Source: a virus. From it: a stretch of 36,150 nt of DNA. The notes under the pieces are model-generated. The model saw nothing but the letters and a program-made list of their open reading frames with translations, was not told the origin of the DNA and searched no databases. The stretch is from IMG/VR virus record IMGVR_UViG_3300010933_000069, positions 1 to 36,150 of that record. The stretch is one strand, 5' to 3'. Shown here piece after piece: positions 1-36,150 of the stretch. The position numbers and the translations under genes were made by a program. The first letter of the stretch is position 1, and every line of letters starts with the position of its first letter.

Positions 1-45
1 CTGAAACCAGCGAATGTAGATGTAGTTTTTGAAAATCCATTTTAG
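1..45 (+). CDS. 3' end of an unidentified gene (partial)
   Basis: The first 14 codons of the window read as an open frame ending in TAG at 43-45, and the next gene begins ten bases later. The visible peptide (LKPANVDVVFENPF) is too short to identify. Its position directly upstream of a virion protein makes a structural gene likely, but this is inference from context only. Confidence 0.5.
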   Translation: MKPANVDVVFENPF

Positions 46-55
46 GAGATAGCAA

Positions 56-1297
56 ATGCAGGATCTCAACGACAAGGTTACGTCTGGCTCACTAACCGCT
101 GCCGAATGGAATGAAGTTCCGTCAGAGCTACAGAATATCATCACTGATTGGGGACAAGCTCTTTCTTCAGGTGATCTGAATCAACTTGCTAAAGGCGTAG
201 CTGCTTATGCTGCTGCAAGCACGTTTTACACAGGCAGTGGCCCAGACGGTGCTTATATTGCTACTCCAATAACTGGTATTCAATCACCGCCTAATTATTT
301 TGATGGTATGGAAGTTAGATTTCGAGTAGTAAATGCTAACACTGGTGTATCTACTGTTAATGTAAATGGACTCGGTGTTAAAAATATTTTCAGAGAGGAT
401 GGCGCAGCTTTAGCACCGAATGATCTGATTTCTACTCGTGATACTCACCTAAGATACAACTCCAGCGCTGGGAACTTCAGGCTTTCAAGATGGTCTTCAG
501 ATGAACTAGTTGCTCTTCAAGGTAGCCCAGCCAATCTGAAAATTGGTCAGCTAACAAGAACTGATGCTGCAACTATTACGTTGAGCCCTGGAACAAACGA
601 TAATATTGTGATGACAGTGAACGGTAAAATTCTTACCAGATCTACTGATCTAATTTATAATTTTACCAAGCTTGATACTGGAAGTGAACTTGCATCGACA
701 GCTTATTACATGTACATTGATGATGTAGCTGGAGTCATGACCGCAGTTGTTTCTGCTAGTGCGCCTGTACTCCCAACAGAAGCTGGGAAGGTTGGGTATC
801 ACCCCACTCGCACAGATGAACTGTGTATTGGTGGATTTTGGAATAATGTTTTGTTTGATATTGTTCCTACGATTTGGACTCCAGATGGAATGGCTATGTT
901 CACTGAGCATGATGCTGATCATGGGCATGATCTAATTGAATTACCTTCAATAGCATGGCGAAATGAAGTTGTGAAAATTCCTGAGACAGCTTCAGGCGTA
1001 CTTATTTCAGCGTCAGCACAAACTCCAACAGTTGCCGGTGGGATATTTTTTGCAGCCGATGGAGCAACAGGAACGATACCGGCAAATGGTGTAAATCCAA
1101 CTATCGCAGCGTTCAAAAATTCATTGATGTATGCAATTAATGCTGGTGGCGGCGATATTAAGGGTTCTAGTGTACATGGTGAGATTCCGATTGTAACACC
1201 AGCTACTCCAGCTATTTCATATGTTTCAACTTTTGGCTTGAGTAATTTCTTTATGATAGTGCGTGGCTATCGCGATATCTTTTCCCCCAGGATCTGA
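56..1297 (+). CDS. Phage virion protein, probably tail fibre or minor tail protein
   Basis: A 413-residue protein with a good ribosome-binding site (TAGGAGATAGCAA before ATG). The N-terminal segment (roughly residues 12-45, TAAEWNEVPSELQN) resembles the short N-terminal helices of phage fibre and minor tail proteins. The body is rich in Gly, Ser, Thr, Asn and Val with short beta-type stretches, as in trimeric fibres. No enzymatic motif is visible. It lies immediately upstream of the lysis genes, where many phages place the last tail or fibre gene. The C-terminal 100 residues (GSSVHGEI, then aromatic-rich) could be the distal receptor-binding part. Virion role is likely; the exact component is inferred from position and composition, not from a recognised family. 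Confidence 0.6.
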   Translation: MQDLNDKVTSGSLTAAEWNEVPSELQNIITDWGQALSSGDLNQLAKGVAAYAAASTFYTGSGPDGAYIATPITGIQSPPNYFDGMEVRFRVVNANTGVSTVNVNGLGVKNIFREDGAALAPNDLISTRDTHLRYNSSAGNFRLSRWSSDELVALQGSPANLKIGQLTRTDAATITLSPGTNDNIVMTVNGKILTRSTDLIYNFTKLDTGSELASTAYYMYIDDVAGVMTAVVSASAPVLPTEAGKVGYHPTRTDELCIGGFWNNVLFDIVPTIWTPDGMAMFTEHDADHGHDLIELPSIAWRNEVVKIPETASGVLISASAQTPTVAGGIFFAADGATGTIPANGVNPTIAAFKNSLMYAINAGGGDIKGSSVHGEIPIVTPATPAISYVSTFGLSNFFMIVRGYRDIFSPRI

Positions 1298-1302
1298 GGA
1301 TT

Positions 1303-1491
1303 ATGTATCATATTATTGTTGAATTTCTTCCAATTCCTGTTTTGATGTACGTTGTTTCTGTATCTTGGAAGGTATCAAAGAAGTTTACAACAACAGATTT
1401 GAAACTAGATCAGGTTGTGGAGAAGGTGGATAGATTAATCATCTCACATGACGAACTTGGCCAACGCGTCGCATCTGTTGAGGGGAACTAA
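1303..1491 (+). CDS. Small membrane protein with coiled-coil tail
   Basis: A 62-residue protein preceded by a GAGG box. Residues 3-24 are hydrophobic (a single membrane segment, IIVEFLPIPVLMYVVSV). Residues 33-60 are a heptad-like amphipathic stretch (LDQVVEKVDRLIISHDELG). This one-TM plus coiled-coil layout is common for XhlA-like or other lysis-accessory proteins. It sits just before the endolysin, which supports a lysis or membrane role. No specific family is claimed. Confidence 0.6.
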   Translation: MYHIIVEFLPIPVLMYVVSVSWKVSKKFTTTDLKLDQVVEKVDRLIISHDELGQRVASVEGN

Positions 1492-1513
1492 AGAGAATAA
1501 ATGGACGAGCCTA

Positions 1514-1954
1514 ATGAGTAAATCATTCGATGATCTTGATCCTGCTACAGCTATGCGAGCGCGCGCGGTAGAAGCTGCGATGGCAGCTTATGGATATCCG
1601 CTTAAAAGGATCAGAACATACGACAAACTTAGTCGTCAGATGAAACTCTATAACCAGGGACGTACAACTCCTGGTAGAATTGTTACAAAAGTCAAACGTG
1701 GTTGGCATAATCTCAGGAAAAACGGCAAGCCTAAGGCAAGAGCGATTGACTGGGCGTTCAAAAAACAGAAACGTTTCCTTGGTCGAGACAACTGGAGTAT
1801 GAATTGGCCTTGGGAGAGACTGAGAAAAATTTGCGAAGCTTGCGATCTCAAGAAAACTTTGAAGTGGGATTATGGCCATTTTGTTGACACCAAAGGTGAA
1901 GAGAGCAAAGGCGAATCGTTCGCCGTTGCTTGGAGTAAGTCGGACAAAAACTAG
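1514..1954 (+). CDS. Endolysin, M15-type peptidoglycan peptidase
   Basis: Counted from the ATG at 1514, the protein is 146 residues and resembles M15 (VanY/L-alanyl-D-glutamate) peptidases of phages. The zinc-site pattern is visible: His65 in GWHN, Asp79 in ARAIDWAF, and a late His122 in WDYGHF. A conserved RTYDKLSRQ stretch lies before it. The H-to-D spacing is longer than in the simplest M15 motif because of a basic insertion (LRKNGKPK). The frame opens upstream at 1448, but that would overlap the previous gene and put a poor N-terminus on the family, so 1514 is preferred although its ribosome-binding site is weak (GACGAG). It would cut the stem peptide of peptidoglycan and is followed by holin-like and spanin-like genes. 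Confidence 0.8.
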   Translation: MSKSFDDLDPATAMRARAVEAAMAAYGYPLKRIRTYDKLSRQMKLYNQGRTTPGRIVTKVKRGWHNLRKNGKPKARAIDWAFKKQKRFLGRDNWSMNWPWERLRKICEACDLKKTLKWDYGHFVDTKGEESKGESFAVAWSKSDKN

Positions 1955-1965
1955 GGAGATCAAAA

Positions 1966-2187
1966 ATGCTGGATCAAATATTCGGTGGCAAGCCGTGGTT
2001 CAAGAGCATGACAGGATGGGGAGCATTGACGCTAACGCTTGCATGGACTTTGGTTCCAGGACTTGCAGAGATGGGCGTTATCAGCCCTGAGACAACCGCA
2101 ACTCTAACTGGAATGATGACCAAGGCTGGCTCTGTACTTGGAATGCTCGGAATTCGCAAGGCAGCGACTACAGTGAACGTTCCGTAA
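1966..2187 (+). CDS. Holin-like small membrane protein
   Basis: A 73-residue protein with a strong start context (GGGAGATCAAAA before ATG). The N-terminus LDQIFGGKPWFKS, a hydrophobic segment at about 17-37 (GWGALTLTLAWTLVPGLAEMG), and a second weakly hydrophobic stretch ending LGMLGIRKA resemble small phage membrane proteins often annotated as holins. It follows the endolysin directly and its stop overlaps the next start (TAATG at 2185-2189). Holin function is inferred from size, membrane segments and position. Confidence 0.6.
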   Translation: MLDQIFGGKPWFKSMTGWGALTLTLAWTLVPGLAEMGVISPETTATLTGMMTKAGSVLGMLGIRKAATTVNVP

Positions 2188-2408
2188 TGGGAGGCGGAGT
2201 AGCACTCGCCGCTCTCTTCAAGCTTGTTCTACCTATGTTCATGGGTATTATGATCTTGTGGAGAATTATGAAAGCCGGTTCCGACAAGGCTAAGAGAAAA
2301 ATTGCTGAGAAGGAGCTGGATGATAAAAAGGAGTTTGCTGAACGTGGTGAAGAATGGGATGGCCGTGGTGGCCTTGGCGGTATTGTTCGGCGTAGGTTGC
2401 GCAAGTAG
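2187..2408 (+). CDS. Inner-membrane spanin-like protein (Rz-like)
   Basis: A 73-residue protein with an N-terminal membrane segment (about residues 4-27) followed by a charged, helix-forming tail (KAKRKIAEKELDDKKEF). Its 3' half overlaps the next gene in another frame. That is the classic Rz/Rz1 arrangement of inner- and outer-membrane spanin subunits. The tail is shorter than in lambda Rz, so the call depends mainly on topology and nesting. It could alternatively be an unrelated lysis-associated membrane protein. Confidence 0.5.
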   Translation: MGGGVALAALFKLVLPMFMGIMILWRIMKAGSDKAKRKIAEKELDDKKEFAERGEEWDGRGGLGGIVRRRLRK

Positions 2409-2589
2409 CAGCGGCAGCTGTGAGCGAGCAGCTTATTGGGATAAGGAATGGAAACCAAAAGCTGATTATGCTAAGGCTTTGTACGATGCGTTCCATTACG
2501 GTGATAACGGGAAGCCACAGACAAACCAATACGTTGCTGAACGGCTAAATGATCTTGAAAAATTTTGTTATCAATTGAGGATGAAGTAA
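2320..2589 (+). CDS. Outer-membrane spanin-like lipoprotein (Rz1-like)
   Basis: The ATG at 2320 has AGAAGGAG four bases upstream and gives an 89-residue protein. It starts with basic residues, then a hydrophobic core (MAVVALAVLFGVGC) and a Cys that could be lipidated, although the -3 position is Gly and so the lipobox is imperfect. A mature, mostly polar domain follows. The gene starts inside the preceding gene in a different frame, as expected for nested spanins. An internal ATG at 2359 is an alternative start. The outer-membrane lipoprotein role is inferred. Confidence 0.5.
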   Translation: MIKRSLLNVVKNGMAVVALAVLFGVGCASSSGSCERAAYWDKEWKPKADYAKALYDAFHYGDNGKPQTNQYVAERLNDLEKFCYQLRMK

Positions 2590-2876
2590 TGGGAATCGCA
2601 CTACATATCATCGCAGCAATCATAATCGTACTAGCAATTTCATTTAATACCTTCCTAGCAATCCCGGCGTTTGCTATTCTAGGATTCTTTTGGGAGAAGA
2701 CGCAGCATCGCTATTTATGGTCTATCAAAGATGGCCAACTCCACCGAGAAAAGACTGGTTTCTTCAGATGGATCACGAAGCACAGACTTCTTGAAGCTGC
2801 TGGTTGGCCTATTGGAGCAATCATCGCATCGGTTGCGTGGCTATTCATTCGAATGGCTCTAGTTAACATTCTTTGA
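2589..2876 (+). CDS. Two-TM membrane protein at the end of the lysis cluster
   Basis: The ATG at 2589 overlaps the previous stop (TAATG), giving 95 residues. Two hydrophobic segments are visible (about 3-32 and 70-90) separated by a basic loop with several Trp and His (KTQHRYLWSIKDGQ). Similar short proteins occur near lysis or tail genes in many phages. The function is unknown. It is the last gene of the rightward cluster before a hairpin-rich gap. Confidence 0.6.
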   Translation: MGIALHIIAAIIIVLAISFNTFLAIPAFAILGFFWEKTQHRYLWSIKDGQLHREKTGFFRWITKHRLLEAAGWPIGAIIASVAWLFIRMALVNIL

Positions 2877-3050
2877 TGGCGCGCCCGTGCGAGCGCGTCA
2901 GCCAGTCCGGTCATGGATTGCGGCGGGTGGTTCATGGCCGGGCTCGGTCGCCCGAGTCGATCCCGGCTACGCGATAGGCCCGACGGCTAGTCACGCTTTA
3001 GCGGTTCGCCCCTACCGAACCTTATAAGCGTATAGGTAGATCGGTCCCGA
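2877..3050. other. GC-rich hairpin region between convergent operons
   Basis: This gap separates the end of the rightward late genes from the end of the leftward genes. Its first 120 bases are far more GC-rich than the flanks. Visible structures: TGGCGCG (2877-2883) against CGCGTCA with one mismatch; GCCGGG-CTCGG (2937-2947) pairing with CCGAG (2952-2956) and, after a five-base bulge, CCCGGC (2962-2967), 11 bp in all with a TCGC loop; and GGTTCG (3003-3008) with CGAACC (3016-3021). There is no long U-run, so canonical intrinsic termination is not proven. A bidirectional transcription stop is the likeliest role. I tested it for a tRNA fold and found none. Confidence 0.55.
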
Positions 3051-3519
3051 CTATAGTTTAAGGCTATCATATGCGATTGCTAGCTTAGGGGAATTTGGAT
3101 ATAAAATTCTATAGCAATCGAGACATTTACGATATTCCCTACCATCTGCTCTCATAAGAAATATATTATTTTGAATAGTACGTTCATGCCCGTTACTACA
3201 ATGTGTTATATTTGAACTCCAATGTAGATCCTTGTCAATAGAATCATTTTGATTATCTTGACTAGTGCCTAAAAATAAATGATTTGGATTGACACAAATT
3301 TTATTATCACAACTATGTAAAACCCAAAGATCATCTTGGATTTCACCATTATGTATCTTCCATGAGGCACAATGTGCACCTATCATGGTCCATTTTTCAT
3401 TTATACGCTTCATAATTTGCCCATAACCAGAAGTGCCTATAGATGCTGTCCAAATCCAGCATTCATTTTTCTCACCTTTGTTTACTTTCTTCCAAAAAAC
3501 GCTCTTCTAAACTTTTCAT
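3051..3519 (-). CDS. HNH homing endonuclease, frameshifted at a T6 run
   Basis: The C-terminal 120 residues are an intact frame holding the HNH core (HSCDNKICVNPNHL) followed by a Cys pair region (CSNGH, CLDC) that may bind zinc. The N-terminal part lies in another frame. ATG at 3519 directly follows the polymerase stop and encodes MKSLEERF, and the homologous continuation KKVNKGEKNECWIW lies one base out of phase. Removing one T from the T6 run (3494-3499 on this strand) restores a normal N-terminus (MKSLEERFWKKVN) as in related HNH proteins. So it is a frameshift mutant, a sequence error, or a +1 frameshift gene. Such enzymes cut DNA near their own insertion site. Confidence 0.75.
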
Positions 3520-6342
3520 TTATGCCTCAGGCCCTAGATTATTTTGTTTACCCCAAACATTCAAATTAAGAATCTGATCAATCTCAATACGCCTCCATTT
3601 ATCATGAATCCTGCCCTTGATCAAGTACCAATCTTCACCAACCTTTCCAGTCTCAGCAATATCTCTACCCATAGACTCGTAAGCATATCTATTTACAGTG
3701 GCTACGATTGAATCTGTATCATCTTCCATGATCAAATTAAGGAATAGCGTATGATCTGTGATATATCTGCCACCTCTGCGCGCGAGCAATTGACTTTCGT
3801 TGAGATTGCGAATATTTCGATCTAACATTTTTCCTACAAACAGATAAGTTCCTGTGCCAACTATCGTTTCGATTGTGACCGGAGGCTCTTCTAATCCAAA
3901 CTCTTTTGGATCATTGAAAAATCCACCCCACCAATGCTCACAAGGGAATAGAATTGTGAATGGAGTATCAGGATTCATAAGCATGTGCACCATTGAAGGT
4001 TTGTAATCTTCTAATCCATCACGACACTTCAATATTGCTTTTGCCTTTTTTGGACCGATACCCTTCAAACTCAGGAGCCCCCCAAGAAGTTTCCCATCTT
4101 GGATGGACCACCTTTCCACAGATTTATCTGGATCAAACGCTGTGTATTCAATACCATCGTTCTTTACCAAATCTCTGAGAATTTTGATAGCATGATCTTC
4201 ACGTTTCGCATTGTTAAGGTTGGCAAGTGCAAATTCCAGAGGATGGTGAGCCTTCGCCCATGCAGTCCAGTACGATATGATTCCGTATCCGTATGCATGA
4301 CTCTTATTGAACCCATAAGAGCCGAAAGTGACAATTGACTGCCACACATTGTCCGCTTCTTGCTCATTATCTCCATTTTCAATTGCTCCTGCAATGAATT
4401 TATCTCTATATTCGTTGAGAACACTTTCACCAAGACTTTTGCTCATTGCTTTTCTCAACGCTGAAACGTCAGACCAACTAAGATTTCCATATTCTCTAGC
4501 AATACTCATTAGTTGTTCTTGATAAACAATGACTCCATACGTTCCTTCGGTATATTTAATGACGCTAGGATGTTTAGAAATATATCTAATGGGATCATCA
4601 CCGTTCCTGCAAGCAATGAAAGCATTAGTCCCGCCACTATGTATGGGACCAGGGCGCGCAAGGGCAGTGATTGCACATATATCATCAAAATTCTGTACTC
4701 CCATCTGCCTTGTTACATACTGAAGTGCATGACCTTGGAACTGAAATATACCTGAAAGCCTTAAACTATTGAAAATATCTAACGTTGCCTTATCATCTAG
4801 AGGCAAATCATAATAGTCGCTATACTTCATACCGATCTGATCAGCTACAGATTCAAGCACCGATAGCGTTTTCAATCCAAGGCAATCTATCTTGAGCAAA
4901 TTCAACTTTTCAGCGTCGCGATAATCCATCATCAATGCACCATCTCTTGAATTAACGCCGCCGTATTTTGTTAGCTTATCGTTACAGACGATGATTCCAG
5001 CTGCATGCACTCCAGAATGTCTAGCGTGCCCTTCAATTTTATACACTATCTTCATCTCTGGATATTTTTTGATAAATTCCTGACCTACCTCAGTGTCATT
5101 AAATGTATCTTGAACTCTCATCATAGATCTATCATGCCCGAGAGGTCTTTCAACTATTGCAAGCTTAACAGCATCAGTTTCATATTCAGGTATTCCTAAT
5201 TCCACAGCAAATTCGCCAATTGATGATTTTGGTTTCATGGTCGATACAGTTGCTATGTGGCTAACATGATCTTCACCATAGATAGCCGTAAGACTTTTGA
5301 TAACTACTGCGCGTTTTTTGTCAGGGAAATCAATATCAATATCAGGCAAATCTTTCCTGTTTACATCGACAAATCTCTCGAACAGTAGATCGAATCTGAT
5401 AGGATCAACTTCTGCTATTTCAGTTAGGAAGCATACTAATGATCCAGCAGATGAACCTCGCGATGGGCCGACCAACATCTTACGCTTCGCCGTTCTAGTC
5501 ATCTGAGCAACTATAAGGAAATAGTCTGCAAAATTCTTGTCATCAATTAGCTTTAACTCACGATCTAATCTCTCACCGTACCTTGGATCGCTAAGGTTAA
5601 TTTTTCGTTTCCTAGCACCTGAGACGCAAAGTTCTCTCAGTGTAATTTTACCTTTGTACTTAACCATATCAGCCACTGGCAAATCGTAGCTCTCACATTG
5701 TTCCGCTATCAGATGCGTATTCTTGACGGCTTCAGCATATCCACGTAGCCTCAACCATTCTTCTTCAGACATAATATGCTGTGGAAACGTCTGCGCTTCC
5801 ATCTTTCTGCGCCCTACATGTAGCTGGTATACTTCCCTATCATCCGCATCTGGATACCAATTTTTACAGATCGCTACTTTCGGTATTTCAGGCCATTGCG
5901 CTATTACATCTGGTGTTGTTTGGTCTATTCCAATATAATCAATCCTATTAGTCATGTTGAATGTCGTTGCTATGACTATAATATTGTTACTGATCCGTCT
6001 TAGATTTGATTGGAACAGTCTAGGATGGTAATAAAACTGATCGTGCGCTACCTTCACTATCTGATATAATTCGCTTAGACCAGCTTGATTTTTTGCTATG
6101 AATATATAGACTGGGCCGAACAACTTCACCTTTTCAATAGGCTTATCAATAACCATCAGTCTGACGCCGAGAATTGCTTTCACGCCCGCATCTTTACACG
6201 CTTTATGATGGCCTAAATGAGCGAATGTATTGTTATCATCCGCTACACCTATTGAAAAACCATTTGAATAGTGTACGATATTTTTAGTGAAGCCGTAGCA
6301 TTTCTTGAAACTGAATTCAGTTCTGAGAGCGAGGTGAATCAA
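3520..6342 (-). CDS. dnaE: DNA polymerase III alpha subunit-like replicative polymerase (DnaE type)
   Basis: A family-C DNA polymerase of about 940 residues, shorter than bacterial DnaE. Order: PHP domain at the N-terminus (FAHLGHHKACKDAG, ILGVRLMVID), then polymerase core with GPSRGSSAGS and the catalytic DIDIDFPDKKR, then helix-hairpin-helix (LSLKGIGPKKAKAIL), and an OB-fold-like C-terminal part. The N-terminus reads HLALRT where active PHP domains have HxHxxxS, so PHP nuclease activity is probably lost. I prefer the TTG at 6342: it has AAAGGG six bases upstream, overlaps the exonuclease stop, and puts MIHLALRTEF at the family's usual start. An ATG at 6366 is the alternative. It replicates the phage genome, with the adjacent exonuclease the likely proofreader. 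Confidence 0.9.
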   Translation of the reverse strand: MIHLALRTEFSFKKCYGFTKNIVHYSNGFSIGVADDNNTFAHLGHHKACKDAGVKAILGVRLMVIDKPIEKVKLFGPVYIFIAKNQAGLSELYQIVKVAHDQFYYHPRLFQSNLRRISNNIIVIATTFNMTNRIDYIGIDQTTPDVIAQWPEIPKVAICKNWYPDADDREVYQLHVGRRKMEAQTFPQHIMSEEEWLRLRGYAEAVKNTHLIAEQCESYDLPVADMVKYKGKITLRELCVSGARKRKINLSDPRYGERLDRELKLIDDKNFADYFLIVAQMTRTAKRKMLVGPSRGSSAGSLVCFLTEIAEVDPIRFDLLFERFVDVNRKDLPDIDIDFPDKKRAVVIKSLTAIYGEDHVSHIATVSTMKPKSSIGEFAVELGIPEYETDAVKLAIVERPLGHDRSMMRVQDTFNDTEVGQEFIKKYPEMKIVYKIEGHARHSGVHAAGIIVCNDKLTKYGGVNSRDGALMMDYRDAEKLNLLKIDCLGLKTLSVLESVADQIGMKYSDYYDLPLDDKATLDIFNSLRLSGIFQFQGHALQYVTRQMGVQNFDDICAITALARPGPIHSGGTNAFIACRNGDDPIRYISKHPSVIKYTEGTYGVIVYQEQLMSIAREYGNLSWSDVSALRKAMSKSLGESVLNEYRDKFIAGAIENGDNEQEADNVWQSIVTFGSYGFNKSHAYGYGIISYWTAWAKAHHPLEFALANLNNAKREDHAIKILRDLVKNDGIEYTAFDPDKSVERWSIQDGKLLGGLLSLKGIGPKKAKAILKCRDGLEDYKPSMVHMLMNPDTPFTILFPCEHWWGGFFNDPKEFGLEEPPVTIETIVGTGTYLFVGKMLDRNIRNLNESQLLARRGGRYITDHTLFLNLIMEDDTDSIVATVNRYAYESMGRDIAETGKVGEDWYLIKGRIHDKWRRIEIDQILNLNVWGKQNNLGPEA

Positions 6343-6872
6343 ATCAATCCCTTTTGCTCCATCCATTGATAACAACGGATCATAGCTAGCACATCTGACT
6401 TTGCTCTGTGAGCATCCTCATGAGCGTGACCGGTAGCTAGCATATGCAAATCTTTCAACGATAGCCTTTTATGCTTGATAGACGTTGATTTCTCAACCGT
6501 GCATAACCAAGTTGGAGACCAAGGAAAATGAAACTCTAATCTGTGCCTAGCCAACTCCGACCATAGAACGCCTAGGTCAAATGATACATTGTGACCCACA
6601 GTAATTCGCTCACCCATGAATAGATCTACCAATCTATCGTACACTTCGATAAATTTTGGCGCATTTGCTACTAGTTCATTAGTGATCCCACTGACCTTGG
6701 AAGTTTCATCAGGTATCGGTATTGGAGGCTTGATAAGCGTTTCAAATTCATCTATGAAACTAAGCTTATCGGTTAACTTGACCACGTAAATTTCTGTTAT
6801 GTATGGCTGTAAATGCAGAGATGCCGCATCAGGCTTCAGCAATCCCGTGGTTTCAGTATCTATAAATATCAA
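6339..6872 (-). CDS. DEDD 3'-5' exonuclease (DnaQ/RNase T-like), probable proofreading subunit
   Basis: A 177-residue exonuclease with Exo I (DTETTG, beginning at residue 5), Exo II (HNVSFDLG) and Exo III (HRAKSDV) motifs, which supply the four acidic residues and the His of the DEDDh family. TTG at 6872 is chosen because GGAG stands six bases upstream, it directly follows the previous stop, and it gives the usual MIFIDTETTG start. A TTG at 6896 is also open. It overlaps the DnaE-type polymerase by four bases, so translation is coupled and the two proteins probably act together as polymerase and proofreader. Confidence 0.87.
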   Translation of the reverse strand: MIFIDTETTGLLKPDAASLHLQPYITEIYVVKLTDKLSFIDEFETLIKPPIPIPDETSKVSGITNELVANAPKFIEVYDRLVDLFMGERITVGHNVSFDLGVLWSELARHRLEFHFPWSPTWLCTVEKSTSIKHKRLSLKDLHMLATGHAHEDAHRAKSDVLAMIRCYQWMEQKGLI

Positions 6873-6873
6873 T

Positions 6874-7158
6874 TCATGCTCCAGTTTTTGCTTCAAGGAT
6901 TGCTGCGTATACTTGCAAATCTTTCACTGAATCAAGATGCCCACCTTTCTTAAAATTAACGCAGTATCGCTCAATCTTTACAACACAGAGTTGCAAACTA
7001 GCATATCTGCTAAATTCTTCAGCAGTTTCTAAGGCAACACCGTTTGGAAAAAGTGACTTCATTGTTTTGCCAATGTCTTTCCAAGTGTCACCGTACACTG
7101 CATTTTTTTCGCCGAAAAGTTCAGACGCTTGAATCAAAATATCTACGGGGTTTCTCAT
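6874..7158 (-). CDS. MazG-like/DUF6378-type nucleotide pyrophosphohydrolase-related protein
   Basis: A 94-residue protein with the pattern KNAVYGDTWKDIGKTM, a central RYASLQLCVVKIERY helix and a terminal GGHLDSVKDLQVYAAIL. This is the arrangement of short all-alpha phage proteins related to MazG-type NTP pyrophosphatases (often listed as DUF6378 or DUF1599-like). The family is expected to hydrolyse or bind nucleotides, and here it sits between DNA polymerization genes and a HAD phosphatase. The start overlaps the previous stop (ATGA). The family call is from remembered patterns, and catalytic activity is not demonstrated. Confidence 0.7.
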   Translation of the reverse strand: MRNPVDILIQASELFGEKNAVYGDTWKDIGKTMKSLFPNGVALETAEEFSRYASLQLCVVKIERYCVNFKKGGHLDSVKDLQVYAAILEAKTGA

Positions 7159-7580
7159 GTTGTTTTTCTTCTGAATCCAATCATTTTATTTTTTAAATCA
7201 AAATACTCATCAACTCTTTTCGTCAAGAGCGGTCCCATTTCATTCCAATTAACATACGGTCTTGCACCTTTACTCCCACCAATTAGTGGCGTTCCAAGAG
7301 CGGCATCATCTACATAGCAATGCGCAAAAACTTTATTAGATGATGACCAAGTATGTTGATTAGGACTACTGTTTACACTCCAAAAATGCAACCCCATATC
7401 ATTACAAAATTCAACAGCAAGTTTTAGAGGTTTATAGGTACGCATCGTCCACAGAATATATCTCAATTCATGATTATTTTCTTGTAGAGGTATAACCCAT
7501 TCAAACGCCCCGATATCCTTACCAAGCTCCGGCCAAGTATGTGTTAACAAAGTACCATCGAAATCAAGTGCAACTATCAC
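7155..7580 (-). CDS. HAD-superfamily hydrolase
   Basis: A 141-residue protein with the HAD motif I nucleophile (DFDGTLL, Asp6 and Asp8), a motif II-like region (LWTMRT) and a late acidic motif (YVDDAALGTP). Such small HAD proteins remove phosphate from nucleotides or from 3'-phosphate DNA ends. The gene starts with GTG at 7580, overlapping the ligase stop as GTGA. Its place next to ligase and MazG-like genes suggests nucleotide or DNA-end processing, but the substrate is unknown. Confidence 0.75.
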   Translation of the reverse strand: MIVALDFDGTLLTHTWPELGKDIGAFEWVIPLQENNHELRYILWTMRTYKPLKLAVEFCNDMGLHFWSVNSSPNQHTWSSSNKVFAHCYVDDAALGTPLIGGSKGARPYVNWNEMGPLLTKRVDEYFDLKNKMIGFRRKTT

Positions 7581-8665
7581 TCTTCATCCTTATTGCGCCA
7601 CATAGTAGCTATAGGGTGAAATGGCTTGCCTGTGTCTGTCAGATTTGCGTACTTCACGTTCACAAATTTACCGATAAATTGTGCTTTCTCGTCAAGAGCA
7701 TACAATTTTTCTTCAAAATCTCCAGGAGCCGTAACTCTGAACTGAATTCCACTTTTCATAACACATACTAAGATACCATACCCTTCCTTCGACGGAATTA
7801 TCTCTACAACTTTGAACTCATCATCCTCAAACCTCTTAATTTTTACAAGGCCCTTGGATCTTTTACCATCCTCATACGCAAAACCATCTCTACGAAGTAT
7901 CAAACCTTCATAGCCGTCCTCAATTGACCTACTTAACATTCGTGAGATATCGCTCTCATCAAAATTCAGATCAGTTGGTGCATAATACACTGGGTGTCTT
8001 AGACAGAGGCCAGCTATTATCGCTAACCTAGCGGTGTAATACAATTTTTCTTCTGTGATTACATCGTACACGATGTAAAGCAATTGCTTTGTCATAGGCT
8101 GTCTACGCTTAACTAACGATGTTATCTTTTGCAGCGAATAGCCATGAATATAAAGTTCACCATCTAGAGTATCGCCTGGATTAAGACCAGATAACTTAAT
8201 TTCATACATTATTTCTGGAATTGTAGCTATGATTTTTCCGTTCCTGGAATACGCAGTATACTCAGTGCCGTCATAATGAATTAGACAGCGGTGACCATCA
8301 TACTTGCACTGCATCATAGAACTTTTGTAGTCGATTTTACAGACTCTATTGAACGGATACGCAAGCATTGGCTTTAGGAAGCCTAGTTTGTTCACAGGCT
8401 TGTTATTTATAGCGTGAAGCCTATCAGTTACGTACCCTTGGTCAAGCTTTTTGTTGATGCGTGAGTTTACTCGAGATATGAGCTGTTCATTAAGAGATCT
8501 ACCAGCTAGGCCATCTTCAATCAGCTCTTCTTGAACTTGCTGGAGCCCGCCGTCATCGCCCCAGGAAATAAAAATCGCATCATCTTCATGGTATATGCTC
8601 CAAACCTGGAGCTTACCGGAAGCATCCTGGCGATACAGATAAGTTGTTTCAATTTTTACTTCCAT
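7577..8665 (-). CDS. ATP-dependent DNA ligase
   Basis: A 362-residue ligase. The nucleotidylation motif KYDG is at Lys121, followed by SRNGK, LDGELYIHG (motif III), EGLILRR (motif IV) and KIKRF (motif V). An OB-fold-like C-terminal domain follows (about 270-360). The first 100 residues form a separate domain that includes a WSIYHEDD stretch resembling WGR-type modules seen in some phage ligases. It seals nicks in DNA using ATP. The start overlaps the previous stop (TAATG at 8665) within the leftward replication operon. Confidence 0.9.
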   Translation of the reverse strand: MEVKIETTYLYRQDASGKLQVWSIYHEDDAIFISWGDDGGLQQVQEELIEDGLAGRSLNEQLISRVNSRINKKLDQGYVTDRLHAINNKPVNKLGFLKPMLAYPFNRVCKIDYKSSMMQCKYDGHRCLIHYDGTEYTAYSRNGKIIATIPEIMYEIKLSGLNPGDTLDGELYIHGYSLQKITSLVKRRQPMTKQLLYIVYDVITEEKLYYTARLAIIAGLCLRHPVYYAPTDLNFDESDISRMLSRSIEDGYEGLILRRDGFAYEDGKRSKGLVKIKRFEDDEFKVVEIIPSKEGYGILVCVMKSGIQFRVTAPGDFEEKLYALDEKAQFIGKFVNVKYANLTDTGKPFHPIATMWRNKDEE

Positions 8666-8871
8666 TATCTGATTCGCAATTCGGAGCCAAGACCACAGAA
8701 CATGAAATCTAAAGGCAATTCAGCATCATCTTCAGGCATACTGTGCGACTGGAGGTGCGGAGATATGCTCTCTCCGTCGATTGATACCATTGGAAAACCG
8801 CATGAATCACAAGGATCATCGTTAGTTGAAGTCCACTTTTCACTACGACATGAGACGCACTTGACTATCAT
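8665..8871 (-). CDS. Small zinc-ribbon protein
   Basis: A 68-residue protein with CVSC (residues 5-8) and CDSCG (about 21-25), spaced like a zinc ribbon, then a mainly acidic C-terminal half. The start has the repeated phage box AAAGGGGTTAATC just upstream. Function is unknown; small zinc ribbons of this kind often bind nucleic acids or protein partners. Confidence 0.6.
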   Translation of the reverse strand: MIVKCVSCRSEKWTSTNDDPCDSCGFPMVSIDGESISPHLQSHSMPEDDAELPLDFMFCGLGSELRIR

Positions 8872-8887
8872 GATTAACCCCTTTCAT

Positions 8888-9010
8888 TTATATTTCACAA
8901 TCTTCATCATCATCGAAAATTTCAAACGCGAAAAACGGCCACTCCAAATAAAAATCAAATGCGAATGCAACCGTATTCTTATTGGTATGAATTTCTACGA
9001 TTATTCGCAA
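8888..9010 (-). CDS. Small acidic-tailed protein with TTG start
   Basis: A 40-residue frame starting with TTG at 9010 and ending in TAA at 8888-8890, just before the next gene's ribosome-binding box. The box AAAGGGGTTATCAA immediately precedes the TTG, the same sequence as upstream of the other leftward genes, which is the main reason to call it. The product begins RIIVEIHTNKNTVAFAF, then an aromatic-rich strand and a DDDEDCEI acidic end. No family recognised. Confidence 0.5.
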   Translation of the reverse strand: MRIIVEIHTNKNTVAFAFDFYLEWPFFAFEIFDDDEDCEI

Positions 9011-9028
9011 TTGATAACCCCTTTCATT

Positions 9029-9325
9029 TGGAACACGTAAAAAGCGGGAATGGCGACCTATTAATGTGCCGCTATTCTCCTCACAAGAGCGCTGGCTTTG
9101 TCCCTGTAGGATTGTGAGTCCCCAGTAGTTTGTCCAGCCTTCATTAAATCACTCCCGCTTCCTATGGTGGCTACTCCTCGTAGGTTTCGCCTCCACTTGA
9201 AACCCGTCCGACTTTGCGCAGAAGTCTAGTTACCGGGCTTGTTCAAACGTTGTTGAGAGTTGTACCAGAAAGAGAAAGATTTGAGTTAGTTTAGCGCATA
9301 GGCAACCCCCTTACTTATACGGTTG
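9029..9325. other. Structured mostly noncoding region downstream of an HNH gene
   Basis: Nearly 300 bases with few long frames and many self-complementary stretches on the leftward strand: GACTT with AAGTC (around 9212-9230) nested between AAGCCCG and CGGGTTT; CTAC with GTAG; GCTGG with CCAGC; and GAATAGCG with CGCCATTC. A repeated GGACAAA is also present. It lies directly 3' of a free HNH gene. It could be a structured RNA, a degenerate group I intron or a leader for the downstream gene. I do not see a complete set of group I core elements. Confidence 0.4.
9061..9144 (-). CDS. Possible 27-residue miniprotein
   Basis: ATG at 9144 with GGGAG upstream (spacing about 7) opens a frame to TAA at 9061-9063 encoding a basic peptide (MKAGQTTGDSQSYRDKASAL, then VRRIAAH). 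The same frame is open upstream to a TAG without a standard start. It lies inside a strongly structured stretch, so it may be chance. Kept because the start site is reasonable and the peptide has a protein-like composition. Confidence 0.3.
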   Translation of the reverse strand: MKAGQTTGDSQSYRDKASALVRRIAAH

Positions 9326-9760
9326 TTACAAATGTGTCCAGCTTTTGCCTATTTTTATACTGCGAATTGTATGATAACTAACACTATATTGATCAGCAAG
9401 TGAATATCGTGAATCTTTTGATGCTCGAATTTCTAAAACTTCTTTCTCATTCAAAACAGTTGTTCCTGAGCGACCCCTCACATACATATCTCTTGCGTTG
9501 TCTTTTTGCGTACCATCACTTAAATGTTTTGGATTAACGCAGAGAGGCGTATCGCATGAATGAAGAACATTATTTTTAGGTTGAGATCCATGAGATAATG
9601 CATAAGCTACTCTATGAGCATACATTATTTCACACTTAGCCGCAACTTTCCCATAACCCTTGCCCCATTGCGGTCCATCCCAAATTACACAGTCGCCTTT
9701 TTGATGTTTTGGAGTTTGCATGAATTTTGTAACGATAAATTTTGACATACCGTTCATCAT
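9326..9760 (-). CDS. HNH homing endonuclease
   Basis: A 144-residue protein with the phage HNH core HSCDTPLCVNPKHL, preceded by the AHRVAYAL helix and followed by the DNARDMYVRGRS linker typical of free-standing homing endonucleases. The C-terminal 40 residues (EKEVLEIRASKD, then a helix-turn-helix-like YSVSYHTIRSIKIG) would bind target DNA. ATG at 9748 (MSKFIV) is an equally good start; neither has a strong ribosome-binding site. It stands alone between a terminator and a structured region, as a recent insertion would. Confidence 0.85.
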   Translation of the reverse strand: MMNGMSKFIVTKFMQTPKHQKGDCVIWDGPQWGKGYGKVAAKCEIMYAHRVAYALSHGSQPKNNVLHSCDTPLCVNPKHLSDGTQKDNARDMYVRGRSGTTVLNEKEVLEIRASKDSRYSLADQYSVSYHTIRSIKIGKSWTHL

Positions 9761-9829
9761 AGCTTTAGAAGCTTAGCGCACTTTTCTTGACATAGCTAGC
9801 CCTACTCTAAAAAGCGTATAGGCATTAAC

Positions 9830-9859
9830 AAAAAAGGCGACTCGGTTTCCCGAGCCGTC
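9830..9859 (-). terminator. Rho-independent terminator, leftward
   Basis: Read leftward, GACGGCTCGG (9859-9850), loop GAAA, CCGAGTCGCC (9845-9836), then six T (9835-9830). The stem is about 9 of 10 pairs with a GNRA-type loop and an immediate U-run. It would end leftward transcripts of the small-gene array before the HNH gene, which therefore probably has weaker or separate expression. Confidence 0.85.
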
Positions 9860-9871
9860 TAATTTGCTACA

Positions 9872-9926
9872 ATCATCTGGATCTTTAGAGCGTAATTGGA
9901 ACTCTTGTTTGCATTATCCAGATGAT
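9872..9926 (-). repeat. 11-bp perfect inverted repeat after the array
   Basis: ATCATCTGGAT at 9872-9882 is matched exactly by ATCCAGATGAT at 9916-9926, with a 33-base spacer that contains a further short pairing (AGAG with CTCT). It lies between the last array gene and the terminator. It resembles the large hairpins in the intergenic elements of this array but has no gene start behind it. Possible RNA stability or processing hairpin. Confidence 0.65.
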
Positions 9927-9928
9927 CG

Positions 9929-10024
9929 TTACAGCGGACGCTCCAGCCAAGAGCCAACGAGAATAACAAAGATAAAAAGAGCGATCGCAAATCCAGTCGA
10001 ATGTCGATCAATCCATTCAAACAT
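9929..10024 (-). CDS. Small single-TM membrane protein
   Basis: A 31-residue protein (MFEWIDRHSTGFAIALFIFV then ILVGSWLERPL) with one membrane span. The ATG at 10024 has AAAAGGGG at good distance and overlaps the end of the preceding gene in another frame. It is below normal gene-calling size. Role unknown; small membrane peptides in early phage regions often disturb host membrane processes, but that is only a possibility. Confidence 0.55.
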   Translation of the reverse strand: MFEWIDRHSTGFAIALFIFVILVGSWLERPL

Positions 10025-10244
10025 CAATTTTCCCCTTTTGCGGTACGTTTTTGTAGGCTTTAGCCAAACTATCAAGGGCAAACCTTGATCCTTCTGGATC
10101 TTTGTACCTTGCCGCAACCGCAGCTCTTTTAGCTACGATAAGACCACCCCAAACAACGTGAGTCCAATGGTCATCCCAGTCAGCGTCATCGTCAAAGGCA
10201 GCCATCGTAACATCCAGCAACGCTTCGATTCTTCTCGGCTTCAT
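10017..10244 (-). CDS. Hypothetical small protein
   Basis: A 75-residue, mixed-charge, probably alpha-helical protein (RRIEALLDVTMAAFDDDADW, AKRAAVAARYKDP). GAGGTGGG precedes the start, which overlaps the stop of the gene before (TAATG at 10244). No recognised family. It is the third of four tightly coupled genes (10554 down to 9929). Confidence 0.6.
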   Translation of the reverse strand: MKPRRIEALLDVTMAAFDDDADWDDHWTHVVWGGLIVAKRAAVAARYKDPEGSRFALDSLAKAYKNVPQKGKIDV

Positions 10245-10381
10245 TAGTTCCCACCTCGCTCGCCCTTCTTTGTCGGCCTAATATAGAGACTCCCACAATG
10301 GCCGCAAATTCTTGGAGGTGAGATGGATACGTAGCTTCTCACCTGAAAGCATCGCAAGCATTTATAGAACTGAATGCTCAT
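10244..10381 (-). CDS. 45-residue zinc-ribbon miniprotein
   Basis: The ATG at 10381 overlaps the previous stop (ATGA) and the frame ends in TAA overlapping the next start. Two Cys pairs, CLRC (residues 8-11) and CGHC (residues 27-30), form a likely zinc ribbon, followed by a basic tail (RPTKKGERGG). The coupling at both ends makes a real gene likely despite its size. Function unknown. Confidence 0.6.
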   Translation of the reverse strand: MSIQFYKCLRCFQVRSYVSISPPRICGHCGSLYIRPTKKGERGGN

Positions 10382-10554
10382 GACGGGCGGTCGATCACGT
10401 GATACCCATAATCGCTATCCATCTCTTTTGCACGTTGATTGCGAGCCTCTGCGTCCTTGGATGCCTCATCCTTATCGGTGAAAGCAGCGATGAAACTTTT
10501 GGCCGAGGAGACAACCCAAAATGGCCTGTCGTAAATCCTACTATGATCATTCAT
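10378..10554 (-). CDS. 58-residue hypothetical protein
   Basis: Preceded by the conserved AAAGGGGTTAAGC box, starting ATG at 10554 and ending TGA at 10378-10380. The sequence MNDHSRIYDRPFWVVSSAKS continues with a charged helix (DKDEASKDAEARNQRAKEMD) and ends DRPS. The WVVSSAKSF-type strand followed by a helix resembles small alpha/beta phage proteins, but no family is recognised. First gene of a four-gene coupled set. Confidence 0.65.
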   Translation of the reverse strand: MNDHSRIYDRPFWVVSSAKSFIAAFTDKDEASKDAEARNQRAKEMDSDYGYHVIDRPS

Positions 10555-10632
10555 GCTTAACCCCTTTATTTAGAAATCTCAGCATTAAGATTCCCATATC
10601 CACGACACGCCTGTGCCGGGGATAAAGCAGAC
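10555..10632 (-). promoter_or_regulatory. Intergenic structured element, copy 0 (divergent)
   Basis: Leftward reading begins right after a stop codon and ends with AAAGGGGTTAAGC and ATG. It has a hairpin TATCC-CCGGCAC/GTGTCG-TGGATA and a second hairpin AATCT/AGATT just before the ribosome-binding box. The layout (large hairpin, small hairpin, box) matches the other copies, but the arm sequences differ, so it is the most divergent member. Confidence 0.5.
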
Positions 10633-10947
10633 TTAATACTCTTGGATAAGCAGTAGAAGTTCACGCATATAATCAGCGGACACTTCTATAGTACGCTCGT
10701 CATTCTTGGGATTGCTCAAAACGTTCACAGCTGCAGTTCTCAGTCTCACAGTATAATCTGCGGGCTTCCCAACTTCTTCGATCTTGTCATCGATCAAGTT
10801 GAGGCTGGTATGGATAGTCCTGACTAGATTTCTCCACTACGGCAAATTTTCTTCGACAATTTCATGCTCTTCAAGCAATTCGTTTAGCATTACGTCGATT
10901 TCTTCTGCCCATCTATATCCAGAAAACTTGTTATCATTATCGCTCAT
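10633..10947 (-). CDS. Hypothetical protein interrupted by an in-frame TAG
   Basis: ATG at 10947 follows the AAAGGGGTTAAG box exactly. The frame runs 36 codons (MSDNDNKFSGYRWAEEIDVM, then an acidic helix ending EENLP), meets TAG at 10837-10839, then stays open for another 67 codons (WRNLVRTIHTSLNLIDDKIE through MRELLLLIQEY) to TAA at 10633-10635, directly before the next element. No start codon suits the second part alone. The whole 103-residue product looks like one alpha-helical protein. Options: nonsense mutation, sequence error, or amber readthrough. TAG is a normal stop elsewhere here. Confidence 0.6.
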
Positions 10948-11021
10948 CTTAACCCCTTTCAGATCTGAATTGATACTTCATTCCAGTTACTCTAGTTAGA
11001 GTAACCGGAATAAGCTATCAA
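10948..11021 (-). promoter_or_regulatory. Intergenic structured element, copy 1
   Basis: Starts at the base after a TAG stop and ends at the next ATG. Outer stem P1: TTGATA with TATCAA. Inner stem P2: ATTCCGGTTACTCT with AGAGTAACTGGAAT, 14 bp with one G-U, loop AACT. The flanks GCTT and GAAG are internal loop. In this copy the downstream arm is replaced by a 12-base palindrome (TTCAGATCTGAA) overlapping the AAAGGGGTTAAG box. Confidence 0.75.
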
Positions 11022-11318
11022 CTAAGCGCCCATCCTTGGAATCCTCATCTCTCTAGCTTTGTCAAGCCACCCTTTGATTTGCTCTAGATTACCTTGGGAG
11101 ATATTCTTCGCATATAGCGTCAAGTGGAGGCTAGATCCTGCGAATCCTGTATTGATGAACCAGGGATAAAATTCGTCAGGTGTAACGTTCGGGATACTAA
11201 CTTCAAAACGCCCTTCTCTGAGTCCAAATGGACCAGACTCATCTGTGAAGGTCGCTTCTGGAAATTTTTCCTTGATTACTTTCTGAGCCTCTGGCTCATA
11301 GATCAGATCTTGAAACAT
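11022..11318 (-). CDS. Hypothetical protein (98 aa)
   Basis: Starts after AAAGGGGTTAAGT and ends TAG at 11022-11024, which touches the next element. Alternating strands and helices (IPNVTPDEFYPWFINTGFAG, HLTLYAKNIS, then a basic helix) suggest a small globular alpha/beta protein. No family recognised. One of the cassette-like genes flanked by structured elements on both sides. Confidence 0.7.
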   Translation of the reverse strand: MFQDLIYEPEAQKVIKEKFPEATFTDESGPFGLREGRFEVSIPNVTPDEFYPWFINTGFAGSSLHLTLYAKNISQGNLEQIKGWLDKAREMRIPRMGA

Positions 11319-11390
11319 ACTTAACCCCTTTATGCGTACCGAATTGGTACTTTACTAGAATCACGTTAATGACCCTAGTAAGCTACCAAC
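11319..11390 (-). promoter_or_regulatory. Intergenic structured element, copy 2
   Basis: P1: TTGGTA with TACCAA. P2: TTACTAGGGTCA with TGATTCTAGTAA, 12 bp with two G-U, loop TTAACG. Alternative P3: GTACC with GGTAC across AATTC, so the arm GTACCAA can pair upstream (P1) or downstream (P3). The AAAGGGGTTAAGT box follows seven bases later. Confidence 0.8.
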
Positions 11391-12245
11391 TTATCTCTGA
11401 AGAAATTCGTACGCTTCTGTTTGCTCTTCTCTGCAAAACTGCTGCATTTCATAATCTTGTCCCCATTCACGTTCACAGTAAATGGCTATGCCTCTATGAT
11501 CTGCAGCAACTTTCTTTTTAGCTCTTTTAGCATCAGCAGTGGCAATTAACTTTCTCAGATCTTCATCATTACGTCGATTTATTTCAGCAACTGCTGGGAT
11601 TGCCTTTTCAAACTTAACGAGGCAATCATGTGCATCGCTCCAGTGAACCTCTTGGTCTTCAATCAATCCATCCTCCGCGCCAATGCCACCGTTTGTTATA
11701 AGGCAAGTCCTGTAATTATGAATAGGAAGATCGTATGGTGGATGTTTTTTTCCACGATGTGTAAAGCTAGCTGATGAGAGAAATACTTTGCGCATAAGCG
11801 TTCTGTTGTTATAGCACCATTCTGAATTTTCTCTGCCGGTCTCAGGATGTATGAATCCCACACACTTAGTTTTAAACCAATCCTCCATCCAAGGTGATTC
11901 ATCATGATGTGTTACAATGTATAGCTCTGGATCGCTCTTAGCTTTGCGGGCCGAGCGGTATACAACCAACATCGCTAATCGTTCACCAAAAGTTTTTTCA
12001 TTTGGCTCAGAGTCTTTTGCTACCGCAATTATTTTTGAATATATTGAAGAGCTACATCCTTGAACCATCCAGAGTAAACGATCTGCTTCCTCCACAGTGA
12101 ATTCAGCTGATTGGACATATTCTTCAAAAATATCCATCTTAGCTCGGCACTCTTTTTGATCAGAATCCATAAACTGAAGACGGATTACAATTGAGATCAG
12201 AACAATCGGCGCACTAATTAAAGCAATTTTTATTTTCTTACTCAT
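11391..12245 (-). CDS. Membrane-anchored or secreted hypothetical protein (284 aa)
   Basis: The ATG at 12245 follows AAAGGGGTTAAGAAT; the longer open frame upstream overlaps another gene and is rejected. Residues 1-25 (MSKKIKIALISAPIVLISIV) form an uncleaved signal anchor or signal peptide. The rest is soluble with six or more Cys (KECRAKM, QGCSSS, KCVGF, WCYNNR) and a C-terminal motif CEREWGQDYEMQQFCREEQ. That Cys-Trp-Asp-Met-Cys pattern recurs, from memory, in exported bacterial proteins of unknown function. Probably acts in the periplasm or at the inner membrane face; the Cys pairs fit disulfides. Longest gene of the array and unlike replication proteins. Confidence 0.7.
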   Translation of the reverse strand: MSKKIKIALISAPIVLISIVIRLQFMDSDQKECRAKMDIFEEYVQSAEFTVEEADRLLWMVQGCSSSIYSKIIAVAKDSEPNEKTFGERLAMLVVYRSARKAKSDPELYIVTHHDESPWMEDWFKTKCVGFIHPETGRENSEWCYNNRTLMRKVFLSSASFTHRGKKHPPYDLPIHNYRTCLITNGGIGAEDGLIEDQEVHWSDAHDCLVKFEKAIPAVAEINRRNDEDLRKLIATADAKRAKKKVAADHRGIAIYCEREWGQDYEMQQFCREEQTEAYEFLQR

Positions 12246-12322
12246 ATTCTTAACCCCTTTCATCGTGCCGCAATTGGCACTCGTTTCCCTGTAGCTTCTA
12301 ACTACAGGGAACCGGCTGCCAA
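12246..12322 (-). promoter_or_regulatory. Intergenic structured element, copy 3
   Basis: P1: TTGGCA with TGCCAA. P2: TTCCCTGTAG with CTACAGGGAA, 10 bp perfect, loop TTAGAAG. P3: GTGCC with GGCAC across AATTGC. Ends with AAAGGGGTTAAGAAT and ATG. Begins immediately after the TAG stop of the upstream gene. Confidence 0.85.
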
Positions 12323-12802
12323 CTACAGATACTCGATTCCACCACCACACAAGTGACAAGTATATTTCCAGGTGCGATTCAAGCGTCTACGCCCGGTATA
12401 CTCGTGGGTGCAATCTATGCATACGGCTACTACGAATGCCTTTTTACGCTTAAGGTGCTCGTAAGGATGGTATATATCTGGCTTGATCCCAAATATCTTA
12501 CACCATCGTGCCCACTCCCAACCATGGGCGCGGACATCTTGAGCGAAACAATGCGCCAGCTCGTGAAGGAACGTATTATAGATCGCATCCCAAGCGTTCC
12601 CTGGAGTTAGCCAAAGCCTACTAGCCAATCTAATGATATGCGTTCCATCGTTATACCTTGTAGCAGTACCTGCCTTACGCTTGTACTTAGCCTTGACCAC
12701 TTCAGTTATTCCAAGTTCAGGCCTTTTTGAAATTGCTACGAGCGCACCATCCATGTCGTAGCCTCGCCGTCGCAGCTCGGATATCATTTCATTGACTGTC
12801 AT
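12323..12802 (-). CDS. SprT-like zinc metallopeptidase
   Basis: A 159-residue protein with HELAH (His80, Glu81, His84) and a third ligand candidate His93 in AHGWEWARWCKIFG, the signature of SprT/Spartan-type proteases. A C-terminal zinc ribbon is formed by CIDC (128-131) and CHLC (149-152). A TTG three bases upstream of the ATG is also open. SprT-like proteases in eukaryotes cleave DNA-protein crosslinks; phage versions may degrade host DNA-bound proteins, which is inference. Unlike its neighbours it does not have an AAAGGGG box. Confidence 0.85.
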   Translation of the reverse strand: MTVNEMISELRRRGYDMDGALVAISKRPELGITEVVKAKYKRKAGTATRYNDGTHIIRLASRLWLTPGNAWDAIYNTFLHELAHCFAQDVRAHGWEWARWCKIFGIKPDIYHPYEHLKRKKAFVVAVCIDCTHEYTGRRRLNRTWKYTCHLCGGGIEYL

Positions 12803-12844
12803 CAACTTATGAGTCCCAAATCTTTGCTTCTCTCGATATGGCTA

Positions 12845-12955
12845 TTAACTTTCTCTGCGAATCTCGTCGAGAAGATCCTTCAGCATTTCGGCATCTTCGC
12901 CAGCTTCTGCGATCTTGCGATCGGCTTCAGATTCTTCTTTACGTGTCACTATCAT
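12845..12955 (-). CDS. 36-residue charged helical protein
   Basis: ATG at 12955 preceded by AAAGGGGTTGAGA, stop TAA at 12845-12847. The whole protein is one likely helix (TRKEESEADRKIAEAGEDAE then MLKDLLDEIRRES). Presence of a complete structured element and ribosome-binding box upstream makes it a genuine gene despite its size. Function unknown. Confidence 0.6.
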   Translation of the reverse strand: MIVTRKEESEADRKIAEAGEDAEMLKDLLDEIRRES

Positions 12956-13033
12956 TCTCAACCCCTTTCATCGTACTTCAATTAGTACGTCATTCCCATT
13001 ACTCTAATTAGAGTAACAGGAATAAGCTACTAA
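12956..13033 (-). promoter_or_regulatory. Intergenic structured element, copy 4
   Basis: P1: TTAGTA with TACTAA. P2: ATTCCTGTTACTCT with AGAGTAATGGGAAT, 14 bp with two wobbles, loop AATT. P3: GTACT with AGTAC across AATTGA. Compared with copies 2 and 3, both paired positions change together (A-T for G-C), which is true covariation in all three arms. Box AAAGGGGTTGAG. Confidence 0.85.
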
Positions 13034-13399
13034 CTAAGCAGCCAGCTTGACTGCTAGTCGCGCGATGTCGGTTCGATTGAACGCAACGTTACTGATAACC
13101 TTGCGCCCGGTGTCACGAGTCACATAGCCCATCGACGCCATGATGCGCGCCGCGCGGGAGCGAGCCTTGTCACAGTTGTCCTGGTCGATAACGCGAATCG
13201 CTACGTGATCGTCCATACCTCTGTGGGCTTCACCGATCATGTCGATTCGGATATGGTAGCCTTCCGTCTCGACTGTGATCCTACCGTCCAGCTTGGAGCG
13301 AAGAGAATCATACGCCGAAACCTTGATCCCAGTGGACTCCGCGTCCAGGTTACGTCGCAGATCATCGGCCCATTTGTTTACACGAATATTTCTTGCCAT
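13034..13399 (-). CDS. Hypothetical basic protein (121 aa)
   Basis: Box AAAGGGGTTAAGCT precedes ATG at 13399. The protein is basic and alpha/beta (RNIRVNKWADDLRRN, GYHIRIDMIGEAHRG, DKARSRAARIMASMG) and ends in a helix (RTDIARLAVKLAA). The composition suggests nucleic-acid or ribosome association but no family is recognised. Stop TAG abuts element copy 4. Codon use is more GC-rich than in neighbouring array genes. Confidence 0.7.
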   Translation of the reverse strand: MARNIRVNKWADDLRRNLDAESTGIKVSAYDSLRSKLDGRITVETEGYHIRIDMIGEAHRGMDDHVAIRVIDQDNCDKARSRAARIMASMGYVTRDTGRKVISNVAFNRTDIARLAVKLAA

Positions 13400-13479
13400 A
13401 GCTTAACCCCTTTATTTCGTATCGAAATTGATACGTCATACCGCCAACGCTTTTAAGCGTTGACGGTATAAGCTACCAA
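13400..13479 (-). promoter_or_regulatory. Intergenic structured element, copy 5
   Basis: P1: TTGGTA with TATCAA (one G-U). P2: ATACCGTCAACGCT with AGCGTTGGCGGTAT, 14 bp with one wobble, loop TAAA. P3: GTATC with GATAC across AATTTC. The box AAAGGGGTTAAGCT and ATG follow. The element starts right after TAA at 13480-13482, the end of a seven-residue remnant frame. Confidence 0.85.
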
Positions 13480-13560
13480 TTAGGCTGGTTGATCGGCAAC
13501 CATTTAACTTGGAACACTCGGATAGTCTTATGACTACCTACCAAGCACCTAAACCAGAAG
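13480..13560 (-). other. Vestigial cassette: degenerate element plus 7-codon remnant
   Basis: Reading leftward from the stop of the 215-residue gene there is CTTGG paired with CCAAG around TAGTC/GACTA (loop ATAA), then AAGTTAA and ATG at 13503, a seven-residue frame (MVADQPA) and TAA at 13480. This keeps the order of a normal unit: stop, hairpin, shortened box, start, stop. It looks like an array unit whose gene body and most of the ribosome-binding box were deleted. Confidence 0.45.
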
Positions 13561-14208
13561 CTAGCCAGCTTGGACGCTACGTACCACGCCCAGGATGCGC
13601 TTGTAGAAGCGCGCCTGACTCGCCTTCTTGCCTTGCTCCTTGACCCAGGCATCGAACTCAGCATCCGTGGATCCAGGATTGGCCGTCACCCATGCCAGGA
13701 ACTTGGTACGGAAGCCAGTGCGAGCACCTCCACCACCGCCGGTTCCCTTGGGCTTTGTCGGCAGCTCGATCTTCTGCTCTGCGGCGAACTTCTTCAGAGT
13801 CGCCAGAGCCTGCTTCTCGTCGGTGGCATCCAGCTCCTGAGCCAGATACTCGCAGATCTTTGTGACTTCGTTCCAATCCTTCGGAGCGAAGTCAACCTTG
13901 AGAAGCAGCTCGCTCGCCTGTTCGAGACGATCTTTGGAACTCATGCGAATTCCCAGATCTTCCAGAACTCTACGAAGCAGCCGTCCAGCTTTCTTGAACG
14001 GAAAGCCTCCCTGCTGAATCAGCGTGATTGCCATTTCATCCTCGCTCTTGCCAGCCTTGGCAAGCGGCTCGATGATCTCACGCGCCTTGGCCATTTCGAG
14101 CTGAAGCTGACTCGGCTCCGCTGCCACAGCAGGCTCCGCTTCCTGATTGCCAATAGTGACAATCATTCCAGCTGCCTTGGAATACTTGCGGGTTTTTCTT
14201 GTGGACAT
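13561..14208 (-). CDS. Hypothetical protein, helical with Gly-rich linker (215 aa)
   Basis: Starts after AAGGGGTTAAGACAAA. Basic N-terminus (MSTRKTRKYSKAAG), a helical central part (about 40-150; RLLRRVLEDLGIRMSSKDRL, KICEYLAQELDATDEK), a glycine-rich linker (GTGGGGGARTG, about 160-170) and a C-terminal basic helical domain (FRTKFLAWVTANPGSTDAEF, KASQARFYKRILGV). The two-domain basic layout suggests DNA or RNA binding, but no family is recognised. GC-rich codon use compared with its neighbours suggests a different origin. Confidence 0.65.
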   Translation of the reverse strand: MSTRKTRKYSKAAGMIVTIGNQEAEPAVAAEPSQLQLEMAKAREIIEPLAKAGKSEDEMAITLIQQGGFPFKKAGRLLRRVLEDLGIRMSSKDRLEQASELLLKVDFAPKDWNEVTKICEYLAQELDATDEKQALATLKKFAAEQKIELPTKPKGTGGGGGARTGFRTKFLAWVTANPGSTDAEFDAWVKEQGKKASQARFYKRILGVVRSVQAG

Positions 14209-14293
14209 TTTGTCTTAACCCCTTGTCATATCGTACCGAAATTGGCACGTCATTCGGTGTACTCTTTTAAGAGTATACCGAATAAGCTGCCAA
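14209..14293 (-). promoter_or_regulatory. Intergenic structured element, copy 6
   Basis: P1: TTGGCA with TGCCAA. P2: ATTCGGTATACTCT with AGAGTACACCGAAT, 14 bp with one A-C mismatch, loop TAAA. P3: GTGCC with GGTAC (one G-U) across AATTTC. Followed by AAGGGGTTAAG with a longer gap (ACAAA) before ATG. It starts just after the TAG stop of the upstream gene. Confidence 0.85.
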
Positions 14294-14588
14294 CTAATTT
14301 GTTTCGTTCGATGCTTCCAAAGCGCGTTCGAGACCAGCGATCAGGATATCGCATGCGTTGGGAGAATCTTCTCCCCAGATCCAATCCTTGAATTGCTCGT
14401 CGTCTAGCCAGTCGTATCCGCATTCTTTAGCGACGCCCACAAGCCTTGTCACCACGCTCTTCTGCCAAGAGCGCCCAATTAATGGAGCTGTTAGGCAAAA
14501 AATCCTCGTTGTAAGCAGCATTAATAGCATCGGTAAAAGCGTTAACCAAAGCAATCCGCTCCGCAGTGGTACATTCCGGTTCGCTCAT
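14294..14588 (-). CDS. Hypothetical protein, frameshifted at a T6 run
   Basis: ATG at 14588 follows AAAGGGGTTAAGAA. The first frame (MSEPECTTAERIALVNAFTD, then AINAAYNEDF) reads into TAA at 14427. The downstream frame carries protein-like sequence (SWQKSVVTRLVGVAKECGYD, WLDDEQFKDWIWGED) and ends with a stop that abuts element copy 6. One T too many in the T6 run at 14497-14502 accounts for the shift; with T5 the product is one 97-residue protein. The slip site reads GAT TTT TTG, the same as in the HNH gene at 3494-3499. Function unknown. Confidence 0.6.
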
Positions 14589-14665
14589 TTCTTAACCCCT
14601 TTCATTTGTATCCAAAATGGATACTCGCAAAAGCGTAACAATACGCTTTTTAGAGTAACCAAATT
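14589..14665 (-). promoter_or_regulatory. Intergenic structured element, copy 7 (first of the array)
   Basis: Inner hairpin AAAAGCGTA with TACGCTTTT, 9 bp perfect, loop TTGT. P3: GTATCCA with TGGATAC, 7 bp across TTT. The P3 left arm can alternatively pair with TGGTTAC upstream (6 of 7 pairs). Then AAATG and the AAAGGGGTTAAGAA box. The upstream boundary adjoins a noncoding gap rather than a stop codon, so this may be the 5' end of the array transcript. Confidence 0.75.
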
Positions 14666-15121
14666 GGGGTCAGGCGCGCAAGCGCCAAACCCCCTAATTA
14701 GTTATTTCAGGGTTAAGGGGTTTTTCTTCTATAATCTGAATCGGGCGACGACACACAAACGGCAGAGCCCCAGTACGTCTGGGCGGGTTTTACTCTCGGT
14801 ACAGGTGCTCGATCCTTACTCAACAGAGGGGCCTCTCGGCTCTACCGCTATTCAGTTTTTCAGTACCCTTATAGCTTCTAGGTATGAGGGAAGTATCGGC
14901 TACTCGGCAATGAAAGTAAAGGGGAAATCGGAATAAATACGAAATATCTGAAAAAGCCCTAAAAGACCGAAAAAGAGGCTGTAAGTACCCGGAATCATTA
15001 GAGTTTTTTAACGGTCGCTTGCAACCTCTCTAAATAGCCTACCCCCCTACCTAGAACTACCTACTCGGCTAGATCGGCCCTTACACGCGATCCTGAGAAG
15101 CCCTATTTCGGCCTGAAAGGC
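14666..15121. other. Hairpin-rich noncoding gap
   Basis: About 455 bases without a convincing gene. GGGGT-CA-GGCGC (14666-14677), loop GCAA, GCGCC-AA-ACCCC (to 14693) forms a strong hairpin readable on either strand. CCCAG/CTGGG surrounds TACGT at 14769-14783. A second CCCC...GGGGTTTTT pairing (14690-14719) could act as a rightward stop and competes with the first hairpin. It separates the helicase cluster from the small-gene array, so it probably holds a leftward promoter, but I see no hexamer pair good enough to name. Confidence 0.45.
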
Positions 15122-15607
15122 TTAAAGCGGCCAATCGGTATGAGTCGCTCTAGGCGTACCAGAATACGTTTTGAGATTAGGTTCATATTCTATTTCGCCA
15201 CTACGCTTTACTTTAGCAACATGATCAAAATGTACGCAAATTTTATATTTTTTTCCTGTATATTGGACAAATGATTCGACTGACTTTACTTCTATTCGTA
15301 ACGGCACTTTATTATCACTATATTCTAACGCAATAAGATCAACGCTACCAACTGGAGCTAAATTACGAAATGCCATATATCCTTTAGCTAGCAAATCTGC
15401 ACAAACAATTAATTCGCTAAGTGCACCTCTACTATTGCGATTAGGTATGTTATCATATTTGCCAAGCATCAGATGCTTGTTATCTTGTGTTTTACGTTTT
15501 TCGTTACAGCATCTAGTTGAACAATATTTATTATTTGGCCCCTTCTCAAGAAAATCATTATTACAGCTATCATTTGCACATCTTCGTATTTCTGCACATC
15601 TTCGCAT
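15122..15607 (-). CDS. PD-(D/E)XK endonuclease with N-terminal zinc finger
   Basis: A 161-residue protein counted from ATG at 15607, which has AGGTGA upstream and lies just after the helicase stop. The N-terminal third has a zinc-finger pattern (CANDSCNNDF, YCSTRCC). The C-terminal part matches the PD-(D/E)XK fold: GALSELIVCADLLAKGYMAF, then VGSVDLIALE (catalytic Asp) and RIEVKSV (Glu-x-Lys). Related enzymes occur as intron-associated or free homing endonucleases. The longer open frame to 15670 overlaps the helicase and is less likely. Confidence 0.75.
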   Translation of the reverse strand: MRRCAEIRRCANDSCNNDFLEKGPNNKYCSTRCCNEKRKTQDNKHLMLGKYDNIPNRNSRGALSELIVCADLLAKGYMAFRNLAPVGSVDLIALEYSDNKVPLRIEVKSVESFVQYTGKKYKICVHFDHVAKVKRSGEIEYEPNLKTYSGTPRATHTDWPL

Positions 15608-15611
15608 AATA

Positions 15612-17219
15612 TCACCTATGTATGATATCTCGCCTTTGGATCGAATCCTGGGGATCGAATAGGACGTCACGGATTTTAGGAAACTTCTCGCTAAAATTGA
15701 CCAAAACTTTTTTAGGTTGTTTCATCCAAGGTGCATATTCGTGAAGTTGGTATACATTTTTCGGAAACGGCATACCGTTAGGCGATCTGAACCATACCCA
15801 GTTATCAGCTTTATGCTTAGCATATCCATCATGATCAAAACAGATCCATTCGCTGAAAGTCGATAGTCCAACCCTATACGTTACCTTCAAAGTATCAGGT
15901 CTACCTGCCTTCTTATGAATTGCGTAACTCACCTGATCTATCTTATACCATTCGGCTATACTAGTTCTAACTACTTCAGTTTCATCAGCGGTCTTTGAGA
16001 TGTTAGCCTTGAATTTGAACTCATGTCCGCAGACATCACAGACTTTCGCTGTGGGGTGAAGCAGCGCTTGGCACTTAGGGCATTCCTTCACAGGAGCAAC
16101 GCCCTTGCCATCACCCTTTTTCTTTTGCTTAACTATGACGTCATTGATTGGGCCAAGACGCATAGTATTTCCAGCGAAGTCTAGGATAAGGCAATGGGTT
16201 TTGTTTGGGTGTGGCCGTAACCCTCTACCAAAAGTTTGGACGTGTATGACTGGTGACTCTGTTGGACGTAACGTCGCTATCAAATCAATATCTGGAACGT
16301 CTAGACCAGTTGTGAGGATGTCAACATTAACCGCCGCTCTATACACACCTTTTTTGAAATCACTGACTGCCTTATCTCTGTCCGCGTCCATTTTTGAATG
16401 AACAACGCAAGCGTTTATGCCGCGCATGAATAAAGCATTAGTTATATGTTCCGCATGTTCTATGTCAATAGCGAAAATCAACCACTTCTTATAATTGTAT
16501 CCAAACTCAATGATTTCTTCGACGGCTACATTAGTTATAGAATCACGATCGAAGCGCTCACTCAATTCATCGAGCGAATAATCCTTAGCTCGCATTTTTA
16601 TGCCAGAAACATCCATTTTCATTACAGTCGCTTTTGTAATTAGTCGAGTCAGATATCCTTCAGCTACAAGTCTGTTAAAAATTTCTGGCGTTGACATGTC
16701 ATACGCTATATGGTTGAACAACCGACCTTCACCTTGATGAATATAGCCATGACCAAGCCTGAAGTGAGTCGCTGTAAATCCGATATATTGTGCATCTAGT
16801 TTTGATAACAATTTCCGATACATCCCATCTTGCTTAATAGTAACAAGATGACACTCATCGACGATGATCACGGAAACATTTTTGAATAACTCTGGTCGCC
16901 TCCATACCGATTGGATACCTGCGACTGTAATTTTCTTGACGGTGCGTGATTTCATTCCTGAACTATACAAACCAATATCAATGAACCGCTCAAAGTATTC
17001 TTCAAGCGCATCATAATCTTGTCTAAGGATCTCTTTGACATGGGATAGAACAAGAACGTTGTCAGCTGGATTTTTTGTTAAATATTGATCAATAAAATCG
17101 CAAATCATCAAAGATTTGCCTGATCCTGTCGGGGCAACAACTATTGGATGGCAATCCTTATCTTCCAAACTCTTCATAAGAGCTTTAGTTGCAGTAATTT
17201 GGTACCAACGGCTCTCCAT
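15612..17219 (-). CDS. SF2 DEAD/DEAH-type helicase with zinc finger
   Basis: A 535-residue helicase. Walker A APTGSGKS at 29-36, motif II DECH at 121-124, motif III TATHFRLG, and the C-terminal helicase lobe with QTFGRGLRP (motif VI) and LDFAGNT. A zinc finger (CPKC, CDVCGHEF) lies near residues 385-405, followed by a unique domain of about 130 residues. It resembles phage UvsW-like/type III restriction-type helicases that remodel forks or D-loops. ATG overlaps the stop of the upstream HNH gene (TAATG). It probably cooperates with the Sak4/DUF669/RecB-like module. Confidence 0.88.
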   Translation of the reverse strand: MESRWYQITATKALMKSLEDKDCHPIVVAPTGSGKSLMICDFIDQYLTKNPADNVLVLSHVKEILRQDYDALEEYFERFIDIGLYSSGMKSRTVKKITVAGIQSVWRRPELFKNVSVIIVDECHLVTIKQDGMYRKLLSKLDAQYIGFTATHFRLGHGYIHQGEGRLFNHIAYDMSTPEIFNRLVAEGYLTRLITKATVMKMDVSGIKMRAKDYSLDELSERFDRDSITNVAVEEIIEFGYNYKKWLIFAIDIEHAEHITNALFMRGINACVVHSKMDADRDKAVSDFKKGVYRAAVNVDILTTGLDVPDIDLIATLRPTESPVIHVQTFGRGLRPHPNKTHCLILDFAGNTMRLGPINDVIVKQKKKGDGKGVAPVKECPKCQALLHPTAKVCDVCGHEFKFKANISKTADETEVVRTSIAEWYKIDQVSYAIHKKAGRPDTLKVTYRVGLSTFSEWICFDHDGYAKHKADNWVWFRSPNGMPFPKNVYQLHEYAPWMKQPKKVLVNFSEKFPKIRDVLFDPQDSIQRRDIIHR

Positions 17220-17656
17220 TATTCATCCAACGCTGGTTTTGGTGAATATCCACTTTGTATTTGTGAAACATAACATTGTGATATCCCAAAATCGTCTGCT
17301 ATTTCACTCTGTGTTCTCCAATCTTGTTTTATTGAATCTAGATCACTAGCACTTAATTTGCTTCTTTGTGATACATGTCTGCCTCTAATAACCTTATCTC
17401 TAATGTTATCAGAGTGAGTTCCAACTTTTAAATGTTTCGGATTCACACATGGTGGAGTATCGCAACTATGCATAACTTCTAAACCAATTGGTATTCCACC
17501 TATGAATAATTCATATGAAAAACGATGGGCATAATAGCGAATGCCATTATATTTGAATCCTCCATAATTTGGTCCAAGTGGAGCACCAATCCAAATCCAA
17601 CATTCACCTATTACAGTAAATCTTTTATTGAATTTATAAAGAAGCTCAATATCCAT
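17219..17656 (-). CDS. HNH homing endonuclease
   Basis: A 145-residue protein with N-terminal CWIWIGAPLGPNYGGFKYNG, the helix AHRFSYELF, the HNH core HSCDTPPCVNPKHLKVG, a DNIRDKVIRGR linker, and a C-terminal helix-turn-helix (RTQSEIADDFGISQCYVSQI). It is fully intact. It is spliced between the 84-residue gene and the helicase with one-base overlaps on both sides (TAATG), which shows that the insertion was fitted to the operon. Confidence 0.88.
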   Translation of the reverse strand: MDIELLYKFNKRFTVIGECWIWIGAPLGPNYGGFKYNGIRYYAHRFSYELFIGGIPIGLEVMHSCDTPPCVNPKHLKVGTHSDNIRDKVIRGRHVSQRSKLSASDLDSIKQDWRTQSEIADDFGISQCYVSQIQSGYSPKPALDE

Positions 17657-17910
17657 TACTTATCCAATAGGCTACGCAGGATGAAATATTCGTTTCGTGT
17701 ATCAAGGCTGCTATTTTTACCAAGAGAGATATAGCACACTACTGATTCAGGCCAAACTTTACCGTCACTGAAATCATTATATGAACCTATCGGTGGATCG
17801 AATATAGCACAGACGTCATATACAAGATCATGATAGAAACTATGTTTGTATCCATCTACAAATTCTCTAAATACTTCTCTTGTTACAAGAGCCCATTTTT
17901 TGTTATCCAT
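17656..17910 (-). CDS. Hypothetical protein (84 aa)
   Basis: Acidic, aromatic-rich small protein (REFVDGYKHSFYHDLVYDVC, PESVVCYISLGKNSS, EYFILRSLLDK). Its start overlaps the upstream nuclease stop and its stop overlaps the HNH start. No family recognised. It belongs to the recombination operon by position. Confidence 0.65.
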   Translation of the reverse strand: MDNKKWALVTREVFREFVDGYKHSFYHDLVYDVCAIFDPPIGSYNDFSDGKVWPESVVCYISLGKNSSLDTRNEYFILRSLLDK

Positions 17911-18737
17911 TATTCAATTCCAATCGGCATATATGAATCACAACCAACTTTCTGTATTTCAATAGGTATGTCAATAGGATTATTCATACTTGGATGCGCG
18001 CATACCCATTTTCCCTCAGGTGCTAGGTCACTATGCTCGCATGTACGACAATTTTTTGCTGCTGATTTCAAGTCGTGACAATTTTCACTGTATTGACAGA
18101 ATTTACACCCGTACCACGATCTTTCAAATATTTTCTTAGGTGGCGTCGATGACATTATGATGTCTTGCTCTTTACGTACCAAATCATCAGCGAATCCAGC
18201 GTCATATCGTATGCGCTCTATGTAATATTCGCTTGTATTTTTATTATAGCCAACATACAAGCAACGCTTTAGACCTGTGCCTTTCATGTATCGCTGACAT
18301 TGCGCGTAATGGTTTGGGAAACACTTTCTTACACCTTCCTTAACTAGCTTTGTGAAATTTCGATCGTTATGAGTTTTGATTTCCAGCAAGTGAGTAGTTT
18401 TGGGAGCGTCTGGAACATTTTCGCACGCTCCATCTGTGAAACCGTGGGCATGATCCATGAATCCCCACAGTTCTTCTTGCCTATTCTTGACAAGGATTCC
18501 AATACGCTCCAAATCCTTGATAATAAAATCTTCAGCACGAGTTCCTGTGTTAAACAGGTTCCTAACCCTAACAGTTATCTTCTCAGGCTCCCCAACCCAG
18601 TGCAAATTGAACCATAGCTTGCGAGCACACTCATCGCCTATGGTACTCATGGCAATTGTATTGCCTCTACGCTGAGGGAATTCAAGTCTATCCAATAATG
18701 TTTTCGTAGCGTTCACAGGTGTAGGCAGTTGTACCAT
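17910..18737 (-). CDS. RecB/Cas4-like PD-(D/E)XK exonuclease
   Basis: A 275-residue nuclease. An early Cys in GDECARKLWF (Cys37), the acidic core GFTDG (Asp102) and LLEIKTHN (Glu119, Lys121), a conserved QCQRYMKGTG helix, and a C-terminal Cys cluster (YGCKFCQYSENC) match Cas4/AddB-type nucleases that hold an iron-sulfur cluster. A further Cys-rich tail (NCRTCEHSDL, CAHPSM, GCDSY) is less common and may be another metal site. It would resect DNA ends for the adjacent Sak4-like recombinase. Preceded by GGTGGTGAA. Confidence 0.82.
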   Translation of the reverse strand: MVQLPTPVNATKTLLDRLEFPQRRGNTIAMSTIGDECARKLWFNLHWVGEPEKITVRVRNLFNTGTRAEDFIIKDLERIGILVKNRQEELWGFMDHAHGFTDGACENVPDAPKTTHLLEIKTHNDRNFTKLVKEGVRKCFPNHYAQCQRYMKGTGLKRCLYVGYNKNTSEYYIERIRYDAGFADDLVRKEQDIIMSSTPPKKIFERSWYGCKFCQYSENCHDLKSAAKNCRTCEHSDLAPEGKWVCAHPSMNNPIDIPIEIQKVGCDSYMPIGIE

Positions 18738-18882
18738 TTCACCACCGAATTATCAGCCCGCAGCCCGGCAACACAACACGGTGATCTGCGGACTGATATT
18801 AAAAATAGTGCGGGACCAGATCTAGCAATCCGTACCCCCAATTACGTATTTCGCAATTGGAACTCTGGCCCCGCACGTTAAC
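18738..18882 (-). repeat. Two tandem long hairpins between recombination genes
   Basis: The first, 18808-18876, pairs GTGCGGGGCCAGA with TCTGGTCCCGCAC (13 bp, one G-U) around an inner CCAATT/AATTGG stem, and reading leftward is followed by TATTTTT, so it may act as a terminator or attenuator. The second, 18752-18797, pairs ATCAGTCCGCAG with CTGCGGGCTGAT (12 bp, one G-U). They separate the DUF669-like gene from the nuclease gene, so they probably lower or process the downstream message. Confidence 0.75.
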
Positions 18883-19704
18883 TCATCGCAACCAGGGCGG
18901 CTTCTCGTCAGGAACGGACGGACCCGTACCTGGCGCAGCATCAGGAACCACAGCAGGAACTGGAGCAGCTTCAGGAATATGTGGAGCTGCCGCTGCAGCT
19001 TCAGCAGCAACGATCGCAGCCGGATCAGGTGTTGCTGGAGCCGCGATAGGTACTCCAGGAGCCGGAACTCCAAGATCAGCCGCAGGAACCGGATGCGCAG
19101 GAACTGCTACTGGAACAGCCGGAACCGGAACTGCTGGAGAGGGCGCGGGAACCGCAGGAACGGCAGCGGGCACTGCTACCGGTGCTGCGGCTGGGGGTGT
19201 GTTCCCCCATGCGGGCGCTTCAACTGCTGCAGCTACAGGCACTGCAGGCGTTAGAGCTGCCGCTGCAGGGAGAACTGCCGCTCCCGCTCCAGGTGTACCG
19301 TATGGCTCATAATTTTTGACTTCATTTCCTTCAGGATATTGCGATGTAGCCGGAGTTACCGATACCCTGATGATACATGCTCTCGCATGTAGCACGTCTG
19401 AGTTACTAACGGGTCCAGGGATTCCAATAGCATCACAAATACTCTTGAGATGCTTGTTCGCAATTTCCACAGTCGCAGTTGAGTTATTGATCAGGTTCAA
19501 TCTTGACCAAAGCTTGCGACCGACATGGTCTCCAGTCAATACTTGCCAAACCAATTCAAGAAAGTAACCAGTTTTCTCTTTAGTTTCTACCATTCTTGAT
19601 GAAACGATATGGGCGACATATTCGCCTGCGGGGATTGCGCTGAAATCAGCTATTCCTTCTTGACCTGGTGCTCCTGGGTTGAATGCTGAGGGTAGTTGTG
19701 CCAT
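18883..19704 (-). CDS. DUF669 ssDNA-binding-like protein with Ala/Pro-rich linker
   Basis: A 273-residue protein. The N-terminal 140 residues match the DUF669 type (AIPAGEYVAHIVSSRMVETK, GYFLELVWQVLTGDHVGRKL, WSRLNLINNS), which normally accompanies Sak4-like recombinases and is thought to act as a single-strand binding protein. Residues about 140-260 are an almost pure Ala/Pro/Val linker, and the protein ends with a short acidic/hydrophobic tip (DEKPPWLR) similar in style to SSB tails. The linker is unusually long for the family. Translation is coupled to the recombinase by TAATG. It is followed by two large hairpins. Confidence 0.78.
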   Translation of the reverse strand: MAQLPSAFNPGAPGQEGIADFSAIPAGEYVAHIVSSRMVETKEKTGYFLELVWQVLTGDHVGRKLWSRLNLINNSTATVEIANKHLKSICDAIGIPGPVSNSDVLHARACIIRVSVTPATSQYPEGNEVKNYEPYGTPGAGAAVLPAAAALTPAVPVAAAVEAPAWGNTPPAAAPVAVPAAVPAVPAPSPAVPVPAVPVAVPAHPVPAADLGVPAPGVPIAAPATPDPAAIVAAEAAAAAPHIPEAAPVPAVVPDAAPGTGPSVPDEKPPWLR

Positions 19705-20465
19705 TATACTTCTCCTGTGCTTGGTGAAATTTCAGATTGTGCTACTTCGGGAGCCGACGCTGGTATCACTATTGGCAGGCCCTGAATTTTTCTAGCAATG
19801 TGTTCCAAGCTAGCTGGCTCAAACATATCCAGCATGCCAGACCTATCCTTACAATCGTACGCAACGTCCCTGTCAGTTTGCAATACTCTCACAAATCTTC
19901 CTGGGTTTTGAGGATCAGGCTCAACCCTCAATGCGAATATCTCATCGAACATGTAAGGCACTTGGTTAGTGAGAATCTTACCAGGGAACATTGGAACATA
20001 ACTGGTAATTCCAGTATTCTCATCCTTGACACGGGTCATTTTAGCAGTCATAAGCATGTTATAGTGCGGCATATCTCTTAGCAAACGAAACATTTCCATC
20101 ATCTCGTCAGCCATGTCTCCATAAGCAGCACGTCCATCTTTTGAACTGCCTTTCTTTTGAGTGAGCAAGACTTCTGCGATTTCAGATCCTGAATCAATAG
20201 AAACCCAGTCAGCCATTTTACTAGACATCAGCCAATTATACGCTTCACCCAAATCCCTTAGCGTTTTTATTTGGATAATGCGCATATTAGCTTTGATTTC
20301 TTGCGCGATGTTCTTCAAAGATAGCAAACCTGATTCAGCGCTAAGCACAATCATAGTTCCGCCAGTCGTTGATGTTAATACCGTCTTGCCTGCGCCCGCG
20401 AAACTATACACGCACAGTTTTACTCCACTTACTTCGATTGCTTCATCTACAGTTTCAATTTTCAT
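19704..20465 (-). CDS. Sak4-like RecA-fold recombinase/AAA ATPase
   Basis: A 253-residue ATPase with Walker A SFAGAGKT (21-28), an early strand LCVYSF, Walker B-like WVSIDSGSE (Asp91) and a C-terminal region with PYMFDEIFALRVEPD. This is the phage Sak4/AAA_24 type of single-strand annealing or RecA-like recombinase. It forms a module with the downstream DUF669 protein and nuclease. AAAGGGGTTGATAG precedes ATG at 20465, the same ribosome-binding box as the small-gene array. Confidence 0.82.
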   Translation of the reverse strand: MKIETVDEAIEVSGVKLCVYSFAGAGKTVLTSTTGGTMIVLSAESGLLSLKNIAQEIKANMRIIQIKTLRDLGEAYNWLMSSKMADWVSIDSGSEIAEVLLTQKKGSSKDGRAAYGDMADEMMEMFRLLRDMPHYNMLMTAKMTRVKDENTGITSYVPMFPGKILTNQVPYMFDEIFALRVEPDPQNPGRFVRVLQTDRDVAYDCKDRSGMLDMFEPASLEHIARKIQGLPIVIPASAPEVAQSEISPSTGEV

Positions 20466-20640
20466 CTATCAACCCCTTTAACAACGCTTTTCCATGGCAA
20501 TATCTAAGCATGCTATGGGCACCATCAATTTTGCACTCATAATCTCCAGGTGGAAGTCCAAAGATGCGATAGTACCATCTTTTGAATTGATTTCTGATAG
20601 TGAACGCCAGAAACGAATTTCTAGACAGTCTAGCTTTCAA
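20455..20640 (-). CDS. 61-residue basic protein, TTG start
   Basis: The TTG at 20640 has GGAGGT eight bases upstream, inside the end of the preceding gene, and overlaps its stop; no ATG suits the frame. The product has a basic N-terminal helix (KARLSRNSFLAFTIRNQFKR) and a YRIFGLPPGDYECKIDGAHS region. It ends inside the recombinase start. No family recognised. Its coupling suggests work with the Sak4-like protein. Confidence 0.6.
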   Translation of the reverse strand: MKARLSRNSFLAFTIRNQFKRWYYRIFGLPPGDYECKIDGAHSMLRYCHGKALLKGLIDEN

Positions 20641-21022
20641 TTTTCTTGACCTCCAACTTTGGCATGCCAGGTTTTTCAGTAATAGCACGCCAGACGGGTG
20701 AATCGCTAGGTCTACTATTGAGCATAGAATTAACAATAGAGATTTTTTTTACAAAGCATTCTCTATCTTGAACTGAAAGAATATTTGCCGTTATCATCAG
20801 TTCCACTTTATCTTCATCAACAGCATAGCTAGTTACGCTAGTTGCTTTAGCGTTAATAGCTACACCTTCACCCTCAAATCGCTGAGTTTCTGTGAACTTT
20901 CCAGTCCTGCCAGCGAACATATCTTCACAGATTTCTCTACGCAGATTTGTTTCAAGCGCTTTCCAATGTTTGAGGTTAGCTGACGCTATCCCCCACTCTT
21001 TGATCTTTTCATAGTCTATCAT
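20630..21022 (-). CDS. Hypothetical protein of the recombination module (130 aa)
   Basis: N-terminal helix (IDYEKIKEWGIASANLKHWK, ALETNLRREICEDM) followed by beta-rich part (GEGVAINAKATSVTSYAVDE, KVELMITANI). This order resembles small phage proteins found next to Sak4 and DUF669 genes, often of unknown function. ATGA overlap with the upstream gene and GGAGGT for the downstream TTG gene within its 3' end. No catalytic motif seen. Confidence 0.6.
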   Translation of the reverse strand: MIDYEKIKEWGIASANLKHWKALETNLRREICEDMFAGRTGKFTETQRFEGEGVAINAKATSVTSYAVDEDKVELMITANILSVQDRECFVKKISIVNSMLNSRPSDSPVWRAITEKPGMPKLEVKKIES

Positions 21023-21414
21023 GAGGGGCCCAGATCATCAGCCATAACGATAATCGTTGCTGCAATTTCATTCGTCTTAAGTGGTCCTAATTCATCGTCA
21101 TCAGCAATATCATCAAGCCCTTTGATTAACATTTGTGCCTTTATCTTAAGTTCCATAAAAGCATCAGGAGATTGCAAATGTCCACTCCATTTTGTACTTG
21201 CTAACCAATGTGCCGTTATTGCTAATTTATCTTCTGATGATGCAAGCTTCCATTCGCCAAGTGTGGAATCTTGAAGACTTCTGTTCTTACTAGCTTTTTC
21301 GACCCACTCCATATTTTGAATATCTTGCCGTGCTTCAAGTAGACCAGCAACATCAGGCTCGCAAGCAATGCAAGTTATTCCAACAACCAAACAGATTACC
21401 CAATCCATCCTCAT
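21019..21414 (-). CDS. Predicted lipoprotein or exported protein
   Basis: Residues 3-17 (MDWVICLVVGITCIAC) are a hydrophobic leader ending in CIAC, a possible lipidation Cys with a non-ideal lipobox. The mature part is acidic and helical (LLEARQDIQNMEWVEKASKN, KAQMLIKGLDDIADDDELG). A short periplasm-facing lipoprotein is the likely topology. No family recognised. Overlaps neighbours by ATGA at both ends. Confidence 0.6.
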   Translation of the reverse strand: MRMDWVICLVVGITCIACEPDVAGLLEARQDIQNMEWVEKASKNRSLQDSTLGEWKLASSEDKLAITAHWLASTKWSGHLQSPDAFMELKIKAQMLIKGLDDIADDDELGPLKTNEIAATIIVMADDLGPS

Positions 21415-21668
21415 ATCCTATCCTCCATCGTTTCAATTGCGCAGTCGATTGCTTCTCGAATAGACGGTTTCCAATCTTCAACGTTAAGGTAGTACATCCA
21501 CTCACCGGCTAGCGCCTCATCTGTGACTAGCGGCTGGAATCCTCCAACTGGGAATGCCCACCTGCCAGCGTCATCGCTGAGAATCCCACCTCCAGATTGT
21601 TTTTCTAGCCAATCCAAGCGTTCTGTATCGGTAATGTGTGGCGGTTGCGGGAAGCGACGCTCTGTCAT
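21411..21668 (-). CDS. Conserved phage hypothetical protein (85 aa)
   Basis: Sequence ITDTERLDWLEKQSGGG, then SDDAGRWAFPVGGFQPL is a pattern I recall from many phage small proteins of unknown function; it often appears as TDxERLDWLE plus a GRWA strand. The C-terminal helix is PSIREAIDCAIETME. Start overlaps the previous stop as TAATG. Function unknown. Confidence 0.65.
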   Translation of the reverse strand: MTERRFPQPPHITDTERLDWLEKQSGGGILSDDAGRWAFPVGGFQPLVTDEALAGEWMYYLNVEDWKPSIREAIDCAIETMEDRI

Positions 21669-21814
21669 TAGTATTCCTCGATCAGTTCTATCGCATCAGT
21701 TAAGCAATCATGACACAGATTTACTGTGCCTCCACCATCGGCAACGAAATACACCACAACTACTTCTTTGCCTTCGCACTCATCGCATTCGTTAATAACG
21801 CTATTGATTTTCAT
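21668..21814 (-). CDS. 48-residue zinc-binding miniprotein
   Basis: ATG at 21814 overlaps the previous stop (ATGA) and TAA at 21668-21670 overlaps the next start. CDEC (9-12) and CHDC (35-38) flank a beta strand (EVVVVYFVADGGG), which is a rubredoxin-like or zinc-ribbon layout. Both-end coupling supports it. Function unknown. Confidence 0.65.
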   Translation of the reverse strand: MKINSVINECDECEGKEVVVVYFVADGGGTVNLCHDCLTDAIELIEEY

Positions 21815-22041
21815 ACCAGATCACCTTGATGATTGAAGTGTGGAGCGATCGGACCACCAGCCAACGTTATCCCACCCAAATCAACGCTAACAATCGGAAC
21901 GCCAACCAATCCAGCAGCTGATTTGTGTCTCAAGAATGATTCTATGTACTCGGAAATTACACTAGCAGAGGAAAAACTCTCAGCTTTAACAGTTACTCTC
22001 AGATCTATTTCGTATTTATCTAGATTTGTGTTTCTAGACAT
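21811..22041 (-). CDS. Hypothetical protein (76 aa)
   Basis: AAAGGGGTTACATAGA precedes the ATG at 22041. Beta-rich and helical (YEIDLRVTVKAESFSSASVI, VSVDLGGITLAGGP). The gene starts inside the 3' end of the SLOG-like gene by about 22 bases. No family recognised. Confidence 0.6.
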   Translation of the reverse strand: MSRNTNLDKYEIDLRVTVKAESFSSASVISEYIESFLRHKSAAGLVGVPIVSVDLGGITLAGGPIAPHFNHQGDLV

Positions 22042-22433
22042 TCTATGTAACCCCTTTCAAGAATGTGGAACGGTTTGCCTATCTTTTCAGCGTAACGCTT
22101 AGTTGACCATGTTCCAGACCTAAGATACTCTGGTTGATCTGGCCCAACGAATAGAAATTCAGCCTCATCGACTATATTTCTATTGCGTACAAGATATTCC
22201 TTAATTAGCCTAACCTCATCGCATACACATGGGCAATACTTTGACCTGTTCACAGGCGGATGTCCGACTGTAGCAATCCCAAGACCCCTTGCTATGTTGT
22301 TAGCTTGGAAATCTCCACCAATGCACATACCATGGTGTAGCCTAGTTACGCCATAATGTTTCAAGAGAAGTTTCAGGACATGGCATTGGCCATGAGACAT
22401 GCCACGGGATGAGCCCGTGAATCCTGCGATCAC
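22020..22433 (-). CDS. SLOG-like Rossmann-fold protein
   Basis: A 137-residue protein with GTG at 22433, chosen because AAAGGGGTTGTTG places the box at the usual distance; two TTG codons just upstream are alternatives. VIAGFTGSSRGMSHGQ at the N-terminus and LHHGMCIGGDFQANNIARGL are the signature of SLOG/DprA-like nucleotide-ligand proteins (the family often reads HHGDCVGAD). A VGHPPVN strand follows. Such domains bind nucleotide-derived signals and occur in anti-phage systems such as Thoeris; here a phage version might bind or modify such a signal, but this is inference. Confidence 0.65.
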   Translation of the reverse strand: MIAGFTGSSRGMSHGQCHVLKLLLKHYGVTRLHHGMCIGGDFQANNIARGLGIATVGHPPVNRSKYCPCVCDEVRLIKEYLVRNRNIVDEAEFLFVGPDQPEYLRSGTWSTKRYAEKIGKPFHILERGYIECLETQI

Positions 22434-22594
22434 CAACAACCCCTTTGTTCATTGCACGTTTTGTTTTGTTAAGTTACAAGTTTTTCCATCTTTTTCTATT
22501 CTTTATTTTCCGTATTGTACTTCTAGCAACGCGGATTTATTCCGTTATTAGTTGCAATTTTTGCTCCTGACGGGAAGTATACTCTACTTTTTTG

Positions 22595-22630
22595 TTGAGC
22601 GCTAGTCGCCGTGCTACGACTAGCTTTCAA
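22595..22630. promoter_or_regulatory. Operator-like inverted repeat
   Basis: TTGA-GC-GCTAGTCG on the left and CGACTAGC-TT-TCAA on the right around an eight-base spacer (CCGTGCTA): 8 bp perfect core with a second 4 bp symmetric flank. The symmetry suits a repressor dimer site and lies just upstream of the rightward -10 element, but no repressor gene is present in the window. Confidence 0.55.
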
Positions 22631-22650
22631 CTTCGCGATTCGCTATACTC

Positions 22651-22656
22651 TATAAT
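22651..22656 (+). promoter_or_regulatory. Candidate rightward -10 element
   Basis: TATAAT at 22651-22656, with TATACT seven bases before it. The -35 hexamer at the usual distance is poor (CAACTT), so recognition may depend on an activator or on the nearby inverted repeat. It would drive the primase operon through a 120-base leader. Confidence 0.45.
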
Positions 22657-22723
22657 CGACGAGTGCCACCAGCACTACGTTTGATGGCAACGGGCCGTTT
22701 GAAACCCCTTTCTGTCTGTTGTC

Positions 22724-22757
22724 GGTGTCCCCGTGTACCCTCGTACGCGGGGGCACC
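22724..22757 (+). promoter_or_regulatory. 15-bp leader hairpin before the primase gene
   Basis: GGTGTCCCCGTGTAC pairs with GTACGCGGGGGCACC over all 15 positions (two G-U) with a CCTC loop. Then CTTTCTGTCT and TTAAGGGGTTAAG directly precede the ATG at 22781. Same order as in the leftward array: hairpin, AAGGGGTTAAG box, start. So the box is used for both operons. Confidence 0.75.
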
Positions 22758-22780
22758 TTTCTGTCTCTTAAGGGGTTAAG

Positions 22781-25090
22781 ATGATCAATACTCAGGGGTT
22801 GGGGTATCACATACTCAAAGGGGCGGGGGTGTCCGTTGAGCATGATTTTCTAAATTATTTCGGTGGCAATCACGTTTTCTGTGCTATCGACGATAAGCGA
22901 ACCAATCAGGTTCCAACTCACTATCATGAAGGCTATGATCTCACCCGAGATCAGATCCTAACACAACTTCATAGCAAAAACACAGAAAATTACGGTGTAT
23001 TCTTCACTGTAAACGAAATTGATAGGCAGCTCGACCCTCAACGTCAGCGAACTACCCGTATGCTCAGTAAGATACGCGCTGTTTGGGCTGACGATGACAT
23101 AATACGCAAAGAGCCTAGAAGTGATTTCCCAATCCCGCCTAATATTGTCATCGAGACGAGTGAAGGTAGATACCACTACTACTGGCTGACAACTACAGAC
23201 GATATAAGTGAGTGGGGCGGTGTAATGAACCACATCGCTAACACTTATGACACAGACGGTAACGCCAAAGACCTAGTACGAGTTCTAAGAGTGCCAGGTT
23301 TTATGCACCATAAGCGCGAAGCCACCTTATCAAAAGCCTATTTAGGCAGCAATACTAAATATGGATGGGCGGAGATAACAAAAGCGTTCCCACCTGACCA
23401 AATAGCTAAGATCAGGAACATAACTAACGTTGCTGGCACTCATGGTAACGCACGTTTTGGATCATTCTCTGAAGCGCGGCTCTCAATTACAAGCGGATCG
23501 AATTTTCATGGAGCTATCATGTGGCTCCTTAACCATTGGGTCAACTGTGGGATTAAATCCTCGATTGAACTCAAGGAAATGATCAAAGACCTAATGAATA
23601 CGTCAGTTGTTCAAGACGAGCGTTGGGATGCTCGCATGAACGACGAGTATTTGACTAACAATATTAACGATGCTATCAATTTTGTCAAAGATAATCCATT
23701 AATTTCCGAAATAACAGTTCCAGAGATAGAAACTAATCATTCCCAACTTAACACTGGATACCCGCCTGGACTTATGGGCAAACTATGTGGAGAAATTTAT
23801 GAGATGGCACCGCATCCAAATGAAGAAGTTGCGCTTATGGCTGCTTTTGCACTCGTTGCAGGCATTACAGGTCGCACTTATAATGTTTTGGGTACTGGGC
23901 TCAACTTGTACGTCGCTCTTCTGGCGGATTCAGGGGTTGGTAAAGCGAATCTTAAGAATTCTATCAACACAGCACTAATGCTAAACTGTGCGTTAGAAGG
24001 TGGCATAGCTTTCAAAGGCCCATCCAGATTTACTGGGCCTAAAGCGTTATTTGACATGCTACTTTCTGGATTATCCCGTGTATGCGTGCTTGAAGAGTCA
24101 GGCCTAATGAGCGAATCAAGCGCCGGTGATCAAAAAGGTTTGATAAGAGTCATGCTCGACATATTTACCTCATCTGGCAAAGGCGAATTCGCGGGCGGGG
24201 AAAATTATTCAAAGGTTGAGCAGAACATCCCCGTCATTCCGAGCCCGGCGCTTACGATCGCCCACGTCTCGACGCCCCTATCTTATCTACGCGCCTTAAA
24301 AGCCAAAGACGCTACCGTTTCCGGGGACATAGCGCGTATCTGGATGATGCGCTCGATGCGCGATAAGCAGCCTCTGAATATAGATCGTAGAGACAACTTC
24401 AGCCCAGATGTTATCCTACGCATAAAAGAGTTAGTTAAGAAGTGTATACCTCAGCAGAATCCTAAGGGCCATGAAGTCATTGATATTGATACATCCTACA
24501 TAAATATACAGCGTGATTCTGATAAATGGACCAATTTAGAAAACCAGTACAAGAGAACTGACGACCATCTACGTAGAACACTAACTTCAAGAGCGTTCAT
24601 GAAAATTTTGAAGATAAGTGCTCTAAGTTCTATTTTTAATAACAGATTTGAGATCGGTATAGGTGAATATAAATGGGCTGAGGATGCAATTAACGGTGAG
24701 ATAGCTACTATTGAAGATGCTATATCGTATGGAGCGTCAGACGATATGCTAGTTGTAGTTAAGAGCATTGTAATACCAGTTATTTCAAAAATACTTAATG
24801 AAAAATATAAAGACTCAAGTAAAACACCTCCAAAAGCATTAAGAGTAAGGGGTATGTTTACTTCAAATAATTTTAATCAATGCTTAAGAAACAATGAAGT
24901 GTTGAAACGTATGAACGATGACCCAGAACGACCTAACCCAAGATCTGGCATTGAAAAGATACTCAACTATATGGTACGTAGCGGATTTCTATTCATTGTT
25001 CCATCGGAAAAGCTTGCGTTACTCGGCACCAAATCTAGAGTAGGGTATAAAATCACTGACGATTTAGTAACTATTATGATGGGAGATTGA
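22781..25090 (+). CDS. Primase/helicase-like replication protein (RepB-type primase plus DUF3987-like)
   Basis: A 769-residue protein. The N-terminal part (about 1-230; HVFCAIDDKR, IRAVWADDD, NIVIETSEGRYHYYWL, LVRVLRVPGFMHHK) has the RepB-like/bifunctional DNA primase pattern. A linker follows, then a DUF3987-like ATPase-type domain (about 330-620) with a Walker A-like DSGVGKA (about 383-390), where the usual Ser/Thr after GK is Ala. A motif B-like VCVLEESG lies near 430. The C-terminal 130 residues may be a winged helix. It would prime and perhaps unwind DNA at the phage fork; with no other primase seen here, it is the main initiator candidate. Start after AAGGGGTTAAG. Confidence 0.82.
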   Translation: MINTQGLGYHILKGAGVSVEHDFLNYFGGNHVFCAIDDKRTNQVPTHYHEGYDLTRDQILTQLHSKNTENYGVFFTVNEIDRQLDPQRQRTTRMLSKIRAVWADDDIIRKEPRSDFPIPPNIVIETSEGRYHYYWLTTTDDISEWGGVMNHIANTYDTDGNAKDLVRVLRVPGFMHHKREATLSKAYLGSNTKYGWAEITKAFPPDQIAKIRNITNVAGTHGNARFGSFSEARLSITSGSNFHGAIMWLLNHWVNCGIKSSIELKEMIKDLMNTSVVQDERWDARMNDEYLTNNINDAINFVKDNPLISEITVPEIETNHSQLNTGYPPGLMGKLCGEIYEMAPHPNEEVALMAAFALVAGITGRTYNVLGTGLNLYVALLADSGVGKANLKNSINTALMLNCALEGGIAFKGPSRFTGPKALFDMLLSGLSRVCVLEESGLMSESSAGDQKGLIRVMLDIFTSSGKGEFAGGENYSKVEQNIPVIPSPALTIAHVSTPLSYLRALKAKDATVSGDIARIWMMRSMRDKQPLNIDRRDNFSPDVILRIKELVKKCIPQQNPKGHEVIDIDTSYINIQRDSDKWTNLENQYKRTDDHLRRTLTSRAFMKILKISALSSIFNNRFEIGIGEYKWAEDAINGEIATIEDAISYGASDDMLVVVKSIVIPVISKILNEKYKDSSKTPPKALRVRGMFTSNNFNQCLRNNEVLKRMNDDPERPNPRSGIEKILNYMVRSGFLFIVPSEKLALLGTKSRVGYKITDDLVTIMMGD

Positions 25091-25091
25091 A

Positions 25092-25385
25092 ATGAGTCAT
25101 CTCGAACTAGTTTCAGAAATACGCAAGAAACATACGCGAGTTTTTGGAGAGCAGCATTGCGCTTGCGGTGATCGTGCACCATGTAGCGTTCATAAAGTTT
25201 GTGACGATTTTCTAGCTACACACAAACGCGCTGATGAACTTGAAGTTAAAACCAATGAGCTGCATGATAAATTAAATGCTGCACGCACAGAGCGTGACGA
25301 ATATCAGCGGCAGCTGGGGGATGAGATCGCACGATGTCACGACCTACGCGAAAAAATTGCTAAGCTTGAGCGCAAGGAGAACTAA
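25092..25385 (+). CDS. Small Cys-rich coiled-coil protein
   Basis: A 97-residue protein with CACGDRAPCSVHKVC (about 23-37), a possible zinc site, followed by a heptad-rich coiled coil (ADELEVKTNELHDKLNAART, LREKIAKLERKEN). Starts one base after the primase stop, so translation is coupled. The same Cys pattern appears again in the 169-residue protein at 27576, suggesting a duplicated family. Function unknown. Confidence 0.65.
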   Translation: MSHLELVSEIRKKHTRVFGEQHCACGDRAPCSVHKVCDDFLATHKRADELEVKTNELHDKLNAARTERDEYQRQLGDEIARCHDLREKIAKLERKEN

Positions 25386-25386
25386 C

Positions 25387-25527
25387 ATGGATACCGAGTA
25401 TGAAGACTGTGAATACTGTGGTGGTGATGGTAGCTGCCCGGATTGTGAAGCTGGAATAGATGATGGGTGTATAGGATGTGGCGGTACAGGCGAGTGTCCC
25501 GAATGTGGAGGCACAGGGTATGAGTGA
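25387..25527 (+). CDS. DnaJ-type zinc-finger miniprotein
   Basis: A 46-residue protein with four CxxCxGxG-type repeats: CEYCGGDG, CPDCEAG, CIGCGGTG and CPECGGTG. This is the zinc domain of DnaJ without a J domain or client-binding part, so it may bind proteins or imitate a chaperone module. GGAGAACTAAC precedes the ATG. Overlaps the next gene at its 3' end. Confidence 0.7.
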   Translation: MDTEYEDCEYCGGDGSCPDCEAGIDDGCIGCGGTGECPECGGTGYE

Positions 25528-25864
25528 GACTGAGCGCCTTCATAAACTTTGCTGTAACGAAATACATGCGCATACTGATCCTGAATGCTGCACTCTAGAT
25601 TGCTGGTGTATAGTTGAAAGTGTAGCTGAGATCCTACGTAAAAATGAGGAGCGAATAGCTAATATTCACTGCTCCAACTGTAGATTTTTCATTTCAACAG
25701 GCAAGCAAACGCTCAAGCTTATCAGGAATGGCAAGGCAATTAATACAGATACCACTATTGGTCAATGTAGACGGCATGCTCCAGCCATGAGAAGCTGGCC
25801 TGTCATTCAAGGTAATGATTGGTGTGGAGATTTTAAACGTAACCGAGGTTTGGAGGTATCATGA
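25520..25864 (+). CDS. Zinc-binding hypothetical protein (114 aa)
   Basis: ATG at 25520 lies in the tail of the preceding gene, and a longer frame to 25478 would overlap further. Contains CNEIHAHTDPECCTLDCWC and then the recurring phage motif CSNCRFF ... CRRHAP ... DWCGDF, which I recall from small phage proteins as a zinc site. GGAGGCACAGGGT precedes the start. Function unknown. Confidence 0.65.
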   Translation: MSETERLHKLCCNEIHAHTDPECCTLDCWCIVESVAEILRKNEERIANIHCSNCRFFISTGKQTLKLIRNGKAINTDTTIGQCRRHAPAMRSWPVIQGNDWCGDFKRNRGLEVS

Positions 25865-26136
25865 GCCATACAGACTATTCAACAGCAGATATTATCAGTT
25901 CGCTCAGGAATAAGTTCACGTATCACGCACCGAATGAAGATCAAAAAGTGCGATACGGCGAATTGAGAGGCAAATTTCTTGATCTAGCGCTATTGATCGT
26001 GGATATGACTCCAGTTTGCGCAGATCAAACTGTGGCTCTCAGGAAACTTCACGAAACTTCGATGGCAGTCAACGCAACTATCGCGTGTAACGAGGATAAT
26101 CATGAAATTCAAAGCAATAATCGAAGTAGTATATAA
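25861..26136 (+). CDS. Probable Acb2/Tad1-type cyclic-nucleotide sponge (anti-CBASS/anti-Thoeris)
   Basis: A 91-residue helical protein with the pattern FTYHAPNEDQKVRYGELRGK, then MTPVCADQTVALRKLHETSM and NATIA. From memory this matches the family of phage proteins whose members read FxYHxPxxxQxxRYxxIR ... PxSREKSLALTxLEEAxMWANAAIA, grouped with the Acb2/Tad1 hairpin domain. Acb2 proteins bind cyclic di- and trinucleotides and block CBASS and sometimes Thoeris. The sequence is more divergent than typical members, so the biochemical activity is inferred. It starts as ATGA overlap with the previous gene, within a cluster of small early genes. Confidence 0.6.
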   Translation: MSHTDYSTADIISSLRNKFTYHAPNEDQKVRYGELRGKFLDLALLIVDMTPVCADQTVALRKLHETSMAVNATIACNEDNHEIQSNNRSSI

Positions 26137-26377
26137 CGTTCACCCAAATCATTACGGGGATGATCGATCAGTAGAAGAAATGCTACAAATTGACCAGGAA
26201 AATTTTGAATCTGATCCACACGCGCTAATTAATATGTGGACTGAAGAGAATCCGCTTGAAATATCTGTAGTTAAACATGAATCATCGCAACTACAGTCAA
26301 TAAATACTGGTGGGAAGTCATTACACGACTTGCCCAAGCTATTCGATGGTGGAAAAATCAGAGGCACGATGTCATGA
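26102..26377 (+). CDS. Hypothetical protein (91 aa)
   Basis: Starts 35 bases before the Acb2-like gene ends, with GAGGATAATC ahead of ATG. Alpha/beta (FKAIIEVVYNVHPNHYGDDR, EEMLQIDQENFES) with an acidic middle; ends with a Gly-rich stretch. No recognised family. The long overlap suggests a small accessory gene grafted onto its neighbour. Confidence 0.6.
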   Translation: MKFKAIIEVVYNVHPNHYGDDRSVEEMLQIDQENFESDPHALINMWTEENPLEISVVKHESSQLQSINTGGKSLHDLPKLFDGGKIRGTMS

Positions 26378-26487
26378 GAAGAAATGAAATACCATTCCGC
26401 CATTTTAAAGCGCTATGGAAAGCTGACATGCTATCTCAATTTACTTGGGAGAATTTTCCAAATACTTATAAGCTGAAAGAAAAATGA
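26374..26487 (+). CDS. 37-residue basic miniprotein
   Basis: ATG at 26374 overlaps the previous stop (ATGA) and its TGA overlaps the next ATG. The sequence MRRNEIPFRHFKALWKADML, then SQFTWENFPNTYKLKEK is basic and aromatic-rich. Coupling at both ends makes a real gene likely. Function unknown. Confidence 0.6.
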   Translation: MRRNEIPFRHFKALWKADMLSQFTWENFPNTYKLKEK

Positions 26488-26714
26488 AAGACAAATTTTG
26501 TAAAGACCCTGTGTGTTGTAAGCCTGCGAAGAAGCATATCGCAATAACAATTAAGGGTATTAACTCAGGTACGATACGTGTTTTACGTTTCTGCTGTAGA
26601 GATCATATGCTTACGTTCAAGGAAAAAATAATTGAGCACAACAGGAGGATTGATCTTGATAGAAGTCGCGAACGTGAGGCAGCTAAAATTGCAGAATCCA
26701 AACTGGGCGAGTGA
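26484..26714 (+). CDS. Small Cys-rich protein (76 aa)
   Basis: CKDPVCCKPAKKH and FCCRDHML give possible zinc ligands; the C-terminal half is a charged helix (IEHNRRIDLDRSREREAAKI). Overlaps the DUF4326 gene at its 3' end. No family recognised. Confidence 0.6.
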   Translation: MKDKFCKDPVCCKPAKKHIAITIKGINSGTIRVLRFCCRDHMLTFKEKIIEHNRRIDLDRSREREAAKIAESKLGE

Positions 26715-26994
26715 TGATGCGTATGTATATATAGGAAGGGGATCACCGTATGGCAACCCATTTAAAATCGGTCCAGACGGTAGCAGAAACCGTGTCATTG
26801 ATAAGTATGCTGAGTATGCCGTCAACATTCCTCATATTTGCAGAGCTATTGAGACTATGCGGTTCGCTGATAAAATCCTTGTTTGTTATTGTGCTCCTAG
26901 CCATTGTCATGGGGACTTTCTTAAGATGTGGCAAGAGGCTTATATCGACAAAATAGCAGAAGCAATGAGAGATAGTATGGAGTTAAAGAGATGA
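26656..26994 (+). CDS. DUF4326 protein
   Basis: TTG at 26656 is preferred because AGGAGG lies seven bases upstream; TTG at 26632 and 26650 are alternatives. The 112-residue product contains VYIGRGSPYGNPFKIGPDGS and LVCYCAPSHCHGDFL, which are the two conserved blocks of DUF4326. The family is widespread in phages and bacteria and has no assigned function that I can name with certainty. Conserved Tyr-x-Gly-Arg and Cys-x-Pro-x-x-Cys-His suggest a metal or nucleotide site. Confidence 0.8.
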   Translation: MIEVANVRQLKLQNPNWASDDAYVYIGRGSPYGNPFKIGPDGSRNRVIDKYAEYAVNIPHICRAIETMRFADKILVCYCAPSHCHGDFLKMWQEAYIDKIAEAMRDSMELKR

Positions 26995-27134
26995 TGCATA
27001 GCCGACGTGAATTTCTAGAGTTGCTGCTTAAGACTGGAGCTATAGCATACATTCCTAAGGTATTCTACTCATTTGCGCCAGCTCCAACTGGCGGTTATAT
27101 TTTGCCTGTTAATATATTGCCTGTTGGATTATAA
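26991..27134 (+). CDS. Tat-signal-like miniprotein
   Basis: A 47-residue frame starting ATGATG at 26991, in the end of the DUF4326 gene, to TAA at 27134. The N-terminus HSRREFLELLLKTGAIAY fits a twin-arginine signal (SRRxFL then hydrophobic). Only about 25 residues follow (SFAPAPTGGYILPVNILPVG). It is either a tiny exported peptide or a truncated exported protein. Unusual for a phage early gene. Confidence 0.5.
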   Translation: MMHSRREFLELLLKTGAIAYIPKVFYSFAPAPTGGYILPVNILPVGL

Positions 27135-27216
27135 TTCAAAGTTTCTGAATTCATGTTGGCCGACGCACCATTCGATATTCATAAAATATACGCACACAAA
27201 CTTGGAGGATCACTCA

Positions 27217-27567
27217 GTGTCACACGCATCTGAACTCGCAACACGTCTGTGTTACATAGCAAATACGAATTTTGGGAATAAGGATCAAGAATGTAATGAT
27301 CTTGTAGCCGCTTCCAAGGAACTACTGCTATTGAATGAGTCCAAGGGTGGAAAGTGGTGTAAGAATCATGATCACTGGATCTCCGTTAATGCAGTAGAGT
27401 GTAACATGTGCCTTATTCATAAGAAACTAAAAAATATTAATCCAATAAATCATACTTGCCGTACCTGCGGCGCGGTTAAGAATACCTATTGTATAGATAC
27501 TCGTGCTGTAAAACTTCATATGCCATTCCACAGTGAACGTTGGATAAGTGCTATTCGCACAGTATAG
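27217..27567 (+). CDS. Zinc-finger hypothetical protein (116 aa), GTG start
   Basis: GTG at 27217 is chosen because GGAGGATC lies upstream and the preceding open frame reads as low-quality sequence. Pairs KWCKNHDHW ... CNMC and CRTCGAVKNTYC give two potential zinc sites. An N-terminal helix precedes them. No family recognised. The gap before it (27135-27216) holds nothing I can name. Confidence 0.6.
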   Translation: MSHASELATRLCYIANTNFGNKDQECNDLVAASKELLLLNESKGGKWCKNHDHWISVNAVECNMCLIHKKLKNINPINHTCRTCGAVKNTYCIDTRAVKLHMPFHSERWISAIRTV

Positions 27568-27575
27568 GAGAAGTG

Positions 27576-28085
27576 ATGGACATCGAGAAAGTATTGGCAG
27601 ATATTAAAACGCGACATAATAATTATGGAACACAACACGGCTTGTACTGTAATATTTGTGGAGATGTTGAAATGACTTGCGGCCCGCTTAGACTTGCACA
27701 ATCATATGAGAAACTGCGATCGGATAAGCTAAGAGATAGTGAAGATGCAGAGCGTTTGCGTACAGATCTCGCAGCTCAGAATCATGTTCTATCAGTTACT
27801 CAAGCCCATCGAGATGAACTAATCGAAGATATTGAAGCGTTCGATGAGGATGTAGAGCGCCTACTATTCGTATGGCAATTTATGAGAGATAGTCTTGATA
27901 CTCCAGATATTATCTGTGAACTCTTGATACCGATGTTTGGTGATCCGCCTACTGCCTGCAACTGCAAAGAAGCGATTTGTCCGCATGCGCGTCATTTTCC
28001 TATGAGTATTGAAGATGTACGCTATGCGATTAACGTATTTCTAACCAAAATGAAAGGTGAACAAGAGGAAATAGATCATGAATGA
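27576..28085 (+). CDS. Cys-rich coiled-coil protein (169 aa)
   Basis: ATG at 27576 follows AGGAGAAGTG. The N-terminal MDIEKVLADIKTRHNNYGTQ and YCNICGDVEMTCGP are followed by a long coiled coil (about 50-110) and a C-terminal CNCKEAICPHARHF block. The plan (Cys-rich head plus coiled coil, IRKKHTRVFGEQH-like start) is like the 97-residue protein at 25092, so they may be paralogues. No known function. Confidence 0.65.
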   Translation: MDIEKVLADIKTRHNNYGTQHGLYCNICGDVEMTCGPLRLAQSYEKLRSDKLRDSEDAERLRTDLAAQNHVLSVTQAHRDELIEDIEAFDEDVERLLFVWQFMRDSLDTPDIICELLIPMFGDPPTACNCKEAICPHARHFPMSIEDVRYAINVFLTKMKGEQEEIDHE

Positions 28086-28299
28086 GAAAATTCAGATCGC
28101 GGTTAACAATAAAGCGTTAATAAGCGCTCAGATCAAGAAGCTGAAATCTGAAATTGAAGTATTGGAGATGCAAAAATCCGCTCAAGTCGTGCGGATCATA
28201 AAAGTCATTAGACAAGAAATAGGCAGCGACGCGCAAATCATGTTCTCGTTTTTCGATACTATAATGGTTGATGGTTTTCTATACGAGCCGCCGCGATGA
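28078..28299 (+). CDS. Small coiled-coil protein (73 aa)
   Basis: Overlaps the previous gene end and starts ATGAATGAGA. Residues 10-45 are strongly heptad-like (ISAQIKKLKSEIEVLEMQKS), then a short beta part ending in EPPR. The stop (TGA) overlaps the next ATG. Function unknown. Confidence 0.6.
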   Translation: MNEKIQIAVNNKALISAQIKKLKSEIEVLEMQKSAQVVRIIKVIRQEIGSDAQIMFSFFDTIMVDGFLYEPPR

Positions 28300-28487
28300 C
28301 AATCATCTGTGAATGCAAAACGTGTTGAATAACAAAAGTATATGAGAAGCGTTACAACTCTACTGCACCACTTGAAGTTGCCTTACCTGAACTCGTAGCA
28401 ATTGTTTTCAATTTTAACAAGGGACATCCGAATCACACTACATCGGTTCGCACCGATTCTCCAATGCTTAGTTGGAAAGAAATATGA
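28296..28487 (+). CDS. Small protein with in-frame TGA after a CxCxxC motif
   Basis: ATG at 28296 overlaps the previous stop and the frame encodes MTIICECKTC, meets TGA at 28326-28328, then remains open for 52 codons (ITKVYEKRYNSTAPLEVALP through SPMLSWKEI) to a TGA at 28485 that overlaps the next ATG. Perfect ATGA junctions at both ends support a single 62-residue gene with an interrupting stop, and there is no restart codon for the second part. Readthrough, a substitution or sequence error are all possible. Selenocysteine is not supported by a visible SECIS structure. Confidence 0.5.
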
Positions 28488-28696
28488 GTGAAGACGCGCA
28501 TGATATTAGAGTGAAAATAATTTACTCTGGCAGCTACATAAACGATCTTGGAATCGTGAATGTGGGATATTGGAGAATGAAAGTGAAGCAAATTGATACG
28601 TTCGACGTCATAGTTTTAGTCATACTTGCCGTCGCATGGTCTTGTATAGTTGTTTTGCTTATGTACGAGATAGTGGAGGGTCTTAGCTGTGGGTGA
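28484..28696 (+). CDS. Single-TM small membrane protein (70 aa)
   Basis: ATG at 28484 overlaps the preceding stop; GGAAAG precedes it. Soluble N-terminal half (DAHDIRVKIIYSGSYINDLG), then one long membrane span (about 42-64; FDVIVLVILAVAWSCIVVLL). Its TGA overlaps the next GTG. Function unknown. Confidence 0.65.
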   Translation: MSEDAHDIRVKIIYSGSYINDLGIVNVGYWRMKVKQIDTFDVIVLVILAVAWSCIVVLLMYEIVEGLSCG

Positions 28697-29171
28697 TACA
28701 TACATAGAGATGCTCGTAAGATCCAAAGAAAAGCGTGCTAAGGCTTTGGACTTTTATGAGTTTTCACCAAATATTACTTACAAAGAAGTCGCAAAGGAAT
28801 TTAACTGTAGCATATCATATGCTACACAAATGATCTATAAGGCAAGAAAAGATAGAGTAAAATTTCCACACCAACAGGGGAGAAGAATAATGCAGGATTA
28901 TACAGATGAATTGTTCATACGTGATTTGCGTTTAGAATTGAAAAGAGCGCGTAAGAAATCCCCTAGTTCAGATGCAGTTATGACTGCTCTAACAGAAGAA
29001 GTCGGTGAACTTGCTAAGGCTCATATGGAAGAGCCGTGGGAACGTGTTTATAAAGAAGCTGTTCAAGTAGCCTGTGTAGCGATACGAATAGCTATTGAAG
29101 GTGATGCTACTCTAGTTAGAGTTAGACATGATCGTGGACAAGATGATGGTCCATTTGAAGGGAAAATCTAA
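28689..29171 (+). CDS. HTH plus MazG-like protein (160 aa)
   Basis: GTG at 28689 overlaps the previous stop; GGAGGG precedes it. Residues 20-50 look like a helix-turn-helix (TYKEVAKEFNCSISYATQMI). The C-terminal part (TALTEEVGELAKAHMEEPWE, KEAVQVACVAIRIA) matches a MazG-type NTP pyrophosphatase helix bundle with the EExxE metal motif. An internal ATG at 28890 with GGGGAGAAG could express the second domain alone. It may regulate or deplete nucleotides during infection. Confidence 0.7.
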   Translation: MGDTYIEMLVRSKEKRAKALDFYEFSPNITYKEVAKEFNCSISYATQMIYKARKDRVKFPHQQGRRIMQDYTDELFIRDLRLELKRARKKSPSSDAVMTALTEEVGELAKAHMEEPWERVYKEAVQVACVAIRIAIEGDATLVRVRHDRGQDDGPFEGKI

Positions 29172-29177
29172 TTTGCC

Positions 29178-29324
29178 ATGAGTAGATATTTCCCTCAAAA
29201 AATCAAAATGGAAATTGAGAAAGTCGCAGTTAGTGGAAGGTACGATGTTAGTTACCTCTACTTCTGTGATGAATGCGGTCGCTACGGTGTCCATGGCAAC
29301 ATCGAAACTATAATGGCACTTTAA
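29178..29324 (+). CDS. 48-residue zinc-ribbon miniprotein
   Basis: ATG at 29178, stop TAA at 29322-29324. Contains YLYFCDECGRYGVHG, one Cys pair with nearby His, preceded by a basic helix (RYFPQKIKMEIEKV). Falls in the gap before the PRTase-like gene. No strong ribosome-binding site is seen. Confidence 0.5.
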   Translation: MSRYFPQKIKMEIEKVAVSGRYDVSYLYFCDECGRYGVHGNIETIMAL

Positions 29325-29351
29325 CAAATAGTCACCCACTATCGGAGAAAG

Positions 29352-29762
29352 ATGGCACTGTTTAATAGCGGCGGATTTACGGTACAGCTTGGACGCACGT
29401 CCAGTTGGACTATTAACTGTGCTGAGTTCACGGATGATGACTGGACGTGCGTCGCTGAGTTAATCGCTGAACGCTATCCAAATTTTGAGATGGTAGTTGG
29501 TGTATCACACTTCGGTAAAATGTTAGCAGAACATCTTGAGAACTATGCTACGCATGGTGGCATACTGTTAGTCGATGATATTCTGTGGCTTCCCACAATG
29601 CAGTCCACAAGGCTATACTGGCGTACACGCAAGCGATATGTACAATACGACATTCAAGGTTTTGTAATATTCAGCTGTATTCCATGTCCAAATTGGGTTA
29701 GGTCACTGTGGCAATTGGATGTGCGTACTGAAACGTGGCGCGAATATTTAGGTTCACAATGA
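29352..29762 (+). CDS. Phosphoribosyltransferase-like protein
   Basis: A 136-residue protein with an N-terminal LGRTSSWTINCAEFTDDDW block and a PRPP-site-like strand (GGILLVDDILWLPTMQ, Asp-Asp). The layout matches a family of small PRTase-fold proteins found in phages and actinobacteria that read SGRTSxWKIDCDALTDxDW ... VDDVLTTGGS. The GT residues after VDDxL are replaced here by WLPTMQ, so PRPP binding may be altered. GGAGAAAG precedes ATG. Could act in nucleotide salvage or base modification. Confidence 0.6.
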   Translation: MALFNSGGFTVQLGRTSSWTINCAEFTDDDWTCVAELIAERYPNFEMVVGVSHFGKMLAEHLENYATHGGILLVDDILWLPTMQSTRLYWRTRKRYVQYDIQGFVIFSCIPCPNWVRSLWQLDVRTETWREYLGSQ

Positions 29763-29809
29763 AACTTTTATTTATAGCGTAGCATTCCTGTATCGTAGGA
29801 GAACCTAAC

Positions 29810-30046
29810 ATGATGCCAACTTACATAATTGGATATCGTTGGCTTGTGTTCACATTGCAACGTTCAGATGAGTGGCGACCTAAATTTGAAAGTTGGAGCG
29901 GTACGGAAGATGGAAGAGTTACGATACGAATGTTTGGTAAAGAATTCGTTTACGGCGCTGAGTGGAGCAAGTACCCTCCAGCGACGCAACTCCGCCTACG
30001 AGACACTATTGGATGCCACACAAGAAATAGCGAAATACGTGAATAG
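29810..30046 (+). CDS. Hypothetical protein (78 aa)
   Basis: GTAGGAGAACCTAAC precedes ATGATG, a strong ribosome-binding site. N-terminal part (YIIGYRWLVFTLQRSDEWRP) is strand-rich; GRVTIRMFGKEFVYG follows. The last 25 residues look less protein-like than the same stretch read in the frame that begins at 29910, so a frameshift or replaced 3' end is possible. Confidence 0.5.
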   Translation: MMPTYIIGYRWLVFTLQRSDEWRPKFESWSGTEDGRVTIRMFGKEFVYGAEWSKYPPATQLRLRDTIGCHTRNSEIRE

Positions 30047-30107
30047 AGAGAAGAAGCGCAATGACTTAACAAGAGATCATAAAAATTCTACAGCCTATGT
30101 TCCTTAA
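29910..30107 (+). CDS. Alternative overlapping frame (65 aa)
   Basis: ATG at 29910 opens a frame with helical, protein-like sequence near its end (SAYETLLDATQEIAKYVNRE) and overlaps the previous gene in frame +1. It could be a true overlapping gene or the 3' part of a frameshifted gene. Kept at low confidence. Confidence 0.35.
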   Translation: MEELRYECLVKNSFTALSGASTLQRRNSAYETLLDATQEIAKYVNREKKRNDLTRDHKNSTAYVP

Positions 30108-30226
30108 ACAATCCATATCAGACACGTGGGCAACTAAAAATTATACTAGCGGGTGGAATCAGTGTTTACACCATGTAGCTAGGCAGCTCTGTGGATTAAG
30201 CCATAAAGCGAAATCACCATTAAGAC

Positions 30227-30538
30227 ATGACTGAAAAACAGAAACTGTATCGCTCATTCTTGAGAGAACGTAACCGTGCAAAGCGTTATCGCAAACAGAA
30301 ACATATTGAGAGCTACGTAAAAAAGAAAGTTTTGAAAGGAACACGTATAACACACAGAACAAATCCAGATTTTCTTAATGACAACAGTTTGAAATATACG
30401 CTCTGTGGTTTAGGTTGGGAACAGGATATTGATTCTGTAATGTTGTCTAGGTATGAAACGACTTGTATAAAATGTTTAAATATTATACAAACTAGAAAGT
30501 TGCCAGGGCATGATGACTATTTCTGGAAAACAAAATAG
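30227..30538 (+). CDS. Basic protein with C-terminal zinc-like motif (103 aa)
   Basis: Strongly basic N-terminal half (YRSFLRERNRAKRYRKQKHI, VKKKVLKGTRITHR) followed by a CGLGWEQDI ... CIKCLNII segment with a Cys pair. Composition suggests nucleic-acid binding. Weak ribosome-binding site. The 119 bases before it (30108-30226) hold no recognised feature; I checked for a tRNA and did not find one. Confidence 0.6.
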   Translation: MTEKQKLYRSFLRERNRAKRYRKQKHIESYVKKKVLKGTRITHRTNPDFLNDNSLKYTLCGLGWEQDIDSVMLSRYETTCIKCLNIIQTRKLPGHDDYFWKTK

Positions 30539-30843
30539 TTGCTTACCTACTTAACTACTATAATAGCCGCTTTTTTACTTAGTAAACGACGAAAAATCGG
30601 CGGAATCATTAAGGAATTCCCCGAAAAAGTAAAATACTCCCCGACGAGCGCCAGCGCGCCCTCGGGAGTGTCAGAGTGAGGGGAGGGGGCGACCCCCGGC
30701 ATCGACCCTAGGGGAATCCGAAGAAAAGCCTTTATATATATATAGTTAGTAGTAGTAAGTAAGTAAGTAAGGACATAGTACTGATAGAGTATCAACGTAG
30801 TAAGACAAGTTTCACAGATATCGACTAACACAGGAGAAACTTT
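30539..30843. other. GC-rich gap and simple repeats upstream of the packaging genes
   Basis: 305 bases without a gene. ACTCCC/GGGAGT (about 30645-30670) and GGGGG-CGA-CCCCC (30685-30697) are hairpins in a GC-rich patch, followed by TATATATATATAG (30733-30745) and a stretch of GTA/GTAA repeats (30747-30770). A late promoter with a TATA-like -10, or a packaging (cos/pac) site, are the obvious possibilities, because nuclease and terminase genes follow. AGGAGAAAC precedes the next ATG. Confidence 0.5.
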
Positions 30844-31221
30844 ATGAGTATGGCACGGCAAAAAGGTAAGCGTGGTGAAAATGAAGCATGCGAATGGATA
30901 TCAAAATACTTGTACTTTAATAAGCGTATGTTGACACGGAATCATAATCAAACTTTTATAGGTTGCGATATTGTTAGTCCACCGTTCATTTTCGAGGTGA
31001 AGCGCGTTGAAACGCTTCATTTAGACAATTGGTGGATACAAATACATAAGGTATTCACAGTTTTAAAAGATAATAACCAGTTGTTCATACCAGTCGTTAT
31101 GTTCAGACAAAATAACAAGGCTTGGGAGTTTTTAATCTCAGCAGAGACAATTGGATCGGATGCAGGCTATATTCGGCTATCACAGATGGTATTCAAACAA
31201 TGGGCGAAGCGTTATGTATGA
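30844..31221 (+). CDS. PD-(D/E)XK nuclease, Holliday-junction resolvase-like
   Basis: A 125-residue protein with KRGENEACEWI (Glu12), GCDIVSPP (Asp42) and FEVKR (Glu51, Lys53). This is the order of motifs in archaeal Hjc-type and phage VRR/PD-(D/E)XK nucleases. It probably resolves branched DNA or cuts concatemers before packaging, since it stands just before the terminase genes. Ribosome-binding site AGGAGAAACTTT. Confidence 0.75.
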   Translation: MSMARQKGKRGENEACEWISKYLYFNKRMLTRNHNQTFIGCDIVSPPFIFEVKRVETLHLDNWWIQIHKVFTVLKDNNQLFIPVVMFRQNNKAWEFLISAETIGSDAGYIRLSQMVFKQWAKRYV

Positions 31222-31273
31222 ACAGTTTACTCTTTTGAGTGTTACGCTATACAGAGTACATTGAGGAGATGGC

Positions 31274-31897
31274 ATGTCCAAAATTGTACAATTTAACAAG
31301 GCATTGGCCACCACAATTCTTAGCAGAATGAAAGATGGCGAAACTGTGAAGGCAATTCTTGCAGATGAAGGTATGCCAACTAATAATACTTGGCTTAGTT
31401 GGATTAACGGTGAAAATGGCGCGCCGTCTTCATGGGAGCGTACTCACGCGCACGCGAGGCAACTTCAAGCTGATGCCTTCGCAGCGGATATAATCACGCT
31501 TGCCGACGGTGTTGACGACGTAGCGTTAGTTACAGCCCAACAAGCGGTCGATAATCTGCCAGAAGATGCGACCGCAACTGAAAAGCGTAGGGCCTTCTTC
31601 TACGCTAAGAAGCGTAGTGTGGAGGGTGCTAAGCTATCTATTGACGCACGCAAGTGGTCAGCAGCCCGTATGCGACCCTCACGCTGGGGTGATAAGGTAA
31701 CATTGGAGCACAGCGTGGACCTAGAGACGTCAATCAAGATAGACCTAACACAGTTGCCTACCGTGCTACTAGAAAAGATCCTACTTCTACAAACAGAGGT
31801 CTCTGATGCCACGCACACCGAGTCTGATGAGGTAGAAGTTAAGCAACTAACGTCTGGCAATGGGAAAACTGATGCTAAGCCATGGGATTCACTATGA
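31274..31897 (+). CDS. terS: Terminase small subunit
   Basis: A 207-residue protein. An N-terminal helix-turn-helix (SRMKDGETVKAILADEGMPT, NNTWLSWI) is followed by a long helix (AHARQLQADAFAADIITLAD) and KLSIDARKWSAARMRPSRWG, the block typical of small terminases of this type. The C-terminal part is acidic and would contact the large subunit. TGA overlaps the following ATG. It would recognise the packaging site and hold the motor. Confidence 0.85.
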   Translation: MSKIVQFNKALATTILSRMKDGETVKAILADEGMPTNNTWLSWINGENGAPSSWERTHAHARQLQADAFAADIITLADGVDDVALVTAQQAVDNLPEDATATEKRRAFFYAKKRSVEGAKLSIDARKWSAARMRPSRWGDKVTLEHSVDLETSIKIDLTQLPTVLLEKILLLQTEVSDATHTESDEVEVKQLTSGNGKTDAKPWDSL

Positions 31898-32055
31898 TCA
31901 AGAGCGTTAGGCGTGTATGTTATGCGAGGGTGTGTGGGCAGCCCGTGCGAATGGCAATTGTGGTGAACTTGTTAGGCGATTGGTGTCCCCCAGGGGTAGT
32001 GACAACATTCCTCGGAGGCCCCCCGTCAGCGATACAAAAGACACCGATCACGTAG
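31894..32055 (+). CDS. 53-residue hypothetical protein
   Basis: ATG at 31894 overlaps the small-terminase stop (ATGA) and ends TAG at 32053-32055. Contains SVRRVCYARVCGQPVRMAIV, then GDWCPPGVVTTFLGGPP. Three Cys but no clear motif. The coupling supports it; no family recognised. Confidence 0.45.
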   Translation: MIKSVRRVCYARVCGQPVRMAIVVNLLGDWCPPGVVTTFLGGPPSAIQKTPIT

Positions 32056-32092
32056 TTGCAAAAATGCACACAATTTTGAGGGCGCAACATAA

Positions 32093-32263
32093 ATGAGTAG
32101 ACAGCTCCAATTTTATTGCTTAAACTGCAAGTACAACGTTGATATTGAAACTAACCCTGGCAAAACTTGCAAAAATTGCAGAAGTAGTTACACGGTGATT
32201 CTTATTAACGATAGCAACATACCCGATCCGTCAGTATGGAGGTCACCAACGTTAAATGGCTGA
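32093..32263 (+). CDS. 56-residue zinc-ribbon protein
   Basis: CLNCKYNV (9-16) and CKNCRSSY (26-33) are a clear zinc-ribbon pair. The stop TGA overlaps the next gene's start region. GAGGGCGCAACATAA precedes ATG. Located between the terminase genes; function unknown. Confidence 0.6.
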   Translation: MSRQLQFYCLNCKYNVDIETNPGKTCKNCRSSYTVILINDSNIPDPSVWRSPTLNG

Positions 32264-32390
32264 CTTCGCTTGGCAGTTCCAAGAGTTCATGTTTGAGCAG
32301 AGCGCTAAGCACTGGTCCGCAATAATCACAGAGATGAATCGCCTGTACGCGGAACGGAATGCTCAGAATGCTAACAATAATCCCGCCTAA
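32256..32390 (+). CDS. 44-residue hypothetical protein
   Basis: ATG at 32256 in the end of the preceding gene; TAA at 32388-32390. Helical sequence FAWQFQEFMFEQSAKHWSAI then ITEMNRLYAERNAQNANNN. A short all-helix protein between small and large terminase; no family recognised. Confidence 0.5.
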   Translation: MADFAWQFQEFMFEQSAKHWSAIITEMNRLYAERNAQNANNNPA

Positions 32391-32394
32391 GCCG

Positions 32395-32556
32395 ATGATG
32401 TTCTATCTAAACTGTTTCACAGTATTGTGTGGACGAGGTAACCACAATTTATGTAGCGGGATAGCGCAATTGGGCATGTTTCTATCGCAACTTTGTACCT
32501 GCGCTTGCCATGAACAGATTCCTAGTGAGAGGTGCGGAAATGGGACATCACATTAA
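32395..32556 (+). CDS. Cys/His-rich miniprotein (53 aa)
   Basis: ATG at 32395 (or 32398) gives FYLNCFTVLCGRGNHNLCSG, then QLCTCACHEQ. Five to seven Cys with His are spaced like a zinc-binding module seen in small phage proteins. The 3' end overlaps the next gene. No strong ribosome-binding site. Confidence 0.45.
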   Translation: MMFYLNCFTVLCGRGNHNLCSGIAQLGMFLSQLCTCACHEQIPSERCGNGTSH

Positions 32557-32800
32557 CGCGGATGGCCAGTTCCAGAGCGATAAGTTCCCTGACTTGCCGC
32601 CGGACAAGATTGTTCTTAGCTTCAACGACTCAAGCGCAAAATCAGCGCTCCATTTATTCGCTTCACTCACAGATGACAAGGAATTGGCCGACGATATCTT
32701 GTTATGCCTGAGCGATTTTGCAAAATGGACGCAGCATGAACGCGATGTACGCACTGAGTACCTTGAAATCTTAGCAAGATACGATGACTTCAGCGCCTGA
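32540..32800 (+). CDS. Conserved phage hypothetical protein (86 aa)
   Basis: ATG at 32540 with AGAGGTG upstream; an in-frame ATG at 32510 is an alternative. HINADGQFQSDKFPDLPPDK followed by KIVLSF and DDKELADDILLCLSDF is a familiar small phage protein pattern, often found close to terminase genes, with no assigned function. Overlaps the large terminase start by 17 bases. Confidence 0.65.
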   Translation: MGHHINADGQFQSDKFPDLPPDKIVLSFNDSSAKSALHLFASLTDDKELADDILLCLSDFAKWTQHERDVRTEYLEILARYDDFSA

Positions 32801-34265
32801 TATTAAGCAATTAATGGAGAATCCTGACGCTCTCAAAGTAGAGCTGGCTACGCGCAAGCTTCGCCATTTTATTCCACAGGCGTGGCATATAGTCGAGCCT
32901 AATACAGAGTTCAGACCTAACTGGCATATCGACGCTATTTGCGATCACCTACAGGCTGTTTATGATGGTGAGATCAAGAATTTGCTTGTAAACGTGCCAC
33001 CGCGATCAATGAAGTCACTTACGATTAGTGTGTTTTGGCCCGTGTGGTGCTGGATTAACAAGCCTTCTGTGCGTTGGCTCTTTTCAAGTTATGCGCTGTC
33101 GCTTGCTACTCGCGACTCTGTTAAGAGTCGCCGCATCATTAATAGTCCCTGGTTCAAGGAACGGTGGGGAAATCGGTTCAAATTAAGCGGAGATCAAAAT
33201 GCAAAACAGCGATATGATAACAATCACGAAGGCTATCGCATTGCGACGTCTGTTGGCGGCTCTGCTACAGGTGAAGGTGGCGATTTTGTCGTCGTTGATG
33301 ATCCTCATAATATTGTGGAGGCTGAGTCTGATATCATAAGGAACGGTGTAATGATCTGGTGGGATGAGGTTATGTCCACTAGACTTAATGACCCTGAAAC
33401 TGGTGGACGCATCATAATTATGCAACGATCCCACCAATATGACCTTTCAGGGCATGTACTTGAGAAGGGAAACTATGAGCATCTTATGCTCCCAATGGAA
33501 TTTGAGCCTAAAAGGCGTTGTACCACTTCAATTGGATTCAAAGACCCCAGGGAAACCAAAGGTGAACTACTATCGCCTCAGCGCGTCGGTCGAAAAGCTA
33601 TTGACGAGCTCAAGGTTGCACTGGGCACTTACGGGACGGCTGGGCAACTTCAGCAAAGACCTTCCGCAAGAGAAGGCAACATGTTCAAGATCGACAACCT
33701 TAACATCGTTGACTCGATCATAGAGAAAAACGTAAAGAAGCGTTGGCGCTCATGGGACAAGGCTGGCACAGAGGCAGGTGGAGCCTGGACTGTGGGACTT
33801 CGCATGGGCAAGTACAGGAATGCTAGGAAAAATGGAGCGTTTGACGAGCGTGGTAAGGAACGCAATAGCAAATGGTTCATAGATGATATTAGGCGCGGGC
33901 AATGGTCATCTGGTAGGCGTGAGCAGATAATCCAACAAACTTCTGAACTGGATGGGAAGAAAGTTTGGATCGTCATTGAGCAAGAGCCTGGTTCTGGCGG
34001 TCTGGAATCTGCTGAGTCCACGTCGAAGGCGCTGATTGGTAGACACGTTGAGCTCGTTAGGCCGACGGGTGATAAAGAAGCTAGAGCTGATCCATTTTCT
34101 GTTGCCGTCGAGAATGGAGAGGTTGACCTACTACGTTCTACATGGACATTCGACTTTATCGAAGAGATGCGGCACTTTCCTCAGAGTAAGTTTAAGGATC
34201 AGGTTGACGCTGCATCACAGGCGTACAATAAGTTAAGTGTAGCAGGTAGAGTTCACATTGGATGA
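32784..34265 (+). CDS. terL: Terminase large subunit
   Basis: A 493-residue packaging motor ATPase-nuclease. Walker A-like VNVPPRSMKS (69-78), Walker B FVVVDD (168-173) and a coupling motif near IIIMQR lie in the ATPase lobe. The nuclease lobe has RSWDKAG (catalytic Asp), WIVIEQEPGSGG and FKDQVDAASQA. It cuts concatemeric DNA and drives it into the prohead through the portal encoded downstream. It overlaps the previous gene by 17 bases. Length is normal for the family. Confidence 0.92.
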   Translation: MTSAPDIKQLMENPDALKVELATRKLRHFIPQAWHIVEPNTEFRPNWHIDAICDHLQAVYDGEIKNLLVNVPPRSMKSLTISVFWPVWCWINKPSVRWLFSSYALSLATRDSVKSRRIINSPWFKERWGNRFKLSGDQNAKQRYDNNHEGYRIATSVGGSATGEGGDFVVVDDPHNIVEAESDIIRNGVMIWWDEVMSTRLNDPETGGRIIIMQRSHQYDLSGHVLEKGNYEHLMLPMEFEPKRRCTTSIGFKDPRETKGELLSPQRVGRKAIDELKVALGTYGTAGQLQQRPSAREGNMFKIDNLNIVDSIIEKNVKKRWRSWDKAGTEAGGAWTVGLRMGKYRNARKNGAFDERGKERNSKWFIDDIRRGQWSSGRREQIIQQTSELDGKKVWIVIEQEPGSGGLESAESTSKALIGRHVELVRPTGDKEARADPFSVAVENGEVDLLRSTWTFDFIEEMRHFPQSKFKDQVDAASQAYNKLSVAGRVHIG

Positions 34266-34413
34266 TAAGCAAGAAGATTCTGTAAGAAATTTACGAAGTG
34301 TTATGTGTAAGGAATGCAACGTTTCACTCAGCGAGTGGAAAAGCGAGACTCCGTACACCGAGTGTCCGTTATGTGGGTGTACAGAATTTTATAGATCGCC
34401 ATGGGGTGAGTAG
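34258..34413 (+). CDS. Zinc-finger miniprotein between terminase and portal (51 aa)
   Basis: TTG at 34258 overlaps the terminase end and has AGGTAGAG upstream; ATG at 34303 would give 36 residues. CKECNVSL and CPLCGCTEF form a zinc ribbon. The stop is TAG at 34411-34413. Function unknown. Confidence 0.5.
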   Translation: MDDKQEDSVRNLRSVMCKECNVSLSEWKSETPYTECPLCGCTEFYRSPWGE

Positions 34414-34424
34414 TTGGGTAGTGG

Positions 34425-34470
34425 GTGACCCCTTAATCAGTTGCATGGGGGCTTCTGTTAGAGGGGTCAC
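34425..34470 (+). repeat. 9-bp perfect hairpin with extension
   Basis: GTGACCCCT (34425-34433) pairs exactly with AGGGGTCAC (34462-34470), with inner TAA/TTA pairing after one bulged base (12 bp in total). It lies in the gap before the 40-residue gene. It may balance terminase and portal expression. Similar in style to the leader and array hairpins. Confidence 0.6.
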
Positions 34471-34491
34471 TCATTCCTATGAGGTAAATTG

Positions 34492-34614
34492 ATGCGAACT
34501 AAGCCTCACTGGATTACAATGATCGCTGTTACACTCGGTGCTAAGTATGCACTGTGGAAAGAGAAGCGAAGACGCGCTATGCGTCGGAAAAACATCGTTA
34601 ATTGGGATAGTTAA
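34492..34614 (+). CDS. 40-residue basic hypothetical protein
   Basis: ATG at 34492 with GAGGTAAATTG upstream; TAA overlaps the portal ATG (TAATG at 34612-34616). The peptide begins MRTKPHWITMIAVTLGAKYA and ends with a basic helix (KEKRRRAMRRKN). A partly hydrophobic first half and basic second half could peripherally bind a membrane or DNA. Coupling supports it. Confidence 0.5.
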   Translation: MRTKPHWITMIAVTLGAKYALWKEKRRRAMRRKNIVNWDS

Positions 34615-35909
34615 TGTCAAAACATTGGTATACGCCGTGGCGCAAAGAATCTATTGAAACAAAAAACGTTACTCTTGGCACATCTACGGCGCTTGGAAAC
34701 TTCCTGATACTTGGAACTGGAAACGCAGCGACTCCATCGACTGCTCTCTCACTATATGAGCAATCAACCGCTGTAAGCATACCGATTAACATGGTAGCGG
34801 ATGCATTCTCTGTGCTTGAGCCGATGCTTCTCATTGATAGCAAGGTAGTCAAGGATCATGACTTGGTTAGGCTACTGGATAGGCCGTCACCGTATTTTTC
34901 ACGCGAACATTTCTTGGAGATGTTGGCAAAAGAGTATTTGATCACTGGTGAGACGATGTGGGTTGCCCTTGGAGGTACTCGTAGACCGCCTATTGAGTTA
35001 CAGCCGATTAGCGTGAAGAATGTGACGCTTACTGAAGGCATGAATGGATTGATCCACAGTATCCATGTAACTGGGAATACGTTGCCTGGAGTCTATAAGC
35101 CACAAGTGCGAAACAGTGTAGTGAAATATTATGATGGAGGGCTACGTGAGCTTACCCAAATCAGGAACTACTCCACTAAAAATAATTCACTACTACGTGG
35201 TCAATCACCTTTGCTCGCTGCGTCTAAAGAGGTACGGCAGCATATTTTGGGCGGAACGCATAACGTATCAATCCTTGAAAAAGGTGGTCGTGTTTCGTTG
35301 ATATTTCATTTTGATCAGGACATGGACGATGAAGATTTTGAGTTGGCCAAAGAAAGAGTACAAGCGCAATATGGCGGCGCAAGCGAAGCTGGTAAGATAG
35401 GCGTTACTGCTGGCGGTGAGTTGTCCATTAAGGAGATCGGTGTTAATGCTAAAGACATGGATTTCTCTAACCTACAGAAGATGGCTATCAAAGCTGTAAC
35501 GCTGCAGTATCACGTACCGTTGCCGCTAGTCACAGACGAGCGACAGACGCTTAACAATTACCGTGAAGGTAAGCTTGCTCTCTATGATGATGCGGTTATC
35601 CCGTTGTCCAGAAGGATTTTTGGTGGGCTAAGCGCTTCTCTGATACCAAGGTTTGGTCTTGATCCGAAGCGGACAAAGATCACGTTTGATCCAGACCAAA
35701 TTAGCGCGCTGGTAGCTAGACGCAATGAAGAAATGATCAAGCGTAAGACTATTAACGTTGAAACTGATAATGAAATACGCGCTCTGATGAATCGTGAGCC
35801 GTATGAGGGTGGTGACGTTGTTTTGAAGAATGCCGGTATGATTGCAGCCGGCGTAGATGTATTTACTGAGGATAATGATCTTGATTTAATCGAGGATGTA
35901 GATGACTAA
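34614..35909 (+). CDS. Portal protein (HK97 family)
   Basis: A 431-residue portal. Family landmarks visible: YEQSTAVSIPINMVADAFSV near the N-terminus, a VKYYDGGLRELTQIRNYSTK strand and HF-type wing region, GQSPLLAASKEV, and a C-terminal FDPDQISALVARRNEEMIKR with EIRALMNREPYEGGD. It forms the dodecameric gate at one capsid vertex, through which the terminase pumps DNA. Starts as TAATG and ends in overlap with the next gene. Length is normal. Confidence 0.9.
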   Translation: MSKHWYTPWRKESIETKNVTLGTSTALGNFLILGTGNAATPSTALSLYEQSTAVSIPINMVADAFSVLEPMLLIDSKVVKDHDLVRLLDRPSPYFSREHFLEMLAKEYLITGETMWVALGGTRRPPIELQPISVKNVTLTEGMNGLIHSIHVTGNTLPGVYKPQVRNSVVKYYDGGLRELTQIRNYSTKNNSLLRGQSPLLAASKEVRQHILGGTHNVSILEKGGRVSLIFHFDQDMDDEDFELAKERVQAQYGGASEAGKIGVTAGGELSIKEIGVNAKDMDFSNLQKMAIKAVTLQYHVPLPLVTDERQTLNNYREGKLALYDDAVIPLSRRIFGGLSASLIPRFGLDPKRTKITFDPDQISALVARRNEEMIKRKTINVETDNEIRALMNREPYEGGDVVLKNAGMIAAGVDVFTEDNDLDLIEDVDD

Positions 35910-36150
35910 CCATCATCGAACTCAGGTAGCAATAGATTTCAATATGAAGGTTATATTGGAGCGTAGCTTGCGCGCGCGCATGACGCGATTCCATTCTAAG
36001 ATTGCTATATCTTTTACAAAATCTGTTGCCCGCAATACAGGCGTGCCTGATTTTGAAGTGTATACTCCCGAGCTTGAAAAAATATTGGAAGCACATTACA
36101 TGCGAGTCGGTCGCGCTTTTGTTGATCGCGTCGATAGAATGATGAGCGAT
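35902..36150 (+). CDS. Partial head-morphogenesis-like protein
   Basis: ATG at 35902 overlaps the portal stop and the frame is open to the end of the window (83 codons). Basic helical sequence (NMKVILERSLRARMTRFHSK) then PDFEVYTPELEKILEAHYMR. In this position many HK97-type phages place a head-morphogenesis (SPP1 gp7-like) or protease gene. Too little is visible to decide. Confidence 0.55.
   Translation, partial: MTNHHRTQVAIDFNMKVILERSLRARMTRFHSKIAISFTKSVARNTGVPDFEVYTPELEKILEAHYMRVGRAFVDRVDRMMSD

Follow-up and report, generated by a model that had tools for sequence, protein, structure and literature searches.

A repeated intergenic phage RNA element with two mutually exclusive, covarying helices

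The intercistronic RNase III sites of phage T7 (R0.3, R0.5, R1, R1.1, R1.3 and others) are hairpins with an internal loop, which lie between the end of one gene and the ribosome-binding site of the next and are repeated along the operon. In the T7 R1.1 RNA, E. coli RNase III cuts just one phosphodiester (PMC4858673). For messages of E. coli itself (ahpF, pflB and yajQ), RNase III cuts have been proposed to leave stabilising end hairpins that slow decay; these are single host genes, and the passages on them describe no third arm with alternative pairing repeated along an operon (PMC5371410). The SAS/ESAS elements of the cluster K mycobacteriophages are inverted repeats found just upstream of the starts of many small genes. 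Departures from the ESAS repeat do not support RNA pairing, the authors favour DNA-binding sites, and the start motif is a 13-bp sequence, GGGATAGGAGCCC (PMC3203893).

The DNA analysed here, referred to as the window, is the IMG/VR virus record IMGVR_UViG_3300010933_000069 (36,150 bases). It carries the gene set of a tailed phage (polymerase, primase, helicase, terminase, portal), and the closest named relatives of its DNA polymerase are those of Vibrio phage vB_ValP_VA-RY-3 and Cronobacter phage vB_CsaP_Ss1 (~48% identity). Reading and folding the gaps between the minus-strand genes (10.5-14.7 kb) showed six canonical copies (c1-c6) and two divergent copies (c7, c8) of one element, all on the minus strand. 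An earlier note on this DNA had counted seven or eight copies before consecutive small genes. Copy c1 lacks one of the helices, and the small genes are not all equipped: the SprT-like gene at 12323-12805 has no element.

The element is built in the order arm A, 2x2 internal loop, P2, small loop, arm B, short linker, arm C, AAAGGGG and start codon. In the lower stem, P1, arm A pairs with arm B over 8 columns. The upper stem, P2, has 12-16 bp of variable sequence and is separated from P1 by the 2x2 internal loop, whose 5′ side is an invariant GC (20/20 copies). P1, internal loop and P2 make a near-continuous duplex of ~20-24 bp. The third helix, P3, is formed by arm C with arm B and the two 3′-side bases of the internal loop (e.g. 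CGTACC..GGTACG); its start is the first 3′-side loop base in 17 of 19 copies. P1 and P3, which have arm B in common, are mutually exclusive. For copies 2-6 the earlier note had described the three arms and the hairpin between A and B correctly, and the B:C pairing described there is real; P3, however, is longer than was thought, because it takes in the two loop bases. Four bases (A8, G9, C10 and T49) are invariant in all 20 copies, and a U-G pair beside the internal loop (columns 12-45) is kept in 16.

Downstream of the arms follow a site of the AAAGGGGTTAAG type and the start codon. This sequence had been counted as part of the plan. It is present, but AAAGGGGTTAAG is the phage-wide ribosome-binding site and occurs without the element at 8884 and 22769, so it was left outside the element definition. 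The ribosome-binding site lies outside P1, P2 and P3.

The hairpins of c1-c6 were identified by folding z and by a covariance model of the hairpin, R1, which was built without arm C. Copy c1 (10968..11023) has intact P1 and P2 with the 2x2 loop, and the P3 check showed that P3 is lost. Copy c2 (11342..11391; P3 GTACC-AATTC-GGTAC, arms B and C, 11336..11350) precedes a 98-aa ORF at 11022-11318, and c3 (12272..12324; P3 GTGCC-AATTGC-GGCAC, 12265..12280) a ~284-aa ORF ending at 11391. They are followed by c4 (12980..13035; P3 CGTACT-AATTGA-AGTACG, 12972..12989) before a ~36-aa ORF, c5 (13426..13481; P3 CGTATC-AATTTC-GATACG, 13418..13435) before a 121-aa ORF at 13034-13399, and c6 (14240..14295; P3 CGTGCC-AATTTC-GGTACG, 14232..14249) before a 215-aa ORF at 13561-14208. 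The divergent copies differ in sequence and keep the same plan; neither is matched by R1. Copy c7 (lower and upper stems, 14618..14661, folding z -4.5) belongs to the first gene of the operon and has a P3 of 7 bp (GTATCCA-TTT-TGGATAC, 14608..14624). Copy c8 (lower stem, internal loop and upper stem, 10581..10640, identified by folding z) precedes a 58-aa ORF at 10378-10554; its P3 also has 7 bp, including one wobble (AATCTTA-ATGC-TGAGATT, 10575..10592).

A covariance-model search, as suggested in the earlier note, was carried out with R1 together with pattern and protein scans, and yielded, in three more phage genomes, another 14 distinct copies. The element is thus known from the window and from five IMG/VR contigs: 3300010933_000065, whose operon is identical to that of the window; 3300031669_000412, with 8 copies; 3300031539_003084, with the same copies as the latter where the two overlap; 3300037247_000692, with 1 copy; and 3300043173_000807, with 5 copies. 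All sequences bearing it are metagenomic. Patterns that included part of arm C first found one L015 copy and two L171 copies. The eleven other copies outside the window (L15a-d, L16a-c, L5a, L171a, b and d) were found without a requirement for C, or on a contig reached through another copy, and all eleven have a P3 score of at least 5. Upstream of an orthologous gene of ~120 aa, P2 is the same in the window (c5), L015 and L171 except for its loop. The encoded protein is 39% identical between the window and L015; slow evolution of the RNA or local recombination could account for the sameness of P2.

Rfam 15 gave no match in the window at the gathering threshold, the element was not matched in 50,697 phage records, and neither the DNA of bases 1-25000 (nothing near) nor the c5 element (chance matches only) had a counterpart there. 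Viral pattern scans beyond the five contigs likewise gave chance matches only, and in a pattern scan of genome contigs none of the matches listed and folded from outside the viral contigs had the layout of the element. Model R1 did not find it in the polymerase/helicase relatives (L006-L011, L154-L160) or in the named Vibrio and Cronobacter phages, and a structural scan of L154, L155 and L005 revealed no lookalike set. A search with a descriptor of the three arms returned 23 matches, where shuffles returned 4; the matches beyond the family appeared unrelated. Loose scans gave many chance matches and were kept out of the statistics. As the earlier note had supposed, we found no description of the element in Rfam or in the open-access literature, which was searched to a limited extent.

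Every copy folds far more stably than its shuffles (z -3.6 to -7.1). The covariation figures, which overstate independence because the copies are related by descent and duplication, are as follows: in the hairpin 96.2% of the cells are paired over the 20 copies, two-sided changes occur in 16 of 20 pairs, and on none of five measures did any of 500 shuffles reach the observed value; P1 taken by itself finds support on four of these measures, its number of pair types not being unusual; and in P3 116 of 120 cells are paired, a figure equalled by no permutation out of 5000 that shuffled whole C arms. The two bases on the 3′ side of the internal loop, unused by P1, pair with C in 37 of 40 cells (1/5000 permutations as good; 33/5000 when only the 13 distinct B/C combinations are taken). 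This covariation between internal loop and C speaks for P3 without drawing on P1. In 19 of the 20 copies P3 has 5 bp or more, compared with 6% of composition-preserving shuffles. Two copies, L171a and L171e, have a mismatched P1 and an intact P3. The results support two mutually exclusive pairings in a repeated RNA element, both maintained by selection, and bear out the earlier claim that all three arms change together (P1/P2 0/500 shuffles, P3 0/5000 permutations).

Like the T7 sites, the element places a hairpin of two stems, parted by an internal loop, in the gaps of a single operon; no sequence relation was seen between the two. The T7 upper stems are shorter (~9-11 bp) and of a conserved AAGGTC type, whereas P2 has 12-16 bp and is variable. 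T7 also has no general arm C: among eight sites, compared using the T7 cut positions, R1.1 has a comparable downstream stem of 7 bp and R3.8 a doubtful one extending into the start region, and at the rest none rose above shuffles.

By analogy with T7, the element may well be a processing hairpin of the RNase III type with an added refolding, which is first cut and then capped; we consider the chances about even. Each copy would be an RNA processing and capping site between genes of one operon. The hairpin of P1, internal loop and P2 would be the substrate of an RNase specific for double strands, most likely the host's RNase III, which would cut the 3′ side of the loop, as happens at the T7 intercistronic sites. 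The cut would part arm B from arm A, and the freed B, now the 5′ end of the downstream message, would form P3 with C, flush with the new 5′ end or a few bases from it and directly before the ribosome-binding site. A stem at the 5′ terminus is known to impede 5′-end-dependent decay (work of Emory, Bouvet and Belasco, as listed in PMC3997798). The P3 cap would block such decay of the 5′-monophosphate product, and the upper stem remaining on the upstream message would block 3′ exonucleases.

The helices, their covariation and the geometry are observed here; which nuclease acts, where precisely it cuts and how stability changes are inferred. A loop kept between covarying stems and a P3 that begins at the loop are what a cut followed by refolding requires. 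Because of where P3 starts, a 3′ product whose first base is the first 3′-side base of the loop would open directly with a stem in 17 of 20 copies, leaving no 5′ base free. Folded alone, this product is predicted to adopt P3 in 19 of the 20 copies; the 5′ end is fully paired in 17, while c2 and c3 each have a single unpaired base there. A cut a few bases inside P2 would leave P3 not flush and would count against the reading; c1, without P3, does count against it. An RNase target was among the functions offered in the earlier note, and it is now the leading reading, at about even odds.

Energies of the two folds were compared by restricting the RNA to one or the other, the downstream part being forced open in the P1 fold. 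The predicted energies are <4 kcal/mol apart in 19 of 20 copies (7.1 in c1), and P3 is predicted to be favoured over P1 in five. Bistability, the earlier suggestion for these exclusive pairings, is therefore possible, and the RNA may be able to refold uncut. In a separate calculation that took in 35 nt downstream, the predicted openness of the ribosome-binding site is low in both folds, with medians of 0.04 for the P1 fold and 0.10 once A is freed; with A freed it rises in 12 of the 18 copies and falls in 4, the largest rise being that of c5, from 0.03 to 0.33. As the ribosome-binding site lies inside none of the helices, there is no support for a simple occlusion switch or for translation control through hiding of this site; refolding may still have a modest effect on access to it. 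Control by a ligand also finds no support, the element having no aptamer-like core, just a 2x2 loop and short linkers.

Switching might serve the operon as a whole. In a genetic switch of the whole regulon, arm B would pick its partner in each gap, the decision being made operon-wide by the ribosome or by some factor of phage or host acting in trans; we regard this as a real but minor possibility, and grade no higher the idea that such a switch would control message life or re-initiation. We are slightly more doubtful of an uncut bistable element moved by ribosomes or another factor, in which a terminating ribosome would cover A, let B pair with C and so alter downstream re-initiation or decay. 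The near-equal predicted energies and the gain in predicted openness agree with it, as does the position of the upstream stop codon, which in most copies is at most 7 bases from arm A or within it. The change in openness, however, is small and inconsistent in direction, and the plan persists where no ribosome would terminate nearby: c7 and L171a are first-gene copies with no upstream open frame ending there, and at c5 the preceding 215-aa gene stops 82 bases away. The plan of c7 and L171a is therefore independent of upstream translation, and with these three exceptions ribosome coupling is no general requirement.

The invariant bases around the internal loop (A8, G9, C10, T49) and the U-G pair suggest another reader, a phage or host RNA-binding protein that co-controls the genes of the operon. 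We think this unlikely, as a protein alone would not explain arm C or its covariation with the loop bases, and no candidate regulator was found. The 215-aa operon protein was considered and dropped: its predicted model, of moderate confidence, is all-helical, a fold search gave no significant match, and the phage records searched contained no match. Passive stabiliser or spacer hairpins, neither cut nor switching, would fit the stable hairpins in most gaps, but are quite improbable: a conserved internal loop and a B arm common to two covarying helices would be superfluous for them.

Terminator-like sites are no commoner than in shuffles; the sole minus-strand match to an intrinsic terminator, defined as a GC-rich stem with a T run right behind it, is at 13043-13025 and belongs to another short stem, which overlaps c4. 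Integron attC sites were set aside on comparison by eye, the arms not fitting the RYYYAAC/GTTRRRY core. A recombination, protein-binding or promoter site acting as DNA, the first two of which the earlier note had named, agrees with inverted repeats recurring between cassette-like small genes but is very improbable, since the wobbles are kept on one strand, the conserved U-G beside the loop points to RNA, the sense strand scores ~30 bits above the other in the model, and no sigma-70-like promoter was found on the minus strand of the region. The element likewise differs from ESAS, as the earlier note had held, in its preserved RNA pairing (0/500 shuffles as good), its third arm and its start motif, AAAGGGGTTAAG in place of the 13-bp sequence.

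In this multicopy phage RNA, covariation makes a clear case for selection acting on two helices that exclude each other. The element is short and present in at most 8 copies per genome, with differing sequences and natural compensatory changes, so that each step of the processing and capping scheme can be tested in vitro. If that scheme is true, the phage operon would be cut into single-gene messages at sites that bring their own end-capping refold, a compact means of giving each gene on one transcript its own message life.

In three genomes, the window and the related element-bearing phage contigs L016 and L171, a GC-rich hairpin lies immediately ahead of the operon's first element (window 14660-14740, minus strand; L016 about 1343-1440, minus strand; L171 6725-6785). 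Near the hairpin of the window, AACCCCTTAACCC is complementary to part of the start motif GGGGTTAAG. In L171 the long gap ahead of the operon contains tandem-like repeats of GTGTAGATAGCGTTAGAAACGC (6170-6400).

The operon's first gene, located downstream of the divergent copy c7, reads as two frames in the window (14294-14588, minus strand): the ~93-97 aa protein of the relatives is divided over them. The same two-frame division, identical to that of the window, was found in the IMG/VR contig 3300010933_000065.

The copies preceding an orthologous ~220-aa gene in L016 (210-319, minus strand) and L171 (7181-7280, plus strand) carry an extra hairpin, P4, between P3, the pairing of arms B and C, and the ribosome-binding site. 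The P4 sequences of the two contigs differ, and each is self-complementary.

The product of window 13561-14208 (minus strand) belongs to a protein family of unknown function, predicted to be all-helical, which is common to the element-bearing phages. One relative (32%) was found in L184, another of the sequences compared, and a weak, sub-threshold Pfam match was TilS-like.

The window also contains a conserved non-coding stretch (9010-9310, minus strand), which adjoins an HNH endonuclease ORF (9326-9760). Among the other sequences compared, L004 has a counterpart (88%) and L005 a partial one (3490-3578, 84%). No Rfam match to the stretch was found at E <= 1. It is possibly an unknown structured RNA or an intron-like element.
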